DNA of 64,000 nt, from positions 62,001 to 126,000 of IMG/VR virus record IMGVR_UViG_3300023276_001086; one strand, written 5' to 3'. Within the stretch, counting starts at the first letter, position 1. Each line of letters starts with the position of its first letter. Below, piece after piece: positions 1 to 64,000 of this stretch. The position numbers and the translations under genes were made by a program. The DNA comes from a virus. The notes under the pieces are model-generated. The model did no database searches, was not told the DNA's origin, and saw only the letters and a program-made list of their open reading frames with translations.

Positions 1-877
1 CGTCGCCGATGACGAAATTGGAAAGAGCCATCCCATCTTCAAAAGCCGCCCCAACGGTGCCATGCAAATAATGATGGGTCTCCGGGCTCATCAAAGCGCC
101 ATGCAACTCAGGCATCAGACGCCCGTCGTTGTTCACGGCATCCCACAGGACAAAAGCGACAATCGTGTAGTTCACGATGATGTCGTCGGCCTGCGCGTGC
201 GAGGGACTATTGAGACTCGTCATCGAGCCCTCGCTGTCAATGTAGAACACCCACAGACCCTCGGTGTCTGTGATGGTCTCAGTCAGGTTCCCTGTCTCTG
301 TGTACGGGACACCCTCGAGGTAGTATTTGAAACTCGTCACAGCCGGGGAGACCGTGAGAGTCCTCGTGCCGTCATTCCAAGCCAGGTCTACGTCAGAATG
401 ATCCGCAAATCCGTTCTGATACCAGTCTGCACGAGAGACCCCGTCCGCAGCGGCACTGACAAGAGCCCACACCCAAGGCGCACCAGCCGCAGTCTGCTTG
501 TAGGGCTCGTTCTCATCCTTGACGGTGACAATGGAACCTTGCTTCGGAGTCGTGAAGACCCAAGCCGCCGAATTCCACTGAGCGATCTCACCCTCATGGG
601 ACACAAAGGCCCCGGTCGGAGAACCCCCTACAATGACCCTATAGCCTGTGGATGGGCTGCCGGGTGGCGTGTTGATGCCCTGATCATCAACCGGCCCCTG
701 CCAAACATTCTCACGACTCTCACCAACACCATGGACAACACCATCCTCGAGGATGACGAGGCCCTTGTTCTGGACGTACTGAGTTTGCAGCTCCGTGGCT
801 GGGTTGGAGGACTGCTCCTCCCAGATGACCGCCTCTTCGTAAAGGGGGCCATCATGCGAGTCTGGGGTACGACTCAC
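1..877 (-). CDS. Tail fibre/appendage structural protein, DUF2793-like (runs off left edge)
   Basis: An open minus-strand frame of at least 292 codons begins at a GTG two bases after the stop of the upstream gene and runs off the window, so the C-terminus is missing. Residues about 70-120 read PPGSPSTGYRVIVG, then GEIAQWNSAAWVF and TVKDENEPY. I recognise this as the DUF2793-type repeat of phage tail appendages (proline-rich entry, IVG, W..W, acidic end). The C-terminal part resembles the distal end of phage fibres. The start is supported by a GGGGAAG stretch just upstream. A virion role is inferred from this domain and from the neighbouring fibre-like genes. Other ORFs here are Arg/Ser-rich shadows. 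Confidence 0.7.
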   Translation of the reverse strand, partial: MSRTPDSHDGPLYEEAVIWEEQSSNPATELQTQYVQNKGLVILEDGVVHGVGESRENVWQGPVDDQGINTPPGSPSTGYRVIVGGSPTGAFVSHEGEIAQWNSAAWVFTTPKQGSIVTVKDENEPYKQTAAGAPWVWALVSAAADGVSRADWYQNGFADHSDVDLAWNDGTRTLTVSPAVTSFKYYLEGVPYTETGNLTETITDTEGLWVFYIDSEGSMTSLNSPSHAQADDIIVNYTIVAFVLWDAVNNDGRLMPELHGALMSPETHHYLHGTVGAAFEDGMALSNFVIGD

Positions 878-878
878 T

Positions 879-1430
879 CTACTTCCCCTTGGCCTTCTTG
901 GGGCGCTTCGCAGTTGCCTTCTTGACTGGGGGCTTCGCAGCTGCCTTCTTGACTGGGGGCTTTTCTTGCCGCTGGGCCTTCAACGATGGGCCCGGGTGTG
1001 CATCCGGTACACGCCCGTCCTCCTCTATCGAGGCCTTGAGCGCCTCAAGCTTTGACATCTCAGCCTTGAACACACCGTTGACGTATCCGGTTGCGTCATC
1101 GAGTCCCTTGGCGCGGCCCTCTGACACGTGAGTTGCTATCTCAGCAGCTGTAGCGAGGTTGTCAATCGCACCAACAGCCCGCTTGAGATACCTCTTCGCA
1201 TAGGCAGCGACCTTGAGTGGCTCACCGACATACTCGTCAATGACACCCTCCTCGAGGTCCTTGTCTATGTGAGCCGCAAGCTGACCCACCCGCTGAGCTG
1301 CCAGGATGAAGGCGTCCTTGCCACCCCTGTGGCCGTGGACTTGCGCCCGAGCCTTGTCGCCCATCTCTTCGATGTGGCGACCAAACTCCTCGGCCATAAT
1401 GGTTTTGATCTGCGCCTTAGCCGGGTTCAT
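879..1430 (-). CDS. Lys/Ala/Pro-tailed protein of unknown function in the virion module
   Basis: 183 aa. The first 125 residues look like a helical bundle rich in Ala, Glu and Lys. The last 30 or so residues are an almost pure K/A/P tail containing two copies of a PPVKKA[AT]AK repeat, resembling histone H1 or HU-tail sequences, which suggests nucleic-acid or surface binding. It lies between two fibre-like genes and shares their strand. No known family recognised. It could be a minor virion protein or a DNA-condensing protein; the tail is the only specific clue. Confidence 0.75.
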   Translation of the reverse strand: MNPAKAQIKTIMAEEFGRHIEEMGDKARAQVHGHRGGKDAFILAAQRVGQLAAHIDKDLEEGVIDEYVGEPLKVAAYAKRYLKRAVGAIDNLATAAEIATHVSEGRAKGLDDATGYVNGVFKAEMSKLEALKASIEEDGRVPDAHPGPSLKAQRQEKPPVKKAAAKPPVKKATAKRPKKAKGK

Positions 1431-1472
1431 TGCCCTCTCCTATGTCAGCGGGTGGGCGGGAGCACGGGCTGC

Positions 1473-3032
1473 TTAGCCCCAAACGATCATCGAGATGACA
1501 TCCGGGTTGCTGCCCCCACGATACTTCAGGGCGTACTCGAACTTGAGATCGCCCTCAGCGGCGGTGTCGCCAGGGTAGACATCATTGTTCGCCGCAGCGT
1601 CGACCCCATTCCATTGGAGCTGCCCGTTGACGAAGACGTCCACGTCGGTGAGGAAGGTCACACCGGAATAGTCACCGAGCTGCGCCGAGATGTTGGGCCC
1701 AGTCGCGCCAGTGACATTGGTATTGGCTGCGATGTCGCCAGTGACCGTTGCTACGGTCTTGTCCCGCGTCACAGCACCAACGGCTTGAACGATGGCGTTG
1801 AGAAGGGAAACCTCGCCAAACTGCGCCTCGAAGGCGATCCACTCAGCCGCTGTGTCCGACAGCAACATGCCGTCGCGTGCCCACGTAGCGTCCTCGTTGC
1901 CGTCTGTGAGGATCAGCTCACCGGCACCAACCACACGGAGATCGTCGGAACCAGTTGTCTCGACTGTGCCGCCCGTGACGCCGATGTCGATCTCAGTGGC
2001 CTTCGTGTCGACCTTCACTTCGTTGGCGAAGTCAGTCGTGACCGCATTGACGTCGAAGACATCGACAGTGGTATTGATCTCCACTTCGGACGTCCCACCG
2101 GCAGAGCCCTCAATAACCCGTAGAAGGATGGCCTCGAGGTCGTCTCTGATGGACCAGACAAGCCCGGCGCCCTTGAGGTTGAGAGTCGCATTGGTGGTCA
2201 GATCAACAGCAGCAGTACCTTGGTTGTTGTAGGCAGCTTGGCGGTCAGTGTAGGAGGTACCCGCGTCAGCATAGCCGCCACCCCTCCACTGCCCCTCATT
2301 CATATCGTCGAAAGCCATACGCTCGGTGTAGGCGTAGTCGATGACCTTGCCCTGGATGTAGGCAGCCGCAGCGAGCTCGAGATCATCACCAGTCGAGTTG
2401 ACCACGACGAACGAGAGCTGTGCCCGATTCGCTGTCGTACCCGTGAGTGTCGAGCCGTCCGTGTTGGATTCACTCTGGAGCAACGCCATGATCTCGCGCT
2501 CTGTGGCGTCAACAATCGGATCACGAGTCGCGTTGTCGACGATCTGCACGAGGTTCTTCGGACTGATGGTGGTCGCCCCAGCAACTTCGTCGAGCGCTGC
2601 CGCAGCGAAGCTCGATGAGTAGGCGCAGACTGCACCCTCAGTGGTCACTGCACCGATGGCTGCTGTGGTGTTGGACGGAAGGTCAGCAAGGGCAAGTACC
2701 ACAAAGGCCTGTGCTGCCGGTACCGTGACGTCGACACCGACCATCGACACGTAGTCGAGGAAACGCTTTCGCTCGATGCCGTGAAGATCCGTGTTGAGGT
2801 CGTTGACCCCACGCTGGCTACCGGCGTCAAGAGCCGACGGCGTGTTCAAGTCATCAAACCAGTCCCCGGACTGTCCGTCCAAGAGATTGCTGGCCATGCT
2901 CCGCAGAGAGTTGAGGTCATCCTCAAGACTCGACGTGTTCGTCTCGAAGTTTGCCGCAGAGGGGGTTACGGTATCGTCGTAAGTCCCACTCTTGTGGATC
3001 TGCGTATCTTGATCGAAAATGGACCTACTCAT
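1473..3032 (-). CDS. Large structural protein, probable tail fibre or baseplate appendage
   Basis: 519 aa, acidic, rich in Ala, Thr, Val and Asn with few Lys and Cys, as in beta-rich fibre proteins. The N-terminal 70 residues are polar and could be an attachment segment. A central part contains repeated short DVxVN-like strands, and the C-terminus (VDVFVNGQLQWNG, then FEYALKYRGGSNPDVISM) resembles the 'parameterised' distal domains of phage fibres. The neighbouring 218-aa gene has a related FYNGQ / YVVSESGG ending, which suggests they share a module. Family assignment is by resemblance only. Confidence 0.7.
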   Translation of the reverse strand: MSRSIFDQDTQIHKSGTYDDTVTPSAANFETNTSSLEDDLNSLRSMASNLLDGQSGDWFDDLNTPSALDAGSQRGVNDLNTDLHGIERKRFLDYVSMVGVDVTVPAAQAFVVLALADLPSNTTAAIGAVTTEGAVCAYSSSFAAAALDEVAGATTISPKNLVQIVDNATRDPIVDATEREIMALLQSESNTDGSTLTGTTANRAQLSFVVVNSTGDDLELAAAAYIQGKVIDYAYTERMAFDDMNEGQWRGGGYADAGTSYTDRQAAYNNQGTAAVDLTTNATLNLKGAGLVWSIRDDLEAILLRVIEGSAGGTSEVEINTTVDVFDVNAVTTDFANEVKVDTKATEIDIGVTGGTVETTGSDDLRVVGAGELILTDGNEDATWARDGMLLSDTAAEWIAFEAQFGEVSLLNAIVQAVGAVTRDKTVATVTGDIAANTNVTGATGPNISAQLGDYSGVTFLTDVDVFVNGQLQWNGVDAAANNDVYPGDTAAEGDLKFEYALKYRGGSNPDVISMIVWG

Positions 3033-3049
3033 CGGTTACCCCTTGCTGA

Positions 3050-3706
3050 TCAAATGTCGGGCGCAAAGTCTACAGCCCAGTTCGACCCCGATCTCGGGGT
3101 GAACTCTAACTCTATTGTATCGTACCCAGTACCGGCACCACCAGACTCGGACACGACGTAGTCGCTGCCTGAGCCTTCTTCTAGTTTCTGGCCGTTGTAG
3201 AAGACTTTTTCCGAGCCCACGCCAAGGTGTACGAAGGCCATGGCTGTGGTGAAAATCTTGGGGTCACCTGTGGGGGTGAGGGGCTGGTTGTAGTACCGCC
3301 CACCGGATGTCCCGGTCTCGCCAACGACATCCATGGCCCGGAACAAGAGCTCGTCGTCGTCAGTAGCAACGCCTATCTGCTGCTTCTGACTCCCAGCCCC
3401 TGGGAAGTTGGCGTCCCCAGCGGCGGCCGGCTGACTGTCCGACCCAACGAAGTATGCCTCGCCAGGTGTGAGCCCTGTGTATAGATCAGTGAGCCCCTGG
3501 AACCGCACCCAACAGGCGGTTGGGCTCTGCTTCGACAGAATGACTGCCACTCCTGGCATCTTGTCGCCGTCGGACGGATCCGCCGCGCCTACCCGGTAAC
3601 GTGTGCCACTGAAGACGTCCCTGACGTAGACGATGTCCCCCACAGCATCAGCAGCCAGACAGGCCGCCAGCGCTAGGTTCTCCTGTTTTCGTGGTACGAC
3701 GGCCAT
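3050..3706 (-). CDS. Structural protein, capsid/tail decoration or fibre-like
   Basis: 218 aa. The N-terminal half (to about residue 120) has the pattern of phage head-decoration or fibre-base proteins: a short beta-rich domain with GDIVYVRDV, G[VT]AVIL and YFVGSD. After a Gly-rich linker the C-terminal 90 residues contain VFYNGQKLEEG and YVVSESGGAGTG, a motif often seen at the end of phage fibre proteins. It follows the 141-aa gene with an 11-base gap and precedes the 519-aa fibre-like gene. Probably a virion component; exact part unknown. Confidence 0.65.
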   Translation of the reverse strand: MAVVPRKQENLALAACLAADAVGDIVYVRDVFSGTRYRVGAADPSDGDKMPGVAVILSKQSPTACWVRFQGLTDLYTGLTPGEAYFVGSDSQPAAAGDANFPGAGSQKQQIGVATDDDELLFRAMDVVGETGTSGGRYYNQPLTPTGDPKIFTTAMAFVHLGVGSEKVFYNGQKLEEGSGSDYVVSESGGAGTGYDTIELEFTPRSGSNWAVDFAPDI

Positions 3707-3717
3707 ATCGTACTCGG

Positions 3718-4143
3718 CTAGAAGGCTCCCCGCTTGGCAGCCTCGATATCAGCGAGTCTCGATGCTGCCGGAATGGCAGAACCGAACAAGGCACCCACCG
3801 CGGCAGCCCGACCAAGAGCTCGAGGCCTGAACCCTGCCTTGCGCGCCGCGCCGCCCTCAATCAAGGAGCCAGCAGCCTGTGCCCCGGCACCAACAAGCGC
3901 CCCGACTCCAGCCCGCCTGGCGTACTGCCCGGTGGTGTACTTCTTCCCGGCAAGTCGCTCGACTGCCTTCTCCTTCTCGCTCTGGGACTTAGACTCGCGG
4001 ATCTGCCCCCTGATTTTACGAAGCTCTTTGCGCCGAATACCCTTCGTGCCCAGATTCTTGACGAACTTATGGACGCGGCCCTTGGCACGCGCGTAGGCAC
4101 CCTCCTCAGCAAGCTTCATCATGTATACCTGAACGTTGGTCAT
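3718..4143 (-). CDS. Small basic protein with Gly/Ala-rich hydrophobic stretch
   Basis: 141 aa. The first 75 residues are strongly basic and helical (RAKGRVHKFVKNLGTKGIRRK and following). Residues about 78-130 contain Gly/Ala-rich hydrophobic segments (GVGALVGAGAQAAGSLI and AAAVGALFGSAIPAAS) that could insert in a membrane or pack against it. It sits in the late module between the 77-aa gene and fibre genes. No family recognised. A membrane-active or virion-injected protein is one possibility. Confidence 0.7.
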   Translation of the reverse strand: MTNVQVYMMKLAEEGAYARAKGRVHKFVKNLGTKGIRRKELRKIRGQIRESKSQSEKEKAVERLAGKKYTTGQYARRAGVGALVGAGAQAAGSLIEGGAARKAGFRPRALGRAAAVGALFGSAIPAASRLADIEAAKRGAF

Positions 4144-4150
4144 GGCACCC

Positions 4151-4384
4151 CTACTCTACCAGAAAGGCGTTGATCTCATCCTCGAGCAGCGCAGAGGCAG
4201 TCTCGGTCGTGTAATCCGCCATCCGACCGCCACTGGTACGGCCAGCGAAGACCGACCGCAAGAACGCAGCCTGGCTCTCAAACTCCCCAATTCTACGGTC
4301 AGCCCACTCCGTCACGGCGTTCTCGAGAGCGGTCAGCCGCTCCTCTCTTGTCGTCGTTGTGGTCTCTTCTTCCGCTCCGGCCAT
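4151..4384 (-). CDS. Small acidic coiled-coil protein, unknown
   Basis: 77 aa, begins MAGAEEETTTTT and continues as an amphipathic helix (REERLTALENAVTEWADRR). Its ATG overlaps the end of the sigma-like gene, whose stop shares base 4384, so the two are translationally coupled. A short helical protein in a late module may be an assembly factor, but nothing specific is visible. Confidence 0.65.
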   Translation of the reverse strand: MAGAEEETTTTTREERLTALENAVTEWADRRIGEFESQAAFLRSVFAGRTSGGRMADYTTETASALLEDEINAFLVE

Positions 4385-5154
4385 CAGGAATACCTCATCG
4401 CCTTCTTACCGATACTGGCTTTGATTCTCGACACCTTGGAGGGGGTAAGGTTCATCTTCTTGGCAATCTGACCTGGCTTGAGTTGGGGCTTACCACCCTC
4501 ACCCAGCAGATACTCGTAGACCGTCTGCTCTTGCGGGGCCAAGTCGTACTGGAGAAGCCTAAGTGTCTCCGCTTCCTTGGACGGCTTTAGCTTCGTCATA
4601 CCCCCACCCTGGAACTTCGAGGAGGGAATCTCCTTACGAAGCTCGCTCTCCATGGCCACAACCTGCTTCTGTGGCCACTTCATGTGATCCGCAATCTCGG
4701 TCGATGATGGATCCCTCTGAAGCTTATCGGCCAACAGATCCCGCTCAGTCTGGAACTGGTTGATCTTGTAGATCCTGGTCTCGGATATACGACCCACATT
4801 CTGGTACGTGGCGATGAACCTCTTGCCCTTCTTCAGCTGATGGGTGAGGTGGGTATTGAGTGCGGCCCGTTGGGGGTTGTAGCCCTGCACCGCCCTGATC
4901 GCCTGAATCTGGAACTCGGCATGAACCGCCGGCTTTGGGATGTTGACCCGACCTGAATAGACATTCGACTGCTTACGGATGAGGGGCTCGAGCTGCCTCA
5001 TCAAAGGCTCAAGGTCGTCAGCCTTGCGCCCATTCTGGTCCCACTGCTGCCAGAGCTGGAGATCCTTCTTGGACCTCGCGGTGGCTGCCTCTTTCTCCAG
5101 TGCATCTTCGGAGCCCAGGAACTCCTCGACTGGATTGAGCATCGTCGCCATCAA
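4384..5154 (-). CDS. Sigma-70-family RNA polymerase sigma factor, phage-encoded
   Basis: 256 aa. Residues about 95-150 read like region 2 (YNPQRAALNTHLTHQLKKG, then RISETRIYKINQF). Residues 150-190 resemble region 3 (DKLQRDPSSTEIADHMKWP). The last 50 residues match region 4, with LAPQEQTVYEYLLG followed by GQIAKKMNLTPSKVSRIKAS, a helix-turn-helix. Regions 1.1 and a full 2.4 are not obvious. Phage sigma factors redirect host polymerase to phage promoters, usually late; the gene's place inside the tail module is unusual. It overlaps the helicase gene by four bases. It may read the GGG-N-ATAAG promoter motif proposed for this window (inference). Confidence 0.8.
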   Translation of the reverse strand: MMATMLNPVEEFLGSEDALEKEAATARSKKDLQLWQQWDQNGRKADDLEPLMRQLEPLIRKQSNVYSGRVNIPKPAVHAEFQIQAIRAVQGYNPQRAALNTHLTHQLKKGKRFIATYQNVGRISETRIYKINQFQTERDLLADKLQRDPSSTEIADHMKWPQKQVVAMESELRKEIPSSKFQGGGMTKLKPSKEAETLRLLQYDLAPQEQTVYEYLLGEGGKPQLKPGQIAKKMNLTPSKVSRIKASIGKKAMRYS

Positions 5155-6728
5155 ACACCCTTCCCAGTCTGTGCCATCAATCCAAGCACCTGGTCGTTCA
5201 AACGCTGCTTCTGCGAGGCCGTGTCGTAGAGGACATCCTCCACACCCTTCTTCGGACCAAAGAACCCACGAGGCCTCGAGGCGTAACGCTCAACCTTGAC
5301 CGACCGCTCCTTGGGCGGCAAATGATCATGAGACTTGTAGCGCCGAGCTCGACCAATGACCTGACGCAACCTCTCCTCGTTCCAGTGCGGCTCGAGCACC
5401 TGGACCTGCCGAGTGCCCTTGAGGTCCAAACCCTCGCCGCCAGCACCAGACACGAGCAAGGCCTTCACCTTCCCTGCATTGTAGTCGCGAACGTTCTGGT
5501 CACGGTCCTTCTTCTTCATGTCTCCGCGGAAAGACGTGTGCGAGATACCCTTGTCGGTGAGCTCCTTGGAGTAGTCGTCGAGTGTGCTGAGGTAGTTGGC
5601 GTAGACAACGGCCTTGTGCCGGGGATTGCGACCAGCCTCGGACTTGAGTCGGCCAACGGCGCTCTGAATCTTCGGGGACGCCCCGGGGTCACCATCGCCA
5701 GAGTACTTCTTCTCCGAGCTCGAAATCTGCCGAGTCTGGGCTTGGAACTGATTGATACTCGCAAGGTCTTTGTGGTCCGGTGGTAGCCCCTTCCCCAAAC
5801 GCATACGGGTCATCCACGGGAGCTGCCCCCAGGCTTGGTCGTGCAGAGCAGACTGCCGCCGAGTCATCTTGACGTTGACGCGCTCCTCACTGATTGAGGG
5901 GAACCCATCCTCAGCGTTACCGTGGTAGTCGACCCACCTGTTCAGGACCCTACCAAGCTCCTTCTTATGAACAATCTTCGGATCCTTCGCAGCAAACGGA
6001 TTGATCAACGCAAAGAAGCCCTTGTTCGGCTGCTGAACAAAGCGCTTGCGGAACTCGGTACCCTCCGGAAGCGCCTTCCCGCCAGCTGCAATATTCACCA
6101 GCGGAGCAACGTCCTCCGGCATGTTGTAGACCGGGGATGCCGTGAGCAGCATGCGCTTACTCGCCTTCGACTGACGCAGGAGCTTGTAGCCCTTGGACTG
6201 CGGATTGCGAACTCGATGAGCCTCATCAACAATCAGGAGGTCACCTCGAGGTGGGTTGCCGTCCTTGACCGCCTTCTGGATACTCTCAACCTTGATAGGC
6301 AAGCTACCCTTGACGTGCTTCTTGATCTCCTTCTCATAGTTCTCTCGAAGAGCCGCCGGAACAAGTACGCGAGCTCGCTGCGGACCCAGATCTACTGCGG
6401 CACCGATAGAGCTGAACGTCTTACCCGAACCGGTACCGTGCGCCACCACAAGACCAGGCTGCTTGCGAATCTTATCGACGACCCGCTGCTGGTGAGGAAG
6501 CAGAGTCGACTTCAACTCAGCACCCTCCTTCTTGAACTCATCCCCCTCGCCGCCGGCTAGCCAGGCACCGTACTTCTCTTCAGCGTCGTGAACAGGGTCG
6601 TGGAGAACCTCGCTTGGCGTCTTGGAATGGAGATCTTTGCCCAGCAGGGTGTCCACGCGGTACGGACGCGCGCCCGCACGGGTCTGCATGAAACCACCCA
6701 TCTGCTTACCAACTGCGTCCTTCTCCAT
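5151..6728 (-). CDS. SF2 DEAH-box helicase / SNF2-like ATPase
   Basis: 525 aa with the whole superfamily 2 motif set: Q-like LLPHQQRVV at about 77-85, Walker A AHGTGSGKT at 96-104, DEAH at 168-171, motif III LTASP at 195-199, and a C-terminal lobe with VVYANY, FRGDMKK, LLVSGAGGEGLDL and motif VI RLRQVIGRARRY. The EGLDL and Q..GR.R pattern fits Swi2/Snf2-type double-stranded DNA translocases, as found in many phages. It lies in the tail module right before the sigma gene, so it may act in late transcription, DNA packaging or ejection rather than replication; this is inference. The ATG at 6728 follows a short gap after the 1180-aa gene start region. Confidence 0.9.
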   Translation of the reverse strand: MEKDAVGKQMGGFMQTRAGARPYRVDTLLGKDLHSKTPSEVLHDPVHDAEEKYGAWLAGGEGDEFKKEGAELKSTLLPHQQRVVDKIRKQPGLVVAHGTGSGKTFSSIGAAVDLGPQRARVLVPAALRENYEKEIKKHVKGSLPIKVESIQKAVKDGNPPRGDLLIVDEAHRVRNPQSKGYKLLRQSKASKRMLLTASPVYNMPEDVAPLVNIAAGGKALPEGTEFRKRFVQQPNKGFFALINPFAAKDPKIVHKKELGRVLNRWVDYHGNAEDGFPSISEERVNVKMTRRQSALHDQAWGQLPWMTRMRLGKGLPPDHKDLASINQFQAQTRQISSSEKKYSGDGDPGASPKIQSAVGRLKSEAGRNPRHKAVVYANYLSTLDDYSKELTDKGISHTSFRGDMKKKDRDQNVRDYNAGKVKALLVSGAGGEGLDLKGTRQVQVLEPHWNEERLRQVIGRARRYKSHDHLPPKERSVKVERYASRPRGFFGPKKGVEDVLYDTASQKQRLNDQVLGLMAQTGKGV

Positions 6729-6755
6729 GGGTCCATCCTACTCCGCGCCCAACGC

Positions 6756-9700
6756 TCAACCAAGCTGCCCACGCGAACGATACAGCTCGTCAACGTAAGC
6801 TGCCACCTTCGCGGCCCGAGGAGCCCGCTTATCGATCCGTACCAAATTGTCGTTCCGATTCTGCCCCTCTTCGGACCTTTCCCCCGATGCCGTAGGTATC
6901 CCCAAGATATAACGCACAGGTCTGGCGCCCTCACCCTCTTCCGGCGGTATCAGGTTACGAAGGTTGGCACCATTCTCCCCGTGACCAAACGCCCGACTAT
7001 GGAATCCCTCGACACCACTGTTGACCCTCCCGTTGGCGGGATTGATCTTGAGGTCACGACTACCCAACATGTCGACCATGTCCGCAACTGGGCGCCAGTT
7101 ATACGCTCGGACGAACTCATTGACGTCCATCCCCGACTGGTGCTGGAGCGCACTGTAGGAGCGTACCAACAGATCGACGGCCCGCTCGATAGAGATGGCC
7201 ATCTCCGCGTCCTGAACCGTAGTCCCGTCATCACGAATAGGATCCTGCGGACCTCTTGCACGAGAAGCTGCGTCCGCCGATTGATCTTCGGCGTCTGCTG
7301 TTGGCGTCGCGGAACGCTGACCCATACTGATGACCGTCTGGTCTGTGATGGATCCAGTACCAAAAAACTGATTGTAGGTTCCGCCGATCTGGTCGTTACG
7401 CCACACGTCACTCATCCAAGGCGGCCGCATGAAGTCCTCGATTGGAACATTGACCTCGGCGGTCTCCCCCTCTTGGTCCTCCGTGATGCGGTAAGCCACG
7501 AAGGTCACCATGGTGTCCTCGTCGCCTACCAACGTCACAACCTCCGGACCGTAAGCCTCAGCCTTCTGGGTCAGGCCTACCTCAGCCTCGAGGTCCGTTC
7601 TACGAGGACCACCGCTCCTGAACGTCCCGAACAGAAGATGCTCACCAGTCTGCTGAGTGAGCCGCTCCACTGCCGTGATGGTGCCGTAGTTTGGACCCAT
7701 CTGCCCGATACGTGGTGGATCCTGCTCCGGCGCGGCCACGGTGAGACTATCGGTGCTGTTGGCGTCTGTGCGGCGCCGAATGGTGTAGCGGTTCGCTCCC
7801 AGAAGCTCATCGTTATCCCGGTGAGTTCGGGCGGTCGAGTATGTGTAGGACGTCGACGCACTGCTCTGGTTGATAGAGTGGTTCAGGCCCATGATCAACC
7901 CAATGAACTGAGTCGGAGCCGTCTGCCGTAAGATAGCCCAAGCGTCCAAGGGACCCCAATCCTCCCCGGGTGTAACAGTCCCGTCCTTGTTACGGACCAG
8001 GCCTGGGTAGTTCTGCGAGAAGGCCTCATCGAGAAAACTCACACCGCGCATACCCGACAGCTGTACCTGCTCCACCGTCATGGGAGCGTCGATGAGCAAC
8101 GACGGGAAACCGCACACAGCCCAGGGGTTGAACTTGCCAGAGGCACTCATAGCCCTTGAAGACCAACGGTTCTTGAAGAATTGGAAGTTGGCAGCCCGAC
8201 TCACGTAAGGAACTCGCGCCCCACGGTAGCTCACCTGGCGTGTCCTCGAGGCCACCATGTTGACCTCACTCATCCGCTCAAAGACAGGCACAACTCCGGT
8301 GTAGAGCTCGTGATCCATCAACCTCCCGGCGTAGGCCGCCCGTCGAAGAGTTGCGTTCTCAGCGTCGTCACGACGACTGCGGCTTTGCCTAACTCGAGAG
8401 TTGGTACCAAGAACCTCCACATCGGGAGCGTAGTAGACGCTGTTCAACAACGCATCCGACCCAAAGATCTCATCAGTGACCGTCAGCCGCATTCGAGTCA
8501 CCTCCCGCATGTGCTGACGGGAGAACTGGACCTGATTGTACAGTTCGGGGAAAATCACGTTACAGCGAGGAGGAGAGCACATGAAAATATCTGGTCTGAT
8601 GATCTGGCTGTTGAGCCTGGAAGACTCAATCACCGTCTCGGTGTAGCCCTCACTACGCGTGATGGGGATGGTCGCCTGCCCACCGTGCATTATCCGATGT
8701 GCCTCAGCGAGCTTGGTGAGAGCCACAGTTCTTCTGGCCTGCCCAGCATTTGCAAACCAGTACCGGTAGTTCGCCTCGTGTACCGTCTCTTCCTCGAGAT
8801 TGTCGACACTCGTCCACGTCTGCTCCTGTGTACGTAGCGTGGTAGCGAGAGCCCTGACAGCGACACCGGCTGCGTGCAAAGCGCTGTGTGCCCCCTGGAT
8901 GCTATACCGGGACTGGTACGGTTGTACGCCGATCTTGGTCGCCCGAATGGCATCGGCCAGACTGTTCAGTTGCCCCGACATCCTGCCGACTCTTGGGTTC
9001 AGCGTAGTGTTGACGTAGCTACGCAACGTAGTCATGTGGGCGACTACCTCACCCGAGATCTGCAAACCCCGAGTGGTACTCGTAAAGACCCGCGTAACCG
9101 AGGCGCCAGTCGCCACCCTACGCGTCCTCGCCCGCTCGAAAGAGTCTGCCGACTGATACATCGCAATCGGATTCGGGATCGTATTGTGGAAAATGAACTT
9201 GTTGAGGAGGTTCAGTATTTCCCGGAAACTGGCGATCTTGCCCAGCCTGCCACCGGAACTCCTGGTCCAACGGTTGAACGCCCGACGCGGAAAGAGCCGC
9301 TGACTCGAGGTGTCACTCTCCGATGCAGCAAGCATATCGATCAAATGAAAACGCAACTCGGCCATCGTGAAGAAATCGTTGACCCCACGGAAACCGCGAC
9401 GACTGTTGTACACCCCACCCACCCGCTCGAGCAGATGGACGATCCCCGACAAAAGCCCCGTAAGCTCAGGCCGAGCTCGAGAGCGCCGGTTGACTACATC
9501 AATGATCGTACTGGTGGCGCTGCTGAAGAAAGTATCGAAGAGCGTGGTTCCTGCACCAATGAACTGCGCCGTCCCGTTACCAGTGAGGGAAGAGACGTTG
9601 ACCTGGTACTGGTAGCAGGTATCCCAGTACACCGAGAGATCCAAGCACGAAAGGATGATGGACCGCTGGCTGTCCGACTTGACGAACTGGTAGCCGATAA

Positions 9701-10298
9701 CCTCCCCAGTGAAGAAAATTTTCCACAACCTGTCCTCTAGCTCTGGCTCCTCCGTGTAGGAGCTCCCGCCGTCATCGGAGCCGGTGTGCTGATCTGAACG
9801 AATAGCACCTGCGGCAGTGCTACCGTCAGTGGCCGGGAGGTCGCCTTCGGGCTGTTCGGCCCTGAGCTCATCCGGCAACCCCCGGAGCATCGAGCGACGC
9901 AACTCATTCGGAAGCTCACGCAGCACCGAGGTACGCAACTCGGGGGGCATGTCCCGCAATATCTGCATTCTTTGGTTGGCCGACGGGGCAGCAATAACAC
10001 TCCGGGCCGACTCACTCAGCGGTCTATCGTTCTCCGCCTCCGCCACCTCATCAGAGGTCGCGGCCTGATCCACATTCCCCACCGAGACAGTGGCCGCGTC
10101 AGACGGCCCGCCGTAGTAGTCTTTGAAGAATAAGTGAACAAGCGTCCTGGGGTGGAGCTCGTGCGCCTTGTCCGTAGCCGGAATCTGGATCTGACACTGC
10201 GCAGGGGCATCCGGTTGGATACTCAAGTTGGCTGAGATGACCGGGACCTCGTACCCCTCCAAGAACAACCGAAGACTCAGGTGCTGACCAACAGCCAC
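6756..10298 (-). CDS. Large tail/baseplate structural protein (1180 aa), hub-like N-terminus
   Basis: 1180 aa. The N-terminal 65 residues (LEGYEVPVISANLSI, then QIQIPATDKAHELHPRTLV) resemble the first beta domain of phage tail hub or late-control-D-like proteins. Residues 113-148 hold three 12-residue tandem repeats of the form LR-x-[ML]P-x-ELR. The rest is long, with mixed alpha/beta segments and no enzyme motif that I recognise. The start codon overlaps the stop of the 449-aa gene at base 10298. Its place after the tape measure in transcription order is that of baseplate or tail-tip genes. Confidence 0.75.
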   Translation of the reverse strand: MAVGQHLSLRLFLEGYEVPVISANLSIQPDAPAQCQIQIPATDKAHELHPRTLVHLFFKDYYGGPSDAATVSVGNVDQAATSDEVAEAENDRPLSESARSVIAAPSANQRMQILRDMPPELRTSVLRELPNELRRSMLRGLPDELRAEQPEGDLPATDGSTAAGAIRSDQHTGSDDGGSSYTEEPELEDRLWKIFFTGEVIGYQFVKSDSQRSIILSCLDLSVYWDTCYQYQVNVSSLTGNGTAQFIGAGTTLFDTFFSSATSTIIDVVNRRSRARPELTGLLSGIVHLLERVGGVYNSRRGFRGVNDFFTMAELRFHLIDMLAASESDTSSQRLFPRRAFNRWTRSSGGRLGKIASFREILNLLNKFIFHNTIPNPIAMYQSADSFERARTRRVATGASVTRVFTSTTRGLQISGEVVAHMTTLRSYVNTTLNPRVGRMSGQLNSLADAIRATKIGVQPYQSRYSIQGAHSALHAAGVAVRALATTLRTQEQTWTSVDNLEEETVHEANYRYWFANAGQARRTVALTKLAEAHRIMHGGQATIPITRSEGYTETVIESSRLNSQIIRPDIFMCSPPRCNVIFPELYNQVQFSRQHMREVTRMRLTVTDEIFGSDALLNSVYYAPDVEVLGTNSRVRQSRSRRDDAENATLRRAAYAGRLMDHELYTGVVPVFERMSEVNMVASRTRQVSYRGARVPYVSRAANFQFFKNRWSSRAMSASGKFNPWAVCGFPSLLIDAPMTVEQVQLSGMRGVSFLDEAFSQNYPGLVRNKDGTVTPGEDWGPLDAWAILRQTAPTQFIGLIMGLNHSINQSSASTSYTYSTARTHRDNDELLGANRYTIRRRTDANSTDSLTVAAPEQDPPRIGQMGPNYGTITAVERLTQQTGEHLLFGTFRSGGPRRTDLEAEVGLTQKAEAYGPEVVTLVGDEDTMVTFVAYRITEDQEGETAEVNVPIEDFMRPPWMSDVWRNDQIGGTYNQFFGTGSITDQTVISMGQRSATPTADAEDQSADAASRARGPQDPIRDDGTTVQDAEMAISIERAVDLLVRSYSALQHQSGMDVNEFVRAYNWRPVADMVDMLGSRDLKINPANGRVNSGVEGFHSRAFGHGENGANLRNLIPPEEGEGARPVRYILGIPTASGERSEEGQNRNDNLVRIDKRAPRAAKVAAYVDELYRSRGQLG
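9855..9962 (-). repeat. Three tandem 36-nt (12-residue) coding repeats
   Basis: Within the 1180-aa gene residues 113-148 read ILRDMPPELRTS, VLRELPNELRRS and MLRGLPDELRAE. The three units are alike in sequence and phase, and probably form a short helical spacer. Duplications like this suggest slippage-driven length change in a linker between the N-terminal domain and the rest of the protein. Confidence 0.85.
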
Positions 10299-11647
10299 TA
10301 CAGCAACCCCGCCGAATCAACTATCATGCCGAAAGGCACCTCTCTGGGGAAGATGGGCGGTCTGGGCGGGCCGGCCGAACCGATAGCGGGAGCTGGATCC
10401 TGATTACTCCGGAGTCGGTTGCCTCCGTGTTCTATGATTTCCGTCTGCGCCCGCCCAGCGCGCCCCATCATATCCCAGAACTTCTGAGTCTCTGGGGGTG
10501 GCGGGAGCTGGGTAGTCGTAGCAATGACGGAGTCAGCGGTTGCGGCAACGGTGGTGCCCGCTGTGAGGAGCGCATTGACCCCTACGTCGAAGTTACGATC
10601 AGCCGCCAACCACTTGTCCGCCAGAGACAGCGGTGACGCGAGCTCCCCCGCAGACGGGGCAGGATCAAGCCCCTCCAAGAACTCATCCCTGTTGTCCGTG
10701 AACTGGCCACGAAGAGGGATCTTCCTCGGATACTCAGAGGCTACCCCCGGAGTCTGGAAGCTGCGCACCGTATCACTGATCACACTAGCAGTCTGGAGCG
10801 CCGCCACTGCCCTGTTCATGAACCCAGCTACAGAAGGATCACCCGCAGTGATGAGACCGTTTCGAATCATCGTACTGATCATCGCCTGATGGCCCAGGTA
10901 GGCAAAACGGTTCGCCTGAATGACCGCTTCAGTACTGAGTTCACGCTGAAGGTTTCGATTCTGCTGCCAGAGCTGGAGCGCCCTGGAATAGCTATCGAGC
11001 TGGGTGTAATCGATCTCGTTGGACGGGACCGGGTAGTTACGCTCGCCGAGCGCCGAGATATCTGTGTGGCCCGTGATGAACATCTGGAAGTTGAAGGGGA
11101 TGACGTTGGGCTGGTTCGCGTTATCGGTAGCGCTCGCCCCAACCATGTACCCCTCGACGATGACGTCGTCGTAAATGAGGTAGAGTCGGGCGCCCATCTC
11201 AACCAGACGTGTGCCGCGAAAGTACCGCTCGTAGTTTGCCCAGAACTCGGAGCGCCAGTTGAAGTCAGCGGTGTTGAGTAGCAGACCGCTGACCCGCAAC
11301 ATCCTCGGGGCCTCACCGAAGAAGAAAATGTAGCTCTCGCCAAAGGTGTCGACGATCTGCTGCTTCTCGTGACGCTCCTCCTGAACCGACTGCACCAAGA
11401 AGTTGGTGTACTGAGTAGTGAAGTTCATCCCCTCACTCTCAATGTGCTGCTCACCGGCCGCGTCAATCACAGGCATGAACGCCCCATTGGCGCCCATGAC
11501 ACGAATCATCGCGTAGGTGTTCTCCTTGATCTGTATGCCCCGCAGCGGTCGACGAACCGGCTGCTCATGTCGGGCATAGAGCTCGTGGACCATCTCCTCG
11601 CGCTCACGCTCGAACGGTTCGGATTGCGCTTCGATGTAAACAGCCAT
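10298..11647 (-). CDS. Tail/baseplate protein (449 aa)
   Basis: 449 aa. Residues 40-200 form a well-defined domain: RGIQIKENTYAMIRVMG, then a strand-rich part with SYIFFFGEAPRMLRVSG, WRSEFWANYERYFRGTRL and ARLYLIYDDVIVEGYM. This pattern of a small beta domain carrying 'oligomer ring' residues is familiar from phage tail proteins placed between tape measure and hub. The C-terminal part is Ala/Pro-rich and probably extended. Exact homology not recognised. Coupled by one-base overlap to the 1180-aa gene. Confidence 0.7.
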   Translation of the reverse strand: MAVYIEAQSEPFEREREEMVHELYARHEQPVRRPLRGIQIKENTYAMIRVMGANGAFMPVIDAAGEQHIESEGMNFTTQYTNFLVQSVQEERHEKQQIVDTFGESYIFFFGEAPRMLRVSGLLLNTADFNWRSEFWANYERYFRGTRLVEMGARLYLIYDDVIVEGYMVGASATDNANQPNVIPFNFQMFITGHTDISALGERNYPVPSNEIDYTQLDSYSRALQLWQQNRNLQRELSTEAVIQANRFAYLGHQAMISTMIRNGLITAGDPSVAGFMNRAVAALQTASVISDTVRSFQTPGVASEYPRKIPLRGQFTDNRDEFLEGLDPAPSAGELASPLSLADKWLAADRNFDVGVNALLTAGTTVAATADSVIATTTQLPPPPETQKFWDMMGRAGRAQTEIIEHGGNRLRSNQDPAPAIGSAGPPRPPIFPREVPFGMIVDSAGLL

Positions 11648-11653
11648 TGTCCC

Positions 11654-11941
11654 TCAGATCGTCATGCCCGTTTTGATGAGGGCGTCCTTGATTTCCTTGT
11701 CGACCGGCGGCACGGGGAAGCGGGCCCCAGCACCCCCACCCATCAGGTACGGGTAAGCCGACGCCCGAACGAGATTGAGGTATGGGTCTTCGGGGACGAT
11801 GGTATCACGAACGATCAACGTCACCCGTTGGCCCCCGACAGTGGACCGAATACGCTTCTCTCGGCGACCTATGCCGACGTCTTCGCTAGGTACGGGCCGC
11901 TCGTATGTCTTACCGAATCCCTCGCCTACTACAACTGCCAT
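11654..11941 (-). CDS. Small tail module protein (95 aa)
   Basis: 95 aa between the tape measure gene and the 449-aa tail gene, with gaps of only 3 and 6 bases. Contains RRRE-like basic segments, a short beta region (QRVTLIVRDTIVPED) and a Gly-rich PYLMGGGAGARFPVPP segment. Length and position fit a small tail component such as a LysM-like or connector protein, but no family is recognised. Confidence 0.65.
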   Translation of the reverse strand: MAVVVGEGFGKTYERPVPSEDVGIGRREKRIRSTVGGQRVTLIVRDTIVPEDPYLNLVRASAYPYLMGGGAGARFPVPPVDKEIKDALIKTGMTI

Positions 11942-11944
11942 AAT

Positions 11945-14900
11945 TTACTCGTCCCCATCCGGTTGAATGATTTCACCCTTCTTGTTGATGGTAATCTTGA
12001 AATCGTGCTTCTTGTTCATCAGCATTGTTGTGAGCTTGACCATGGTCTTCAGGTGCATCACCTGCTTCTTGGCCAAGCTCGGCAGATCCTGATCCTCATC
12101 GGGGGCACCATCCTGTCGATACCGCTGCGAGCGATTCTGTGCCAGGTCAACACCCTTCCTAAGAAGATCCTGCCCCGTAAAGCCGTCCGTATCTTGAATA
12201 TCAGCGAGATTACCCTCAAGGTGCTTAGTGAGACTGGCGGTCGTAACACCCTTGGCCAGATCTATCCCGCCCTGCTCCTGCATGTGCTTCATCAAGTCGG
12301 CCGTGTCCACCTGCTTGAGCCGAATCTTCCTCAACCAAGCGTTCTGCTCCCTCGGGGTCTTCCCCAAAGCACTGAGCCCCTCCTTAGTCATGGTGCCGAG
12401 AGACGCCTTCATGAGCGCCTTTATGCGCGCACCCTCTTGCCCCTTGCCGCCACTTATCAGCCGGCTCCCCTTCTCGAAATTGCCTTCCCCGACCCTACGA
12501 ACCCAATCGCGCACACCACGAATTGCCGCCGCCTGATAAACGCCGCGACCTTCGGTATCAGCGTCCAACACACCGAGGACATCCTGCCCAACGTCGGTGT
12601 GCGCGTACTTCATGAGCCAGCGATCTTCGTCCTCCTCGGGGTTGTCACCTCGCGCACGCTTGTCGACGATGGCTTGGAACGAGTTTGCGGCCACCTTAGC
12701 TTCAATGTCCTTGAGACCGCTTGCCTTACTGCGTAGGTAATCCTGGAGCTCCTCAGCCTGTTTCGCTCGAGGAACAATGGCCAACCCCTCCTGATTCGCA
12801 GCCTCGGTCTCGGCCATGTCCCTCAGTACCTCAGCAGTACCCTCCCCATCCTCCTCCGACGACTTAGCAATGGCCTTCATCGCGCGCTTGGTACTGACAC
12901 TCAACTTGCTGGCCTCCTCGCCAGACATAACCCCGCCACCACCGCCGCCGCCTAGCGTAAGAAGCTCGGCACGAGCCGCCTTCTTTTGCGAGGCGCTGCC
13001 GCTGGTCAACGCTTCCAACTGCCCAGCGAACTTCGAGTTCCCGGACATCAGCTTGCGGACACCCTCCAAACCACCACCAAACTTACCGCGCCACTCAGTG
13101 TCGTAACCAGATGTCTTCAGCACGATATCTCCGCGCTTCTTGGCACCCGCTGTGAAGAAATCCTGAGCAGCGTTCGTAGTCTTCTTCTGGTAGGCGGCCA
13201 TCGCCTCCCTGTCGTACGCCAACTTGGAGTACTTACCGGAAGAAGCACCGCCCCCGAAAGCGCCAATGTCGTAGTCAGACCCCTCGAGCTTGCCAGAGCC
13301 GGCCTCCATTATGGCCATCTTCTCCATGAAGCTCTTGCCGGCGGTCATCTGCCTGAACTCTGGGCTCTCCTGCTCAAGGAAATTGACCCGCTGAATGTGG
13401 GCATCCACAGCCCCGGTGGCCGTGGTCATAAGACCCACAGACCCAGCTGCATCGCCGCCACTCGTCACTGCCTGCTGAATACTACTCTCCAGCGCAGTAC
13501 GTTGCTCGTTCGTCATATCCACACCTGCCTGAGCGTTACTCCACTCAGACTGCATGGCTGTGAGGTGTGCGATCTTGGCCTTCCGGCTGGTCTTCGCCCC
13601 AAGACCGCCGTACTTGTAAGCTCCCATCGTTCGGAGACTTCGCTCGAGACCCTGCCCTCGCATACCCAGATTGCGCCCAGCGTTGGCGAGACTGAACATG
13701 GGAGCGTCACCGGGAGCGTACTCCCGACTAATCTTCTGAAGGAGCTGGGCGCTCTGCTCAGAAGACCGCCCGAACAGACCACCCTTACCCGTGGAGCGGA
13801 GTTCGATGGCGGCCGCCTTGCCTGCCTCCGACATCCGCAGATCAATCCGACCCTCCATCTCACCAAGAAGATCCTCGACAGCCTCGTTGACAGAATCAAG
13901 CGCCTCATCCCCGGCTCGCTTGATACGACCAGATACGTTCCGCTCCCACGACTGATTTACGCGACGACGGAAACCCTGAAAGCCCCCAACCTCACGAGCT
14001 TGCGACCTACCCTCCATCTCAATTTGCTGCCGCATCCGAACTTTCTTCTCTTGTAGGATCTCCGGCATCTTGCGGAACTGCTTGATGTCAATGTCGATCT
14101 CTTCCCGACTCCGACCTGTCTGCCGCATCAGCCAACGCTTCACCCTCGGGTCCTCCATCTCGAGGCCCTTCTTGCCCGCAATGTGCTGCCCAAGCATACC
14201 AATCATCATGCTTTGGCCGCCCTCAGCCATGGCTTGCCCAGCGATCCTATCCTGGTCGAGGAAGAACGAGCTCCGCCTACCTCCGGTCTCTCGAATGTTC
14301 TTCCGCCCCGAGCTGAGAACCTGCGCAAAGCTGACATCACCAGCCATGACCTTGTCCAACATGCCCTTGTCGACTCCGCCGTCCTGGTCCCACATACCCG
14401 CCAGCATGGCCCGGCCAGCACCACGCTTCATGAAGCGGCCGTTGCTCTGCATCTGTCGAGCTGCCAGAGCCTGCGCGCCGGCGGCACCAGTCAACCCACC
14501 CGTGGCCTCCGCTACATCCTCATCACTGAGAACGCCCATCTCCATGGCCAGGCGAGTGTTGCTGGCCATCTCCTTCATCGCGTTGGAGCCCGTGCGCCCG
14601 AGCATGCCCATGGACCGACCCATCATCGTGCCCTGCTGGCCGATCTGCTGCATCTCCTGGGTAGTCATGCCACTGGCACCGGCGAGCATCCGCGTCCGCA
14701 TGAGTGAGGAACTAATGTCCTGCCCACTGAAGAAGCCTTGATTACGCTGACCCTCCATGAGACCGGCCGCCTCATCGAGCGAAGTGTGCATTACCTTGGC
14801 AACATCCTTCAGAGTATCGACGGTCTTCTTGAACTTCTTCTTGAACTCATCGATGCCCTGACTTCCGCGAAAGAGCCCCATCTGGGCCGTCTTGTCCAAC

Positions 14901-15634
14901 GTGCGGGTGAGCTCGTCGAACCCAGTGAACATGTCGTTCTCGGACATATCCCGCATCATGGACGACATCTGGCCCATCTCTTGATTGTTGAAGCCCACGC
15001 CCCCGCGACCCCCGCCAACACCCATCTTCCCGCCGAACCGTTGCCTCATCACACGATTGACGTCCTGCCGCTCCCTGAAACCCTCGTAAGCCTGCTCCCC
15101 GACATAGGCCCCCACGGCCATTGCGCCAGCGGCACCCATGGCCGTCATGCCGCCAGCGGCCATGACAGCCCCACCCAACGGAAGTGCTGAGAGAGCCGCG
15201 GTACCGGCACCGTACCCGGCAACAGCCCCAGCGCCCGTCGCCATCCCACCAACCGCCCCAGCGGCACCAAAGCCCAAGGTAGCCAAACCAGCGACACCGG
15301 TAACGCCCGCGGCGATATTGGCCATCCCGGTGCCCATGCCCGCCATCGTGCCAAGACCGGCCCCAGTCAGTTGCTCCGAGAAGCCCTGACTCATGTACTG
15401 CCCGGGCATCTGGTAGGGCATCTGCGCAGCCATCTGCATCAGGCCGCCCTGTTGTGGACCCCCGCCCCAACTGGTGTTCATCCCGCTGGCTTGTGGGGGA
15501 CCTGGTGGTGCGCCGGGACCGTACCCGCCGAACATGCTGCCAGGTGGGCTAATTTGTTGGGCGTAGTTCGCCGCATTCCCGAACATGGCCTGCTGCTGCA
15601 TAGCCATGGCGCTGATCTGGTGGGATGACATCAT
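11945..15634 (-). CDS. Tail tape measure protein (1229 aa)
   Basis: 1229 aa. The N-terminal 80 residues are Met/Gln/Pro/Gly-rich. Residues about 90-190 are a long Gly/Ala hydrophobic region (several putative membrane segments). The rest is long helical, Met-, Gln- and Lys-rich with few prolines, as in tape measure proteins that set tail length and line the tube. Position between candidate assembly chaperones and baseplate genes supports it. At about 3 residues per 0.45 nm helix rise it would span a tail of roughly 180 nm if fully helical, a rule-of-thumb inference. Confidence 0.85.
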   Translation of the reverse strand: MMSSHQISAMAMQQQAMFGNAANYAQQISPPGSMFGGYGPGAPPGPPQASGMNTSWGGGPQQGGLMQMAAQMPYQMPGQYMSQGFSEQLTGAGLGTMAGMGTGMANIAAGVTGVAGLATLGFGAAGAVGGMATGAGAVAGYGAGTAALSALPLGGAVMAAGGMTAMGAAGAMAVGAYVGEQAYEGFRERQDVNRVMRQRFGGKMGVGGGRGGVGFNNQEMGQMSSMMRDMSENDMFTGFDELTRTLDKTAQMGLFRGSQGIDEFKKKFKKTVDTLKDVAKVMHTSLDEAAGLMEGQRNQGFFSGQDISSSLMRTRMLAGASGMTTQEMQQIGQQGTMMGRSMGMLGRTGSNAMKEMASNTRLAMEMGVLSDEDVAEATGGLTGAAGAQALAARQMQSNGRFMKRGAGRAMLAGMWDQDGGVDKGMLDKVMAGDVSFAQVLSSGRKNIRETGGRRSSFFLDQDRIAGQAMAEGGQSMMIGMLGQHIAGKKGLEMEDPRVKRWLMRQTGRSREEIDIDIKQFRKMPEILQEKKVRMRQQIEMEGRSQAREVGGFQGFRRRVNQSWERNVSGRIKRAGDEALDSVNEAVEDLLGEMEGRIDLRMSEAGKAAAIELRSTGKGGLFGRSSEQSAQLLQKISREYAPGDAPMFSLANAGRNLGMRGQGLERSLRTMGAYKYGGLGAKTSRKAKIAHLTAMQSEWSNAQAGVDMTNEQRTALESSIQQAVTSGGDAAGSVGLMTTATGAVDAHIQRVNFLEQESPEFRQMTAGKSFMEKMAIMEAGSGKLEGSDYDIGAFGGGASSGKYSKLAYDREAMAAYQKKTTNAAQDFFTAGAKKRGDIVLKTSGYDTEWRGKFGGGLEGVRKLMSGNSKFAGQLEALTSGSASQKKAARAELLTLGGGGGGGVMSGEEASKLSVSTKRAMKAIAKSSEEDGEGTAEVLRDMAETEAANQEGLAIVPRAKQAEELQDYLRSKASGLKDIEAKVAANSFQAIVDKRARGDNPEEDEDRWLMKYAHTDVGQDVLGVLDADTEGRGVYQAAAIRGVRDWVRRVGEGNFEKGSRLISGGKGQEGARIKALMKASLGTMTKEGLSALGKTPREQNAWLRKIRLKQVDTADLMKHMQEQGGIDLAKGVTTASLTKHLEGNLADIQDTDGFTGQDLLRKGVDLAQNRSQRYRQDGAPDEDQDLPSLAKKQVMHLKTMVKLTTMLMNKKHDFKITINKKGEIIQPDGDE

Positions 15635-15714
15635 GAGGACACCTCAGCTCTGCGACTCTCTATCATACGAACCCCTCTGAGCAGATTACCACAGCGAAAG
15701 AACGACAGCGTTTT

Positions 15715-15726
15715 GGGCATAAGAAC
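15715..15726 (+). promoter_or_regulatory. Candidate phage promoter motif GGGCATAAGAAC
   Basis: GGGCATAAGAAC lies 21 bases before the ATG of the plus-strand membrane protein gene. It matches the GGG-N-ATAAG-R motif found at other transcription-unit starts in this window. No clear 5' hairpin follows here, unlike most other copies. A perfect AAAGGAGG ribosome site at 15734-15741 follows, so the leader would be very short. Confidence 0.5.
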
Positions 15727-15746
15727 GGTACAGAAAGGAGGCTTCT

Positions 15747-16088
15747 ATGTTGGAAGCCCTTGCAATTTTCTTCGGCCTCGGCGCGGCCGCAGAAATAGTT
15801 GGTGTTCTGGTAGGCACCAACGCAGGCATCAACGCCGCCGGCAAGGCCGTAGAGACGTACGGCGACAAAGTACGAACGGAAACGAGAGCCGAGTGCGACG
15901 AGGAGATGGCCAAGAGGGCCGTGGAATCGTCGGCCGCGGCCACAGACAAGGCCAACAAAGCGTGGGGAGAGGCGATGAAAGGCGTCCAGAAGACCCACGC
16001 CAAAGAGATGGTCAGGGCAGCAGAGACTGCCCAAAACAATGCGGTCAGGGCGCTGATCGCGTCCGGCCATCTCCGCAATCCTGAGTAG
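15747..16088 (+). CDS. Small membrane-anchored helical protein on the opposite strand to its neighbours
   Basis: 113 aa. The start has a textbook AAAGGAGG site five bases upstream. Residues 3-30 (LEALAIFFGLGAAAEIVGVLVG) form one hydrophobic membrane segment; the rest is charged, Ala/Glu/Lys-rich and helical. It is the only well-supported plus-strand gene in the first 23 kb, inserted between the tape measure gene and the assembly genes, with its own promoter motif and terminator hairpin. That suggests separate timing, for instance early membrane modification or superinfection exclusion (inference). Minus-strand ORFs over the same bases lack ribosome sites and look like shadows. Confidence 0.8.
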   Translation: MLEALAIFFGLGAAAEIVGVLVGTNAGINAAGKAVETYGDKVRTETRAECDEEMAKRAVESSAAATDKANKAWGEAMKGVQKTHAKEMVRAAETAQNNAVRALIASGHLRNPE

Positions 16089-16120
16089 CCGGCTCACCTA
16101 CCCACCTCCGGCTCTTTCTT
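16087..16120 (+). terminator. Terminator hairpin after the plus-strand membrane gene
   Basis: AGCCGG (16087-16092) pairs with CCGGCT (16108-16113), followed by CTTTCTTAGCTAG. The 6-bp GC-rich stem overlaps the stop codon. The T-rich tail ending TTAGCT is shared by other terminators in the window. Confidence 0.5.
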
Positions 16121-16145
16121 AGCTAGGCAAGACGACCACACCAAT

Positions 16146-16230
16146 CGGTATAAGAGTCTTGAGTTGAACTGGTATCAGAATGCGTAAAGCAGACTCACCC
16201 GGGACTACTGGCGGCCGACCTTTCTTAGCT
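16146..16230 (+). ncRNA. Possible short plus-strand RNA antisense to the end of the 69-aa gene
   Basis: CGGTATAAGAG (16146-16156) resembles the phage promoter motif but no plus-strand gene follows. GAGTCT (16154-16159) can pair with AGACTC (16191-16196), and CCTTTCTTAGCT at 16219-16230 resembles the T-rich tails of nearby terminators. Together they would make an RNA of about 70 nt whose 3' end is antisense to the stop region of the minus-strand gene ending at 16225. The promoter match is partial and no strong terminator stem is visible, so this is speculative. Confidence 0.2.
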
Positions 16231-16434
16231 GAGCATGTACTGCCGTATGAGGAACGTCTTGATCGCCGCAGCCTCATACGGAATCAGCGGGCTGTCCTTC
16301 TTCTCCTGCGTCAGCCACGTGCTGTACTCCATTAGGACCCTGTCCAACGTCTCCGACAACTCCTTCAGCGACTTCGGCTTCCGCGCCAGGTGCAACACAA
16401 TCTCCTGATTCTGTGGCCACTTCTTCTCCGCCAT
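16225..16434 (-). CDS. Overlapping helical protein, candidate tail-assembly chaperone part
   Basis: 69 aa (MAEKKWPQNQEIVLHLARKP and on, ending RQYMLS). The frame stays open far upstream, but the upstream part is Arg/Ser-rich shadow; sensible sequence starts at the ATG at 16434, preceded by GGAGAGGAG ten bases away. It lies wholly or partly over the 3' end of the 199-aa gene in the +1 frame. Position just before the tape measure is where phages encode tail assembly chaperones, often made by frameshifting. It could be a separate gene or the extension reached by a +1 or -2 shift. Confidence 0.65.
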   Translation of the reverse strand: MAEKKWPQNQEIVLHLARKPKSLKELSETLDRVLMEYSTWLTQEKKDSPLIPYEAAAIKTFLIRQYMLS

Positions 16435-16873
16435 CGGGTGCCTGCTCCTCTCCGAAGTCCCCACCGAACTCCTGGGTCTCCACTTCTGGTTCGGCTGTTT
16501 CCTGTTGCGCGCCAATCTCCTGCGACGCTGCCTCGAGAGCCTCCTTCTTGGCGTTTTCGAGCTGCTTGGCCTCGAGCTCCTTCTGCTCCTCTGCGCGCTT
16601 GGAGAGCTCCTGATCCACCAACGCGTCAAAGGCCGCGTCATCGATCTTCAGGTGCTCACGAATGATGCGACGCATAACGGAAACACGGACACCATTCGTG
16701 TAGACCATGTTACCGATCTCACGCTCATTCTTGAACAGCAGACCAATGTGCTGGTTGACGCTCGAGATGACGTTATCGAGCTTTTGATCCAGCAGCTTTA
16801 TTGCCTTTAGAGGCCTTAGTCCCCCGCTTTTTTGCTGAGGCTTTTTTGTCGCTTTTCCGCTTCTTCTCCCCAT
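16274..16873 (-). CDS. Coiled-coil protein, candidate tail-assembly chaperone
   Basis: 199 aa. Starts at an ATG with GGAGG six bases upstream, inside the 3' end of the 105-aa gene (101-nt overlap). Residues 20-75 (LKAIKLLDQKLDNVISS and on) and 85-125 are helical coiled coil; 125-160 are acidic. The last 45 residues, after EEVATESG, look like the non-coding reading of the overlapping 69-aa frame, so translation may leave this frame near 16430. Function inferred only from position upstream of the tape measure. Confidence 0.7.
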   Translation of the reverse strand: MGRRSGKATKKPQQKSGGLRPLKAIKLLDQKLDNVISSVNQHIGLLFKNEREIGNMVYTNGVRVSVMRRIIREHLKIDDAAFDALVDQELSKRAEEQKELEAKQLENAKKEALEAASQEIGAQQETAEPEVETQEFGGDFGEEQAPDGGEEVATESGDCVAPGAEAEVAEGVVGDVGQGPNGVQHVADAGEEGQPADSV

Positions 16874-17090
16874 CTCCTACCTCCATCTTGTCGATCTTCT
16901 CCAGCTCCTCGCGCAGCGGAGTACGACAGACCTCGTCAATCTTCGTCAGAACGTCGTCGACAGCGTCTTCCCCGTGCTTCTCCTTGAGCCCCTTCATGTC
17001 GTAGGCCAAGGAGAGCACCTCCTCATAGACATCGATCTGTGCCTGGAGACTTCGCTTCTTCTCGAACAGCTCTTTGATTGTTGACATCAT
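16773..17090 (-). CDS. Coiled-coil protein with Lys-rich tail, unknown
   Basis: 105 aa. First 70 residues are helical (IKELFEKKRSLQAQIDVYEEVL and on); the last 30 are Lys/Ala/Ser-rich. The Lys-coding tract contains two AAAAAAG runs, one phased as GCA AAA AAG, the classic -1 slippery site, but a -1 shift meets a stop four codons later and does not reach the next gene. Its ATG overlaps the stop of the 224-aa gene. Probably a tail or head assembly protein. Confidence 0.7.
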   Translation of the reverse strand: MMSTIKELFEKKRSLQAQIDVYEEVLSLAYDMKGLKEKHGEDAVDDVLTKIDEVCRTPLREELEKIDKMEVGDGEKKRKSDKKASAKKRGTKASKGNKAAGSKAR

Positions 17091-17761
17091 GCCACCAAGA
17101 AAGCGCGCAACCTACCCTCGAGGTCAGCGCCATTGCTGAGATCCTTGTAGATGCTTTGCAGTGAATAGAGCACGCGCACGCGCTTGGCGCGAGCAGCATT
17201 GATCGTCTCACCACCTCGATACTTGTTGACCTCGTTCTCCGTCCTACCTCGGATGTCCAACGGATGCGTCTTCATGTAGATGTCGGCGTCAGAACCGAGC
17301 CTGATGAAGTACCTAGCCAGCACCCTCGCCCAATCCTGCGCGGTCAACCTGAAAAGCTTCATCTCGTAGAGCTCGCTCTGCTTGAACTGACGGCGGCACT
17401 TCGGACAGACAGCTATCTGCATCATCGACGAGACGAGGTTCGGCGGAATGAACCCCGGGCACCGGTCATCCGGGCAGGGGAACAACGGCTCGTCGCCACC
17501 ACCGTCGAAAGCTGACCCACTTCGAAAGACGATGATCGAACCCGGGAAGTGTCCCGACGTCGAACGGTCCTTGCCGAAGTTGACCTCGATCTTGTGGGCA
17601 GCCACCACCCTCTCGATTTTGAACATCTCGGCCATCGCCTGGCGCTTGCGCTCAACGATGACCAGCTCTTCTGGTGTAAGATCCCGTGTAAGGTGCTTGG
17701 GATCAGCCCGAGCCGAATCAAGAACCTTCTGCTGATCTGGCCCGAAAAACTCACCCATCAC
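17087..17761 (-). CDS. Zinc-ribbon protein of the virion module
   Basis: 224 aa. Two Cys pairs, CPDDRC at about 96-101 and CPKC at about 118-121, form a likely zinc ribbon. The C-terminal part (FRLTAQDWARVLARYFIRLG and on) is helical and basic. Overlaps the preceding and following genes by four bases each, so it belongs to one operon with the tail assembly genes. A virion or assembly role is inferred from position; I do not recognise the family. Confidence 0.75.
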   Translation of the reverse strand: MMGEFFGPDQQKVLDSARADPKHLTRDLTPEELVIVERKRQAMAEMFKIERVVAAHKIEVNFGKDRSTSGHFPGSIIVFRSGSAFDGGGDEPLFPCPDDRCPGFIPPNLVSSMMQIAVCPKCRRQFKQSELYEMKLFRLTAQDWARVLARYFIRLGSDADIYMKTHPLDIRGRTENEVNKYRGGETINAARAKRVRVLYSLQSIYKDLSNGADLEGRLRAFLVA

Positions 17762-18435
17762 CCGCCTCCGATATTGTGGGCGCCCTTTTGGCTCTTGCCC
17801 TTCTCGAAGAAGCTGCCCTCTGGCTTATTCCTGTTCGCTCCGCCGAGTAACGGTATGGACACCACCTGCCCATTCTCCATGACTGCGCCATCGGCGCCCC
17901 GACCAGTGAACATGTCCTCTTCGTCGCTCAAGGGAACCGGCCCCTTACCCTTCTTCCGCACGCCGGCCCTAGACGGCGCACGGGGAACAAGCGGGGGCGG
18001 AGCCGGCATATCGCTCATCCGAGACACGAACATATCGATCAACCGACACAAATCACGAACTGCTGTCCGGAGCTCCGGGGACGAGACGACGAAATTCCAG
18101 AAGAATTTCATCTTGTCACTGGCCTCGTCGTACATGATCTGCCGACAAACGTGGAGGTTCCAACGCTCATTCTCAGGAAGAGACTCGCCGCGAAGCTCCT
18201 CTTTACAAAGAACCCTGAGAAACTGGTGTACCCACACCTCCGGGTCGTACACCCGAAGACGAAGACGTGCCTGTGTGGGGGGACCCCCTCCGACAGTCTT
18301 CCCACAAGAGCACTCGTGCTCCGCCATCTCCGGGTCCGACTGACTCAGGAGCTCAACGTAGTGCCCCTTGTCTGACTTGAGCGCCGACAGAGCTACACCC
18401 AGCTGAGCGGAGCAAGCCAGTTCCTCTTCGGTCAT
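17758..18435 (-). CDS. Unknown protein with CxC...C cluster (225 aa)
   Basis: 225 aa. ECSCGKTVGGG near residue 41 suggests half of a metal site or knuckle, followed by an alpha-helical core (WVHQFLRVLCKEELRG, WNLHVCRQIMYDEASDKMKFF) and a Pro/Lys/Gly-rich low-complexity C-terminus. Overlaps the 224-aa gene by ATGA. No family recognised. Confidence 0.7.
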   Translation of the reverse strand: MTEEELACSAQLGVALSALKSDKGHYVELLSQSDPEMAEHECSCGKTVGGGPPTQARLRLRVYDPEVWVHQFLRVLCKEELRGESLPENERWNLHVCRQIMYDEASDKMKFFWNFVVSSPELRTAVRDLCRLIDMFVSRMSDMPAPPPLVPRAPSRAGVRKKGKGPVPLSDEEDMFTGRGADGAVMENGQVVSIPLLGGANRNKPEGSFFEKGKSQKGAHNIGGG

Positions 18436-18438
18436 CGC

Positions 18439-18729
18439 TCAGTTCCTCCCGAGATCCGAGTCACACTGCTGCGGTACCTTCTGCGCGAACGCTGCCTGCT
18501 CCGCCCGCTCCTCCGCAATCTCCTGTCGGCGGACTTTGAGCCCAGCATCCATCTCGGCCCAAGCGGCACGCATCTTCTCCCACGTGTTCGCGTACTCGAA
18601 GCGGAATCCGTTGTTCGTCGACGCAGACACCTCGATACCATCTCGCGTTACGACGATAGCCCCGAACTCTCGTTGAGCGTTCTTGTTGAGCAGCCCGGAG
18701 TTATAGATTTCACTCGCTTTGTCCAACAC
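18439..18729 (-). CDS. Small virion-module protein (96 aa)
   Basis: The frame is open from 18765, but the best start is the GTG at 18729 because GAGGAGG lies six bases upstream inside the end of the 192-aa gene. The product has a short beta segment (FGAIVVTRDGIEVSASTNNG) followed by a long charged helix. Unknown function. Confidence 0.65.
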   Translation of the reverse strand: MLDKASEIYNSGLLNKNAQREFGAIVVTRDGIEVSASTNNGFRFEYANTWEKMRAAWAEMDAGLKVRRQEIAEERAEQAAFAQKVPQQCDSDLGRN

Positions 18730-19288
18730 TGTCTGCCTCCTCGAACATTTGAGCCACGTAACCAACCGTCGCCTTCAGTGGCCCAAGCCTCGCGCTCTTC
18801 GCACAGAGGAGGACGCACTTGTCATCCGGCAACGCCGGAAGTTGAATCAACGGCATGTTCCAGAACATGGTCGGAACGTGATCCTCTCTCACGTCCACAC
18901 CTAACCACCTCATGAAATTGACGACGCTGCCTGTAACCACACCAACGCCGGCCATCTTCTTCTCCGACGCCCGAACCATCATCACAGTCAACTGGGCAAT
19001 GGCGCCGACGTTGAGCCGAGCTCCCTCCCCCTTCTCCACCTCCTCGAGGTCGACAGCTTGGATGGCCTGCCAGATGTCCGTCGGGTCATCAGTCTCGACC
19101 TCCCCAAACGGTGGCTCACGATTAGGAACCAGCATGTCGACCTCAATGACCGGCGGCTCCGCGGTGAGAACCATCTTTCGAACTACGGCATCCTGCCCCA
19201 AGATGGCCCTGACCATCTCCGCAAGAGAGTCCGCCGTCGACTTCTTCGGAAGATCAAACTTCCGCTGGACTGGTACAAGTTCCGCCAT
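18710..19288 (-). CDS. Virion-module protein, unknown (192 aa)
   Basis: 192 aa, mixed alpha/beta: ADSLAEMVRAILGQDAVVRKMVL, VIEVDMLVPN, then a long helical middle and a hydrophobic C-terminal part (MFWNMPLIQLPALPDDKCVLL). Starts one base inside the end of the RHH-like gene and ends 20 bases inside the next. No family recognised. Confidence 0.7.
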   Translation of the reverse strand: MAELVPVQRKFDLPKKSTADSLAEMVRAILGQDAVVRKMVLTAEPPVIEVDMLVPNREPPFGEVETDDPTDIWQAIQAVDLEEVEKGEGARLNVGAIAQLTVMMVRASEKKMAGVGVVTGSVVNFMRWLGVDVREDHVPTMFWNMPLIQLPALPDDKCVLLCAKSARLGPLKATVGYVAQMFEEADSVGQSE

Positions 19289-19464
19289 CAGAGCTGATCC
19301 ACCTCCGCTGAGCTCTCATGAGCACCACGGAGCGCCTTGAAGTAGTCCGTGATAATCCGTGTCATCGTCGTATCCTGTTGCCGGGCGAACCACCTCACCC
19401 AAGCGAGCAAGGAGGAATCGATACGGCAGCTAAGGTGCCCCTTCTTCTCCCTCTTCGATCGCAA
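19288..19464 (-). CDS. Ribbon-helix-helix-like small DNA-binding protein
   Basis: About 58 aa; the start is uncertain. HLSCRIDSSLLAWVRWFARQ followed by TTMTRIITDYFKALRG matches the ribbon-helix-helix pattern (short strand, two helices) of Arc/CopG-type repressors or small assembly factors. I chose TTG at 19464, which has GAGGG about nine bases upstream; GTG at 19530 and ATG at 19497 are alternatives. It overlaps the GroES-like gene. Confidence 0.5.
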   Translation of the reverse strand: MRSKREKKGHLSCRIDSSLLAWVRWFARQQDTTMTRIITDYFKALRGAHESSAEVDQL

Positions 19465-19780
19465 GAATGTCACCCTCGTGGATAATGAACTGGTCATGCC
19501 CAATACAACCCGAGGCCCGAATTGAATCACCAGTGTGCGTGTTCTTCAGGTACCTGATGTAGAGCACCCGGTCACCTGGAGCTACTTGAGGCGGCACAAG
19601 AATATCCTTCTTAGTCAGCCTCCCGGCCCCAACAGCAAGCACAGTCCCCCACTGATGCACGTCATCGACGGCCCGGGCCGGGGCGAGGACACCGGGAATG
19701 ATCTCCCGTTCCGCGTCCTCCAATGGGTCGAACTGAACGAGAACCCGATCCCCTACAGGCCTGACGCGCACTTCACTCAC
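19430..19780 (-). CDS. groES-like: GroES-like co-chaperonin (Cpn10)
   Basis: 116 aa, the length of Cpn10 proteins. VRPVGDRVLVQ (residues 6-16), the mobile-loop region with IIPGVL (27-32), GTVLAVGAGRL (45-55), APGDRVLYIRY (67-77) and EGDILAIEE (102-110) follow the GroES fold in order. Phage co-chaperonins (such as T4 gp31) cap host GroEL and help fold the major capsid protein. Placement in the virion module fits. The insert around residues 78-96 (KNTHTGDSIRASGCIG) is longer than in host GroES, as in other phage versions. ATGA coupling to the upstream gene. Confidence 0.85.
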   Translation of the reverse strand: MSEVRVRPVGDRVLVQFDPLEDAEREIIPGVLAPARAVDDVHQWGTVLAVGAGRLTKKDILVPPQVAPGDRVLYIRYLKNTHTGDSIRASGCIGHDQFIIHEGDILAIEEGEEGAP

Positions 19781-20136
19781 TGAGCACCTCCTACATCGAT
19801 GTCCTTGGGCATCCGCGTAGCCGCAGTAGCTTTCGGGGTCCTACCCGGTGGTGCCGCCTCGGGACCGTCCTCGTTGGTCTCAGCCAGGTCCGGGTGCAGA
19901 TGCTCGAACAGCAGTTTCTGAAGCTTGTCGCCCACGGGGAATGACTGTTTCATCAGGTCATTCGGGAACTTCCGAACCTTCCCCGGCTCCATCTCCACGC
20001 CGAGCTCCGTCATGATGTTCCCCTTGCGGTCCGTGACCTGCCACATCAGCAGCGGGAGAGGCTTCACGCCCAGTAGGGTGTTCTTTGGACCCTTCGGCAC
20101 CTTTGTGGTCTCGTAACTCTGTACTTTGCCGCCCAT
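19777..20136 (-). CDS. Unknown assembly-region protein (119 aa)
   Basis: 119 aa with an excellent ribosome site (GGAGG, six bases before ATG). Basic beta-rich first half (VPKGPKNTLLGVKPLPLLMWQV) and a Pro/Ala/Thr-rich tail. Overlaps 179 bases of the gene upstream in the +1 frame and ends four bases inside the GroES-like gene. Function unknown. Confidence 0.7.
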   Translation of the reverse strand: MGGKVQSYETTKVPKGPKNTLLGVKPLPLLMWQVTDRKGNIMTELGVEMEPGKVRKFPNDLMKQSFPVGDKLQKLLFEHLHPDLAETNEDGPEAAPPGRTPKATAATRMPKDIDVGGAQ

Positions 20137-20557
20137 CTTCTTCCTCCGTAACCATGTAGATCATTGCTCCGGCGCCCGATGGGGCAAAGTGGAGCGTCTT
20201 CCCGTTATCCAGTAGAATGCGCTCAACGATGCACCTACCGGGGCTAATCGGCGCACCGCAGTCGAACACGACATCGGTCACCTTATGGCTCATCAGCAGG
20301 CCCTTCACAGTCCGCCAGTCCGCCACATCCTTCGGCAGCCCGAGACCGTTGAGGTAAGCCCAAAGTGCGCGGGGACCAAGGCGGACAACATCGAAGAAGT
20401 TGCCGGCCCCGAGCGTCGCCTGCACTGCTGCCTTCCCACACAGCGGACAAGCGAACGTGCCCCGCAACAAGAGCTCAACGTACCCCTCCTCCGGCAGATC
20501 GCCGTCAATCGCAAAGAGGACATTGCACTCCGGGCACGTGAATCCCGCCAGCTGCAT
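19958..20557 (-). CDS. Zinc-ribbon protein (199 aa) with long 3' overlap
   Basis: CPEC (8-11) and CPLC (37-40) form a zinc ribbon at the N-terminus, followed by an alpha/beta core to about residue 140. The last 60 residues (after MVTEEED) are Gly/Ser/His-rich and look like the out-of-frame reading of the next gene, so the true C-terminus may be shorter in function. One-base overlap with the upstream 169-aa gene. Unknown function. Confidence 0.65.
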   Translation of the reverse strand: MQLAGFTCPECNVLFAIDGDLPEEGYVELLLRGTFACPLCGKAAVQATLGAGNFFDVVRLGPRALWAYLNGLGLPKDVADWRTVKGLLMSHKVTDVVFDCGAPISPGRCIVERILLDNGKTLHFAPSGAGAMIYMVTEEEDGRQSTELRDHKGAEGSKEHPTGREASPAADVAGHGPQGEHHDGARRGDGAGEGSEVPE

Positions 20558-21066
20558 CAGTAAGCCTCGACCCCACCATCATCGTCATCTAGGTCGTAGT
20601 TCTGCTCACCTGGATCCGAATCATCACCCTCCGCACCGCCCGCAGCAAAAGCGTCGAGGTCACGAGGAGGCTCAGGATCAGGGTAAAACCCCACTGACTC
20701 GAGCAGTGCCTGGGCCGAGTCACCTTGACCAGTGTGCTGCTCCTCGAGCTGGCGAAGCTGCTCCGCCGCGTCGAGCTCGTCCTGGGGGATTGGGCCCGCT
20801 GCAAGCTGATGACCGAGGTGGCCCTCGACCTGCTGTCGAACGTCTTCAACTGTGGGGACCGGTTCCACGTAAGGGGACTGAGTCCCATACGCTTCCTCTT
20901 GTGCCTGGATATGGAGCTGCTCAAAAGCCCCGACCAGTTGCCCGTAGGTCAGTGCGTCAATAGGTAGCTCAACAGCTCCCCCATCGAGCAAGCCGACCAC
21001 CATACTGTGCTGACTCTGCCCAAGCTCGAGATTGACCTCGGAGCTCAAGTGCTTGATGACCATCAT
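20557..21066 (-). CDS. Acidic helical protein, unknown (169 aa)
   Basis: 169 aa, Gln/Glu/Asp-rich. A short beta segment at the N-terminus is followed by helices (YGQLVGAFEQLHIQAQEEAYG) and an acidic tail ending in a run of Asp. ATGA overlap with the 66-aa gene. No family recognised; acidic tails of this type occur on scaffold-like assembly proteins. Confidence 0.7.
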   Translation of the reverse strand: MMVIKHLSSEVNLELGQSQHSMVVGLLDGGAVELPIDALTYGQLVGAFEQLHIQAQEEAYGTQSPYVEPVPTVEDVRQQVEGHLGHQLAAGPIPQDELDAAEQLRQLEEQHTGQGDSAQALLESVGFYPDPEPPRDLDAFAAGGAEGDDSDPGEQNYDLDDDDGGVEAY

Positions 21067-21263
21067 CGCGGTACTCCTGGTGGAAGCTGTGACCCCTGAG
21101 GGGGACCCTCTGTGTGACGAACCAACTGCCGAAGGGCCAATGATCCCTCAACCATAGCCTTGACCAACTTACAGGGATCCGTCACCTTATCCGCAAACGC
21201 GACACACTGATCAGTGCATCGTCTGTCAGAACTAAGCCAGCAGCGCAGGTTATTCTCTCGCAC
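21063..21263 (-). CDS. Small four-cysteine protein (66 aa)
   Basis: GTG start inside the end of the upstream zinc-ribbon gene; TGA shares bases with the next ATG. Cys at positions 8, 16, 20 and 31 could bind a metal. The tight fit on both sides argues for a real gene despite its small size. Confidence 0.65.
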   Translation of the reverse strand: MRENNLRCWLSSDRRCTDQCVAFADKVTDPCKLVKAMVEGSLALRQLVRHTEGPPQGSQLPPGVPR

Positions 21264-21609
21264 TGATCACCCCCTTCAGCACAGCCCCAAAGCCCGCTCT
21301 GGAAAACTCGACGAGCAGCTTCGTGATATGAGCAAGATTACCGGGTGTGTGATCTTTGGTGACAAACTCGAGCCTAACGAGCTCACGACCAACCTGCGGG
21401 GCGATATCCCGCTGAAGAAAACGCATGAACTCGATGAACGCACGAGGGTCCTTGAACTTCTCGTCGTCCCCCATCCGCACGAGGTCGGAGGACTTCCCCC
21501 GCCAACTGCACATATCGCATTGCCGATCCCACTCCCCTATGACGAGTAAGTCTTCAACCTGTGGGCAGCCGCACTGAGGGCACACTACCATCGCTTCTTC
21601 CTTCCCCAT
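21250..21609 (-). CDS. Zinc-ribbon protein (119 aa)
   Basis: CPQCGC (10-15) and CDMC (31-34) form a zinc ribbon; the rest is a helical domain (RAFIEFMRFLQRDIAPQVG). Overlaps the upstream 139-aa gene by 25 bases. A role in late transcription or assembly is possible but nothing specific is visible. Confidence 0.75.
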   Translation of the reverse strand: MGKEEAMVVCPQCGCPQVEDLLVIGEWDRQCDMCSWRGKSSDLVRMGDDEKFKDPRAFIEFMRFLQRDIAPQVGRELVRLEFVTKDHTPGNLAHITKLLVEFSRAGFGAVLKGVISARE

Positions 21610-22004
21610 GCCGCTGTCGGAGGCCTTACGACGTTCCCCTTCAGCTTCTTACGCAACCGGCTCCCCTGATCCCTACCGCCAACCTTACGCACGAGCATCG
21701 GCCCTCGAGAGGTCTCTGCCTTGAGGGCGTCGATTATCTCGTTGGTCTCCTTGGTCATCTCCTCCGACAAGAACGGAAGGAGCGCATCCCGGTACTTGTT
21801 GAACGACTCCTGAATCGTCTCCGATGACTCTTCCTGCGCTGTCCTGACCGCCTGGACGACGGTGTGCATCCCAAAAAGCTGAATGAGCTGACGACGCATT
21901 TGAATCATGAGGCAAAGCGCCTCGAGAACAGACCCCACCTTGGGCGGTTTGCTCAACAGATCGTACATCATGTTGGCCCGCGCCCAGCCAAGGGGAGTCT
22001 TCAA
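21585..22004 (-). CDS. Helical protein with basic tail (139 aa), unknown
   Basis: 139 aa, mostly helix (VLEALCLMIQMRRQLIQLFG and on) with a strongly basic C-terminus (RLRKKLKGNVVRPP, WGRKKRW). ATGA-type overlap with the P/Q-rich gene. The size and neighbours suggest a head or tail assembly protein. Confidence 0.65.
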   Translation of the reverse strand: MKTPLGWARANMMYDLLSKPPKVGSVLEALCLMIQMRRQLIQLFGMHTVVQAVRTAQEESSETIQESFNKYRDALLPFLSEEMTKETNEIIDALKAETSRGPMLVRKVGGRDQGSRLRKKLKGNVVRPPTAAWGRKKRW

Positions 22005-23029
22005 CCATTTCCCAACTCTTCGGCAATCATGATGTTGCGAACCCGGTCATCGAACCAGAAGTAGTTGACCCGCATGTCGGCCAGAACCTGCACCGGGTAA
22101 CGGAGCACGCGCTTGAGCTTCTTCAGGAAGGCCTCGGAGTCAAAGTCGTCATCGACCAAGTGCGCTGGCATGATCTCACTACCAACAGCGTGAAGTCCGG
22201 CGGCCAGATTCATCAGCGCCAAACGCTCACGAAGATAGAGCTCCGATCCATCGAGCTTGCCGAGCTCCTGAAGGATGCCCTGATTCTCCGCACCAGACGT
22301 TGTGCGATACGTCACACTGAAACCGGCGCTGATCTTCACCGTCTGGCGTAGCTCACCGTGCAGAGCCAGATCCTCGATGCTCATGTCATCGAGAGCCTTC
22401 TCTATGCGAGCGCGCCGACGGGGGTTGTTGAACTTGTCAATGGCCGAGTCCATCTCCTGGTCCATGGAGCCCAGCCAAAGATTCTCATCTTCCAGGGGAG
22501 GAGTCTCTTTGGGCTCAGCGGCAGCATCAGGAGCCTCATCCTGTGCCGGTGGTGCCTGCGCAGCTTGTGCGGCCTGCTCCCTGTTCATGGCGTCGCCGAG
22601 GGCCTGCATATCCGACTTGATGGCTTCGACAGGCCTCGGGCTCTGTTGTTGAGGGACTCCTTGTTGTTGCTGACCCTGCTGCGCGAGCTGCTGCATGGAG
22701 ACGCCCTGGGGGCCTTGCTGCGGACCCGGCTGGGGGAAACCCTGCGGCTGCATCGGGATAGGCTGCGGAGGATAACCCGGCGGCGGGTAACCCTGCTGAG
22801 GATACTGAGGCATCCCAGGATGCGGGTACATGGGCTGCGGAGCCTGCGTCGGGTCATAGACCATACCAGGCTGCCCTTGCTGCATACCCGGCGGTATGGG
22901 GTGGCCCTGCTGCGCCTGTGGAGGCTGCGGACCGGGGCCCGGCATCGGCGGCGCACCACCGAGCGGTTGGTCGTGCCCCTTGGCCGCCTCAGTCGGGGTC
23001 GCCGGGGAAGACTTGTCGTCCGTGCTCAT
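22001..23029 (-). CDS. P/Q/G-rich protein with conserved C-terminal domain
   Basis: 342 aa. Residues 1-130 are an extended Pro/Gln/Gly/Met-rich tract. The C-terminal 130 residues are folded: FSVTYRTTSGAENQGILQEL, YLRERLALMNLAAGLHAVG, and a final VQVLADMRVNYFWFDDRVR. The C-terminal helices with the WFDDRV ending resemble T4/SPO1-type tail-assembly chaperone families, a weak match. First or second gene of the long minus-strand operon. Confidence 0.65.
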   Translation of the reverse strand: MSTDDKSSPATPTEAAKGHDQPLGGAPPMPGPGPQPPQAQQGHPIPPGMQQGQPGMVYDPTQAPQPMYPHPGMPQYPQQGYPPPGYPPQPIPMQPQGFPQPGPQQGPQGVSMQQLAQQGQQQQGVPQQQSPRPVEAIKSDMQALGDAMNREQAAQAAQAPPAQDEAPDAAAEPKETPPLEDENLWLGSMDQEMDSAIDKFNNPRRRARIEKALDDMSIEDLALHGELRQTVKISAGFSVTYRTTSGAENQGILQELGKLDGSELYLRERLALMNLAAGLHAVGSEIMPAHLVDDDFDSEAFLKKLKRVLRYPVQVLADMRVNYFWFDDRVRNIMIAEELGNG

Positions 23030-23219
23030 CCTCTACCACGCCTTTCACAAGAAAGTTCGTCAGAATCCGCTTCCTGAAATTGTTCAGAAAGGTGTGCTTC
23101 TGCACCGTCATGGGCATCAGTCCATTCTGTATGAGGTACACGTACATCCGCTCCACGTGGAACTTCAGCCCGTTCCCCTCCCAGATTTCCTCGACCTGCT
23201 CTTCCGTCAGAGCGCCCAT
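22989..23219 (-). CDS. Small helical protein heading the virion operon (76 aa)
   Basis: Starts at ATG 23219, with AAGGTGG upstream; a GTG nine bases earlier is possible. ALTEEQVEEIWEGNGLKFHV and YVYLIQNGLMPM are helices. It overlaps the next gene by 41 bases. It is the first gene downstream of the divergent intergenic region. Confidence 0.7.
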   Translation of the reverse strand: MGALTEEQVEEIWEGNGLKFHVERMYVYLIQNGLMPMTVQKHTFLNNFRKRILTNFLVKGVVEDEHGRQVFPGDPD

Positions 23220-23345
23220 GGCCACCACCTTGCGGCATGAAGTCTCGAGCTGTCAAGAGAAATGTGCAGCAATATGCGGCACGTTTGCCTACACACACCC
23301 ACTGTGATTTTACCTGTCAATGAGGCGAAAAGCGTAACGAAATTA
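23220..23345. other. Divergent intergenic region
   Basis: About 125 bases between the minus-strand virion operon and the plus-strand block. On the minus strand two TTGACA hexamers occur (complements of TGTCAA at 23253-23258 and 23318-23323), possible -35 boxes for the virion operon; no convincing -10 was identified. On the plus strand it leads into the GGGGATAAG promoter motif. Confidence 0.35.
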
Positions 23346-23377
23346 GGGGATAAGACTATTAGAAGTCGTGGGGACTT
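23346..23377 (+). promoter_or_regulatory. Candidate phage promoter with 5' hairpin
   Basis: GGGGATAAGACTATTAG (23346-23362), almost identical to the copy at 26087, then AAGTC (23363-23367) pairing with GACTT (23373-23377). This would put the RNA 5' end near the hairpin and makes the upstream GTG at 23368 an unlikely start for the next gene. Confidence 0.55.
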
Positions 23378-23406
23378 TACCTCTGACATTTACAAAAGGA
23401 AAAGCC

Positions 23407-25284
23407 GTGAACAACGAAGTCATGATCTTCTCAACCAGTGACATTTTTACCAACCTCCGTAACCGGCCCTCCGGCCGGATAGTGGCAGAGAATAGAGACG
23501 GCGTGTACGTCTCGACTGAGAAACTGGAAGCGGCCGTCAACAGCGGGTTCAGGTGCTATGTCGCGTCAACGCGCGAGCGGCTCACTGATGGAGATAGTTG
23601 GTGGGTTGAGATCGTCGGCCGGGACAACGTGTTCCTGGCCGAAGAGCCCGAGTATTATTGCGACTACGGTCCTTCTCAGGACCGGAACGCCTGCGTGAGC
23701 AAGGGGTACACCGACCTCGCGGCCCACCTCGGCGCCGCATGGCCGACGGACAAATGGGATGGCAGACCTGCGTTCTGGCCGAGCGGGATGCCCAAAGTCG
23801 CGGAAGCCCAAGGATGGACTATGGCCAAGTCCTGGGAAGGGCCGATAGAGCTACCGAAGGCGGTACGGCAGGTGGCCAAACACCTCCAAGTGTTTGCGAA
23901 GGCCACGGTGCTGCTAGTAGGCGGTGCCGTGGTAGACGCCCTCCAGGGACGAACGCCAAAGGATTGGGACCTCGAGGTGTACGGGGTGGCGCCCCCGGAC
24001 GTGATCGAGGTGCTCGATCGACACGGGTGGAAACCCCAGGCGGTGGGGAATGCGTTTGGGGTTGTAAAGCTCGCGCACGACGCCACGGATGGCGTCAGTA
24101 TTGATATCAGCTTCCCCAAAGCTGACAACACCCGAGATGGCGAGACGGACTTCGGTCCAGTCGACATCTACATGACACCCGCCGAGGCCGCCCTCCGGCG
24201 GGACCTCACCATCAACAGCCTCATGTACGACATCGAGGCTAGGAAGGTCATCGACAGCCACGGAGGGCTAGATGACCTACGTGACGGGGTGCTTCGGGCA
24301 ACGTCGCCCGAGCACTACGCACAAGACCCGATCCGCCCCCTGCGCGCAATGCAACTCGCGGCACGCAAGGTGCCAAACGTCGACCCCCTCACCATGGCGC
24401 TCCTCCGCTCAATGGCCACCGACGAGGCGTTCGCCTCCTTGGCCATCGAACGCGTGGGGGAGGAGTTCCACAAACTGATGATGGCTGAGAAGCCATCCAT
24501 CGGTCTCGAGGTACTCCGAGAATCGGGGTGGTTGCGCTTCTTCCCTGAACTCGAGGCACTGGTCGGGTGTCCGCAGAACCCAGACCACCACCCCGAGGGT
24601 CCGGTGTGGGACCACACGATGCTAGTGGTGGACGCCATGTCCTCCCTCGCGCGCACCGGCACCTCCTGGACCGAGGAGCCCCTCGATGGCCTGCGCCGGA
24701 AGGCCCTCATGTTCGCGGCGCTCTGCCACGACTTGGGGAAGCCAGTCACGGTGCAAGACGACTTGTCGTGCCCCAAGCATGACGTCGAGGGCGAAGAGTT
24801 GGTGCGCTCCTTCCTCGGACGCCTCACCAACGAAACGGTCCTGACCGAGGCGGTCGTCGCCCTGAGTCGAAACCACATGAGACCATTCGGTCTCGTGGAC
24901 GGCAAAGCTCGAGAGTCGCGCTGGGGGCGGCTCAAGGCCGACCTGGTCAAGCACCCCAAGCTGAAGAATGGCGGTCTGCCCAGCCTCGAAGATGCTGGCT
25001 ACCTCTCCCGAGCAGACTGGATGGGCTCCCGCCCAGTCGGCACCCGCTTCGCCAACGGCTCCACCACGGAGACGGACCGCGACCACCACGAGATTGCCGA
25101 GAGGTGCTGGGAGATGCACCGCGAGCTCGAGAAGGCCGAGCCCTTGGTCGGCGGGCGCGACCTCATCAAGGCCGGGGTCAAGCCCGGACCCCAGATGGGC
25201 AAGCTGGTGAAGGCGGCCTACGTCATCCAGCTAGACGAGCCCGAGCTCGCCCTCGAGGAGCTCATCGCTCGAGTGATGTCGTGA
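23407..25284 (+). CDS. cca-like: CCA-adding enzyme / poly(A) polymerase family protein with HD domain
   Basis: About 625 aa. Residues 170-195 hold the class II nucleotidyltransferase signature LLVGGAVVDAL then DWDLEVYG, giving the paired acidic metal ligands. RRDLTINSLMYD and DPIRPLRAMQLAAR match the B-D motifs that read the tRNA end. An HD phosphohydrolase motif (CHDLGKP) lies near residue 440. The family adds or repairs the 3' CCA of tRNAs. The first 150 residues are an extra domain of unknown kind. Start chosen at GTG 23407, with AAAGGA upstream, because the promoter motif lies too close to the earlier GTG. Next door is a tRNA-like element, an attractive but unproven substrate. Confidence 0.85.
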   Translation: MNNEVMIFSTSDIFTNLRNRPSGRIVAENRDGVYVSTEKLEAAVNSGFRCYVASTRERLTDGDSWWVEIVGRDNVFLAEEPEYYCDYGPSQDRNACVSKGYTDLAAHLGAAWPTDKWDGRPAFWPSGMPKVAEAQGWTMAKSWEGPIELPKAVRQVAKHLQVFAKATVLLVGGAVVDALQGRTPKDWDLEVYGVAPPDVIEVLDRHGWKPQAVGNAFGVVKLAHDATDGVSIDISFPKADNTRDGETDFGPVDIYMTPAEAALRRDLTINSLMYDIEARKVIDSHGGLDDLRDGVLRATSPEHYAQDPIRPLRAMQLAARKVPNVDPLTMALLRSMATDEAFASLAIERVGEEFHKLMMAEKPSIGLEVLRESGWLRFFPELEALVGCPQNPDHHPEGPVWDHTMLVVDAMSSLARTGTSWTEEPLDGLRRKALMFAALCHDLGKPVTVQDDLSCPKHDVEGEELVRSFLGRLTNETVLTEAVVALSRNHMRPFGLVDGKARESRWGRLKADLVKHPKLKNGGLPSLEDAGYLSRADWMGSRPVGTRFANGSTTETDRDHHEIAERCWEMHRELEKAEPLVGGRDLIKAGVKPGPQMGKLVKAAYVIQLDEPELALEELIARVMS

Positions 25285-25451
25285 GCCTCCCCGTTGAAGA
25301 GAAGAAGCGGCTGGGCTCTCACTGGGAAGCGGCGGAGGACCCCCGCCTCCGCGCACGCCGCAACCTCATGCGGGCCACCAGCTGGGTCGACGCCCCAGAG
25401 CCCCCCAAAGAAGAGGGGTACTACTGGCCACCAAGGAACCGCAGGAAATAA
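25281..25451 (+). CDS. Small basic protein coupled to the CCA-enzyme gene (56 aa)
   Basis: GTG start overlaps the TGA stop of the CCA-like gene (GTGA). The product is charged with Arg-rich (RLRARRNLMRATSW) and Pro/Trp/Tyr segments (EEGYYWPPRNRRK). It is too short to classify. Coupling implies coexpression with the nucleotidyltransferase. Confidence 0.6.
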   Translation: MSLPVEEKKRLGSHWEAAEDPRLRARRNLMRATSWVDAPEPPKEEGYYWPPRNRRK

Positions 25452-25455
25452 AGCG

Positions 25456-25490
25456 CTGACACTCGTCAGGCTCCTGTGGTTCTTTCTCTA
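25456..25490 (+). terminator. Weak terminator hairpin
   Basis: CTGAC pairs with GTCAG around a four-base loop, then CTCCTGTGGTTCTTTCTCTAGCTAGG. The stem is only 5 bp; the T/C-rich tail ending in TAGCTAG matches the other terminator tails of this window. Confidence 0.35.
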
Positions 25491-25567
25491 GCTAGGTATG
25501 CAAAAACACTAACAAATCCGTGATAGGTAGTGTGCGGACTTTGGTAACTAACTAAGAAGGAGGATGC

Positions 25568-25705
25568 GTGTGGCAGATAGAAGTTCCGAGGGAAGAGGAG
25601 ATCGAACCACTTCACGTGTGTCGGTTCTGCGGAGCCAACATCGAGACGATGGAGGACCTGAGACTGGGGATATGCCCGTGGTGCAAGACGAGGCACGATT
25701 TCTAG
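25568..25705 (+). CDS. Small zinc-ribbon protein (45 aa)
   Basis: GTG start just after AAGGAGG. CRFC (residues 18-21) and CPWC (36-39) form a compact zinc ribbon, ending KTRHDF. It overlaps the start of the ParB-like gene in another frame. It is supported by the strong ribosome site and the clean CxxC spacing. Likely a small regulator or takeover protein. Confidence 0.65.
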   Translation: MWQIEVPREEEIEPLHVCRFCGANIETMEDLRLGICPWCKTRHDF

Positions 25706-26082
25706 GGCACACCTGCACCACCAATCGCGGTGGTGTCTACCGAAGCTGGCCGGTCCTTGACCTATGGGAGCTGGCCAAAGACCTACACACCTTCGAGCTC
25801 CCACCCGAACAGCTCCCCGAGTTCGACTTCTACATCGACTCGGAGCCACGGTTCTTCTGGTGGTCCCGGGCTCGAGGGACCAAAGAACAGTTCACGATGC
25901 GTGATCTGGCAGACCACATCCGCCGGGTCAACGATGCCGACCTGAGCTTCCCCATCTTGTTGAACCCGGAAGGGGGTGTGATGGATGGGCTGCACCGGAT
26001 GATGAAGGCCCACATCCTGGGCGTGTGCGTGCGTGTTCAGCAGTTCGAGGAGTGGCCCCCAGAAGGTGCAAAACCGCAGTAA
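25672..26082 (+). CDS. ParB/Srx-like domain protein (136 aa)
   Basis: VLDLWELAKDLHTFELPPEQ, then TMRDLADHIRRVNDADLSFP, then GGVMDGLHRMMKAHILG. The last segment is the D-G-x-H-R-x-x-A core of ParB-like nuclease/CTPase folds. Start ATG at 25672 is inside the preceding small gene; an earlier ATG at 25564 in the same frame abuts the ribosome site and its product would be shadow. Such single-domain ParB-like proteins in phages are of unknown role. Confidence 0.6.
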   Translation: MPVVQDEARFLGHTCTTNRGGVYRSWPVLDLWELAKDLHTFELPPEQLPEFDFYIDSEPRFFWWSRARGTKEQFTMRDLADHIRRVNDADLSFPILLNPEGGVMDGLHRMMKAHILGVCVRVQQFEEWPPEGAKPQ

Positions 26083-26086
26083 AACT

Positions 26087-26125
26087 GGGGATAAGACTAA
26101 TAGTGATCTTGGAGGTGCTACCTCC
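26087..26125 (+). promoter_or_regulatory. Candidate phage promoter with 5' hairpin
   Basis: GGGGATAAGACTAATAG (26087-26103) starts four bases after a stop codon. Six to eight bases on, GGAGGT (26111-26116) pairs with ACCTCC (26120-26125) around a 3-base loop. The arrangement repeats that at 23346 and lies 11 bases before the tRNA-like element, which it would transcribe. Confidence 0.55.
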
Positions 26126-26135
26126 GAATCATTAT

Positions 26136-26314
26136 GGGGACCGCGAGTTCCGTCTTGTGAAACTGAAGGATGACCAATCCTAAAGTAACACCGTTGAAAG
26201 GCCTGGTAAGCCTGACACTGATGATGGATGGTACGCTCGAACGCCAAGGAGAAGGAGGGTTGATCGCCTCTGGACTTTGGTTGTTTACTGGTTCGACTCC
26301 AGTCGGTCCCCCCA
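26136..26314 (+). ncRNA. tRNA-like RNA: acceptor stem, T-arm and CCA, with ~100-nt excess
   Basis: GGGACCG (26137-26143) pairs perfectly with CGGTCCC (26304-26310); G26136/C26311 can add an eighth pair. ACTGG (26287-26291), loop TTCGACT, CCAGT (26299-26303) is a canonical T-arm directly joined to the acceptor strand, and CCA (26312-26314) is encoded. AGTT/AACT (26146-26149/26161-26164) could be a D-like arm. GGATGACCAA (26168-26177) can pair with TTGGTTGTTT (26277-26286), with some G-U pairs, next to the T-arm, as helix P2 does in tmRNA. A normal tRNA would be about 76 nt; this is 178. It lacks the tmRNA D-domain consensus and a clear tag. It could be a tRNA with an insertion, a reduced tmRNA-like RNA, or a tRNA mimic. 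Confidence 0.5.
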
Positions 26315-26982
26315 TGGCACACATGGACAACGAAGCCCGCAAGGGAAACGGCTCTAACACGACACCCTCAAACGCCGAGTTCGTCGATGAAACCGACGCG
26401 GCCGAAATATTCGCCAGCCACCTATCTCGCCTGGAGCGACAGGTCGAGACCCTCGTGGCCGACGCCGCAGACGCGGCAGAGAATGCCGAGGATGCGGCTA
26501 AATACGCCGAGCGCGAGCGGCGACTAGGCCTGAGCCATGTCGAGCGTCTCAGAGACGACGCCGACCAAGCCCGCTTCGCGCTCGCCGACGCCAACGCCGA
26601 CTACATCGGCGTGCGCACCGCACAATATGTGGACGCCTGCGCGGCGGCGGACAAAGCCGAAGCTGAGGCTGAGGCTCTCGCGCAGGCCACCATCGAAGAG
26701 TTCAATTCGATGGCGCCAGTAGAGCAGGCGAAGGCTCTGCTCGCCGAAAAGCTCGGCGATGATGCGGCTGACGCGATCCTGTTCGCACTCACTGCGAGGG
26801 AGCAGGAAAGGGCGGCAACTCGCCGCAAGAAGATTGCCACCGCCCTGAAGGTCGGGGCCTCGATGGCCGCGATGGGCGGGCTCTATGGAGGGATCATCGG
26901 GATGGCCGTCGAGGCCGCCAAGCCCAAGACCCGCAGGGCCAAGATCGCAACCAAGTTGGTGAATTGGGCCTTCGCCCGCTAG
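26314..26982 (+). CDS. Coiled-coil protein with C-terminal hydrophobic segment
   Basis: About 222 aa from ATG 26314 (its A is the last base of the CCA) or 219 from 26323. The middle is Ala/Glu/Asp-rich coiled coil (DAADAAENAEDAAKYAERER and on). Near the C-terminus VGASMAAMGGLYGGIIGMAV is hydrophobic and could insert in a membrane, followed by a basic end. No ribosome site precedes 26314; AAGGAGAAGGAGGG at 26246-26259 instead precedes an in-frame TTG at 26260 whose product would read through the tRNA-like T-arm. Start is therefore unresolved and may be regulated by the RNA structure. Confidence 0.7.
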   Translation: MAHMDNEARKGNGSNTTPSNAEFVDETDAAEIFASHLSRLERQVETLVADAADAAENAEDAAKYAERERRLGLSHVERLRDDADQARFALADANADYIGVRTAQYVDACAAADKAEAEAEALAQATIEEFNSMAPVEQAKALLAEKLGDDAADAILFALTAREQERAATRRKKIATALKVGASMAAMGGLYGGIIGMAVEAAKPKTRRAKIATKLVNWAFAR

Positions 26983-26994
26983 CGCATCTCAATG

Positions 26995-27047
26995 GGGGAA
27001 CCGGAATAGTCCGGTTCCCCTCCGACTGTGGAGAATTCTTTTTAGCT
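26995..27047 (+). terminator. Strong terminator of the plus-strand block
   Basis: GGGGAACCGG (26995-27004) pairs perfectly with CCGGTTCCCC (27011-27020) around AATAGT, 13 bases after the stop. A T-tract, ATTCTTTTTAGCTG, follows some 17 bases later. The 10-bp GC-rich stem should terminate even without an adjacent T-run. Confidence 0.7.
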
Positions 27048-27056
27048 GATGACGTA

Positions 27057-27380
27057 TGATCTGAGAGGGCCCCCTCTCTGTGGCGGTTTTACTTCAACTA
27101 GGTAAGTCTAGTAAGACCCTCTAATTTTACTTTAGATAGAACTAGAGAGGATAATGAGGGGGTCTTACTAGATACCCCTAGTTGAAGTAAAACATCTAGA
27201 GAGAAAGAGCCTCTCTGGATCACCCAGTACAAATAGGAGGGTCTTACTAGACTTACCTAGTTGAAGTAAAACATCTAGAGAGAAAGAGCCTCTCTGGATC
27301 ACCCAGTACAAATAGGAGGGTCTTACTAGATACCCCTAGTTGAAGTAAAACACCTAGAGAGAAAGAGCCTCTCTGGATCA
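27057..27380. repeat. Array of hairpin plus ACTAG-N6-CTAGT palindrome units
   Basis: Four units, one in plus orientation (palindrome 27097-27112) and three in minus (27167-27182, 27246-27261, 27325-27340). Each joins a hairpin of the GAGAGG/CCTCTC type, a GTTTTACTTC tract, the palindrome ACTAG-N6-CTAGT, and AAGACCCTC. The last two minus units repeat with a 79-bp period. The array fills the gap between convergent genes, so the hairpin-T-tract parts may be tandem terminators for both strands. The palindrome looks like a dimeric repressor operator. The N6 differs in kind (GTAAGT/ACTTAC or ATACCC). Confidence 0.75.
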
Positions 27381-27393
27381 AACGGGCGTAACT

Positions 27394-27426
27394 AGCTAAG
27401 AAGATTGAGTAACGAATGTTACTCAA
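27394..27426 (-). terminator. Terminator overlapping the stop of the 69-aa gene
   Basis: TTGAGTAAC (27405-27413) pairs with GTTACTCAA (27418-27426) around GAAT, a 9-bp perfect hairpin that includes the stop codon of the minus-strand gene. On that strand it is followed by TCTTCTTAGCTAG. Confidence 0.7.
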
Positions 27427-27628
27427 CCTGGTCGTCCGACCGACGAACTACCAACAGCCCCTCGTGTTTGCAGAGGATGCAGCGCCCGTACTTGGACTTT
27501 TTGGTGGCGGGTCGAATGACATCGCCAAGGTTCAGGTTGCCGACATCCTCCATTGTCTGATCCTTGTTGCACGTCGGGCTCGTGCAGCGCAGGAGGTATT
27601 CAACTATCAGCGCCGTCTTTCGTTTCAT
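27419..27628 (-). CDS. Small zinc-binding protein (69 aa)
   Basis: Start ATG 27628 has GGAG six bases upstream. Cys pairs CTSPTC (15-20) and CILC (50-53) should bind zinc. The frame is open further upstream but that part is Arg/Ser/Cys-rich shadow of the next gene. Last gene of its operon, right before the terminator. Confidence 0.65.
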   Translation of the reverse strand: MKRKTALIVEYLLRCTSPTCNKDQTMEDVGNLNLGDVIRPATKKSKYGRCILCKHEGLLVVRRSDDQVE

Positions 27629-27830
27629 CGTCATCTCCAGTACCGAGCACCAGCTTGCCTTCGACAAGCCTACTCCTGACCGCCTCCTTCTGCACGGCCA
27701 GCAGCATCTGCATCTGCCTGGCGCTCTTGGCGATGATGTGGGTGGCAACCTTGTGGCAGTCATCACAGACCGGTACACCCTCCCACAACGCGACCTTGGG
27801 CTTGCCGCAGTTCATGCAAACACCGCTCAC
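27600..27830 (-). CDS. Zinc-finger protein (76 aa)
   Basis: CMNC (5-8) and CDDC (22-25) form an N-terminal zinc finger (MSGVCMNCGKPKVALWEG...), followed by a helix with ARQMQMLLAVQKEAVRSRL and an acidic tail. Overlaps both neighbours. Unknown role; similar small finger proteins crowd this part of the genome. Confidence 0.7.
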   Translation of the reverse strand: MSGVCMNCGKPKVALWEGVPVCDDCHKVATHIIAKSARQMQMLLAVQKEAVRSRLVEGKLVLGTGDDDETKDGADS

Positions 27831-28471
27831 GCCGCCCCCAACTTACTGAGAACCCTTCGGCACTCATCATCAAACCTATCGCAGTCGATGATGAGCCGAA
27901 CCGTACCAGAGGGGTCCTCGAGCAAGACAACGCTACTCCGCGCACCAGAACGGATATCCGCCCACCGTTCTAGCGCGGTACCGATTTGCCGAACCGGTAA
28001 CCTCATCCTGTTCAAGATGGTAGCGAGGAGCAGACGACGAACATCCTCCACGGACCACACTCGTCGAGTACCCTTCCCGTCCGCTTCCCCAATCGATGGC
28101 ACCACCACCAACGTCTCCGCCATGTGGATCATCATGCGTTGCGTAATCCCGAGGGCTTTCGAGATACGCACGCCACTCGCGGCAATCTCCCCCACCACCC
28201 CGCGGACAACCGCAACGGCTCTCCTCTTCTCTGACTTCCCCCTTTCTTCCTCCCTCATTCGCTCTATCGTTACCGCAGCCTTCTCTACGTCTCCGTAGAG
28301 GTACAGATCTATGCTCTCGACCTCTCCCGGTTTTGGGTTGACCCAACCGTTGAATATCTTGTTCAATCTGCCCACGTTCAGGTCGAGATCACGCGACATC
28401 TGATTCTGCCTGATACCATTCGCCGCTAGTTGAACCTTCCAGTCCGTGGCGCGCTTCATGTCTACCTTCAT
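27827..28471 (-). CDS. Two-domain DNA-binding regulator (XRE-like HTH plus MerR-like HTH)
   Basis: 214 aa. Residues 12-60 (VQLAANGIRQNQMSRDLDLN, then RLNKIFNGWVNPKPGEVESI) fit an XRE/Cro-type HTH. Residues 100-165 (ISKALGITQRMMIHMAETL, then RVWSVEDVRRLLLATIL) resemble a MerR-type winged helix. This is an unusual pairing. Start ATG with GGGGAG upstream. ATGA overlap with RNase HII. It may be the reader of the adjacent palindrome array (inference). Confidence 0.65.
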   Translation of the reverse strand: MKVDMKRATDWKVQLAANGIRQNQMSRDLDLNVGRLNKIFNGWVNPKPGEVESIDLYLYGDVEKAAVTIERMREEERGKSEKRRAVAVVRGVVGEIAASGVRISKALGITQRMMIHMAETLVVVPSIGEADGKGTRRVWSVEDVRRLLLATILNRMRLPVRQIGTALERWADIRSGARSSVVLLEDPSGTVRLIIDCDRFDDECRRVLSKLGAA

Positions 28472-29049
28472 GCTCCCCTTATGGCCCGCTTGACGGGCGC
28501 GTAGGACCGTCGGTGCTCTGGACAGGGCCCGTGCTTCTTCAACTGGGCAAGGTGTACCACCGTTGGGTAGCCCTTGTGTGTCTCGAACCCGTAGGCTGGG
28601 TACGCCGCCGCCATCCCTGCTATCAGCTGGTCTCTCCAGACCTTAGCGATGATGGATGCTGCCCCAACAGCCTGCACCTTGGCGTCAGCCTTAGGCATGG
28701 CAGTCTGCTGAGCGGTAGGCACGGGGTGAGGCAACTTGGTCTTGCCGTCCACGACGACGTGGGCATCAGGGAACCGTTCGAGGCAGCACATGGCGCAGGA
28801 GACCATGCAGCCCCGAAGACACTGATTGATGCCGTGCTCGTCGATGAACTCGACCCCCGACTGGGCAATCACCCAGTGAAGACTGTGTTCGTGGATGGCG
28901 TGGATGACATTGACACGCTGATGGGGCTTGAGCGCCTTTGAGTCACCCACACCGTCCACGACCAGCTCCTCCGGGAAGACCACGGCAGCGACGACCACCG
29001 GACCCGCAATGGGCCCAAGCCCCACCTCATCTATGCCGATAATGTTCAT
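28468..29049 (-). CDS. rnhB: Ribonuclease HII
   Basis: About 193 aa. IGIDEVGLGPIAGPVVVAAV carries the D-E active-site pair, DSKALKPHQR, then VVVDGK (third Asp), and ADAKVQAVGAASIIAKVWRD with the fourth Asp. The C-terminus GYPTVVHL...GPCPEHRRSYAPVK is characteristic. RNase HII nicks RNA in RNA-DNA hybrids and removes ribonucleotides or primers. Rare in phages. Start at ATG 29049; a GTG seven codons earlier is possible. Confidence 0.9.
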   Translation of the reverse strand: MNIIGIDEVGLGPIAGPVVVAAVVFPEELVVDGVGDSKALKPHQRVNVIHAIHEHSLHWVIAQSGVEFIDEHGINQCLRGCMVSCAMCCLERFPDAHVVVDGKTKLPHPVPTAQQTAMPKADAKVQAVGAASIIAKVWRDQLIAGMAAAYPAYGFETHKGYPTVVHLAQLKKHGPCPEHRRSYAPVKRAIRGA

Positions 29050-29115
29050 CAGACCCAACCCCGCTGTCACGAATGCACGTGGCGTTCCCCATCTGGTAGT
29101 CGTCGTCCCTCGACA

Positions 29116-29433
29116 TCAGGGTGCCACCTCTTCCTCACGCCACTGATCGCGCATACGCAGGAGGCGCTTCCCGGCATTACGAAGCGCCCATTGAGACGAC
29201 ATCCCGAAATCAAGCAGCCGCTGCTCTACCGTGTAAGGGAACTCCTCTATGTCCTGGTCAGACAGAATCTCCAGCATGGCCTCGCAGTGGTTCACGTGCT
29301 GTCTGCATTCAGTCTCTTCTTCGTCACTGCATATCTCGAGACTGATTTGGGCGTGGCCTAGCTTGTCCTCTACTTGCTCCAACAAGAAGCACAAATAGTC
29401 GTCGTTCTTCGCCCTTTCGTGCGTGCGCTCCAT
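29116..29433 (-). CDS. Acidic helical protein (105 aa), unknown
   Basis: 105 aa of charged helix (YLCFLLEQVEDKLGHAQISL and on) with three Cys and one His-rich turn (CRQHVNHCEAM). Its end and the start of the upstream gene share base 29433. No family recognised. Confidence 0.65.
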   Translation of the reverse strand: MERTHERAKNDDYLCFLLEQVEDKLGHAQISLEICSDEEETECRQHVNHCEAMLEILSDQDIEEFPYTVEQRLLDFGMSSQWALRNAGKRLLRMRDQWREEEVAP

Positions 29434-29669
29434 CAGCCTGCCTCCTTCTCATCGAGCTCGCTGGGAGCATCCTCGATGTCGACCCAGCCCGCATTGTTGC
29501 CCTCGGCGTCAGACTGGATCCACATGAACTTCCGCTTGCCCCTGAGCAGTATCTGGATACCGAAGTAGTCAGGATCTGCATCCTCGGGCACCCCGATGAC
29601 CCCGACGATTGTGCCGCCTAGAAGTTGATCCAGGATCTGATCCTTGCAATACTTTGAGTCGTGGCTCAC
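29433..29669 (-). CDS. Small beta-rich protein (78 aa), unknown
   Basis: 78 aa. Begins MSHDSKYCKDQILDQLLGG, then TIVGVIGVPEDADPDYFGIQI and RKFMWIQSDAEG, a small alpha/beta pattern of the kind common in phage accessory genes. Coupled on both sides. Confidence 0.65.
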   Translation of the reverse strand: MSHDSKYCKDQILDQLLGGTIVGVIGVPEDADPDYFGIQILLRGKRKFMWIQSDAEGNNAGWVDIEDAPSELDEKEAG

Positions 29670-29899
29670 CTCTCTCGCTCCTTGTAGACGGTATCCTTGG
29701 GCGGCTTCCAGTTGCTGAGCAGCTTGGTGAGCTGCTTCCGCTCTGCATTCGCACGAAGCCTCTCTTCTTCGCGCTCCATCTTGGCTCTTGCGAAGCGCAT
29801 CTTCACGTCCTTGTCCGTCTCGCCCTCGAGACGCTTACCTGTGATCTTGCAGCCGGCACCGAAGTCGGCGACGACCACCTCGTCCTCATGGTCAGCCAT
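29666..29899 (-). CDS. Small coiled-coil protein (77 aa)
   Basis: Start ATG 29899 lies inside the end of the thymidylate-synthase-like gene. Beta N-terminus (DEVVVADFGAGCKITG) then a charged helix (DKDVKMRFARAKMEREEERLR and on). The longer upstream frame is shadow. Unknown. Confidence 0.65.
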   Translation of the reverse strand: MADHEDEVVVADFGAGCKITGKRLEGETDKDVKMRFARAKMEREEERLRANAERKQLTKLLSNWKPPKDTVYKERER

Positions 29900-30674
29900 C
29901 AGTATCCGTTCCTCCAAGCCGGCACTTGGCCAGCTCCCAGCAGTGGTCATAGAGATGAAGACCCTTCGACGCGGCGATGATCTCCCCAGGTGCCACACCG
30001 ATCTCGTCGGCCATGTACTCCTGGAGGTTGACGATGGCCGCCAGGTTGGCGGGGAAGCCGCCCCACAAGTCCCAGCTCCTGAAGTAGATGCAGAAGTGCA
30101 ACTTCTCCTCGTCCAACGACGGATAATCCTGGAATCGGTCTCCATCCGTCGCAGGGTAGACACGGCAGTCGATTTGGCGCAGGCAGGGCGGGTCCTCGAG
30201 GTGGATGTCGCTTGGCTGGGCGATGGTCATGCAGGCCTGGTTGTTGCCAAAGCTTCTCTTGAACTTCGCAATGACCTCTTCGACCTGGGGCGACATGCGC
30301 TGGAGCGAGTGCCCGAATTCGTGATAGGACGTCTCCGGCGATACTATCGGTGCCCAGGTCGGCCCAAAGAGTCGCTCTCCGTAGGTGTACTGCTCCCCCT
30401 CCTTCCTCTCATCCGTCATGAGGTACGGAAGGTACTGAGCAATGTAGTCGTCCTCGACGGGGTTCGGGATGTTGAGGTGCGGCGGGATGTCCGGCAGGAG
30501 CGGCCGGACGTGGGGGTGCGTGATATGGACAGTGATGTAGTCGAGCTCACGCCGTGTCTGCCCCTCGTAGCTCCCCTCAGTGATCTTGTAGTCGCGTCCT
30601 TGCTGATAGCAGGCGTCCACGCACTGGAACCACGCGTCAGGTAGATCCCGAGCTTCGATATTGATTGGTCTCAC
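29892..30674 (-). CDS. Thymidylate synthase family protein (dUMP-type)
   Basis: 260 aa. The catalytic Cys is in DPPCLRQID (Cys164), and the nucleotide-binding core reads FRSWDLWGGFPANLAAIVNL, with Asn210 at the site that is Asn in thymidylate synthases and Asp in dCMP hydroxymethylases. GLHLYDHCWEL corresponds to the dcHiY motif. This favours dUMP as substrate: dTMP or 5-hydroxymethyl-dUMP synthesis. The N-terminal 100 residues differ from classical ThyA. Coupled to the next gene by ATGA. Confidence 0.8.
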   Translation of the reverse strand: MRPINIEARDLPDAWFQCVDACYQQGRDYKITEGSYEGQTRRELDYITVHITHPHVRPLLPDIPPHLNIPNPVEDDYIAQYLPYLMTDERKEGEQYTYGERLFGPTWAPIVSPETSYHEFGHSLQRMSPQVEEVIAKFKRSFGNNQACMTIAQPSDIHLEDPPCLRQIDCRVYPATDGDRFQDYPSLDEEKLHFCIYFRSWDLWGGFPANLAAIVNLQEYMADEIGVAPGEIIAASKGLHLYDHCWELAKCRLGGTDTDG

Positions 30675-31354
30675 TCTTCCTCCTTGGGCTCGAGCCGTTT
30701 GGCTAGATCCCGGATGGCGTCGCGGGCCTGGGGGTCCATGGCAGACACCACGTCAGCGGCTTCGTGGAGTATGTTGACGGCCTTGGCCAGCTGCACGTCT
30801 TCCTCACTCTCACCCTCGTCGTTGATGACCCGAAATGGTGGTAGATTCGGTACAGTTGGGCAGGCCAGACGGAGCTTTCTGAGGATCCTCTCCTTCAAAC
30901 GCTTACTGTCGCTGACGAAGATAGTCAGGGCGGTATCATCGATGAGCTCGATGATCGCGTCGATGGGCTGTTTTTCGATGAGCAGATCCTGGTCATGGGT
31001 GCAGAGCAGACACTCCTCTGACTCCATCCCCGGCCGCCACCAGTAGTGGGCCGGGCTCAACTCGCCGCCCATACCCCCAGTGTGCCACTTGTCCCACGGG
31101 ATGAGTTTCTCGGTACAGAACTCCTCGAGGACACGGCAATCCCCGTAGTTTTTCTCGTACTCGAACAGCGCGATGATACCGTCAACCCGATGCGCGAGAA
31201 GGTCGACCGGACCCTCTGGCAACCACTGCTCCTCCTTGCAGTAATCATCGTCAACGAAGATCTCCTCACGAATAATTGCGTCGCACAAGCGACTAGCCAG
31301 TGGCCTGCGAACGTCGCCACCAATCCAGAACTTCGTATGAATGTACTCTCCCAC
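30671..31354 (-). CDS. Unknown protein (227 aa), first gene of its operon
   Basis: 227 aa, acidic. GEYIHTKFWIGGDVRRPLA, then DGIIALFEYEKNYG and CRVLEEFCTEKLIPWDKWH; resembles the 'phage protein of unknown function' with an N-terminal beta-hairpin and CLLC. Precedes the thymidylate-synthase-like gene with ATGA overlap and follows a promoter-like motif. No function assigned. Confidence 0.7.
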   Translation of the reverse strand: MGEYIHTKFWIGGDVRRPLASRLCDAIIREEIFVDDDYCKEEQWLPEGPVDLLAHRVDGIIALFEYEKNYGDCRVLEEFCTEKLIPWDKWHTGGMGGELSPAHYWWRPGMESEECLLCTHDQDLLIEKQPIDAIIELIDDTALTIFVSDSKRLKERILRKLRLACPTVPNLPPFRVINDEGESEEDVQLAKAVNILHEAADVVSAMDPQARDAIRDLAKRLEPKEEE

Positions 31355-31374
31355 TTCGATCTCCTTTTCAGCTA

Positions 31375-31404
31375 GAAGGGTTCCCTTCGCGTATCCCTTA
31401 TAAC
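31375..31404 (-). promoter_or_regulatory. Candidate phage promoter (TATAAGG) with 5' hairpin
   Basis: On the minus strand GTTATAAGGGATAC is followed by GAAGGG-AA-CCCTTC (31375-31388), then the ribosome site AAAAGGAG of the 227-aa gene. It matches the TATAAGG subclass and the promoter-hairpin-ribosome site order of other copies. Confidence 0.45.
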
Positions 31405-31441
31405 AATCTGAGCCCCATAATAGCGGCGGATCTTGTGCGAG

Positions 31442-31549
31442 ATGGGCCCCCTAGGAGACAAGCTCGTCGAAAAACTGTACGAGGAGTTGACGCTAGAGAT
31501 GCTGGCGCTCGATGCGGCGAAGTCCTTCGCCGCGCCAACCGCTAGCTAG
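31442..31549 (+). CDS. Possible small plus-strand ORF (35 aa)
   Basis: ATG GGC CCC CTA GGA... gives a 35-aa amphipathic peptide (DKLVEKLYEELTLEML, then LDAAKSFAAPTAS). No clear ribosome site or promoter; it is listed because it fills an otherwise empty gap between divergent minus-strand units and its stop lies in a TAGCTAG motif. Could be spurious. Confidence 0.25.
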   Translation: MGPLGDKLVEKLYEELTLEMLALDAAKSFAAPTAS

Positions 31550-31612
31550 CTCAACGGTTCGCCTGCCTTGCCCTCTCTCCGGGGGCATTCTCTTAGCTGG
31601 TCATGAACTAAA

Positions 31613-31640
31613 ACAGGGCGCCTCCGAAGAGACGCCCTGT
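31613..31640 (-). terminator. Intrinsic terminator with TTCG loop
   Basis: On the minus strand ACAGGGCG-T-CTC-TTCG-GAG-G-CGCCCTGT is followed by TTTTAG. An 8-bp plus 3-bp stem with a UUCG tetraloop ends the lipoprotein operon. Confidence 0.85.
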
Positions 31641-31672
31641 GAGATCAGGGGTGGGGGGGACGTTCCCTGACC

Positions 31673-32755
31673 TCAACCATCTGAGACTAGCATGGGTGGA
31701 TCTGCGGCAGCAATGGGGGCCGAGGTGGGTAGTTCTGGTGGGGGGTCTGATGGCACTTTGGTGTAGCCCATCTGCTTGCACACAGGGTCGATCTCACCCT
31801 CATTTGTGGGCCGACGCCAGAAGGCGTTGTGTGTTTTTGGTCCGGACGTGATCCGCGCAAGACCTCTCGCACACGCGACCCTGTCATCGCAAGAAGCCTT
31901 GCCACTCTCACACCGCCCACCCCAAGTGATCGGCCTGCCAGGAACCCACTCTAGTCGATGTCCTGGTCTGGAGATCTCTACGAGAGGGCGCTTTGAGATG
32001 AGCGCCTTGCCGAGCTCAACAGCGTAGGAGCAACGGCGGGAGCCGTATTGAGCATCCCAGCGGTCAAGCGCAGACTCTTGTGTGATCGACTTGTTCTGGC
32101 GACGTAGATAGTCGAGATAACCACCCGGCATCTCACAATCTGTCTCCAGGTTGCGTATCCAAGCTGCTCGAGCATTACGCAACGCATAGCCCTTCACGGC
32201 CATGATGTGGGGTTGTCCCCGCCTGAAGACTGAGAGCATTGTCTCACCGCTCTCATCACACTCAGTGATACGGCGAACGTGACCACGCTCACACCCACGA
32301 CGACGGATGTTGCGCAGCGACTGCCATATACCGACACAGTCCTGCGGGTTACCATCAGCCTCCGCAATACAGATCCGAAGAAACGCCGTGAGGGTCGATT
32401 GAACCGAATCCTCTTCGGGAACGTTCCAGGCTTTCCCCTGGGTCTCTGCCGGGCTTCCCCAAATGAACCGGCGAACCCGCCGCTTTGGCGGCGGCGGTAC
32501 TTCGGCCTGTTCCGCTACCTCTTCCCTGGGGGCGTTCAGACGTCTGTCGAACTCCTCCCTCTGCCTCTTGTTCTTCTCACTCCTGGCCTGTCGATTGGCG
32601 GCATACTGCGCCAGCAAAGCCGCACGTCCAGCTCGACGCTCCTCGAGACGGCCTTCCGCAGAAGCCTCGCCCTCGGTGCAACCAGCGAACGTGACAACCG
32701 CTACGGCAGCCACAGTCAGGGTGAACACGATGATCACTACACGGATGACGTTCAT
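31673..32755 (-). CDS. Lipoprotein with possible cell-wall-hydrolase-like domain
   Basis: 360 aa. A signal peptide (VVIIVFTLTVAAVAVVTFAG) ends in Cys26, a lipobox-type FAGC. Residues 35-90 are a charged helix. The domain at 120-240 (TAFLRICIAEADGNPQDCVG, then IWQSLRNIRRRG) has the E-x(n)-G...N-R layout of SleB-type hydrolases, a weak match. Cys count is high outside the signal, consistent with an exported protein. It may be an outer spanin, wall-remodelling enzyme or superinfection factor. Terminator follows. Confidence 0.65.
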   Translation of the reverse strand: MNVIRVVIIVFTLTVAAVAVVTFAGCTEGEASAEGRLEERRAGRAALLAQYAANRQARSEKNKRQREEFDRRLNAPREEVAEQAEVPPPPKRRVRRFIWGSPAETQGKAWNVPEEDSVQSTLTAFLRICIAEADGNPQDCVGIWQSLRNIRRRGCERGHVRRITECDESGETMLSVFRRGQPHIMAVKGYALRNARAAWIRNLETDCEMPGGYLDYLRRQNKSITQESALDRWDAQYGSRRCSYAVELGKALISKRPLVEISRPGHRLEWVPGRPITWGGRCESGKASCDDRVACARGLARITSGPKTHNAFWRRPTNEGEIDPVCKQMGYTKVPSDPPPELPTSAPIAAADPPMLVSDG

Positions 32756-32797
32756 AGTCGTCCTCCTCTCCTCCCGGGCCCTGCGACCCGGCTATCC

Positions 32798-32947
32798 CTA
32801 TCCGAAGAGCAAATGACCGGCAAGGCCGGCAGCGGAGATCCCCGCTATGAAGCCCATCATGAATACGAAGGACCTGGTTATTGAGCGCCTCGTCCGACGA
32901 GGTACGTCAACAACGTTGCTCCACAATTCCAACTCCAACTCGGTCAC
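32798..32947 (-). CDS. Small single-pass membrane protein (49 aa)
   Basis: GTG start with AGGGGTAGG just upstream. Residues 28-49 (FVFMMGFIAGISAAGLAGHL) form one membrane helix near the C-terminus after an Arg-rich stretch (PRRTRRSITRS), consistent with N-in topology. Next to the lipoprotein gene; a lysis-accessory role is possible. Too small for most gene callers. Confidence 0.55.
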   Translation of the reverse strand: MTELELELWSNVVDVPRRTRRSITRSFVFMMGFIAGISAAGLAGHLLFG

Positions 32948-33025
32948 GTCCTACCCCTAGCGCCGAAAGCGCCCCCACACTGTTCCTCACTTTACCACAC
33001 CGATCCCACCCACCTGATAGCGGCA

Positions 33026-33562
33026 TCAGGGGCGTCTCGTGATGCGGTCCTCGTCGACCAATGCCTCCATCTTCCCCCGCATAGTTGACGCCATGGCATG
33101 CACAGTTGGTTCATCGAGTCGTCTGTGCTGGAACTGCTTGAGTGGGTCGAGGATCTCGTGGAACAGCTCCTCGCCCAACTCATCAGCACCATCGAAGAGC
33201 CACAGCCTGGGGTTGATGACGATGTTGATCTCGGAGCCCTTGGTGATGATAGCGAAGCTCGGACAACGCTCCATACCATCGAACTGATAGTCCCGCTGCG
33301 CTGGCCCAGTCACATGCACGGTACTACGACGCTCAGCGGCAGCGACCAGCCCTACGAGAGCGTGGATGGTGTTGTGCGCCTCTTCCTCAAACTCATCGCC
33401 AGTGAGCTCCATGGACTCTTCGTGCCATCGAGATTGGAGCCTCTGGGCCTCAACTAGGTACGTCGTCGGAGCCCCCCGTTCCGCCTTCCGCGTGAATCTT
33501 GGGGGATCTTGAATCATCACTGCCGACAACTCCGAACTCTTCTTTGATTCTCTCTCGCTCAT
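33026..33562 (-). CDS. Unknown protein (178 aa)
   Basis: 178 aa; the first 15 residues overlap the preceding gene and the start could be Met16 (33517). Core: YLVEAQRLQSRWHEES, EEEAHNTIHALVGLVAAAERR, then a beta region (FAIITKGSEINIVINPRLWL) and EELFHEILDPLKQF. Reads like a globular protein; family not recognised. Confidence 0.65.
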   Translation of the reverse strand: MSERESKKSSELSAVMIQDPPRFTRKAERGAPTTYLVEAQRLQSRWHEESMELTGDEFEEEAHNTIHALVGLVAAAERRSTVHVTGPAQRDYQFDGMERCPSFAIITKGSEINIVINPRLWLFDGADELGEELFHEILDPLKQFQHRRLDEPTVHAMASTMRGKMEALVDEDRITRRP

Positions 33563-33884
33563 CCTCGCTCAAATCCTTTCCCATCAATTCCTCTAGGGGC
33601 ATGACGGTGGGCCGATACCGTATGTCAAACCAGTCCTGGAACGATATCGCTACCCCATTGTCGTAGTACGTCCCCATCTCATGCAGCAGCACCTCGAGGG
33701 TCATGCGTCGGTCTTCATGGAACTGCTCAACGTTAGTCATGGCCACGTAACTCCGAGAACCCGGCGGGTAGTACGAGCCTGCGCTCTTCTGCGCATCCCT
33801 CGTGCTCGAAATGGCTCGACGCAGAGCGTTGATGTACGTGGCGGTCGCCTTCTGAAGCTCATCCCTGATGTAGTCTTCGCTCAC
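33450..33884 (-). CDS. Unknown helical protein (144 aa)
   Basis: 144 aa. Starts MSEDYIRDELQKATATYINA; later SYVAMTNVEQFHEDRRMTLE and an acidic helix DLSEDERERIKEEFG. Overlaps the 178-aa gene by 113 bases and the 49-aa gene by ATGA. No recognised family. Confidence 0.65.
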   Translation of the reverse strand: MSEDYIRDELQKATATYINALRRAISSTRDAQKSAGSYYPPGSRSYVAMTNVEQFHEDRRMTLEVLLHEMGTYYDNGVAISFQDWFDIRYRPTVMPLEELMGKDLSEDERERIKEEFGVVGSDDSRSPKIHAEGGTGGSDDVPS

Positions 33885-34030
33885 ATCGCCTCCAGTCGCT
33901 CCTTGATCTTCCGCAGCTGTTCAGCGAGATCGAAGAAGGCCGCCTCATCATATCCCTGATCGATCATCGCTTCACGCTCGGTCTTCAACGCCTCCAACTC
34001 TGCGACCAGGGCCCAAAGTGCTGCGTCCAT
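33881..34030 (-). CDS. Short coiled-coil protein (49 aa)
   Basis: Start at ATG 34030; upstream in-frame sequence is Gly/Arg-rich shadow. MDAALWALVAELEALKTERE then FFDLAEQLRKIKERLEAM is a two-part amphipathic helix. Coupled to the next gene. Unknown. Confidence 0.6.
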   Translation of the reverse strand: MDAALWALVAELEALKTEREAMIDQGYDEAAFFDLAEQLRKIKERLEAM

Positions 34031-34050
34031 CCTGATAGCGGCCTCCCCCC

Positions 34051-34737
34051 TCACACCCCCTCCGTATCCAGAATCGTCCAAGCAGCCTTCAGGCCATCGA
34101 TGAAGGCGCCGTGTTCGCCGTGCTCCTGCTGATCGGATGAGTCTAGGGAATCCCACTCCGCATCCCGCTGATTCCAATTCTCGCGGTTCGTCGCGATGGT
34201 CTTCTTGAGCGTCTCCATGCGATGCCTGCGATCACTGGCGTCGTTCTGGTGCCGCCGGGTGACCGCCATCGAGCTCTCGTTGAGCTCATGGAGGCGCTTG
34301 TTCTTCTTCTCGAGCTCGTGGGTCTGCTGAACGAAGTCGAGAACCGCTCGCTCGAGTGCTAGAACCCGATTTGATAACACCGCTCCAGAATCATCGACTC
34401 CGTCATCGCCTTCTCGATTGGGTGCTCGCTCAACTCCTGCTCGTTCCGCCCTATCTGCGCCCAGAATGTCGGCTCCATACAATCGTCCGTCAGATCCTCC
34501 GCCAGATACACCAGGAGCTCCTTCTCCAGCCCCGTCTTTGGGTCGTCCAGGTTCATGATCCACATGTCGCCCACTTCCGGTCTCTTCCCCGGCATCATTC
34601 ATCTGCCCACCCTTCTCGATCTCGTATTCGTGCTTCTTCCCCAAAACGTAGGCAACCCGTTCGATAGCTGCGATGAGTGCGGGCAGCTGTCCATTGAAGA
34701 ACCGGTGTCCATACCCCGTCTCGTGGAACTGGATCAT
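34051..34737 (-). CDS. Coiled-coil protein, frame shared with a nested gene
   Basis: 228 aa if read whole. The ATG overlaps the stop of the DNA ligase gene (ATGA), and the first 45 residues (FHETGYGHRFFNGQLPALIA) look real, as do the last 108 (NRVLALERAVLDFVQQTHEL and on). The middle 75 residues are Gly/Asp/Arg-rich and look like the non-coding reading of the nested 79-aa gene. Either this is one protein with a low-complexity linker, or the end is a separate gene from GTG 34380, whose GGAG lies just upstream. Confidence 0.5.
   Translation of the reverse strand: MIQFHETGYGHRFFNGQLPALIAAIERVAYVLGKKHEYEIEKGGQMNDAGEETGSGRHVDHEPGRPKDGAGEGAPGVSGGGSDGRLYGADILGADRAERAGVERAPNREGDDGVDDSGAVLSNRVLALERAVLDFVQQTHELEKKNKRLHELNESSMAVTRRHQNDASDRRHRMETLKKTIATNRENWNQRDAEWDSLDSSDQQEHGEHGAFIDGLKAAWTILDTEGV
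34359..34598 (-). CDS. Nested gene (79 aa), unknown
   Basis: 79 aa in the +1 frame relative to the surrounding gene. The product (VGDMWIMNLDDPKTGLEKEL, then LAEDLTDDCMEPTFWAQIG) has normal amino-acid composition, unlike the other frame over the same bases, so this frame is the likelier coding one. Unknown function. Confidence 0.6.
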   Translation of the reverse strand: MMPGKRPEVGDMWIMNLDDPKTGLEKELLVYLAEDLTDDCMEPTFWAQIGRNEQELSEHPIEKAMTESMILERCYQIGF

Positions 34738-35822
34738 GACATGTCTTCTTTCATGCGGAACCCGAGCCCCACAGGGAACCGGACACAGCCGCTGTCGTAG
34801 AGCCCAAAGTACTCGACCTTGAGCCACTGTCCGATGTACCCATCAGCCTCCTCGAGCATCTCCTTGCGCTGGGCCTTGGTACCCTTGGGCGCAACGTCGA
34901 ACTCAATGCCGTTGTCCATGACGCACCTAAAGACGGGCACGTCCTTGAACTTGCCGACACCCGGCTGCCATCCGATGACCTTGAACTCAGCGTCCTGGAA
35001 GATCTTGACCTTCAGGAGCTCGTCTGACCGATACCCGAAGAGGTATTTGCCGTGGAGCATTCTGACGATGGCCCCCTCGTAACCGTCCCTGACAAACACA
35101 TCGTGCAAATTGGTTACGGCCTCCTCTGTCCCGGCGCTGAAGGTCCGCACGGTCTCCAACGACGGAAGGCCGTACTCCTCAAACCACTGGAGCCACTCGT
35201 AACGCTTACTCCACGGGAGGTCGAGATCATTCATGTCCAGCACATCGTAGACATGCAGTTTGACGTTCGTTGTTTCCGGACGGAGCTTCTTCACCCACGA
35301 GGTGATGGTCTGAAAAGATTCGCCGTGGACGTAGAGCTCACCGTCGAGAACCAGGTTGTCAGCCAGATCCAGATCTTCCAGCTCCTTGAGGATGTGTGGG
35401 CAATTCAACGGTTTGCCGGATCTCGACGTGAGCTCGAGTTTACCGTTGAACCTCTGAGCCAAGCACCGGATCCCATCCAGCTTCGGCTGAACATGGACCG
35501 GGTAGACTACCTTCTTCCTACGGTCAGCGAACTTCTTCGCCAACATCGGTAGCGGCAGAGGCTCCATGGCCTCCTCCACTGTTCGCCTGTATTTACGGTC
35601 CAATTTGTTCTGCCACATCGACTTGGCCTCGAGCAGTGCCTGCTCCTCCGCCGTAGTCTCGTTGGCCCGACCGACGTTCTTTGGCTTAGCTTCCTTCGCA
35701 GCCAGCTGCTTCTTGCCTAGATCCGTTCCATACTCAGTGTGGATGACGGATCCGGTTGTCCAGATCTTCCAACTGAAGATCTTGTCCTTCTTGCCTAGGT
35801 GGTACAGGGTAGGTAGCTCCAT
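34734..35822 (-). CDS. ATP-dependent DNA ligase with N-terminal WGR-like domain
   Basis: 362 aa. Nucleotidyltransferase motif I is KLDG at 114-117 (active Lys114), motif III DGELYVHG, motif IV YEGAIVRM, motif V LLKVKIFQDAEFKVIG, followed by an OB-fold C-terminus. Residues 8-50 (KIFSWKIWTTGSVIHTEYG) resemble a WGR domain. Seals nicks in phage DNA during replication or repair. Confidence 0.9.
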   Translation of the reverse strand: MELPTLYHLGKKDKIFSWKIWTTGSVIHTEYGTDLGKKQLAAKEAKPKNVGRANETTAEEQALLEAKSMWQNKLDRKYRRTVEEAMEPLPLPMLAKKFADRRKKVVYPVHVQPKLDGIRCLAQRFNGKLELTSRSGKPLNCPHILKELEDLDLADNLVLDGELYVHGESFQTITSWVKKLRPETTNVKLHVYDVLDMNDLDLPWSKRYEWLQWFEEYGLPSLETVRTFSAGTEEAVTNLHDVFVRDGYEGAIVRMLHGKYLFGYRSDELLKVKIFQDAEFKVIGWQPGVGKFKDVPVFRCVMDNGIEFDVAPKGTKAQRKEMLEEADGYIGQWLKVEYFGLYDSGCVRFPVGLGFRMKEDMS

Positions 35823-35837
35823 CTCACTCCCTTTCAG

Positions 35838-36614
35838 TTACTGGGACAGAAAATCGCGTAGTTCGATCACAACACCTTCGCGCCACTTCGTCTGCTGAAC
35901 CGGTGATCCGTCGCTGTGTGCCTTGCCGACGTCGAGCAGAACCGCGAAGTCCTTGCCCCATTCGGAGATTGTCCACGTAAGGCGATCTCTGCGGTCCCGT
36001 CCGGAAGTGTGCAGGCCCATCTCCTCAAAGCACCTATTGACCGCCCGAGGGTTCAGGCCCACCATCTCCCCAATCTCGGTGGCGGTCAGATACCTCTCCT
36101 GGTGGTCGCTGAGTAGATTCGTTCCACCGAGAATCTCGGGGATATCGAGGTCGTACCTACGCTTGATCGTCTTGTTGGCGGTCAAGATAGCCTGGTTGCC
36201 TCGATACCCGTTGCGCTCGGCCAGAGCTCGGGCCGTATCCCACGCGGGCAGGATGGTTGGGAAGTAGTCGAGTTCTTCTGGCGTTGCAGAGAACTGCCCG
36301 GTCCTCCTGATCGTCGGTAGTACCACCTCGAACACCCAGTCCATGAACCGCTCGGCGCCGGGGAGACGAGAGCGGCTGATCAGCCTGTAGACATCGGGCT
36401 CTTGGATGACTTTCGTCTGCTGAACCCCCCGTCGAATCGACGGGACATCGACCAACACCGCATTTTTGCAGTGTTTTCTGGTCGCCTGATCGGTATCGCT
36501 GTACCCCAGGGCCACCGCTACGTCTTTGGCGACAAACCAAGGCTCATCGTCGATTGTGAGGGTACGGACCTGTCCGAACTCCTCGTGCTCGAACACCTCG
36601 ATCGCTGTGTTCAC
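35838..36614 (-). CDS. Bro-N/antirepressor protein
   Basis: 258 aa. Residues 1-110 match the Bro-N DNA-binding domain: WFVAKDVAVALGYSDTDQA, HCKNAVLVDVPSI, LISRSRLPGAERFMDWVFEV and LPTIRRTGQ. The C-terminal 90 residues contain a winged-helix-like segment (YLTATEIGEMVGLNPRAVN). Bro proteins are common phage antirepressors or regulators. Overlaps the next gene by ATGA. Confidence 0.85.
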   Translation of the reverse strand: MNTAIEVFEHEEFGQVRTLTIDDEPWFVAKDVAVALGYSDTDQATRKHCKNAVLVDVPSIRRGVQQTKVIQEPDVYRLISRSRLPGAERFMDWVFEVVLPTIRRTGQFSATPEELDYFPTILPAWDTARALAERNGYRGNQAILTANKTIKRRYDLDIPEILGGTNLLSDHQERYLTATEIGEMVGLNPRAVNRCFEEMGLHTSGRDRRDRLTWTISEWGKDFAVLLDVGKAHSDGSPVQQTKWREGVVIELRDFLSQ

Positions 36615-36877
36615 ATTTCCTCCTCAGAGCTACCGCCGTGTTTCACGGCCCTAGCCGCTTTTGCGAACTCTTTACGGAAGAACTCCTTACCGCTCACGCA
36701 CTCGTTGATGTGGTCATAGAAGTCCTTGGTGATGCAGTAAGCTCCGCAGCCCGGGCACTGCCAAGGACCAATGCCCGAGGCGGAGCCGGGTTTGATCTGA
36801 CTTGCCGCCACATAGGCGGACCAGATGAACTCCCAATCCGCCCGGCCGATTGCGTCGTCGAACTCTTTTCGATTCAT
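36611..36877 (-). CDS. Zinc-binding protein with RKEFDDAIGRADWEFIWSA motif (88 aa)
   Basis: Start chosen at ATG 36877. The first 23 residues (MNRKEFDDAIGRADWEFIWS) recur with changes in the 103-aa protein at 58097-58408, defining a paralogous module. CPGCGAYC and HINEC follow and would bind zinc. The frame upstream of 36877 overlaps the promoter motif and has no ribosome site. Function unknown. Confidence 0.7.
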   Translation of the reverse strand: MNRKEFDDAIGRADWEFIWSAYVAASQIKPGSASGIGPWQCPGCGAYCITKDFYDHINECVSGKEFFRKEFAKAARAVKHGGSSEEEM

Positions 36878-36909
36878 GCCGCGTAACTCTCCTCTCACGC
36901 TAGATTTGT

Positions 36910-36934
36910 GGTCAGCGCTGTGGACCTTATGCCC
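36910..36934 (-). promoter_or_regulatory. Candidate phage promoter (GGGCATAAGG) with 5' hairpin
   Basis: Minus-strand GGGCATAAGGTCCAC then a hairpin GGTC...GACC containing CAGCGCTG (36910-36926). It stands in the only gap of the region, before the Bro/ligase gene group. Confidence 0.5.
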
Positions 36935-36955
36935 TTTTCGGGCGTGTTTTCTCAA

Positions 36956-37510
36956 CTAAAGTATTGGTGTCTGGGAGAGCGGAGCTACCTTCTCAGCAGC
37001 AGCAGCGTCAGCTGAAGGCGGGCACATAATTGGGGGTGGGCACATCGGACAGGTCGGGCAGGGACAGTCTTCTCCGCAGTCAGTCTCGGCGCACGGCGGG
37101 CACGCCTCAATAATCTCAATACCATCGTTGGTCTTGACCTGAATACGCTCTGGGGCTCGGTACTCATCAGGTTTGTGTGCGCCACTACTGGTTGACGAGC
37201 CCACCAATCTCCCGAAACTCGAAATGTTCTCTGACGATGCCCCGACGAAAATGATGTACATGGTCGCCGGCACGACAATAGCGAGAGCGAAGCACACTGC
37301 CGCGATCTCGAGCATTGCCTGACGGCCGGAGGCAGGCCACTTGACGATGACGCTGCCTCCGACCCAGGGGAACGCGATGTTGAATGTGCCGCGGACCGCA
37401 GTTTTGTTGGTCCACGCCGAGAACTTCTCCACGGACTCTGGCACGCCAGGGAAGGACTCGTTTTCGAGATCTCCCTCTTCGACGTCTTCGATCGATGTGT
37501 CATCAGCCAT
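36956..37510 (-). CDS. Membrane protein with Cys/Pro-rich tail (184 aa)
   Basis: A long acidic N-terminus, then FNIAFPWVGGSVIVKWPAS, then one strong membrane helix (IAAVCFALAIVVPATMYIIF, about 67-90). The C-terminal 45 residues contain nine Cys in CPPCAETDCGEDCPCPTCPM-type spacing. It sits two genes from the endolysin, so a holin or spanin role is possible, but Cys-rich phage membrane proteins of other kinds also exist. Confidence 0.6.
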   Translation of the reverse strand: MADDTSIEDVEEGDLENESFPGVPESVEKFSAWTNKTAVRGTFNIAFPWVGGSVIVKWPASGRQAMLEIAAVCFALAIVVPATMYIIFVGASSENISSFGRLVGSSTSSGAHKPDEYRAPERIQVKTNDGIEIIEACPPCAETDCGEDCPCPTCPMCPPPIMCPPSADAAAAEKVAPLSQTPIL

Positions 37511-37529
37511 GCGCCGATGATATCAGAGC

Positions 37530-37928
37530 CTATTCCTCCTGTTCGGCCTCGAGCGTCTCCAACAGGCCAGTCCGGTTATTGAGCACATTTCGGGCGAGGG
37601 TGCTCATGATATCGTGAGCAAGGCACCCGCCGGCGATGATGTTCAGCGCGCGATGGTAGAGACTCGTCAGTGGGGGGAGCTTGACGCTGCCGTCCCACAA
37701 GACCGACTCACCATCACGGCGTAGCTGCATGACAGTTGAGCGAAGATCCGCAGCCAAACGAGGGATATCGTCCTCGACCATCTCCGCGTAAACCAGCACG
37801 GCAGCCTGAGACGCTCGGGCGTGCGCCCTGTTGCTCGAGTTGAGTTTCAGGACGAAGAACATCCCGTTGCGGTCAGCGGGGGTACCATCGGCCTTCGTCA
37901 CTCGGTATTTGCGTCTGAGGCCTGCCAT
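37530..37928 (-). CDS. Helical protein next to the endolysin (132 aa)
   Basis: Start ATG 37928 overlaps the stop of the endolysin gene (TGATG). The product has an N-terminal basic beta segment (GLRRKYRVTKADGTP) and helices (AAVLVYAEMVEDDIPRLAAD). It could be the product of a lysis operon or unrelated; no membrane segment. This protein's first half reads like a small phage DUF. Confidence 0.65.
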   Translation of the reverse strand: MAGLRRKYRVTKADGTPADRNGMFFVLKLNSSNRAHARASQAAVLVYAEMVEDDIPRLAADLRSTVMQLRRDGESVLWDGSVKLPPLTSLYHRALNIIAGGCLAHDIMSTLARNVLNNRTGLLETLEAEQEE

Positions 37929-38842
37929 CAGTACCTCCCGACACCACGTGGGTCCCAATCTCTGGGAACGGGCTGACCCTTGCCAATGGTCCGAGCCGGC
38001 TCAGTCTTCAGACCTAGAATGGGTACAGCGTAGCCAAGTACAACAGTTCTCCACAGCTCCTCACCTGGATCATCCCGTCGGGTGTTCGAGCTCTGACGAT
38101 GAGCGTGGATATACTCGATGGGCATCCCCATCTCGCGACCCTCAACGACCATAAGCTCGATGGCTGCGCAAGCACTGCGAATGACCTCGGGGGTAACCTT
38201 GGTGGGCTTCTTGTTGTTCCAGGTCTTGCCGCCCTCGGCGCCGGGATAGTTGCCATCGATCTCGAGCCCGAGCTCAAACGCGTTGAACCCGTTGCCGTGG
38301 TAGACGTAGTCCTCCAGGTTGTTGGGCCAGGCGATGAAGCCCTTGTGGAACGCCATCACGTGACAGGCCACCCTCAGTGACCGTCTGGCGAGAGCCAACT
38401 CAGCGTCACCGCCCGCAGCCTGAATCTGGTAGGGCACCACACCGTACTTAGCGGCCGTCTGGTGGATCGTGATCCCGGTAACTTGAGCCGGATCCCTAAC
38501 GACAGGCACACCACCATGTCGTTTGAACTTCTTGGCCACTCGATCTTCCCAGGGCTCTTCGCGAAGGTCATAGCACTTGACCCCCTCGTACCGACGAGTC
38601 GGAATACCGGGCACTGACGGGTCCTCGGGGGCATCCCACCCAAGTGCGTCGAGGGTTTCGTCGGAAATGACTCCATCGTTCGCAGCTCTGGAGAGGCCCT
38701 TCTCGAACTGAAAGCTCCTGACAGCTGCCAACGTCTCTTGGCCGTAGTCGCCATCAGCATCGTACTTCGGCAGCTTTTGTCCACTGGCCAGCAGGCTCTC
38801 CTGCATCTCCTGAACGTCAGCTCCCTTGTCGCCCAGTCTCAT
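37928..38842 (-). CDS. Endolysin: peptidoglycan-binding domain plus N-acetylmuramoyl-L-alanine amidase
   Basis: 304 aa. Residues 1-70 (LGDKGADVQEMQESLLASG and on) match the PG_binding_1 domain. Residues 118-270 match amidase_2: TGITIHQTA (zinc His127), YHGNGFNAFELGLEIDG, and YIHAHRQSSNTRRDDPG with zinc His and Asp. Cuts the amide bond between MurNAc and L-Ala of host peptidoglycan for lysis. No signal peptide, so export needs a holin. Confidence 0.92.
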   Translation of the reverse strand: MRLGDKGADVQEMQESLLASGQKLPKYDADGDYGQETLAAVRSFQFEKGLSRAANDGVISDETLDALGWDAPEDPSVPGIPTRRYEGVKCYDLREEPWEDRVAKKFKRHGGVPVVRDPAQVTGITIHQTAAKYGVVPYQIQAAGGDAELALARRSLRVACHVMAFHKGFIAWPNNLEDYVYHGNGFNAFELGLEIDGNYPGAEGGKTWNNKKPTKVTPEVIRSACAAIELMVVEGREMGMPIEYIHAHRQSSNTRRDDPGEELWRTVVLGYAVPILGLKTEPARTIGKGQPVPRDWDPRGVGRY

Positions 38843-39180
38843 TTTTCCTCCATTTCAGCGCCCACGAGCTCCTCGAGATACGCCACGCGCTGACGCAACG
38901 AGACTTCATCCTTCGGAGTCGCAGGCGGGTCGCCTTCCTTGAAAGAGAGCCACCCGTTTTCCATCAGCCACTCCTTGGTGGCAGTCAGTTGGAACAATGG
39001 TTCGTGCACCTCAGCTTGCCCAGTCCCGTTACCGGGCACGACCCAGGCGAAGTAGGGGATACGGTCTTCGTGAGCGAGCGCCTTGACGTCATCCCCGCTG
39101 AGAGGGCAATGAAACTTCTCGAGCTTCTCAGCCAGCTCGTCTGCCGTAATTAGGTTTATCGGCATGCTCTTCTTCAACAT
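38839..39180 (-). CDS. Protein next to the endolysin (113 aa), unknown
   Basis: Start ATG 39180 shares bases with the stop of the 154-aa gene. ITADELAEKLEKFHCPLSG then an alpha/beta pattern and a coiled-coil C-terminus (VSLRQRVAYLEELVGAEM). ATGA overlap with the endolysin gene. The frame extends upstream only as shadow. Confidence 0.65.
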   Translation of the reverse strand: MLKKSMPINLITADELAEKLEKFHCPLSGDDVKALAHEDRIPYFAWVVPGNGTGQAEVHEPLFQLTATKEWLMENGWLSFKEGDPPATPKDEVSLRQRVAYLEELVGAEMEEK

Positions 39181-39644
39181 CACGCACCGCCCCATTTCTC
39201 TCTCGCTGTGCCAGCCGCCTGTAGCGCCTGGTCGTAACTGAGGCCCTTGCCCGCAAACCATCCGAGCGCGAGATCGAACTCATCGAGGACATGCTCCTCA
39301 TCGATTCCCTCTCGGTACGCCTCGAACTCGCCCCACCAAGTAGAGAAGTCCGTGAGATTCTCTGCCTCGTAGGGGATGATAAGCTCGGCGAGGATTTGTT
39401 GAAGGACCGGGTTGATCTCCGCCATAGCTTGTCCCACGTCGATGAACGGTATAGCCGTCTTGACGACCACGAATTGGAGTGCCGAAGTGGCCGCCATGTA
39501 GACACGCTCGAACAGCTTCTCACGGTCCACGCTACACCGACCGTTCATAACCAGGTCGCTGTTGTACTTGCGCTCCTTCGCGAGCTCCTCGTTGAGTGCG
39601 GCGTTGCGCTCCCGCAGGTCCTCAATCACCTTCTCGTCAACCAT
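39180..39644 (-). CDS. Helical protein (154 aa), unknown
   Basis: 154 aa. Coiled-coil start (EDLRERNAALNEELAKERK), then an Ala-rich helical region with YMAATSALQFVVVKTAIPFI and acidic C-terminal half. Overlaps the zinc-ribbon gene upstream. No family recognised. Confidence 0.65.
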   Translation of the reverse strand: MVDEKVIEDLRERNAALNEELAKERKYNSDLVMNGRCSVDREKLFERVYMAATSALQFVVVKTAIPFIDVGQAMAEINPVLQQILAELIIPYEAENLTDFSTWWGEFEAYREGIDEEHVLDEFDLALGWFAGKGLSYDQALQAAGTAREKWGGA

Positions 39645-39903
39645 CCCACATGTCCTCCCAGGCTATCTGCAACCCGCCAATCAGGTAGCAGTGGCCAGCT
39701 TCCCGCACAATCTTCCAATCGTGCTCACAGTATTCACAGATCTTGTAGTGCCACCAGCTCCCGTCAGAGAGGCTGGTGATGTAGACGTATTCATCTCCCT
39801 TCTCTATCTTTTCTCTGCACTCGTAGCACACGTGCTCTTTGCGAGCCTTGCGCTTCCGCTCATCCCAGACATCGCTCGGGTCGTAGTCGCAGTAGCAGCT
39901 CAC
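39637..39903 (-). CDS. Zinc-binding protein of a common phage family (88 aa)
   Basis: GTG start shares GTGA with the stop of the 39-aa gene. CYCDYDPSDV, then RKARKEHVCYECREKIEKG and YKICEYC: Cys pairs around a W-rich sheet. I recognise this arrangement from small phage proteins that have ARKAHVCCECGRTI-like sequences; function unknown. Confidence 0.7.
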   Translation of the reverse strand: MSCYCDYDPSDVWDERKRKARKEHVCYECREKIEKGDEYVYITSLSDGSWWHYKICEYCEHDWKIVREAGHCYLIGGLQIAWEDMWDG

Positions 39904-40019
39904 TTCCCCCACCGGGCACTGGGCACCTGGAGACCCGTCGTCTTCCAGATGCCCCACTCAACCAGGACAACACCCAGCAAGAGCACCTTGACCCAGTTCG
40001 GGCCGGGCAACTCAAACAT
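39900..40019 (-). CDS. Small membrane protein (39 aa)
   Basis: MFELPGPNWVKVLLLGVVLV then EWGIWKTTGLQVPSARWGK: one short membrane segment (9-22). Its stop is coupled by GTGA to the zinc protein gene. Ribosome site weak, so confidence is moderate. Confidence 0.5.
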   Translation of the reverse strand: MFELPGPNWVKVLLLGVVLVEWGIWKTTGLQVPSARWGK

Positions 40020-40030
40020 CCCTCTACTTC

Positions 40031-40651
40031 TCATTGATTGTCCTCTCCGCAGTCCGTCTCACGGTCCGCTTCTTCTTGCACAGTCTCCTCGTAGTCAGGC
40101 ACGCCCCTCATCGCCAGCCGCAACTGAGTATTTGGCTGGTTCGAGCAGCTGAACTTGTGGAACCCGTAGGTCTGCCGGCATTGAGGGCAGGGCTCCGCGA
40201 TCCGCCCGTCCGAGGTAGGCTTCCCCCGTATGATGGAGGAAGCGTCAGCCAGTGCCTTGTGAATGTGGCGGGCTTCGTCTCCCTGGGGGTCCATGTTCAT
40301 CTCGATGGCCTTGATGACCTCGTGTTCGTAGACGCCGATGACTTCGTTCTCGTAGACGCCGATGACTTCGTTCTCATAACCGACGGCCGCCGCTCTAAGT
40401 TTCCGTATCTCGTGCAGGAAATCGTCTAGCCCCGACGGGTAGTCCGGCGCATCGTCGAACTCGTCACTGATGGCGTTGAGCTGACCAGCATACTTGTCAG
40501 CCACGTACTCCAGCTCCTCGTTCTCCTTCAGCACCTCGAGCACCAACTCGTGCTCCCCAACCAACTGCCTATCATGCAGGGTCAGGTGTTTCTTGTCCGC
40601 TCGCGCTAGCACCACCCTCTCGCAGTGCTCCCTCAGCTTCTTTCTGTCCAT
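40031..40651 (-). CDS. Zinc-binding helical protein with tandem repeat (206 aa)
   Basis: 206 aa. Begins MDRKKLREHCERVVLARADK; middle has the octapeptide repeat YENEVIGV (two perfect copies, one degenerate), then CPQC and CSNQ-like Cys. Likely helical hub with a zinc knuckle. Overlaps the end of the 361-aa gene by about 80 bases. Unknown function. Confidence 0.7.
   Translation of the reverse strand: MDRKKLREHCERVVLARADKKHLTLHDRQLVGEHELVLEVLKENEELEYVADKYAGQLNAISDEFDDAPDYPSGLDDFLHEIRKLRAAAVGYENEVIGVYENEVIGVYEHEVIKAIEMNMDPQGDEARHIHKALADASSIIRGKPTSDGRIAEPCPQCRQTYGFHKFSCSNQPNTQLRLAMRGVPDYEETVQEEADRETDCGEDNQ
40327..40374 (-). repeat. 24-nt tandem repeat, two perfect copies
   Basis: Two identical 24-base units in phase with the reading frame encode YENEVIGV; a third degenerate copy (YEHEVI) follows in the protein. 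Typical of replication slippage. Confidence 0.9.
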
Positions 40652-41657
40652 CCTCACTTCCCTTCAATAGCGTCGTATCGCCGATGCGACCAGCTAGGTG
40701 CCAGTCCTTCGCAATCTTACGCTGGATATCCTCTTCCTTGATTGCCTCAAATCTTTGGCGCTTGACCTGGTTACCGTCGGCGTCAACTACTCTGAGAAAC
40801 TCCTTGTCTACGAGCGCGTTATCCAGGAGCGCCTTGACGTGGGGTAACCAAGCGGGTGTACCGTACTCGGCACCCTTGGGCACCTGAAGCGTGGTCAGCT
40901 TGACCGGGTCGAGAAGAACCGGCCCCTTCTCGGTGTTGTAGGTGAAGACGTTGCCGTAGAGAAGCAGGTGTCGGTGTGCGGTATCCTGCATCTCGGGTGG
41001 CAAATCCTCGATGCGGTTGATCGTTTCCATCAGCTCTCCCCTCTTCGCACGATAGGACAGCAGCTCTCGCTCGTACTCCTCAAAACGCTTCGGCGAGATC
41101 GAGAAGAAGGGGACCTCGTCTTGCGGAGCACGAATCACCCGCGCAGTGAGCCGACCTCGCATGTTGATCGCCATGGCCCGGCTTTCGGGCTCGATCTCCT
41201 CGATCGTGACAAGAGCGTCACGATTGACCAACGCCACATCACTCTTCACCACCCTAGACGGCGGGATGATGTTTCTGCTGAACGCTACCTCACGAAGATG
41301 ATCCCTGATGTACGAACCGCCGAAAGCCGCGGTCGCCGCTCTCCCCTCGGGCGAGTCAAGTTTGTCCAGGAACAGGCCATTGAACACATCACGAGGAACA
41401 CGCTGCTCCTCCAACTTGCGCAGCTTGCGCAGCACCTTCTGGCGGTGCTTCTTCTCTCCAGTCTCTACTACGTACCAGGGCTCGCCCTCGGGCTCCCAAG
41501 CGAGGAAGTGGCGGTCGAACACCTCATCCTCGTCGAACCAATCGGCCCAGTTCGCTGTCCTCAGCTGATCAAACCTGTTGTTGTACTCCTCGCCGGGAAT
41601 CAGACCGTAATCGTCCGACCCATCACCCTCACCATCCTCGAACCAACTTACCCTCAC
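40572..41657 (-). CDS. Unknown protein (361 aa)
   Basis: 361 aa. N-terminal half acidic and Trp-rich (NWADWFDEDEVFDRHFLAWE), central part with FGGSYIRDHLREVAFSRNII and basic helices, C-terminal part helical, ending in a Glu/Ala/Gly-rich tail. The SSB-like gene follows with ATGA overlap at the other end, so it is likely replication-linked, but I recognise no domain. Confidence 0.65.
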   Translation of the reverse strand: MRVSWFEDGEGDGSDDYGLIPGEEYNNRFDQLRTANWADWFDEDEVFDRHFLAWEPEGEPWYVVETGEKKHRQKVLRKLRKLEEQRVPRDVFNGLFLDKLDSPEGRAATAAFGGSYIRDHLREVAFSRNIIPPSRVVKSDVALVNRDALVTIEEIEPESRAMAINMRGRLTARVIRAPQDEVPFFSISPKRFEEYERELLSYRAKRGELMETINRIEDLPPEMQDTAHRHLLLYGNVFTYNTEKGPVLLDPVKLTTLQVPKGAEYGTPAWLPHVKALLDNALVDKEFLRVVDADGNQVKRQRFEAIKEEDIQRKIAKDWHLAGRIGDTTLLKGSEDGQKEAEGALREGGASASGQETPDPA

Positions 41658-41977
41658 CCCCTTCTCCGTTTGGGGCCGGTCACGAGCTCGAGCTCACGTG
41701 CGGCAATCTCGATCTGAGGACCGTTGCCCGTCTTGCGACTCGAAATCCTCCCACTTATCTTGATCAGCGCCCCCGTGCGTACATTCGACCTGACAAACTC
41801 GAGGTCCGACGTGACAATGGTGTGCCAGTCGTGCGTTGAGATGATCTCACCCTCGAGAGTGTTGAGTCGGTCACTGGTCATGATGTCAAATCGCGCCGGC
41901 CCGTCTCCATCGGGGAGCTTGATGTAATCCCCTACGAACCCGCACAAACGCACACTGTTTTCCGTCCGTTTTGTCAC
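41654..41977 (-). CDS. Single-stranded DNA-binding-like OB-fold protein (107 aa)
   Basis: 107 aa. NSVRLCGFVGDYIKLP, then EGEIISTHDWHTIVTSDLEF, then GALIKISGRISSRK and PQIEIAARELELV follow the order of SSB strands: N-terminal strand with a Gly turn, the WHxIV strand and the IxGRxxSR strand. Shorter than E. coli SSB and without its acidic tail. Coupled to the DnaQ-like exonuclease by four bases. Confidence 0.7.
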   Translation of the reverse strand: MTKRTENSVRLCGFVGDYIKLPDGDGPARFDIMTSDRLNTLEGEIISTHDWHTIVTSDLEFVRSNVRTGALIKISGRISSRKTGNGPQIEIAARELELVTGPKRRRG

Positions 41978-43173
41978 CCATCCTCCTTGGCGGGAGCCCC
42001 GCCATGCCCGTTCTCACAGGTCACCCCGCCAGGGCTCTCATACTGTGGTTTTCCGCACACTGAGCAGTTTGTGCCAGTCAACCGCATTCCATCGATCTTG
42101 TTGTCGAATGTGCGCTTGACACGCTCCCGAAGCTCATGGCCCCAAGCCATCCAGTCGCTAATCTCCTCGAGCAGAGCATCCCTAACCTCCGTCCGACCCC
42201 CCGCAGCGCCCCTCTCTAGCATTTCGCACTCGTTACAGACGTACTTCTCGTCGATTGGCACGTCCCGAGCTCGTGTAGCCAGACCCTCGGTCCCGCAAAC
42301 CGTGCAATCCTCGTAATGCCAGAGCGGCTTCATCTTCTTCGTCTTCTTCGCCCCCTTTGGTGCCTCCTTCTTCGGGCGGACGGGGAAAACGCCCCTCAAA
42401 CCCGCCCGAACCAGACCCTTTGCCTCTTCTGAGAACTTCCCGTTCAGTATCCACTGAGCATAGCCAATGTTCTTGGTACAGAGAGTCTGGAGTGTCATCC
42501 CGGCGTGCTTGCCAAAATCGATCACAGCGTCCCCACTCTCGTTCCAACAGAACCTTCCGCCCAAGTCGACCTTGTTCAGCACAACCAGGTCGTGCATATC
42601 GCCCAAGCAGCTGATCGGGTTACCCTCAGTGCAGCGGTACCGCTCAACCTGCGCCTCGAGGATGGCCGTAGTAGCCATGGTGTCGGCGAAGGCATCGTGC
42701 GCGTCGTCTCCGAGCTCTTCCTCGCAGTAATGGCGGAAGGCGTCGGTCAATTTCTTGCCCTTTACGCCCTTTTCGAGCTTCCGAAACACCGCAAAGGCGT
42801 CAAAGACCCGCACAGAGCTCACATTCAGCGCCCGCCCGCACCGCTGAAGCTCAGCCTCCAGCAGTGGGATGTCGAAAGTGATGATGTTGTAGCCCGCCAG
42901 GTCGCAGCCGTCGAAGAAGAGGACAACGGCGTCCGCCACACCCTTGAAGGTCTTGCAATTCCGCACATCCTTGTCGTAGATGCCGTGAACTCGGGATGCG
43001 CCTTGCGGGATAGGGACCGTGGGGTTGATGTCCAACACCAACCGGCCCAATTCCACGAAATTCTCGTCGATTTTCACCGCAGCGAGCTGAACGATGCGGT
43101 CTTTCTTGACGTTGACCCCGGTTGTCTCGAGGTCGAACACTACGGTTTCAGGCATGATTACCTTCTTCATCAT
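41974..43173 (-). CDS. DnaQ-like 3'-5' exonuclease with C-terminal zinc domain
   Basis: 399 aa. DLETTG (D14, E16), YNIITFD at about 94-100 and HDAFADT near 158-164 are Exo I-III of the DEDDh family. The region around 215-250 (DFGKHAGMTLQTL, then YAQWILNGKFSEEAKG) resembles the C-terminal add-on of bacterial exodeoxyribonuclease X-like proteins. After a Lys/Pro linker, Cys pairs CTVC, CNEC and CSVC form zinc sites. Proofreading, repair or host DNA degradation. Confidence 0.88.
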   Translation of the reverse strand: MMKKVIMPETVVFDLETTGVNVKKDRIVQLAAVKIDENFVELGRLVLDINPTVPIPQGASRVHGIYDKDVRNCKTFKGVADAVVLFFDGCDLAGYNIITFDIPLLEAELQRCGRALNVSSVRVFDAFAVFRKLEKGVKGKKLTDAFRHYCEEELGDDAHDAFADTMATTAILEAQVERYRCTEGNPISCLGDMHDLVVLNKVDLGGRFCWNESGDAVIDFGKHAGMTLQTLCTKNIGYAQWILNGKFSEEAKGLVRAGLRGVFPVRPKKEAPKGAKKTKKMKPLWHYEDCTVCGTEGLATRARDVPIDEKYVCNECEMLERGAAGGRTEVRDALLEEISDWMAWGHELRERVKRTFDNKIDGMRLTGTNCSVCGKPQYESPGGVTCENGHGGAPAKEDG

Positions 43174-43528
43174 CCTCCCGGTAGAGCTCGAGCTTTTTCA
43201 CCGCCTCAGTGTTGACCATTGCCAGCCCCGGAACAATGCGGATGGGCACGAAGTCGGGCTCCTCACGGAGATGCTCCAGGTCGATGACCTTGACCTCATT
43301 GTCGCCAACGATGGTCGCCGTGCCCTTGGGCTCGAAACGCACAGTCGGGCAACCGTCGTCCACACCCTCAACCACGCCCAGATCTCCCTCTTCAGCGTGG
43401 ATGTAGTCTGAGTTGGGGAACTTGGCATCGAGTCGGCCGCCAAGCCCGCCCTCAGTGATACGCGTAACCGCCATGACCTTCTGCCCCACTTCCCACTCAA
43501 CTCTCGGTATCGCAGTCTTCTCTGTCAT
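43148..43528 (-). CDS. Small beta-barrel-like protein (126 aa)
   Basis: Start ATG 43528, with GGAGGG upstream. VEWEVGQKVMAVTRITEGG, EEGDLGVVEGVDDGCPTVRF and EVKVIDLEHLREEPDF suggest a small barrel like the NifZ/SH3-like fold. Overlaps the exonuclease gene. Function unknown. Confidence 0.65.
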   Translation of the reverse strand: MTEKTAIPRVEWEVGQKVMAVTRITEGGLGGRLDAKFPNSDYIHAEEGDLGVVEGVDDGCPTVRFEPKGTATIVGDNEVKVIDLEHLREEPDFVPIRIVPGLAMVNTEAVKKLELYREDDEEGNHA

Positions 43529-43556
43529 GTTCCCTCCGCGAACTACCAAAGGACCT

Positions 43557-43829
43557 TCACTCTTCGTCATCTACCTCCCCTTCCCAGCGATCCTCTGTAG
43601 TCATACTGCTGATCGACTCTCTGCGAAATGTGACCTCCACCTCGTGCCGCATTGCCCTACCGCCAAGTTGAAACGCAGACACGACGGCTCTCTTCATCTC
43701 TGGTGTGAACTGCTTTCTGGGGATATCCCAGATATTGTAGTGTTTCCCATCAGGCATCTTCACCCACAACGCCACCTTGCCTTCGCGTATTGTTGTGTAG
43801 AATTTGGGCTTGTAATCTACCCTTTCCAC
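43557..43829 (-). CDS. Small protein (90 aa), unknown
   Basis: GTG start at 43829 with GGAGGGG nine bases upstream. VDYKPKFYTTIREGKVALWV, HYNIWDIPRKQFTPEMKRAV and a C-terminal strand-helix. A common look for phage accessory proteins; no family. Confidence 0.65.
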   Translation of the reverse strand: MERVDYKPKFYTTIREGKVALWVKMPDGKHYNIWDIPRKQFTPEMKRAVVSAFQLGGRAMRHEVEVTFRRESISSMTTEDRWEGEVDDEE

Positions 43830-43842
43830 TAGATCACCCCTC

Positions 43843-44235
43843 CTACAGGATGGTCCCGTGCCCCTCGCACTCGAGGCAACTCGGATCAATGGGACCGCCG
43901 CACTCACCCGGCGCAGTCTCGTTGCCCCACTCGTCGATGCCTCCCTCGGGGTTGCACTTCTCACACCCGTGAGTCTGATCCCAGGTGTGGCAGCCCTCCT
44001 TGTCGGCGTGCTCAACGGCCTCGTTCGCAGCCTCCTCGGTGAAGGGAAAGGGCAGGCGGTGTACAGCATGCTCCCAGTCAGATCCCTCACAATACCCGGC
44101 AACCCAGAATCCCTTCTCGTCGACCCCCGCCGAGACACCACAGCTGGTGTCCTTGTAGAGCCGCTTGGCGATTGACGCCTCCGTGTCGTGGTAGGCGCTG
44201 AAATGGGCTGCCAGATCCTCGATGTTCTTGATCAT
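43843..44235 (-). CDS. Zinc-binding protein (130 aa)
   Basis: 130 aa. Helical N-terminus (DLAAHFSAYHDTEASIAKRL), beta region, and a C-terminal cluster GCEKC, ECGG, SCLECEG with three CxxC-type pairs. Overlaps the preceding gene by ATGA. Unknown role. Confidence 0.7.
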   Translation of the reverse strand: MIKNIEDLAAHFSAYHDTEASIAKRLYKDTSCGVSAGVDEKGFWVAGYCEGSDWEHAVHRLPFPFTEEAANEAVEHADKEGCHTWDQTHGCEKCNPEGGIDEWGNETAPGECGGPIDPSCLECEGHGTIL

Positions 44236-44420
44236 GTCCCCTTACCGTCTGCGAGACCATCCTCGTAGCCAGCCTCACGGCCCTTTTCCTCAGCTGCCTC
44301 AACGCAGCCTTCGCAGCTGTCAACCTGGAGCTCCCACATTCTACCGCTACCCGTCAGGTAGTATGTGAGCTCCTTCCCGCAGTCATCACAGATGACCCTG
44401 ATCTCAATAGGACTAGGCAA
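44232..44420 (-). CDS. Small zinc-ribbon protein (62 aa)
   Basis: TTG start at 44420 with AAGGAGAGG immediately upstream inside the sigma-fusion gene. CDDC (11-14) and CEGC (36-39) form a zinc ribbon; the tail is acidic. Coupled to both neighbours. Confidence 0.6.
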   Translation of the reverse strand: MPSPIEIRVICDDCGKELTYYLTGSGRMWELQVDSCEGCVEAAEEKGREAGYEDGLADGKGT

Positions 44421-45729
44421 TTTCCTCTCCTTCCTGTTTATTGAGCGCACCACGCGAATCAGGGTCCTGGGGAGGTTCAACTGCTGTCACCTTCCCGAAC
44501 TCCTGATAATCCACATCCAGCTTCCGCAAAGCCGCCGCCTCAACTTGATGCGGAACACGGGACGGGCACTCACTGTTGAAAACCTCTTCTCTCCAATCCA
44601 GCCCCTCGCTATGAAGATCGAGGAGGTACCGGAGCCAGTGCAGTATGGGGCTCTCCGTGCGCCTACTCAGTGAGCTGGCCCCGAATGTCATCGAGAGCCA
44701 CTCAGTCCCGTAAACACCGAGATTCTTCGCTCGAGATTTCAGCTCTGCGGCCGCCGTCCCCCGTTCCGACACAGGGGGCGGCTTTAGCAACCGGCTAGGC
44801 TCCGCCCTCGGCCTCGACCTTACCACTGGTACGGCCTCGTAATAACTGTCCACCAAACCATGGATCAGTTCGCCCTTGTCGCAGTCAGGTCGACCGCGGA
44901 ACCACCGGCACTCCTCCTCGTGAGGATCCTCCAGCATGTTCTTCTCTCGAAACTGGTGCCCGCAGTAGTAGGCAGGGACTATGTAGGTGTTGGTGATATC
45001 GCGAGTACAGTAGCTTGTGTACCTCCCCCGTTCCTGCTTCTCCACAAGGGAAAACTGAGCAGCCAGGCTACTACACAGACTGCATGCTCGCACCTTAGCC
45101 GGCCGAGTCCGACTGCTGTAGTGGGGGGCGTGCTCGACGAAATCCTCCTTCTTGCGCGTGCGCTCATATATCTTGACCATCGCCCTACGCTCGAGCTGCC
45201 TCACGCGTTCTTTACTCTTGTGGATGAGCTCACCGACCTCCTTCAGACCCAGAGGCCTCCTGCCTAACCCGAATCTGTGCTCGATTATCAGCCTCTCCTG
45301 GTCAGTCAGCGACGGCAGTACGGCCATGACGGAGTCCGTCAGCTCCTTGATCTCGTATTCCTCCTCTGGTGTTGCTGGCGGAAGGGCAGTGACCTCATCA
45401 CTCCGAAGGAAGCTCTTGAGCTTGTCCGCGCTTAGCTCTTTGACGGCTGATTTCTCCTTGCCCACCGCATCCACGACGCTGGGCGGGAACAACTCCCAGA
45501 TGTCCACCTTGAAGAACTCTGCCAGCTTCAGGGCACTGCTCTTCCAGGCGAGCTTGGCTGTCAGCGGGCTCGCTTTCATCGTCTCGTAGTGCCCCACCGT
45601 CTGGACGGGCACACCCGCTGCCCTATCCAGCTCCTTCTGGTGCAGCCCCAGCGCTTTCCTCCTCTTCTTCAGCTTGTTGTTCCGGATAGATACAGTGACC
45701 TCAAACTCGGGGATGTACTCAGACGTCAT
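44413..45729 (-). CDS. XRE helix-turn-helix / sigma-70 region 4 fusion protein with Cys-rich tail
   Basis: 438 aa. Residues 15-75 (RNNKLKKRRKALGLHQKELD, then AAGVPVQTVGHYETMKAS) are a Cro/CI-type HTH. Residues 130-195 (VLPSLTDQERLIIEHRFGLG, RPLGLKEVGELIHKSKERVR) are a clear sigma-70 region 4, the -35-binding HTH, but no region 2 is present. The C-terminal half has eight or more Cys. No such fusion is familiar to me. It could remodel host polymerase at -35 elements or anchor to a second DNA site. Overlaps its neighbours. Confidence 0.75.
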   Translation of the reverse strand: MTSEYIPEFEVTVSIRNNKLKKRRKALGLHQKELDRAAGVPVQTVGHYETMKASPLTAKLAWKSSALKLAEFFKVDIWELFPPSVVDAVGKEKSAVKELSADKLKSFLRSDEVTALPPATPEEEYEIKELTDSVMAVLPSLTDQERLIIEHRFGLGRRPLGLKEVGELIHKSKERVRQLERRAMVKIYERTRKKEDFVEHAPHYSSRTRPAKVRACSLCSSLAAQFSLVEKQERGRYTSYCTRDITNTYIVPAYYCGHQFREKNMLEDPHEEECRWFRGRPDCDKGELIHGLVDSYYEAVPVVRSRPRAEPSRLLKPPPVSERGTAAAELKSRAKNLGVYGTEWLSMTFGASSLSRRTESPILHWLRYLLDLHSEGLDWREEVFNSECPSRVPHQVEAAALRKLDVDYQEFGKVTAVEPPQDPDSRGALNKQEGEEIA

Positions 45730-46372
45730 CTTTGATTCCCATCAAGCAACCCCGCACATCGAACTCACCCAGTATGTTCTTCCGCACCAACAGCAGTACT
45801 GACGGCACGAAGAACGTCTGAGTGATCTCCCCGGTTTCCGGGTTCGTGAAGGTCTCTGTCTCGCCCGGCCCGAGCAGGAAGAAGAAGCCGAGCTTACGGA
45901 AGACGAAGTAGTACTGGGGGTTGATGAGAGCCACGTAAGGCTCGTCCATGTTCTCGCGGGTCAGCTCGTAGGTGTTGTCGGTGACCCACGTCACGGGGGT
46001 GTGGGCAACAAGAAGAGCTTGATCACCCTCACCCGCCACGATGGCCACGTCATCTGCCAAAGCATAGGGCTTGCCGTAGTACATATCCCGGATGTGGGCT
46101 TTCACGTCGGTGTCACTGGCGTAGCTCTGCTCGAGGTCGGCGAGGATGTTGTTCCTGGACTCCTTCCAGTCGATCTTCCCGTTCTTCGCCTTCTTCTCAG
46201 CGGCCTTACGGATGATGGACAGATCTGGCGAGCCCGAGAAGATGGCCCAGTGTCCATTGCTGGCAGATCCGCACGTGCCATTGAGGCACCGAGCATCTTT
46301 TTCTGTCCCGAACAGCGCCGTGGGCAAGCTCACACTTACACCCTGGATCTTCAGATCATTTCTCTCGCTCAT
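45719..46372 (-). CDS. Unknown protein (217 aa)
   Basis: 217 aa. NDLKIQGVSVSLPTALFG and AIFSGSPDLSIIRKAAEKKA lead into a beta-rich C-terminal half (YYFVFRKLGFFFLLGPGETE). That half parallels a segment of the 224-aa protein at 46677-47351 (LPDLGFFFVIG), a possible distant relation. Function unknown. Confidence 0.65.
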   Translation of the reverse strand: MSERNDLKIQGVSVSLPTALFGTEKDARCLNGTCGSASNGHWAIFSGSPDLSIIRKAAEKKAKNGKIDWKESRNNILADLEQSYASDTDVKAHIRDMYYGKPYALADDVAIVAGEGDQALLVAHTPVTWVTDNTYELTRENMDEPYVALINPQYYFVFRKLGFFFLLGPGETETFTNPETGEITQTFFVPSVLLLVRKNILGEFDVRGCLMGIKDDV

Positions 46373-46373
46373 C

Positions 46374-46520
46374 TCACTCTCCCTCTCCCGTCACCATGTC
46401 CAATCGCACAGCTTCTCGTAACTTATCTATCGACTCATCGGAGTAGACTGCGAAACCGCGGCCCTCCAAGTACGCCTCGAGCTCCGCACGAGTCCACGAG
46501 CGCACAGGCTTCTCCTCCAT
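46374..46520 (-). CDS. Small helical protein (48 aa)
   Basis: ATG at 46520 shares TGATG with the prepilin-like gene. MEEKPVRSWTRAELEAYLEG then an amphipathic helix. Ends 2 bases before the next gene. Real by tiling, unknown by function. Confidence 0.55.
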   Translation of the reverse strand: MEEKPVRSWTRAELEAYLEGRGFAVYSDESIDKLREAVRLDMVTGEGE

Positions 46521-46684
46521 CACTCAACCTCCCCGCTCTGATTGTGGTTGTGCTCCTCGCAGTCGTGCCCGGCCCCGCAGTTGTAGATGAGTATCCCGCT
46601 CATCACCAATACGAGCAGGAAGACAGACGTGAGCAGTATCATGACCAGCAGTTCAATGAGGGTGAATCCCTTCTCACTACGCAT
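46520..46684 (-). CDS. Type IV prepilin-like small protein (54 aa)
   Basis: MRSEKGFTLIELLVMILLTS: a short basic leader ending in Gly, Phe at +1 and Glu at +5, followed by one hydrophobic helix (MILLTSVFLLVLVMSGILIY). This is exactly the class III signal cleaved by prepilin peptidase. The 20-residue rest is short, with Cys and a His/Glu/Asn tail, much shorter than real pilins. Coupled to its neighbours. It could block or enter the host pilus machinery. The upstream frame is shadow. Confidence 0.75.
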   Translation of the reverse strand: MRSEKGFTLIELLVMILLTSVFLLVLVMSGILIYNCGAGHDCEEHNHNQSGEVE

Positions 46685-47351
46685 CGTCTTCCCCCGTACC
46701 CATGAAGGACAAGAGCAGATGGACGTACTCACGCTCCTTCTCGGCGGTCCACGCATGAATCCGCACACTCGAGGAGCCGAACTCCTGGGTGGTGTTCTCG
46801 TTTCTGAACGCCTCCTCGGCGTCGCCATGCCAGCTGATGGCGCCCCCCTCTACGGGGCAGACCTCGATGGATGTGACCCTCCTCCGCATGCCTATCACGA
46901 AGAAGAAACCCAGGTCGGGGAGGTCAATCCGGTACCACGGGCGATTCACGTTTCCCGTGTACTCGTTGGGCACCGAGCGTATCGTGAATCGGACACGAGC
47001 AGCCGCGAAGCAGTTGAAGATCGTGTCCCGATCACCCAGGGACATGTAGCGGTCGAAGCAGCTGTTGTGGACATGCTCTCCGTAACGACGCCAGAGATAG
47101 TGGTCACGCCACGACTCGACCGCCATTTCCCACTTCTTCCCGCAGATCGAGCACTTCTCCTCACGAAGGTCGACCGTGAAGGTCTTGACCATGCAATCGT
47201 CGTCATCTTTCCATTGTATGACCAGCTGATCAAAGCCGTCGTAGCCAATGTTTCCATCCTCTGACAAAGGAGCACAGATGTTGTTCTTCGACGCGTTTTC
47301 GCCAAAGCCAAACGTCTGAACTGGTCCTGCCACAAACCACATCACACTCAC
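46677..47351 (-). CDS. Zinc-binding protein (224 aa), first in its operon
   Basis: 224 aa. CSICGKKW near 67 and further Cys/His, then a helical/beta C-terminal part (WYRIDLPDLGFFFVIGMRRR). Preceded by a promoter-like motif and hairpin. It could start at GTG 47351 or ATG 47342. Function unknown; partial resemblance to the 217-aa gene two genes downstream. Confidence 0.65.
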   Translation of the reverse strand: MSVMWFVAGPVQTFGFGENASKNNICAPLSEDGNIGYDGFDQLVIQWKDDDDCMVKTFTVDLREEKCSICGKKWEMAVESWRDHYLWRRYGEHVHNSCFDRYMSLGDRDTIFNCFAAARVRFTIRSVPNEYTGNVNRPWYRIDLPDLGFFFVIGMRRRVTSIEVCPVEGGAISWHGDAEEAFRNENTTQEFGSSSVRIHAWTAEKEREYVHLLLSFMGTGEDDA

Positions 47352-47367
47352 CTCTCCATCTAAGTCA

Positions 47368-47393
47368 TTCGCACATGCGTGAACCTTATACCC
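47368..47393 (-). promoter_or_regulatory. Candidate phage promoter (GGGTATAAGG) with 5' hairpin
   Basis: Minus-strand GGGTATAAGGTTCACG (47378-47393), whose end forms a hairpin core CGCA-TG-TGCG (47370-47379). 27 bases before the start of the 224-aa gene. Confidence 0.5.
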
Positions 47394-47414
47394 ACAGGCT
47401 CACCAACCTTGCTG

Positions 47415-47711
47415 TCAGCGACCGTACCCCCCGTTGGGGTCCTCCTCTTGGATGGCTCGGACGAGCTCGGCCTTCAACTTCCGAATGGTCTTCGCTGCGC
47501 AGCTTGTGCAGTACTTCAAGTCACCGCCGACATGGACCACATGCCCGGTCCCACTGTAGCCACAACCTGAGCACCATCCCGTCAGGTTGGGGTCCTTCCC
47601 CGCATTCGTGGCAATCGTATCGCTGAGAGTTTGCTCGAGGATGACGACCTTCACAGTCAACTTCGTGACCGCTTCCTCGAGTCGTTGAATACGGTCCAGA
47701 TTCTCCGTCAT
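47415..47711 (-). CDS. Zinc-ribbon protein (98 aa), paralogue of the 156-aa protein
   Basis: Coiled coil (LDRIQRLEEAVTKLTVKVVI) then GWCSGCGYSGTG and YCTSCAAKTIRKLKAEL, giving two CxxC knuckles around a GxGxG turn. The same ribbon recurs in the 156-aa protein at 49413-49883, so the two share ancestry. Probably a regulator or adaptor. Confidence 0.7.
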   Translation of the reverse strand: MTENLDRIQRLEEAVTKLTVKVVILEQTLSDTIATNAGKDPNLTGWCSGCGYSGTGHVVHVGGDLKYCTSCAAKTIRKLKAELVRAIQEEDPNGGYGR

Positions 47712-47712
47712 C

Positions 47713-47940
47713 TCACCTCCCTTTCAAATTCGATGCCGAGCTCATACTCACCAAGCGCGGAACCCACTCATCCAGGTTCCTCTTGGCGTCCCGCATGTGC
47801 CTGATGCACACCGGGCAGTTGATGACCTCTGGAATGGCGGCAATGCTGTCCTTCCCCAATCTCCCATCGCTGAAACCGAGCCCGCACCAAGTACGAAGCC
47901 CCTCACTGAGAGGCCAGGGCACTACGGTTCCGTGAATCAT
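47713..47940 (-). CDS. Small CxxC protein (75 aa)
   Basis: CGLGFSDG..., then CPVC and an Arg/Leu-rich tail. Two or three Cys could form a half-knuckle. Unknown. Confidence 0.6.
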   Translation of the reverse strand: MIHGTVVPWPLSEGLRTWCGLGFSDGRLGKDSIAAIPEVINCPVCIRHMRDAKRNLDEWVPRLVSMSSASNLKGR

Positions 47941-47943
47941 CTC

Positions 47944-48141
47944 CTACTCCTCCTCCTCCTCCTCCTCCTCATCGTCGTGTTCCACCACAAGATGCTGCCC
48001 GCAACAGTGACTAGGGTGGAGATCGCAAACAAGATAGCCACAGCCGAAGCAGCGGTTCTCTTCTGTGAGCCCCTTCGTGCTACAGAGGGCGCAGTTGCCA
48101 TCATCCTTGCCTGGGTTCTTCACCTCCTCCAGGTACTCCAT
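47944..48141 (-). CDS. Small metal-binding protein with poly-Glu tail (65 aa)
   Basis: ATG 48141 overlaps the stop of the membrane gene (TGATG). CALC, then CFGCGYLVCDLHPSHCCGQH, is a Cys/His-rich double knuckle; the protein ends in Asp-Asp and eight Glu, encoded by an (CTC)8 run on the plus strand. Acidic tails on such small proteins often target basic partners. Confidence 0.65.
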   Translation of the reverse strand: MEYLEEVKNPGKDDGNCALCSTKGLTEENRCFGCGYLVCDLHPSHCCGQHLVVEHDDEEEEEEEE

Positions 48142-48269
48142 CACTCCCCTCTCAATCGAAATCCACGGCCCATGATGGGGGTGAACACCCACGTCTCATA
48201 GACCCTGAGCACTGCAATGATCACTGTTGCGGCAACCATGATGCTGGCAGCTACGATGTCGATCACCAT
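48141..48269 (-). CDS. Small membrane protein (42 aa), one of a paralogous pair
   Basis: MVIDIVAASIMVAATVIIAV then LRVYETWVFTPIMGRGFRLRGE: one hydrophobic helix followed by an amphipathic basic end. A second gene at 52712-52840 has the same length and the same PIMGRGFRLRGE ending. Both are coupled to neighbouring zinc proteins. Host-membrane takeover role inferred. Confidence 0.6.
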   Translation of the reverse strand: MVIDIVAASIMVAATVIIAVLRVYETWVFTPIMGRGFRLRGE

Positions 48270-48447
48270 CAGATCTCCTCCTCCGAGTGCAGGCGGGGCA
48301 ATAGTCCTTCATCACCCCGCCCGCACTTACTCTTGACCAGCCTATGGCCTTCAGCTCTCTTCGGATCGCTGGAGCCCGGACACCTGATCGTTGCACCCAC
48401 TCGGCGCACCCGTCACACCAGACGGTGATCTCTCGAGTGAGACTCAG
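48196..48447 (-). CDS. Zinc-ribbon protein with possible CTG start (83 aa)
   Basis: Reads LSLTREITVWCDGCAEWVQR, then AIRRELKAIGWSRVSAGGVM, then YCPACTRRRR: the common CDGC...W...YCPAC phage ribbon. No ATG, GTG or TTG lies at the right end; a CTG at 48447 follows GAGGA. The C-terminal 20 residues over the membrane gene are likely non-conserved. Real ribbon, uncertain start. Confidence 0.45.
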   Translation of the reverse strand: MSLTREITVWCDGCAEWVQRSGVRAPAIRRELKAIGWSRVSAGGVMKDYCPACTRRRRSDGDRHRSCQHHGCRNSDHCSAQGL

Positions 48448-48653
48448 GACTTCCTCACCTTGACCAAGGCACGACTCAGATCCATTAAAGCCCTTCTGAT
48501 CGCCCCCGTCTCCCTTGGGTAGTAGGCCAGGTACGGGTTTGACCCTCTGTCCTTCTTGTCTGCTTGGAGGCGAGCGTAGAGATCATTCACGGCCCTCTGG
48601 TATCGATCGATCTCTACCTGTATAGCGTCCAGATTCTTCGTTGTCACGCTCAC
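48444..48653 (-). CDS. Helical protein (69 aa)
   Basis: GTG at 48653 shares GTGA with the preceding stop. SVTTKNLDAIQVEIDRYQRA then a long amphipathic helix and basic end. Upstream in-frame sequence is shadow. Unknown. Confidence 0.6.
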   Translation of the reverse strand: MSVTTKNLDAIQVEIDRYQRAVNDLYARLQADKKDRGSNPYLAYYPRETGAIRRALMDLSRALVKVRKS

Positions 48654-49081
48654 GTCTTCTCGCCCTCGAACAGAGCCTCGTCTGAGTCCCACTCAGCTCT
48701 CATGTGATCTGTTTGCATCTTCCCGTTGCTGAACCACCAACGCCAGCGACAACTGTCCTCGCCCTCCATCTCGATGTAGGATCGATCGGTGACAAAGGGG
48801 GCGATCACATCAAAGAAGTTCTCGTCGCTCCCCAGCTTCTCCCCAGCGAACTCGATGTCGGTGAGTCCTTCGTGCTTGGAGAAGTCGACATCCCAGCGCC
48901 AAGCCCTGAACACCCCAACGATGTCCTTGCGGTTGCAAGCGTCGAGCACTTCGTCGGTGCTCACCCACGAGTACGCATTTGGGTAGCTCTCCATCATGTC
49001 GCTGACGGCCCTACGACAAGCATCGAAGTGCTCTCGCTTGATCCCGAACCTCGCCCCCCGCATGTCCATGCAGTATCCCAT
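48650..49081 (-). CDS. Unknown protein (143 aa), common phage DUF-like
   Basis: 143 aa. A helical N-terminus and a core with EFAGEKLGSDENFFDVIAPF, VTDRSYIEMEGEDSCRWRWW, a pattern found in many small bacterial and phage proteins annotated only as DUF. No enzyme motif. Coupled to the next gene. Confidence 0.65.
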   Translation of the reverse strand: MGYCMDMRGARFGIKREHFDACRRAVSDMMESYPNAYSWVSTDEVLDACNRKDIVGVFRAWRWDVDFSKHEGLTDIEFAGEKLGSDENFFDVIAPFVTDRSYIEMEGEDSCRWRWWFSNGKMQTDHMRAEWDSDEALFEGEKT

Positions 49082-49083
49082 AC

Positions 49084-49416
49084 CTACTCCTCCTCATCTT
49101 CCAGGAGACTGATCTTCAGCTGCTTCACTGGGTAGAGCATCTCCACCTCCCCAAGCCGCTCACCAGGAACGAAGTCCGGTTCCTTCCCTGCGCAGATTGA
49201 ACAGGGCGTCGGCGTTCTCGGCCACGTCCCATGCACGCTGGTCAGGCCGACCTCTCTCACCTCGAGGTCCCAGTGATCCACCACGGCCTCGGATGATCCG
49301 TCGGTGAGTAGTCCTTGCTCAACAGCTCGATGGATGATCTCGTAAAGCCGCCCCCGCATGTCGTCGGGAACAGTGTCCGTGTCGTAGGTGACTCGGATGG
49401 TGATGTTGAAGCTCAT
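49084..49416 (-). CDS. Small CxxC-containing protein (110 aa)
   Basis: 110 aa, ferredoxin-like beta-alpha start (FNITIRVTYDTDTVPDDMRG), later CSIC and a C-terminal strand/acidic tail. Overlaps the neighbour by ATGA. Unknown. Confidence 0.6.
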   Translation of the reverse strand: MSFNITIRVTYDTDTVPDDMRGRLYEIIHRAVEQGLLTDGSSEAVVDHWDLEVREVGLTSVHGTWPRTPTPCSICAGKEPDFVPGERLGEVEMLYPVKQLKISLLEDEEE

Positions 49417-49883
49417 TCTTCCTCCTTCATGAATCGTCGGAACTCGTTGAGCGTGCTCCGCATCTCAATCAGCTTCTTGACCTCCTTCACAAGGGGCTTG
49501 AAGGCTGGCGGCTCAGTGTACTGGTTGTGGCCAAGAGCGTCGGCCAGCTGAAACCTTGGCTTCTTCAGCGCCCTGATCGTACTCGCGGCACACCGCACGC
49601 AGAGCTTCTCGTCATCTTCAACGAGGATGGGCTCTCCCGATCCGTTGTAGCCACACTGGGTACACCAGCCTTCTTTGCTCATCACCACAACCACAGCCCT
49701 CTTCAAAGATTTGACAGATACTTCGCCCAGCCTGCCCGTCATACCGCCCAAACAGTAGAGCTGAAGATCGTCCATCCCAACTAGATCCTCAACGTGCTTG
49801 ATTCCACTGATGGTGATGGCGTTCAGTACTCGAACCCTCACTGTCTTCTTGAGGTGGGGTCGGAGGTCAGCAATCGGTGTCAT
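49413..49883 (-). CDS. Zinc-ribbon protein (156 aa), paralogue of the 98-aa protein
   Basis: 156 aa. First 60 residues resemble a helix-hairpin-helix/RNAP alpha C-terminal-like region (AITISGIKHVEDLVGMDDLQ, then LGEVSVKSLKRAV), then GWCTQCGYNGSGEP and CVRCAASTIRALKK, the same ribbon as the 98-aa protein at 47415. Could touch RNA polymerase or DNA; inference. Confidence 0.65.
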   Translation of the reverse strand: MTPIADLRPHLKKTVRVRVLNAITISGIKHVEDLVGMDDLQLYCLGGMTGRLGEVSVKSLKRAVVVVMSKEGWCTQCGYNGSGEPILVEDDEKLCVRCAASTIRALKKPRFQLADALGHNQYTEPPAFKPLVKEVKKLIEMRSTLNEFRRFMKEEE

Positions 49884-50471
49884 CTACTTCTCCTTATCGA
49901 ACTCACCCATCCACGCGATGATGGGGCGTTCGAGAACCAACGTTCCAGCGTTGTCCCACCAGACGCCGCTCCTCGAGACGAGCTTGTAGCTCTGACGCGC
50001 CATAGCGGCTTCAAAGTCTGCGAGAGCCTCTTCCCCAGTCCCCATCCCCCGCATCGACACGACCAGGCGATCTGGGATGAACTCTGCATCGGTTATGCTG
50101 GCGAAGTCCCCAATGTCTATGTACAGACGCTCGTCCCTCATAGCCTCGACGAACCGATCAGGCTCCTGTGTTGGGAACCACGGTTCGGACTTGTCTTTCT
50201 CCTCCTCGAGCTCCTGGACAGCGGCCAGGTATCGATCAATAGTGATTTGTGCCGACCCCGCATTCTTGACCCGGTCGAGGAGCAGCTCCCGCTCGGCTTG
50301 GAGCTTGTTGACCACGCCCAAGGTGCTCTGATACAGCTCGTCGAGGCGCTTCACTCGATACTGAAGGCGCTCGTTCAGCTCCTGGAGCTCCTTGATCAGA
50401 GTAGCGGCCTCGTTGATGTCCCACTGTGGGATGTCCTCTAACTCGGACCTCTCAATGATGTCCTTTGTCAT
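49884..50471 (-). CDS. Coiled-coil protein (195 aa)
   Basis: ATG 50471 is the first start after a shadow frame. Long coiled coil: AATLIKELQELNERLQYRVK and on, then a beta C-terminal domain (LYIDIGDFASITDAEFIPDR, ending WMGEFDKEK). The coiled-coil part resembles the C-terminal half of the 34051-34737 gene product. Unknown. Confidence 0.65.
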   Translation of the reverse strand: MTKDIIERSELEDIPQWDINEAATLIKELQELNERLQYRVKRLDELYQSTLGVVNKLQAERELLLDRVKNAGSAQITIDRYLAAVQELEEEKDKSEPWFPTQEPDRFVEAMRDERLYIDIGDFASITDAEFIPDRLVVSMRGMGTGEEALADFEAAMARQSYKLVSRSGVWWDNAGTLVLERPIIAWMGEFDKEK

Positions 50472-50472
50472 T

Positions 50473-50811
50473 TCACTCCTTCGTACTCCCTTCACGTCTG
50501 CGCCGCCGGTCTCCGCACTCACAGGTGCAAGAAGGAAACTGATCCGGACAGTACACACCGAACACCGGTACCGCCCCGCTATTACCGCAGTGTCGGCAGA
50601 AGGGGTGCATAGGTGCGATGACCTGGATGCTCATGGTGGTGTACCCCTTGTAGCGAAAACCTAGGCCGGAGTTATCGACAGGCTTCGACTGCTTTATGTC
50701 GCAGCTTGCATCGGGGTTGATCATGAGTTTCCTCAACACCCCCAACAGGGTGTCGACTTGAAGCTCACGCTCCTCTTCTGAGAGCTCGTTCCGCCAAGTT
50801 GGTTTACTCAT
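50473..50811 (-). CDS. Zinc-binding protein (112 aa)
   Basis: Starts MSKPTWRNELSEEERELQVD at 50811, with GAGGAG upstream. CRHC, CPDQFPSCTCECG cluster near the C-terminus binds metal. Overlaps the 101-aa gene by 8 bases. Unknown. Confidence 0.65.
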   Translation of the reverse strand: MSKPTWRNELSEEERELQVDTLLGVLRKLMINPDASCDIKQSKPVDNSGLGFRYKGYTTMSIQVIAPMHPFCRHCGNSGAVPVFGVYCPDQFPSCTCECGDRRRRREGSTKE

Positions 50812-51109
50812 CATTCTCCTCTTCTTCGGGCTTGAGCAAATCAACAGCAGGTTTCCCGGCCTGGTGATACGACATGTGCTTGAACGCCGATGCACACACC
50901 TGCACCCTAATCCGACTCACCTCCCGCTCTTGGCAGTCTGGGCATGTCCCACCATCTAGGTCGGCGACAAGGTGGGGCTCCCCGCATTCCTCACACTCCC
51001 CCACCCGCCCCGGGTTGTCGATCAACGCACAGGACGGATGGGGATCGTTGTCGTACTCAGAGCAGACAACGCACTCTCGCTTCAGTCGCAACGGACACTG
51101 TGGGTGCAT
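50804..51109 (-). CDS. Multi-zinc-knuckle protein (101 aa)
   Basis: 101 aa with CVVC, CEECGEP, CPDC and further Cys, so two or three knuckles, then KHMSYHQAGKPAVDLL and an acidic tail. One-base overlap with the next gene. No family recognised. Confidence 0.65.
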   Translation of the reverse strand: MHPQCPLRLKRECVVCSEYDNDPHPSCALIDNPGRVGECEECGEPHLVADLDGGTCPDCQEREVSRIRVQVCASAFKHMSYHQAGKPAVDLLKPEEEENDE

Positions 51110-51357
51110 CAGCTCTCCCTGGTCAGCTCAACGTGCGTCTTGGCGATATGGGCAGCTGCTCTTCGTAGCGACTCGTGCACGGAGACTATCGCCTTGGGCC
51201 CCGGCCTTCCGTCTTTCGCAGGCCAAGCTCTCCACTGCTTGGGCCGAAGCTTCGTGATGGATCCAACGTTGGAGCAACCTTGATGGGCTGTGTACGCTGG
51301 CGATTTGCCATCACCGATAGGGGTGAACTCGTAGCCATCAATTCCCTTGAATCTCAC
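51109..51357 (-). CDS. Small protein (82 aa), unknown
   Basis: 82 aa. Beta-rich, basic: MRFKGIDGYEFTPIGDGKSP, then RPKQWRAWPAKDGRPGPKAI and a helical end. Coupled to both neighbours. Confidence 0.6.
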   Translation of the reverse strand: MRFKGIDGYEFTPIGDGKSPAYTAHQGCSNVGSITKLRPKQWRAWPAKDGRPGPKAIVSVHESLRRAAAHIAKTHVELTRES

Positions 51358-52085
51358 TTCTCCCCCACTGACTCAGCCATGAGGATGAAGTCGGCAAAGG
51401 TCTCCGCGTTATCCTTGATCGCTTCGATGAGGTACAGGTGCTGGTCGCCACCTTCTACCTGGCCGCTTGTGAGCAAACCAACGGCAATCATCGGTTCCTC
51501 GTTATCGTCTGGATTCAGGAAGAGGATCGAATGACCCTCTTCTTGTTCCCGCAGTTCCAAGCTGATCCTCTGTCGCCTCACATCCTCTCCTTCCACGCGC
51601 AGACAGTCCCACGCATCACTGAGCAGCGGCTTCCGCAGGCTGCTCATCTTTCGGGAGTCCAAGGTCCAACCACCCGCATGCTTCAAATCCTCGAGGTAGT
51701 CCCATACGCGCTCAGTACCGTTATCGATTACGACAACCTCACCTTCCCAGACGTATAAGCCGGGCGTGTCGAAACAACCGTAATCGAAGAAGTCCGTTCC
51801 GAAGTCGCAGAAGTCCCCCAAGTCCCACGCGAACCTGGCCAGCTCACCGCGGACCTCGATGGTAACCGGATCTAGTTCCAACCCCACGGCAACCAAGAGA
51901 GCCGTAGCCGCATCGAGATCCCCCACAAATCGATCAGTGAGGGGGTTACGGGAGAGCAACTCACCATTGGGCTTCCACACCATTGAGTGCCCGCACCGTG
52001 GACACCACAACGTGTCGAAATCGCGGTCCGACTGATAGAGGTGGAACTTCACCGCACAGTGGGGGCACTCGAAAAGCATACTCAC
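51354..52085 (-). CDS. Zinc-ribbon protein (243 aa)
   Basis: 243 aa. CPHC (8-11) and CPRC (28-31) at the N-terminus, then a large acidic alpha/beta domain (FAWDLGDFCDFGTDFFDYG, LYVWEGEVVVIDNGTERVW) and a C-terminal helix. Overlaps the next gene by ATGA. Zinc-headed proteins of this size often bind polymerase or nucleic acid; not shown here. Confidence 0.7.
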   Translation of the reverse strand: MSMLFECPHCAVKFHLYQSDRDFDTLWCPRCGHSMVWKPNGELLSRNPLTDRFVGDLDAATALLVAVGLELDPVTIEVRGELARFAWDLGDFCDFGTDFFDYGCFDTPGLYVWEGEVVVIDNGTERVWDYLEDLKHAGGWTLDSRKMSSLRKPLLSDAWDCLRVEGEDVRRQRISLELREQEEGHSILFLNPDDNEEPMIAVGLLTSGQVEGGDQHLYLIEAIKDNAETFADFILMAESVGEK

Positions 52086-52321
52086 GGTGTGGCCCTCTTG
52101 TACCCCGTGTCCCGCAAATGACCAGCACCTCGACCCTCGAGCGCCTTCTCCGCCTCCTTACGGTTCTTGAAGTAGCCGGTCTCCCTCGACCACGGCCCGC
52201 ACTGGTTGCAGAAGTAGCCGAGGTAGTGCCCAGCTGCGCTCATCTGCACAGCCAGCTCGAGCTTCACACCGCAACCGCATGTGACTCCCTCGGTCCCACT
52301 CAACTCTCCCTCAATCGCCAT
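52082..52321 (-). CDS. Small CxC/CxxC protein (79 aa)
   Basis: 79 aa. CGCGVKLELAVQMSAAGHYL and FCNQCGPWS form a metal site; C-terminal helix is basic and Lys/Glu-rich. Coupled downstream. Unknown. Confidence 0.6.
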   Translation of the reverse strand: MAIEGELSGTEGVTCGCGVKLELAVQMSAAGHYLGYFCNQCGPWSRETGYFKNRKEAEKALEGRGAGHLRDTGYKRATP

Positions 52322-52330
52322 CCCACCTCC

Positions 52331-52513
52331 TCAGCAACAGCAGGGCTTGCTGTCGCACTTCGCGCACCAGACGTAGACTTGATCTCTTCGCACACACTTC
52401 GGATGCTTGACCTTGTATTTCTTCTTGGCGACGGCCCGAGCCTCAGCGATGTTCTTCGCCTTGACCAGCACGTCACCCTTCAGCGTCTCGATCACGTAGG
52501 TGTACTCCTTCAC
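52331..52513 (-). CDS. Small Cys-tailed protein (60 aa)
   Basis: 60 aa. Beta-alpha start (MKEYTYVIETLKGDVLVKAK) then a basic helix and a C-terminus CAKCDSKPCCC. The dense Cys end suggests metal binding or a redox site. ATGA overlap with the preceding gene. Confidence 0.6.
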   Translation of the reverse strand: MKEYTYVIETLKGDVLVKAKNIAEARAVAKKKYKVKHPKCVRRDQVYVWCAKCDSKPCCC

Positions 52514-52710
52514 ACGTCACCTCCCTCCTCAATCACCCGAAACATCGGCGGGTCATCGAACGCGTCGTCCGAAAACTCGGTGGTGACATAGCACTCCGCC
52601 GCTGTCTTCGTGTCGAAGACCAGGGGGGTATCCGTCCCCATCTCTTCGTCGTAATCCTCCCAATCGGGCGGGGTACGGCACATCACGTTTATCTGAAGTA
52701 CCCAGCCCAC
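52510..52710 (-). CDS. Small acidic protein (66 aa)
   Basis: GTG start. MGWVLQINVMCRTPPDWEDY, then a middle acidic region with FDTKTAAECYVTTEFSDDAF. No family. Follows the second small membrane gene. Confidence 0.55.
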   Translation of the reverse strand: MGWVLQINVMCRTPPDWEDYDEEMGTDTPLVFDTKTAAECYVTTEFSDDAFDDPPMFRVIEEGGDV

Positions 52711-52711
52711 C

Positions 52712-52840
52712 TCATTCTCCTCTCAGCCGGAAGCCCCGGCCCATGATGGGACGGAACACGTACTTCTCGAACGTCCGGAGCACCCCGATCGCCACCGCAG
52801 CGACGATCAGGATGCCCGTTACTCGAACGTCTCTAGTCAC
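52712..52840 (-). CDS. Small membrane protein (42 aa), second of a paralogous pair
   Basis: GTG start shares GTGA with the upstream stop. VTRDVRVTGILIVAAVAIGV then LRTFEKYVFRPIMGRGFRLR. Same length and ending as the gene at 48141-48269, so the two come from a duplication. Confidence 0.6.
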   Translation of the reverse strand: MTRDVRVTGILIVAAVAIGVLRTFEKYVFRPIMGRGFRLRGE

Positions 52841-53028
52841 TCGGTCGACTCTCCCTCCACGTAAGCCACCCACAGTTCCTCGATAGCGTCATCGGCCTCT
52901 CGGCCCCGATGACAGACACTGATACGGACCCCTGTGTCGCACTCGTAGATGCGCAGGGACAGGGACCTGATACCGAGCCAGATCGCACGCTCTCTTAGCT
53001 CGTAATCATCGTCGTCTAGGAGCTTCAT
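52837..53028 (-). CDS. Small beta protein (63 aa)
   Basis: 63 aa. MKLLDDDDYELRERAIWLGI, then RIYECDTGVRISVCHRGREA. Reads as a small all-beta domain. Coupled on both sides. Unknown. Confidence 0.55.
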   Translation of the reverse strand: MKLLDDDDYELRERAIWLGIRSLSLRIYECDTGVRISVCHRGREADDAIEELWVAYVEGESTE

Positions 53029-53338
53029 CCCACTTCTCCTTCTTGAACAGCCGGTCCTTCATCTCCTCAAGTCTCTCCCCCACCTTCTTCCGCTGAAAGT
53101 CCAGGGCCTCCAGTCGGCTCTCTGCGAGCTCTATCGCCTTCTTCAGCGCAGCCTCCTCCGTACAGAAGTGGTACGCGGACTGAACATGACCGCCCCACCT
53201 GATAGCGGGAGGGGCGGGGTCGAAGTAGCAATCCCCCACCAGGTCGTGAGGTCTGTAGGGGTTCGAGTGCCCCTCCAGTTCGACGACCCCAAGCGTCTGC
53301 CAGTAGAGCGACACCCAACGTCGGATGGCCGCCTTCAC
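53006..53338 (-). CDS. Helical protein with Arg/Lys tail (110 aa)
   Basis: 110 aa. N-terminal RRWVSLYWQTLGVVELEGHS, then a charged C-terminal coiled coil (LEALDFQRKKVGERLEEMKD). Unknown; overlaps both neighbours. Confidence 0.6.
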   Translation of the reverse strand: MKAAIRRWVSLYWQTLGVVELEGHSNPYRPHDLVGDCYFDPAPPAIRWGGHVQSAYHFCTEEAALKKAIELAESRLEALDFQRKKVGERLEEMKDRLFKKEKWDEAPRRR

Positions 53339-53529
53339 TGCCTCTCCATATTCGCCTCGAACGTTCCGTTGATGTAGTCGAGCTCCAGATCACCGACGGT
53401 CGTCCGAAAGACCACTCGATGAGCTCGGCTACCCAAGGCCACCTCAACAACAATGGCCCGACACTCCTCGAGAGTGTCCAAGAACACCAGCAACTCCCTC
53501 TCCCCCTTCAGCTTCTTTATCGCGTGCAT
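53335..53529 (-). CDS. Small protein (64 aa), unknown
   Basis: 64 aa. MHAIKKLKGERELLVFLDTL then ECRAIVVEVALG and a beta end. Could be a small single-domain regulator. ATGA overlap downstream. Confidence 0.55.
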   Translation of the reverse strand: MHAIKKLKGERELLVFLDTLEECRAIVVEVALGSRAHRVVFRTTVGDLELDYINGTFEANMERQ

Positions 53530-53538
53530 CCTGTCTCC

Positions 53539-54006
53539 TCAATCTGGCCACGGCTCTCCTGCCTGAATAAGCTTCACGATTTTGAGCTTGCCACCCTTCC
53601 AGACGACACTGCTCTCCTCACGGTCCTCCTCATACATGTAGGTGCCGAGCCTTACCTCATCCGGTGAACACGAGACGAACTGGGAGAGCCAGTCCAGGAA
53701 GTACTGAATCGACCTCTCGTAGTTCTTCACGCTGAAGGAGAGCTTGAGCTGGTAGACACCAGCCTCGTCCCTCACGAAGTAGGGAGCCGCCCAGACCCCG
53801 CACCCGCCGTTGCACCTGAGCATCCAAGCACCCCGCCACGTATTGAAGAGCGGGTGAGCCAACCCAGGGTGGATCGCCAAGATTGGGTTGATGTCCTCCT
53901 GCTTGTGCCCCTGGACCTGACACATAATGTGGAGGATCTCGATGGCCGCTACCGGTGTGTCCTTGCGCAGCCTCACATCCAGCTGAAGGTGCGTGTACAT
54001 TCCCAT
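53539..54006 (-). CDS. Unknown protein (155 aa)
   Basis: 155 aa. MGMYTHLQLDVRLRKDTPVA and IEILHIMCQVQGH, then a beta-rich core with NGGCGVWAAPYFVRDEAGVY and GTYMYEEDREESS. The opening residues are typical of a small phage accessory fold seen in many genomes. Unknown. Confidence 0.6.
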   Translation of the reverse strand: MGMYTHLQLDVRLRKDTPVAAIEILHIMCQVQGHKQEDINPILAIHPGLAHPLFNTWRGAWMLRCNGGCGVWAAPYFVRDEAGVYQLKLSFSVKNYERSIQYFLDWLSQFVSCSPDEVRLGTYMYEEDREESSVVWKGGKLKIVKLIQAGEPWPD

Positions 54007-54010
54007 CTCA

Positions 54011-55093
54011 CTACCTCTTCTTGCTGGGAAGGGCGTAGACGAGTCGGGCTACTTGCTTCATCCTCCCCTCCTTGCAGAACCGGTTCCGGAGCTTCTTCCA
54101 TGAACCGGGCCGGAAGTCCCGAGCCTCTGGGAACTTCGCAGCCATAGCCAGCTCCAACTTGTGGAACGGGAGTAGGGAGTTCTCGGAGAGCAACCGGAAG
54201 AACTCCGTCTCGATAGCTTCCTCGGGGTACCACGCCTTCGGCCACCAGCCGTTGTCGAGTTCCTCGATCTCAGCCGTGTTGCTCGCCAAGCAGACAATGG
54301 TGTGCAGGAGAATTGCCCGATCACTCTCATCAGACTCGATCATGTCCTTGAGTCGGACCCGCACCGAAGACGCATCCTGAAGGAACACGGCCAACGACAA
54401 GAGGTCCTTGATGGGAACGTTCTCGAGTAGGTGCAGCGACTCCCTCACCAGTAGTTTCTTGGCGACAGGATTCAGTCCCTGCATCTGACCCAGAGCGGCT
54501 AGCTTCTTGTAGAGGATGAAGCGACCCCCGCTGAGCACGTTCTCTGAAGACGACTCCGCGTCTTGATCAGTCTCTGGTGTGGAACGGTCCGGAACCTCGA
54601 CGGGCTCGTCCTCACCCGTGGGCGGTGGGACACGTGGGTCTTGAGGCTGCTCACCTCCATAGAGCTTGCTCAAGTGCTCATCACAGAGGGCCAAGCTCGA
54701 CCCCGCCGCCACATCACACCGTGGCCAAGCACACTCCCCATCGCTAACGCTGGACTTCCACCAGCCATTGGAGAGCTCGACCAGCTCCTCTTCCTGCGAC
54801 ACCTCCTGCCCCCCAACCTTCGCAGTACGCTCCTCCCGGACTTGGGCCCTCAGCAGTTCAGTGCTCACCCTCACCTGCTCTTGGTGCCGAAGCGCCGCCG
54901 CTACCACAGTATCCCTCGGCCGACTCCCATCTCGAAACAGACCACCTTCAGCACAAGCATCCCCGAATGGGTCAGTCGCCGCACCACCCTCGTCCCAACC
55001 TCTCCGAACAGCCGCCGAAACGACTTCGATGATGTTTACGTTCTCACCACACCATTTCTTCATCGCATCCAAAACGTCGTAAGTTACCGACAT
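54011..55093 (-). CDS. Large helical protein with central Cys cluster (360 aa)
   Basis: 360 aa. N-terminal MSVTYDVLDAMKKWCGENVN; Glu/Val-rich helix; NGWWKSSVSDGECAWPRC and CDEHLSKL form a small zinc-like site; C-terminal half helical with a second NGWW motif (LDNGWWPKAW). Two NGWWxxxW segments suggest an internal duplication. Preceded by a promoter motif and two direct repeats. Unknown function. Confidence 0.65.
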   Translation of the reverse strand: MSVTYDVLDAMKKWCGENVNIIEVVSAAVRRGWDEGGAATDPFGDACAEGGLFRDGSRPRDTVVAAALRHQEQVRVSTELLRAQVREERTAKVGGQEVSQEEELVELSNGWWKSSVSDGECAWPRCDVAAGSSLALCDEHLSKLYGGEQPQDPRVPPPTGEDEPVEVPDRSTPETDQDAESSSENVLSGGRFILYKKLAALGQMQGLNPVAKKLLVRESLHLLENVPIKDLLSLAVFLQDASSVRVRLKDMIESDESDRAILLHTIVCLASNTAEIEELDNGWWPKAWYPEEAIETEFFRLLSENSLLPFHKLELAMAAKFPEARDFRPGSWKKLRNRFCKEGRMKQVARLVYALPSKKR

Positions 55094-55192
55094 TACTACA
55101 CTACCCTTCTTTGATCATGCCCACTTTGATCAAGTCGACTAATTGCACATAAAAGCCAGCTTGATCCTTTTCCGCACAAAGATCGTTTTACA

Positions 55193-55208
55193 CGGGGGTC
55201 TTATGCCC
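55193..55208 (-). promoter_or_regulatory. Candidate phage promoter (GGGCATAAGA)
   Basis: Minus-strand GGGCATAAGACCCCCG, about 100 bases before the 360-aa gene. A weak CGT-GTAAA-ACG hairpin follows. The longer leader than at other sites leaves room for regulation. Confidence 0.4.
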
Positions 55209-55236
55209 TCCCTAGCCTACTCCCCCACCTTACACA

Positions 55237-55312
55237 CTTTGCCAATCCTTGGGACACTAGCCTGTGTAATGTGTGAAACACCTTTGCCAATCTCTGCGAC
55301 ACGAGACGTGTG
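55237..55312. repeat. Two 31-bp direct repeats in the intergenic region
   Basis: CTTTGCCAATC is followed in both copies by ACAC and about 8 bases later GTGT: copy 1 at 55237-55267, copy 2 at 55282-55312, centre distance 45 bp. Each copy contains an ACAC...GTGT dyad, so they look like a pair of protein-binding sites, four to five helical turns apart. They lie upstream of the minus-strand promoter motif for the 360-aa gene. Confidence 0.65.
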
Positions 55313-55335
55313 CAAAAGATGATTGACAACTACAC

Positions 55336-56379
55336 TCACCCCTCCTCTGGTAAGTCCTTGGGCATCACCAAGTCGATGACCTTGTCGTCGAACACCTCGT
55401 TGAGCACGTTCCTGGTTCGCTGGTACCTCCCGTACTTCCTATCGTCGTCCCACTTGGTACCGCCGGCTTGCTCGAGGTTCTTCACGAGCTCGCAGGCAAA
55501 GAGTCGCGACCGTGTGTGTCCGTCAAGCGGTACCATCCCGTTGTGACCATGAAATTTGAGCGTCTTGTCGAGCGCCGTGTACGCCCACTTAGGTGCGTTG
55601 ACCGCGAAGGACAGGAGCACGAGCATAGCGAGCTCGATGTGGGGGTCCTCGAAAGGTGTTTGGCAGGTCACGCCCCGCGGGAACGCCACGTCACTCACAC
55701 GCTTACCATCGAGCACCCCGTGGAATGAGTTCCAGAAGAGGCTCGCACTTGAGGCAGAGTTGCGGCGGAAGTGGTTACGCTCAATCATCTTCTGGAAGTG
55801 CCGACACTCGTACATGAGCTGGGCCCGGTAGGTGTGGGGGTGGGCGAAGATCTGGCGCACGGCCTTGCACCAGCGCACCGAGTCCTCCCACTCGGGGCCC
55901 CCATCGGGTACAGCACCATCAACCGGGGTTACCGTATTACGAAACACGTGGACGGGAACAGGGATGTCGTCGTAACCCCTGAGTACACCATCCGGTTGGA
56001 AGAACCACCCCTGTTCCTCGAGAAGTCTCGAGAGGTCGTAGTGGTAAACAGGAAAGACGCAGTCGATGAAAGCCATGAGCTTCCAAAAACCACCCCACTG
56101 CATACGCCTGGGCAAGATGGCCACGTGCTGACACAGCCCGGCAGTGATACCGGTGCCGTCAGCCATGAACACGGATCCGTAGAAACCACCACTCTCGACC
56201 GTGGCGGTGATATAGACGAGCTTCTCGAGAAAAGGAGCATCGTCCCACGTTGTGTCCATCTCGATGTCTATCTTGTCGCGCCCGTAGAGCACAGGCCCTG
56301 AATACTTCTTGTACTTCTTGTGTTTCGGTTCCCTCACTTCTCCCTCTCTTTCTTGACGACCGCACTCGATGTCTCCCAC
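55336..56379 (-). CDS. Unknown enzyme-like protein (347 aa)
   Basis: About 347 aa from GTG 56379 (GGAGG five bases upstream). VYITATVESGGFYGSVFMAD, then GTGITAGLCQHVAILPRR resembles the E...D..G..G..Q catalytic pattern of lysozyme-like or chitosanase-like hydrolases; this is a weak resemblance. A 45-bp segment near residues 225-240 is the reverse complement of a coding segment in the sigma-like gene at 57211. Unknown otherwise. Confidence 0.6.
   Translation of the reverse strand: MGDIECGRQEREGEVREPKHKKYKKYSGPVLYGRDKIDIEMDTTWDDAPFLEKLVYITATVESGGFYGSVFMADGTGITAGLCQHVAILPRRMQWGGFWKLMAFIDCVFPVYHYDLSRLLEEQGWFFQPDGVLRGYDDIPVPVHVFRNTVTPVDGAVPDGGPEWEDSVRWCKAVRQIFAHPHTYRAQLMYECRHFQKMIERNHFRRNSASSASLFWNSFHGVLDGKRVSDVAFPRGVTCQTPFEDPHIELAMLVLLSFAVNAPKWAYTALDKTLKFHGHNGMVPLDGHTRSRLFACELVKNLEQAGGTKWDDDRKYGRYQRTRNVLNEVFDDKVIDLVMPKDLPEEG
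55720..55764 (+). repeat. 45-bp inverted repeat, arm 1
   Basis: 44 of 45 bases match the reverse complement of 57242-57286. Here the segment lies on the plus strand, antisense to the 347-aa gene, which reads it as RNSASSASLFWNSFHG. Confidence 0.9.
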
Positions 56380-56380
56380 A

Positions 56381-56755
56381 TCACCTCCATCGCCGAGAGA
56401 ACCCCTCTCTGACCGAATTGATCTCATCGGCAAGGGCGTGTCGGTTCACCACTACGTTGACCTCAGCGTGCTCGGAGGTCAGCAGCACAATGAACTCCTG
56501 CCTGTTCTCGTCCCAGATGGGCAGGTCCCACCGGTCTAGCGCCCCCTTCAACCTGCTGTGCTCCACCCCAATGCCCCGTAGTGCGATCACCAAAACAATC
56601 CGACTAATGTCTTCGTAGGAGTACGAACGCTGCGACCCACTGCCGTAGGCATCTCGAACAGAAGGCGTCACGATTCCCTTCTCGGCAAGGTAGGTGAGCT
56701 GTCTTGGGGTGATGCCTAAGTAGTCCGAAATTTGCTGATTGGTAAACGACCGCAT
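56381..56755 (-). CDS. MerR-type transcriptional regulator (124 aa)
   Basis: ATG 56755. MRSFTNQQISDYLGITPRQL, TYLAEKGIVTPSVR and RSYSYEDISRIVLVIALRGI match the MerR winged HTH and wing. The rest is a small alpha/beta segment (FIVLLTSEHAEVNVVVNR) and a basic end; no known effector site. Second MerR-like gene of the window. Confidence 0.75.
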   Translation of the reverse strand: MRSFTNQQISDYLGITPRQLTYLAEKGIVTPSVRDAYGSGSQRSYSYEDISRIVLVIALRGIGVEHSRLKGALDRWDLPIWDENRQEFIVLLTSEHAEVNVVVNRHALADEINSVREGFSRRWR

Positions 56756-56756
56756 C

Positions 56757-57038
56757 TCACAGGCTCCAGTAGTAGTCGCCGCCCCGACCATCAGTCAGGC
56801 AACGTTCAGCAATCGAACGAGGCTCGGTGTCTCGAGCTCCGAACTCGGGGTACTTCGAGAGACGCTCACTCATGATCTCGATGGCCTTCTCCCGAGTTCG
56901 AGCCATGAGCGCCTTCTTGAGTCCGCTTGTCAGGGACCTGGCCACTTTGCCCACACCCTTCATATCTGAGAAGAGCTCCCACTCATCAGCGGTCTCCGGG
57001 ATCGAGACCTCTGCTTCCACTCCTGGTACCCTGATCAC
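56757..57038 (-). CDS. Small protein (93 aa), unknown
   Basis: GTG at 57038. MIRVPGVEAEVSIPETADEW, then VGKVARSLTSGLKKALMART and a basic helical end. One base separates it from the MerR gene. Unknown. Confidence 0.6.
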   Translation of the reverse strand: MIRVPGVEAEVSIPETADEWELFSDMKGVGKVARSLTSGLKKALMARTREKAIEIMSERLSKYPEFGARDTEPRSIAERCLTDGRGGDYYWSL

Positions 57039-57041
57039 CTC

Positions 57042-57221
57042 TCACCACCTCTCCCGCATGACCGCCCACATCTCGGGCAGTGCGCCGCCTCTGCTCATCC
57101 ACCCGTCGAGCCCATCGATGAGGTCGACGAGCCTGCTGTGGTCTTCGATGGCGTCAGTGTCATCCGCATCAGCTCTCGCCACGATGCGCCGAATCTCCTC
57201 CAATGCAGCATCAGGATCCAT
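57042..57221 (-). CDS. Small helical protein (59 aa)
   Basis: MDPDAALEEIRRIVARADAD, then DHSRLVDLIDGLDGWMSRGG and MWAVMRERW. ATG lies 11 bases inside the sigma-like gene end, with TTGGAG-like sequence. Fits exactly between two genes. Unknown. Confidence 0.6.
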   Translation of the reverse strand: MDPDAALEEIRRIVARADADDTDAIEDHSRLVDLIDGLDGWMSRGGALPEMWAVMRERW

Positions 57222-57924
57222 CCTGCCCCTCCTTCATCCTTCGCAACTCTGCCTCAAGCGCGAGCCTCTTCTGGAACTCATTCCACCACTTATCGGTGAA
57301 CTCCGAATCAACCAGAGCGTGCTGGTTGGCCCTGGCGTTTTCCTCCAAGCGCACGCGGCTGATGATCTCCTCACGCTCCTGCTCCATCACCTTGGCCAAC
57401 GACTTGGCGCGTACTAGACCGTACCTGCCGATGGATCTCTGAGCGGAAGGCTGCCGAAGAACGATCAACGCCGCCTGGTGCAGATCTTCCATGTCCTGTT
57501 CGCTTATGCCCAGCTTCGTAGCGACCTCCCCCTTAGTCATCCTCGGCCCACCGTCAATCCCGTAAAGCCTCGAGATGGCGACCAGTTGTTGGAGGGTCAA
57601 TCTACGAGACGCATCCTTTACACGACGGGCCACTTGAGCTGCGTTGTCCCATTTTGGGATGCTGGGCTTGACGCAAAACACCTCGCACAACAAAAGAGCA
57701 GCCCCACGAAGAGTTCTGTGCTCACGCCAGCGTTCGGGGAGTTCCTTCTCTACAATCTCACGTAGCCGGATGGTGCCCACAGAATACCCCTCAGCATGTT
57801 CTCGGAGCTCTCTGCGGTTACGGTGACCCACAAAATTCACTACCGCGTCTGGTACACCTTCGAGGGAAACACCAAACGTGGCAGCAAGCGCACGTAAACG
57901 CACTGGACCTTTGGTCCTTGTCAT
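57211..57924 (-). CDS. Sigma-region-4-like / HTH protein (237 aa)
   Basis: 237 aa. Residues 105-160 (RLTLQQLVAISRLYGIDGGP, then RMTKGEVATKLGISEQDMED) read like sigma-70 region 3-4 with an HTH. Upstream 100 residues are helical and basic; downstream a coiled coil (RLEENARANQHALV, then WNEFQKRLALEAELRR). The WNEFQKRLALEAELRR segment is the coding arm of a 45-bp inverted repeat. No -10-binding region 2 found. Possible RNAP-binding regulator. Confidence 0.65.
   Translation of the reverse strand: MTRTKGPVRLRALAATFGVSLEGVPDAVVNFVGHRNRRELREHAEGYSVGTIRLREIVEKELPERWREHRTLRGAALLLCEVFCVKPSIPKWDNAAQVARRVKDASRRLTLQQLVAISRLYGIDGGPRMTKGEVATKLGISEQDMEDLHQAALIVLRQPSAQRSIGRYGLVRAKSLAKVMEQEREEIISRVRLEENARANQHALVDSEFTDKWWNEFQKRLALEAELRRMKEGQDGS
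57242..57286 (-). repeat. 45-bp inverted repeat, arm 2
   Basis: Reverse complement of 55720-55764 with one mismatch. Here it is sense coding for WNEFQKRLALEAELR in the sigma-like protein. Confidence 0.9.
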
Positions 57925-58100
57925 GTCCGTACCCTCTTATGATCCTTCTCCTCCTCGACGATGAAGATGGCCTCATCAATGCTCTTCTGAATCTGATCCT
58001 TCTCGACGTAGTTGAACATGTCGTAACTCACCATCTTGGCGAAGAGCCGCCGAACGAGCTTGGCGGTCATCAAGAGCAGCCTGAGCTGTGCGGTAGTCAC
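57921..58100 (-). CDS. Small helical protein (59 aa)
   Basis: GTG at 58100 shares GTGA with the stop of the 103-aa gene. VTTAQLRLLLMTAKLVRRLF, then YVEKDQIQKSIDEAIFIVEE. ATGA to the sigma-like gene. Unknown. Confidence 0.6.
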   Translation of the reverse strand: MTTAQLRLLLMTAKLVRRLFAKMVSYDMFNYVEKDQIQKSIDEAIFIVEEEKDHKRVRT

Positions 58101-58408
58101 GGTCCCACCTTGTTGTCGCAAACCCCGCCCGTGAGAACGGCGAGGCTGTTCTGTAGTCGACTGATCTGCGCCAGAGCCTTCTCGCAGAGCTCTGATGTAG
58201 ACCGGACCTTTTCCTTCAGAGAACTGCACTCGGCATCGAGCTTGGCGGTGCAGTTCTCGCACGTGTACCTGCGGCCTTCGATGACGCAGCAGATGCAAAC
58301 GGGCGGCTTCGCTGCCTCGATGGCGTACTCGACGGCAGACCAGATGAACTCCCAGTCCTTCCGCTCAACAGCCTCGTCGAACTCCTTCCTGTCGATGTTG
58401 TAGCTCAT
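58097..58408 (-). CDS. Zinc-binding coiled-coil protein with RKEFDEAVERKDWEFIWSA motif (103 aa)
   Basis: 103 aa. The N-terminus (DRKEFDEAVERKDWEFIWSA) is a clear paralogue of the 88-aa protein at 36611-36877. Then CICC, CENC and further Cys, and a coiled coil (CSSLKEKVRSTSELCEKALA). Two genes of one module 21 kb apart. Confidence 0.7.
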   Translation of the reverse strand: MSYNIDRKEFDEAVERKDWEFIWSAVEYAIEAAKPPVCICCVIEGRRYTCENCTAKLDAECSSLKEKVRSTSELCEKALAQISRLQNSLAVLTGGVCDNKVGP

Positions 58409-58728
58409 GGCATCTCCGACCCATCAAGACGCTTCGGAGGCATGATTTGCCGAGCCACCGTCGGCTGATGAATGATGTCCCGCAACTCCGCAGCAGTGAG
58501 CAACGCGTTCTGCTGTCCACGCTCGTAGGCGATACGGACAGCGTGCTGAATCTCAATCTTGAGCTGGTTCATGTACGGACTGTTCGACCGAATGAGCTTG
58601 TCGAGCCCGTTGGCCTCGAGCCAAGTCCGGACGAGATCCTTGGCCAACTTCTCGGGGTCGATGAGGTAGTCCCCCGCTCGGAGGGTCTTCGTGGTCAACT
58701 CAGCTGAGTCCACACTCCCAGTGATCAT
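58405..58728 (-). CDS. Helical protein (107 aa)
   Basis: 107 aa. GDYLIDPEKLAKDLVRTWLE, then YMNQLKIEIQHAVRIAYERG and a Pro-rich end. ATGA overlap. Unknown. Confidence 0.6.
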   Translation of the reverse strand: MITGSVDSAELTTKTLRAGDYLIDPEKLAKDLVRTWLEANGLDKLIRSNSPYMNQLKIEIQHAVRIAYERGQQNALLTAAELRDIIHQPTVARQIMPPKRLDGSEMP

Positions 58729-58743
58729 ACTTCTCTCCTTTTC

Positions 58744-58944
58744 TCAATCCCATGACAGCACCATATCGTGATCAATGCTGTGCTTGCCGCACCTCGAGCA
58801 CGTTGTGGTCGTGACCTGCTCATCCTGATAGATGGGGCCATCCCACACATGCTCACAGGACTCCGGACACTTGCACCGACAAGTAGCAGACCCGGGTCCG
58901 TAGTTGACATGGACGAATACGGGAAGCTTCTTCTCGTCACCCAC
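58744..58944 (-). CDS. Zinc-binding protein (66 aa)
   Basis: GTG 58944 with GGAGG seven bases upstream. KLPVFVHVNYGPGSATCRCK, then CEHVWDGP and CSRCGKHSIDHDM. Two CxC/CxxC sites. Unknown. Confidence 0.65.
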   Translation of the reverse strand: MGDEKKLPVFVHVNYGPGSATCRCKCPESCEHVWDGPIYQDEQVTTTTCSRCGKHSIDHDMVLSWD

Positions 58945-58946
58945 CG

Positions 58947-59294
58947 TCAATCCTCCCTGTGCCAATTCTTGCTATTTTCTTCCTGCGTGAGGACATGCGT
59001 ACCCTTGGGCCACGTCGGCACACTGATGGGTACCGAGAGGTCCGGCGCATGCTTCCCACCGAGGTACTCAAAGACGACCCAGGCGCCCCACATGCCACGA
59101 GGCTGACGCCAAGCAACACCAATCTGTCCGTGCTCCTTCCCGCAGATGGTGCAGGGCACCTTCGGGTCGAGGTAGCACTCGCTGATCTTCTTGCTGGTGT
59201 CTGAGATGTACCTCTCGAACTCGAGGCCTACCTCACCTCGGCCGGTCTTGGGGTTCTTCCTCGTCTCGCCACCGAACTGCATGAGGCTACTCAT
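58947..59294 (-). CDS. CxxC-containing protein (115 aa)
   Basis: 115 aa. Acidic N-terminus, then ECYLDPKVPCTICGKEHGQI and a beta region (GAWVVFEYLGGKHAPDLSV). Overlaps the next gene by 8 bases. Unknown. Confidence 0.6.
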   Translation of the reverse strand: MSSLMQFGGETRKNPKTGRGEVGLEFERYISDTSKKISECYLDPKVPCTICGKEHGQIGVAWRQPRGMWGAWVVFEYLGGKHAPDLSVPISVPTWPKGTHVLTQEENSKNWHRED

Positions 59295-59667
59295 CAGCAG
59301 CCTCCTCGAGCACCTGGATGCGCTGCTGCAACTCCCGAAGCTCCGCCGTCACGACACCCAGCATGACCGCCATACCCAACAGAAAGGGAAGAACGACTGC
59401 GGCCAGCATCCGAAGCCGGGAGAGGTGTAGAGCTGACTTGTGCTCCACAACGTCCAAGACGGCATCACCGGAGCACACCTCCCGGCCCGCAGCAAAGCAC
59501 TCGAACTCTGTGATGCGGACATCATGCTCCTGGATGTCCTCGATGGTGGTCCTGAGACCGTCACCGATTATGGCGAGATCGGACACTTCCCGGTACGGAA
59601 CAGAACCCTCCCCCTCTTCCTCCTCCCCAGGCAGAAACGTGCCCACATCATCCTCCCAGTTACTCAT
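59287..59667 (-). CDS. Membrane protein with coiled-coil end (126 aa)
   Basis: 126 aa. Acidic N-terminus; one membrane helix (RMLAAVVLPFLLGMAVMLGV) followed by VVTAELRELQQRIQVLEEAA. Likely N-in/C-out or the reverse, single pass. Overlaps the next gene. Candidate host-membrane or lysis accessory protein. Confidence 0.65.
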   Translation of the reverse strand: MSNWEDDVGTFLPGEEEEGEGSVPYREVSDLAIIGDGLRTTIEDIQEHDVRITEFECFAAGREVCSGDAVLDVVEHKSALHLSRLRMLAAVVLPFLLGMAVMLGVVTAELRELQQRIQVLEEAADE

Positions 59668-60122
59668 TTGTTCTCCCTCTCGTCGTGCCCTGCGCGCTTC
59701 TCATCGAGCCACCGACCTGTGCCGTGCCACTCGACCCCATCCGCGGTAATGAAGCAGGCCGAGCCCCCGAAGGCGTCAAGCCGCGGCTTTGAGCAGCTGT
59801 GGGACACCTCAATGCCAAAGCAACCGTCCGGCTTGAACTTGCGCAGGTACGCCTGAGCGATGTACGCCGCGAACTCGTGACCACACGACTCATCGTTGCG
59901 CAGCCACAATCCCCTTTCATCGAGGTCACACTCGGGCGGGTAGACCTCCTCAACTGTCACGCCTTGCTCAGTGAGGACGGCAATGATTTCCTCCGACAAG
60001 CCATCGGGGTTCGCCTCTTCGTAGGCATTTGTGAGTGCCTTCGTTTGTGCGATGAGCCACTCCCGCTCTTCCTTGACCTTCGTCTCAATCATGACGGAGA
60101 ACATGCTGTAGTAGTCGGCCAT
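59664..60122 (-). CDS. Unknown protein (152 aa)
   Basis: 152 aa. Helical start (YYSMFSVMIETKVKEEREWL), then a beta C-terminal part with GLWLRNDESCGHEFAAYIAQ and a His/Glu-rich end. Several Cys but no clear pair. Unknown. Confidence 0.6.
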   Translation of the reverse strand: MADYYSMFSVMIETKVKEEREWLIAQTKALTNAYEEANPDGLSEEIIAVLTEQGVTVEEVYPPECDLDERGLWLRNDESCGHEFAAYIAQAYLRKFKPDGCFGIEVSHSCSKPRLDAFGGSACFITADGVEWHGTGRWLDEKRAGHDERENK

Positions 60123-60131
60123 CTCACCCTC

Positions 60132-60422
60132 CTATCCTGTGAACAGTATCCGAGCATCGGCCATGACCAGCTCGAATGTGTACGGCTTTCGCTCATCACC
60201 GGCGTACATGGTGCGCGTTGTCCACGCACCCTTCTTGGGGTCGTACTCGTAGATGGTAGAGAAGAACCGTTCGTAGTTGTCACAGACAACCCAAAGGCCC
60301 TCATCATTGATGCTGGCGTACATCACGTCTTTGGCGATGGGGCTATCGATACCCCAAGCCTCGAACGCATTGGCCGTAGCAGCCTCCACGAACTTCTTCA
60401 CTTGCTCAGGTATGTCAGCCAC
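60132..60422 (-). CDS. Small alpha/beta protein (96 aa)
   Basis: 96 aa. MADIPEQVKKFVEAATANAF, then ASINDEGLWVVCDNYERFFS and a beta end. Recognisable as a small orphan fold, no family. Confidence 0.6.
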   Translation of the reverse strand: MADIPEQVKKFVEAATANAFEAWGIDSPIAKDVMYASINDEGLWVVCDNYERFFSTIYEYDPKKGAWTTRTMYAGDERKPYTFELVMADARILFTG

Positions 60423-60783
60423 TGTCCTCTACCTCCCCTTCGTGCAACAAAAGCAGGTGCTCCAACCGAAGAGCACTCATGTGCTCGCACTCGGTCTCAT
60501 GGCAACACGCCGCACACAAGGGGTCATGCTTCGACTTCGGCCTCCGCCAATTACCCAAACCACCATGATCGCACTGCACCTCCCCACGAGGCACCGAGCT
60601 CCCGACCCACATCTTCTTCTCTACCGCCACCTCAATCAGCTCCCGAGCCACTGCTTCGGACCTGCAATCGAACGTATCCGTTGCGACCCACTGCCCATTG
60701 GCGAAAAGAGCAGCAAATGTGTAAGCCCTGATAGGGCGCTTTAGTCGAAAGACGCCAGCACCCTCTTCACTCTCCTTCTTCAT
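60415..60783 (-). CDS. CxxC-containing protein (122 aa)
   Basis: ATG 60783, inside the next gene's 3' end. VFRLKRPIRAYTFAALFANG, then CDHGGLGNW and CAACCHETECEHM, a Cys/His cluster. ATG coupling. Unknown. Confidence 0.6.
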   Translation of the reverse strand: MKKESEEGAGVFRLKRPIRAYTFAALFANGQWVATDTFDCRSEAVARELIEVAVEKKMWVGSSVPRGEVQCDHGGLGNWRRPKSKHDPLCAACCHETECEHMSALRLEHLLLLHEGEVEDSG

Positions 60784-61498
60784 CTGTCGCACCTTTCGTC
60801 ATGATGACGATGACTGGTGGCGGCCCGCAGGCATACCCATCAGCGAGGAACCGTCGACCATCAAGTCCGAACTTCACTGCCTCGTCATCCTCCACCTCAT
60901 CGAGTGGGGTCAGCTCACCCGGTTCCTCATCGTCATCGAGGTCCTTGCAGCCGAAACTTGGGCAGGTACCGTCTTCGTCGAGCGTGACCGTGCAATAGCA
61001 CCGCTCGCACCACCGCAACGCCCTGAAACAGTCAAGGCAGGTGGGCATCGACAGGTAGATGCCGACACCGCCGTTGCCCTGGGAACCGAGGAATTTGGCA
61101 ATCCCCTGATAGGGCTCACCGCAGCTATGACAGTGCCAGATTGGTCCCTTGAGATCATGGAGGTCCAAGATGGTTGTCATGGTATTCAGTGTGTTGGGGT
61201 TCGGATCGATCTCCTCGATCTCCTCGAGCTCCCAAGTATCGTAGTTGCCGCCCTCCATCACCTCGACGAACGCAGCAGCAATAGTGCCGTGCAGGACGAC
61301 GTCGATTGCATTGTCCAGCTTCTTGAAGCCAAGCCACCCGTAGGCCTTGCCTGACACGTAGATAGGGAACACCTCCCCCTCCTTGAACAGGAAGTAGTTG
61401 GGCTCCCACCAGCACCCGTCGTAGGGCACGTGAGACCTACAGTACAGAATGCAGGGCTCCTCACGTCCCTCCAACAGCTCCTTCAACGTCCTCTCCAT
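60767..61498 (-). CDS. Multi-zinc protein (243 aa)
   Basis: 243 aa. N-terminal alpha/beta domain (WWEPNYFLFKEGEVFPIYVS), then CHSCGEPYQG, CLDCFRALRWCERCYC and a long acidic tail. At least two knuckles. Overlaps the LAGLIDADG-like gene by 38 bases. Unknown. Confidence 0.65.
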   Translation of the reverse strand: MERTLKELLEGREEPCILYCRSHVPYDGCWWEPNYFLFKEGEVFPIYVSGKAYGWLGFKKLDNAIDVVLHGTIAAAFVEVMEGGNYDTWELEEIEEIDPNPNTLNTMTTILDLHDLKGPIWHCHSCGEPYQGIAKFLGSQGNGGVGIYLSMPTCLDCFRALRWCERCYCTVTLDEDGTCPSFGCKDLDDDEEPGELTPLDEVEDDEAVKFGLDGRRFLADGYACGPPPVIVIMTKGATDEEGE

Positions 61499-61991
61499 CC
61501 TCGATCTCCTCTTTCCTCTTGAACTCCAACGACCGTTTGTACTCGGTCAGTTCCCTCATCTCGTCGTAGAGCTGCTCCCGAAAGAACTGCACATCGTTAG
61601 CCAACTCGTCATCTGTTGGGCGACCGGGCAGTAGCTTGTGTGCCAACCACCGCCTGGCTATGTCGTGCTGTCGATTGATGATGGTCGGCATGGGCCACAC
61701 GACCTGATCGAGCAACTCGACAATCTTGGTAGTGCCCTTGACGGTCCGAACCTCCCAAGTGACGCGGTTGTAGTAGCCCTTCTTCTTCAAGATAAGGCGA
61801 CCACCGAGGAGGTCGATGAGATCCTGCACCAGCTCTTTCCTACTGACGTGTATCCTGACAGCGGCACAGAGTAGGTATCTGGTACGCCCCGCAACCGTCT
61901 CGCCAGACCTCGTGATGTAGAACGAACCGTTCGCTGCGAACAGACCACCAACCCAACCGGGGAACTGGTCATAGTCCTCCTGCTCAAGCAA
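61461..61991 (-). CDS. LAGLIDADG-like protein, probably catalytically degenerate (176 aa)
   Basis: 176 aa. GWVGGLFAANGSFYITR is a LAGLIDADG-type helix end in which the acidic catalytic residue before the Gly is Asn, followed by RYLLCAAVRIHVSRKELVQD and LIDLLGGRLILKKKGYYNRV with the expected sheet. Only one motif is present, so a dimer would form. The Asn suggests loss of DNA cleavage; it may be a binding-only relic or maturase-like. Follows the 62 kb repeat and its palindromes. Confidence 0.6.
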   Translation of the reverse strand: MLEQEDYDQFPGWVGGLFAANGSFYITRSGETVAGRTRYLLCAAVRIHVSRKELVQDLIDLLGGRLILKKKGYYNRVTWEVRTVKGTTKIVELLDQVVWPMPTIINRQHDIARRWLAHKLLPGRPTDDELANDVQFFREQLYDEMRELTEYKRSLEFKRKEEIEDGEDVEGAVGGT

Positions 61992-62011
61992 TCTCGCTCT
62001 CCTTTCAGCTT

Positions 62012-62121
62012 TTACTTCAACTAGGTAAGTCTAGTAAGACCCTCCTATAATATATTAGGGGGTCTTACTAGATACCCCTATCTGTAGTAAAACCACCATA
62101 GAGAAGGAGCCCTCTCAGATC
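62012..62121. repeat. Second ACTAG-N6-CTAGT site with hairpin and facing partial unit
   Basis: A plus-orientation unit (palindrome ACTAG-GTAAGT-CTAGT at 62020-62035) faces a minus unit (62067-62121, with degenerate palindrome and GAGAGGGC...hairpin). Between them lies TATAATATATTA, AT-rich and close to -10 boxes on both strands. The order plus-spacer-minus is the same as at 27097-27182. It separates the LAGLIDADG gene from the 38-aa membrane gene and may contain terminator, promoter and operator together. Confidence 0.65.
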
Positions 62122-62236
62122 AAGCACCTTGCTTGTGCCGCTTCAGCCGCATCTTCAGTCTCCAGAACAAGTAGCCCACGGCAGGAAGTCCGGACAGAAA
62201 TCCGAGAAGGGCTACGGCAAGGCAGTGAGGGCACAT
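62120..62236 (-). CDS. Small membrane protein (38 aa)
   Basis: ATG 62236 shares TGATG with the upstream stop. MCPHCLAVALLGFLSGLPAV then GYLFWRLKMRLKRHKQGA: a short membrane helix after CPHC, and a basic end. The stop abuts the hairpin of the repeat unit. Confidence 0.6.
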   Translation of the reverse strand: MCPHCLAVALLGFLSGLPAVGYLFWRLKMRLKRHKQGA

Positions 62237-62808
62237 CAGTTCGATTCCTTGTTGTCTACGAGCTGGAGGTAGCCAACTCTCGCTTCGTCATCAACATCAC
62301 GCCCCTCCATAGCATCCAAGAAGGTACGGATGACGACACGGGCGTCGATACCCCAGGTACTGAGCAAGATGATGGTCTCGAGGATTATGACGGACGTCCC
62401 TCGGCACGCTTGCTCGAAGAACCCACTCTCGAGAGGGTCATGGTGCTCGTTCATGTCCGCCTCCGACACCGTAACCGCTAGATCACCCAAACCAGCCATC
62501 AGAGCTGCCAACGTACTGAGCGGGCCCACATCAGCTCTCCGGCGCCCAGCAGCCTTCCCCTTCGCGTAGCGCACCGCTCTCAGAAAGACTTGGTCCCGCA
62601 TACTGTCAGCGTGACCTGCCTCGATGAGCTTGTGCAGATCACCCGCCTCCGTGCGGTCGTTGAGCTCGGCAGCGATTGCCTGAGCTTGCTCCATTTTCAT
62701 CTTGGGGCTCTCGAGGTCGAAAGCCATACCTCTGAGCACTACCTTCGCGTACTCTTCTCCAGATTCCGGTGGTGGGGTCACATCAGCGAAGATCTGCGGC
62801 TTGTCCAT
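62236..62808 (-). CDS. Unknown protein (190 aa)
   Basis: ATG 62808 with AAAGG six bases before; an ATG 24 bases earlier is weaker. MDKPQIFADVTPPPESGEEY, then AKVVLRGMAFDLESPKMKME and helical remainder (TSVIILETIILLSTWGIDAR). Coupled to both neighbours. Unknown. Confidence 0.65.
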   Translation of the reverse strand: MDKPQIFADVTPPPESGEEYAKVVLRGMAFDLESPKMKMEQAQAIAAELNDRTEAGDLHKLIEAGHADSMRDQVFLRAVRYAKGKAAGRRRADVGPLSTLAALMAGLGDLAVTVSEADMNEHHDPLESGFFEQACRGTSVIILETIILLSTWGIDARVVIRTFLDAMEGRDVDDEARVGYLQLVDNKESN

Positions 62809-62965
62809 ACCATCCCTTTCTTCTATCCTCATCTCTCACACGCTCCTCAGTGTCTGGGGTTTTGCCTACCCCAACATACATCGGGGTAAATCGGCGTTCT
62901 GTAACCGCATCCCAGTGCTGTAGTGCCTCCTTGATTTCCCTAGTCATTCTCACGAAACCGCCCAC
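62783..62965 (-). CDS. Small basic protein (60 aa)
   Basis: GTG at 62965 with AGGAGG five bases upstream. VGGFVRMTREIKEALQHWDA, then RRFTPMYVGVGKTPDTEERV and basic end. First gene of its operon. Unknown. Confidence 0.65.
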   Translation of the reverse strand: MGGFVRMTREIKEALQHWDAVTERRFTPMYVGVGKTPDTEERVRDEDRRKGWYGQAADLR

Positions 62966-62983
62966 ACTATCCTCCTACCTATC

Positions 62984-63021
62984 GCCAGCGAAGTATGTCA
63001 CTGGCCGTTCACCTTATACCC
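62984..63021 (-). promoter_or_regulatory. Candidate phage promoter (GGGTATAAGG) with strong 5' hairpin
   Basis: Minus-strand GGGTATAAGGTGAACG (63006-63021), then GCCAGTG...CGCTGGC (62984-63005), a 7-bp stem with one G-U pair. Then AGGAGG and the GTG start of the 60-aa gene. Confidence 0.55.
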
Positions 63022-63096
63022 ACATCGTAGCCCGTATTGAGGGTAATACCCTGCTAAAAAGAATCTCTCAGTGTCCTGGGTGTGCGGCAGTTTTTT

Positions 63097-63116
63097 ACAA
63101 GGATGCCGCCTTGTTT
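63097..63116. other. Hairpin in the gap upstream of the promoter
   Basis: ACAAGG pairs with CCTTGT around ATGCCG. It follows the stop of the minus-strand 84-aa gene but is followed by A rather than T on that strand, so an intrinsic terminator is doubtful. Nearby GGGTAATACCC at 63041-63051 is another small hairpin. Confidence 0.3.
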
Positions 63117-63118
63117 CT

Positions 63119-63373
63119 TCAGATGAGTCGCCCGCCGTAATGGGAGACCACCAACCACTCGTCGATTGCCACCTCCCCGATACCCCAGGGCGTCATGCCC
63201 TGGCTGGTGAGATGCTTGTTGAACTGGGCCTGCGCCGCATCCTGGTCGCGCGCCTGACAGGCCGCCACCATCTCTGCCGACAGCTCTGTCGGCAGAATTG
63301 CGACGAGACCGTCAGACCCGTAGACACCAAACGAACCATCATGAATCTCTTTGACCTGCATGAATTTCTCCAT
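63119..63373 (-). CDS. Small alpha/beta protein (84 aa)
   Basis: 84 aa. MEKFMQVKEIHDGSFGVYGS, then GLVAILPTELSAEMVAACQA and a C-terminal EVAIDEWLVVSHYGGRL. Single-gene unit between promoter motif and gap. Unknown function. Confidence 0.65.
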   Translation of the reverse strand: MEKFMQVKEIHDGSFGVYGSDGLVAILPTELSAEMVAACQARDQDAAQAQFNKHLTSQGMTPWGIGEVAIDEWLVVSHYGGRLI

Positions 63374-63377
63374 TCTT

Positions 63378-63417
63378 CGGGGGTTAGATATCCCGAGTCC
63401 ACAATACTCTTATCCCC
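63378..63417 (-). promoter_or_regulatory. Candidate phage promoter (GGGGATAAGAG) with 5' hairpin
   Basis: Minus-strand GGGGATAAGAGTATTGT (63401-63417), close to the 23346 and 26087 copies, then CGGG...CCCG (63378-63395). The 84-aa gene starts five bases on. Confidence 0.55.
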
Positions 63418-63439
63418 CTTTCCCCCTCTCTTTTGCAGC

Positions 63440-63471
63440 TAAAAACAGCGCCCCCGTGAGGGATTGCTGTT
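63440..63471 (-). terminator. Intrinsic terminator of the right-edge gene
   Basis: On the minus strand AACAGC-AAT-CCC-TCACGG-GGG-C-GCTGTT is followed by TTTAGCTGC. A 6-bp outer stem and 3-bp inner stem, with the shared TTAGCT tail. Confidence 0.75.
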
Positions 63472-63506
63472 CCATTTTTCATCGCCGCCCCGGACGGGGC
63501 AGCGGA

Positions 63507-64000
63507 TTAGAAGTAGGGGCGGAGGAGGTCGGCGACCTCATATACCGCATCCATGGTCGCACCCGCGTTGCGCGGGCCGCCAGCACAACCGGCACCACCC
63601 CCCGCCTCGGGCCCGAAGGCCTTGCGGACAAAGTAGAGGGCGGGCTCGCCCCCGAACTCCTCCGCCGAGAACTTCTCGGGCTCCCGGAAGCTTACCGTCA
63701 CATCCCCCGAGGTGGGGGTGAGAGCCACCACGCAGTCGGCGTCGTGGCCCTCGTGACGGTAGAGGTGGTTGACAAACTCTTCCGACTTTCGGAGAAGTAC
63801 CGACCCCCCAAACATCACCTCCTCGATTGAGGAGGCGGCGAGGACCACCTCGGCCGCCCGCCACTGACGACCAAGGAACAGGAGCTCCTGGTCGCCGGCG
63901 AGGATGCGGTCGATGACGCCCACGTAGCTCTCGACCTCCTCGGTGACATCAGCGACTCCCTCTCGAGGGGGCCACACCTTGTGGCTCTCCTCGTAGGCCC
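63507..64000 (-). CDS. Right-edge gene, possible DHHA1-like C-terminus (partial)
   Basis: The frame runs off the right edge: AYEESHK precedes the GTG at 63977, so the true start is probably outside. ESYVGVIDRILAGDQELLFL, then AASSIEEVMFGGSVLLRKSE, then DADCVVALTPTSGDVTVSFR. The Gly-rich segment AGGGAGCAGGPRNAGA near the end resembles the glycine loop of DHHA1 (GGGHxxAAG), without the His. DHH-family phosphoesterase is a guess; the rest is outside the window. Confidence 0.55.
   Translation of the reverse strand, partial: AYEESHKVWPPREGVADVTEEVESYVGVIDRILAGDQELLFLGRQWRAAEVVLAASSIEEVMFGGSVLLRKSEEFVNHLYRHEGHDADCVVALTPTSGDVTVSFREPEKFSAEEFGGEPALYFVRKAFGPEAGGGAGCAGGPRNAGATMDAVYEVADLLRPYF

Follow-up and report, generated by a model that had tools for sequence, protein, structure and literature searches.

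A candidate histidine-type tRNA-like structure in the putative 5' leader of a coiled-coil gene of a dsDNA phage

The window analyzed here is a stretch of 64,000 nt from a virus (positions 62,001 to 126,000 of the 167,832-base record IMGVR_UViG_3300023276_001086), and coordinates without a contig name refer to it. Neither ARAGORN nor Rfam at the gathering threshold calls a tRNA or tmRNA in the window or in the complete record. According to synteny, the segment 23.3-27.4 kb is an insertion relative to the related phage G005 (178.5 kb; the terminase relatives include G005 and G008, the latter of 133.5 kb). The insertion comprises a gene for a CCA-adding enzyme, small ORFs, the tRNA-like RNA considered below, a coiled-coil gene and three 79-nt repeats. 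The main features are:

23407-25284, plus strand: gene for a CCA-adding tRNA nucleotidyltransferase (GTG 23407 being its likely start; same promoter type; Pfam domains PolyA_pol, PolyA_pol_RNAbd and HD)
26087-26103, plus strand: phage promoter-like motif GGGGATAAGACTAATAG (second copy at 23346-23362 before the CCA-enzyme gene; chance expectation for the window 0)
26109-26127, plus strand: leader hairpin TTGGAGGTGCTACCTCCGA, found by folding (short hairpins also stand in this position behind several other promoter copies)
26136-26143, plus strand: 5' acceptor strand GGGGACCG, pairing with 26304-26311 (p 0.89-1.0); G26136 is position -1
26144-26239, plus strand: arm A of the RNAfold minimum free energy (MFE) structure, a helix 26144-26155/26226-26239 with hairpins 26157-26191 and 26192-26220 and small purine-rich internal loops
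26240-26285, plus strand: arm B, a predicted hairpin with the GGAGG site 26254-26258 paired inside (outer pair p 1.0, inner p 0.99)
26287-26303, plus strand: T-arm ACTGG-TTCGACT-CCAGT, abutting the 3' acceptor strand
26304-26311, plus strand: 3' acceptor strand CGGTCCC with discriminator C26311 (C73, paired with G-1), from sequence and folding
26312-26314, plus strand: encoded CCA, its final A being the first base of ATG 26314
26314-26982, plus strand: downstream gene of 222 aa, an alanine-rich coiled coil with a hydrophobic stretch near the C terminus (the coding signal rises at ATG 26314)
26991-27040, plus strand: terminator-like inverted repeats GGGGGAACCGGA..TCCGGTTCCCC, then CTCCGACTGTGGAG AATTCTTTTT

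The nearby gene that the original prediction described as CCA-enzyme-like does encode a CCA-adding enzyme, judging by its Pfam domains. Its best NCBIfam model is TIGR02692 (actinobacterial CCA tRNA nucleotidyltransferase), scoring below the model's cut-off, and by this one weak match the host phylum is likely Actinobacteria. The enzyme has an N-terminal extension of ~170 residues with no function assigned. The 79-nt direct repeats (27153-27389) separate the cassette from the genes that follow, with related copies near 27068-27127 and 62010-62048 and with inverted copies as well; they might constitute a small repeat that is mobile or regulatory. Among the relatives, G008 has 37 tRNAs, and G005 (IMGVR_UViG_3300033485_000001) carries a canonical phage tmRNA (L031 1735-2104, tag ANTDNYAPLAQAA) with tRNA-Met directly 3' of it.

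The promoter motif and 5' hairpin claimed for the start of the element are real, and both match other units of the phage. In particular, the motif GGGGATAAGACTAWTAG, present at 23346 and 26087, has further copies in the genome and is found with 2-3 mismatches in related phages, in many cases with a short leader hairpin behind it. Copies of the promoter-like motif in the form GGGNATAAGACTATTAG lie at the same two window positions, at 125417, 126468 and 159611 of G000, and in L040 and L041, this motif being common to distantly related phages. From the pattern of promoter and leader hairpin, the tRNA-like RNA is placed in the 5' leader of what appears to be one transcription unit, in the order promoter, hairpin, RNA, coiled-coil gene, terminator-like repeats.

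According to the codon statistics, coding starts at ATG 26314, with the stretch 26260-26313 being ambiguous; the reading frame itself is open from 26170. The bases directly 5' of this ATG (CGGTCCCCCC) contain no Shine-Dalgarno sequence. The strong GGAGG site had been expected to start translation through the T-arm, but the codon statistics give no clear coding before ATG 26314. The GGAGG immediately precedes TTG 26260, and only the AAGGAG 8 bases upstream is well spaced for this codon; TTG 26260 could be an alternative start, with translation proceeding through the T-arm.

Inspection of the sequence places the tRNA-like element at 26136-26314, with the acceptor stem, the abutting T-arm and the CCA exactly where they had been claimed, the A of the ATG (A26314) indeed being the last A of the CCA. 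GGGACCG (26137-26143) and CGGTCCC (26304-26310) form a 7-bp acceptor stem, which is extended by G26136:C26311 as an eighth pair, and all 13 of the 13 acceptor and T-arm pairs are Watson-Crick.

In first-order Markov random sequence (102 Mb, one strand) there are 146 T-arms of this type, five of them with a CCA in register; in two of these five a 7-bp acceptor strand of whatever pairing lies no more than 400 nt away, and one has a Watson-Crick strand. The strict combination thus arises about once per 102 Mb, or ~0.003 times per genome on both strands, with the eighth pair left uncounted. The chance of the three features occurring in register is, as asserted, very low, although the estimate is weakened by selection, as many windows may have been screened for the original prediction, so that coincidence keeps some weight. 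The only other GU-tolerant match in the 168-kb record (L006 12380, minus strand) lies within an open reading frame and was set aside as chance, as were two T-arms in related phages (L039 and L048), both within reading frames.

The sole relative carrying the RNA is the near-identical contig IMGVR_UViG_3300023112_000011, which is identical over 23300-27060 and hence shows no covariation. At the sensitivity used, no diverged homologue was found in IMG/VR, INPHARED phages, plasmids or GTDB genomes. Searches for a diverged relative with the coiled-coil gene, a 172-aa ORF, the CCA enzyme and the same acceptor in gapped form, and in plasmids and phage records, returned only the near-identical contig; in the collections searched, the coiled-coil gene has no homologue besides that of the near-identical phage. 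The 14-18 nt BLAST matches to related records reflect chance or coding similarity over short lengths. Among sub-threshold BLAST matches to phages, 3' ends of tRNA-His and tRNA-Tyr are listed first.

The pattern of T-arm, C73 and CCATGG occurs at 52 sites in the viral collection. ARAGORN recognizes 33 of them as tRNAs, all except one being tRNA-His, so that in this collection a T-arm of this sort with C73-CCATGG after it is a mark of tRNA genes. Among the remaining 19 sites, nine have a full T-arm, three of these nine also having a Watson-Crick acceptor partner; the 26136-26314 element is the only one of the 19 that combines a full T-arm with a long-distance Watson-Crick acceptor. At several tRNA-His-type sites the A of the CCA is also the first base of an ATG at which an ORF begins (L051 6189-6262, 107 aa; L174, 105 aa; L199, 222 aa). 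Moreover, an unrelated viral contig (L087, minus strand, T-arm at ~2509) has a 230-nt tRNA-like sequence with a 7-bp Watson-Crick acceptor, a canonical-looking D-arm, a T-arm and CCATG; ARAGORN draws it as tRNA-Cys with a 142-nt insert, and does likewise for 12% of shuffles.

RNAfold assigns -65.5 kcal/mol to 26135-26314 (z -2.57 relative to whole-sequence shuffles). The predicted fold is a coaxial acceptor/T stack of 13 bp with two large arms, joined by a junction with one unpaired base, and the T-arm pairs have probabilities of 0.85-1.0. The interior is more stable than most shuffles (z -2.1; 11 of 400 shuffles reach it), and when the interior is shuffled, the MFE structure retains the acceptor and T-arm in only 53 of 200 cases. 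With the acceptor and T-arm held fixed and the interior shuffled 1000 times, 37 sequences are as stable, 23 form a two-arm junction as tight as the real one (no more than one unpaired base), and one does both. Energy alone, with the ends fixed, is therefore only modestly unusual in this model; the structure itself is supported statistically.

Of the features of the tRNA family (RF00005), the 7-bp acceptor, the TTCRANY T-arm and the in-register CCA are present; a normal-sized D-arm and a normal-sized anticodon arm are absent, and the covariance-model score falls short. The ends have the form of a histidine-type tRNA-like structure, G-1:C73 (G26136:C26311) standing on an 8+5 bp minihelix with CCA. 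The element may work like a tRNA or tmRNA yet belongs to neither class, and fits a histidine-type tRNA-like structure in its sequence features only. That it is a tRNA-derived or tRNA-mimicking structure of some sort is probable. Three explanations had been offered, namely a reduced tmRNA-like RNA, a tRNA with an insertion and a tRNA mimic controlling the next gene. The last fits best, in the form of a mimic that stands before the next gene and possibly controls it.

Our main reading, to which we give a probability of slightly more than one in three, is that the 5' leader of the coiled-coil mRNA contains a histidine-type tRNA-like structure that is recognized by RNase P and is either released or active in cis, leaving a nearly leaderless mRNA. 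An acceptor/T stack with CCA is the minimal substrate of bacterial RNase P. Here the ends would provide the 13-bp minihelix with G-1:C73 and CCA, the two large non-tRNA arms replacing the D and anticodon arms. Host RNase P would recognize the minihelix and CCA and cut 5' of G26136, and a second cut, made at the CCA or close to it, would set free a stable tRNA-like RNA. The coiled-coil mRNA would then begin at the AUG or a few bases away and be translated nearly leaderless. If the second cut fell 5' of the CCA, the neighboring phage CCA-adding enzyme could rebuild the end; on the other hand, an encoded CCA would make that enzyme needless unless cleavage comes before the CCA, and in bacteria CCA usually blocks cleavage by RNase Z. 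Both points count against this reading, as does the possible start at TTG 26260. The freed RNA might be a substrate for charging by HisRS, or might serve to decoy a tRNA-binding protein. E. coli HisRS charges a 13-bp acceptor/T minihelix that bears G-1:C73, the tRNA-His identity element (PMC9976931), and leaderless genes make up ~20% of genes in Actinobacteria (PMC3774663). The fullest form of this account, in which a histidine-chargeable structure with two extra arms serves as a removable 5' leader, RNase P yields both the mimic and a leaderless mRNA, and the co-inherited CCA enzyme maintains the end, seems unlikely to hold in every part.

The fold could also act purely in cis, staying in the leader and controlling translation of the coiled-coil gene, for example by binding an aminoacyl-tRNA synthetase or by hiding the GGAGG, with nothing released. 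We see this as a secondary possibility, suggested by the position of the element directly 5' of the start codon, by the pairing of the GGAGG within arm B (p ~0.99) and by the anticodon-like loop CUGGUAA on a hairpin of arm A. However, the hidden GGAGG lies at a distance of 55 nt from ATG 26314, wrongly placed for that start, and a cis operator needs no precise CCA end.

A similarly small probability goes to coincidence, that is, a T-arm and acceptor-like pairing arising by chance in an ordinary leader and first codons, with the start at TTG 26260 or ATG 26314. The identity of the sole relative and the possibly large number of windows screened are consistent with it, as are the early opening of the reading frame, the ambiguous codon score upstream of the ATG and the occurrence of the same descriptor by chance within coding sequence. 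Against it stand the expected frequency of the strict combination, the additional G-1:C73 pair and the tight junction, and the fact that comparable viral T-arm/CCATG sites are mostly real tRNA genes.

Somewhat less probable is a tRNA with an insertion, or a decayed tRNA, with normal ends and a ~100-nt insert in the anticodon loop. As originally noted, the molecule is too long for a tRNA, exceeding it by ~100 nt, and it has no recognizable D-arm or anticodon arm. With introns allowed and thresholds relaxed to 90, 85 and 80%, ARAGORN does draw tRNA-Gln(ctg) at 26137-26314 with a 99-nt intron, and phages often have tRNAs, as G008 does. Still, 26% of shuffled interiors yield the identical call, and the cloverleaf left after removal of the insert is no better than with shuffled interiors, so a tRNA with an intron was rejected. 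Moreover, the D-arm lacks the GG motif, the genome has no other tRNA detected by the searches above, and 99 nt is below the size of any known group I intron.

Less probable again is a reduced tmRNA that has no tag, or a decoy resembling tmRNA, by which SmpB or tmRNA would be titrated; the tag-less (TLD-only) tmRNA of mycobacteriophage DS6A is a proposed decoy of this kind (PMC4131195, PMC11915505). Besides these known phage cases, the full tmRNA of G005 speaks for it, as do two tag-less tmRNAs seen here above the Rfam tmRNA threshold and similar to that of DS6A: an 85-nt TLD-only form in IMGVR_UViG_3300025912_000012 (L117 418-502, plus strand) and a 132-nt form in IMGVR_UViG_3300037317_000025 (L094 5115-5246, minus strand), the CCA of the latter overlapping an ATG. 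Yet the Rfam tmRNA model RF00023, which does detect the G005 tmRNA and both tag-less forms, has no match here: at E up to 10 Rfam gives only chance matches at 26136-26314, none of them to tRNA or tmRNA models. The original prediction rightly noted that the tmRNA D-domain consensus is absent, since the 5' region matches GGNTTCGACNGG at 6 of 10 positions in register, a level reached by 9% of shuffles. The position of the G3.U70 alanine identity pair is occupied by G26139:C26308. No hydrophobic tag is seen by eye, and ARAGORN gives no tmRNA with these ends at a 30% threshold, although tag-less tmRNAs exist. The helix GGATGACCAA/TTGGTTGTTT, which had been likened to tmRNA P2, can be drawn but is not predicted (p 0.0), costing ~14 kcal/mol (-51.8 vs -65.5); an alternative P2 helix has a penalty of 25 kcal/mol. 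On the Rfam, D-domain, G3.U70 and P2 results, the reduced tmRNA was rejected.

Actinophage attP cores contain 30-45 bp of tRNA 3' halves (PMC10865867), but an attP site with a host tRNA 3' half and a chance 5' acceptor strand is already largely refuted and hardly credible, as no tyrosine or serine integrase was found in the genome and the 24-nt 3' end has no match in any of 84,980 GTDB genomes (0/84,980), leaving no matching host tRNA 3' end.

Should the histidine-type tRNA-like leader prove real, the messenger RNA of a dsDNA phage would contain a rare mimic of tRNA that joins tRNA maturation to the expression of a neighboring gene, and the CCA-adding enzyme of a phage with no detected tRNA gene would gain a testable role. 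The occurrence of tag-less tmRNAs in further viral contigs points to under-annotation of phage tRNA mimics, partial tRNAs being rejected by standard programs.

Several known systems share parts of this architecture. The bacterial Y RNA YrlA likewise has a tRNA-like module in a small RNA, but the site here has no match to the Rfam YrlA covariance model and the genome has no Ro/TROVE gene, so this assignment was rejected. The E. coli thrS operator is also a case of tRNA mimicry in a 5' leader, acting there on ThrRS; however, thrS imitates anticodon arms, whereas here the acceptor/T-arm and CCA end are imitated and the downstream gene encodes no synthetase. The tag-less tmRNA of DS6A is, like the present element, a partial tRNA mimic of a phage that has an acceptor and a T-arm but no tag, differing in the D-domain consensus, G3.U70, P2 and Rfam tmRNA score, all absent here, and in length (about 65-130 nt vs 178 nt). 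With bacterial tRNA-His the element shares G-1:C73, the 8-bp acceptor, the T-arm TTCGACT and the CCA, and the CCA/ATG overlap is also seen at viral tRNA-His genes, while the element is ~100 nt longer and has no recognizable D-arm or anticodon arm. Finally, the plant-virus tRNA-like structures of the histidine class (TMV type) resemble it in being viral acceptor/T-arm mimics with CCA and a histidine-type end; unlike them, the present element belongs to a dsDNA phage, would lie in an mRNA 5' leader, and is modeled with no pseudoknot, as a continuous 8+5 bp stack.
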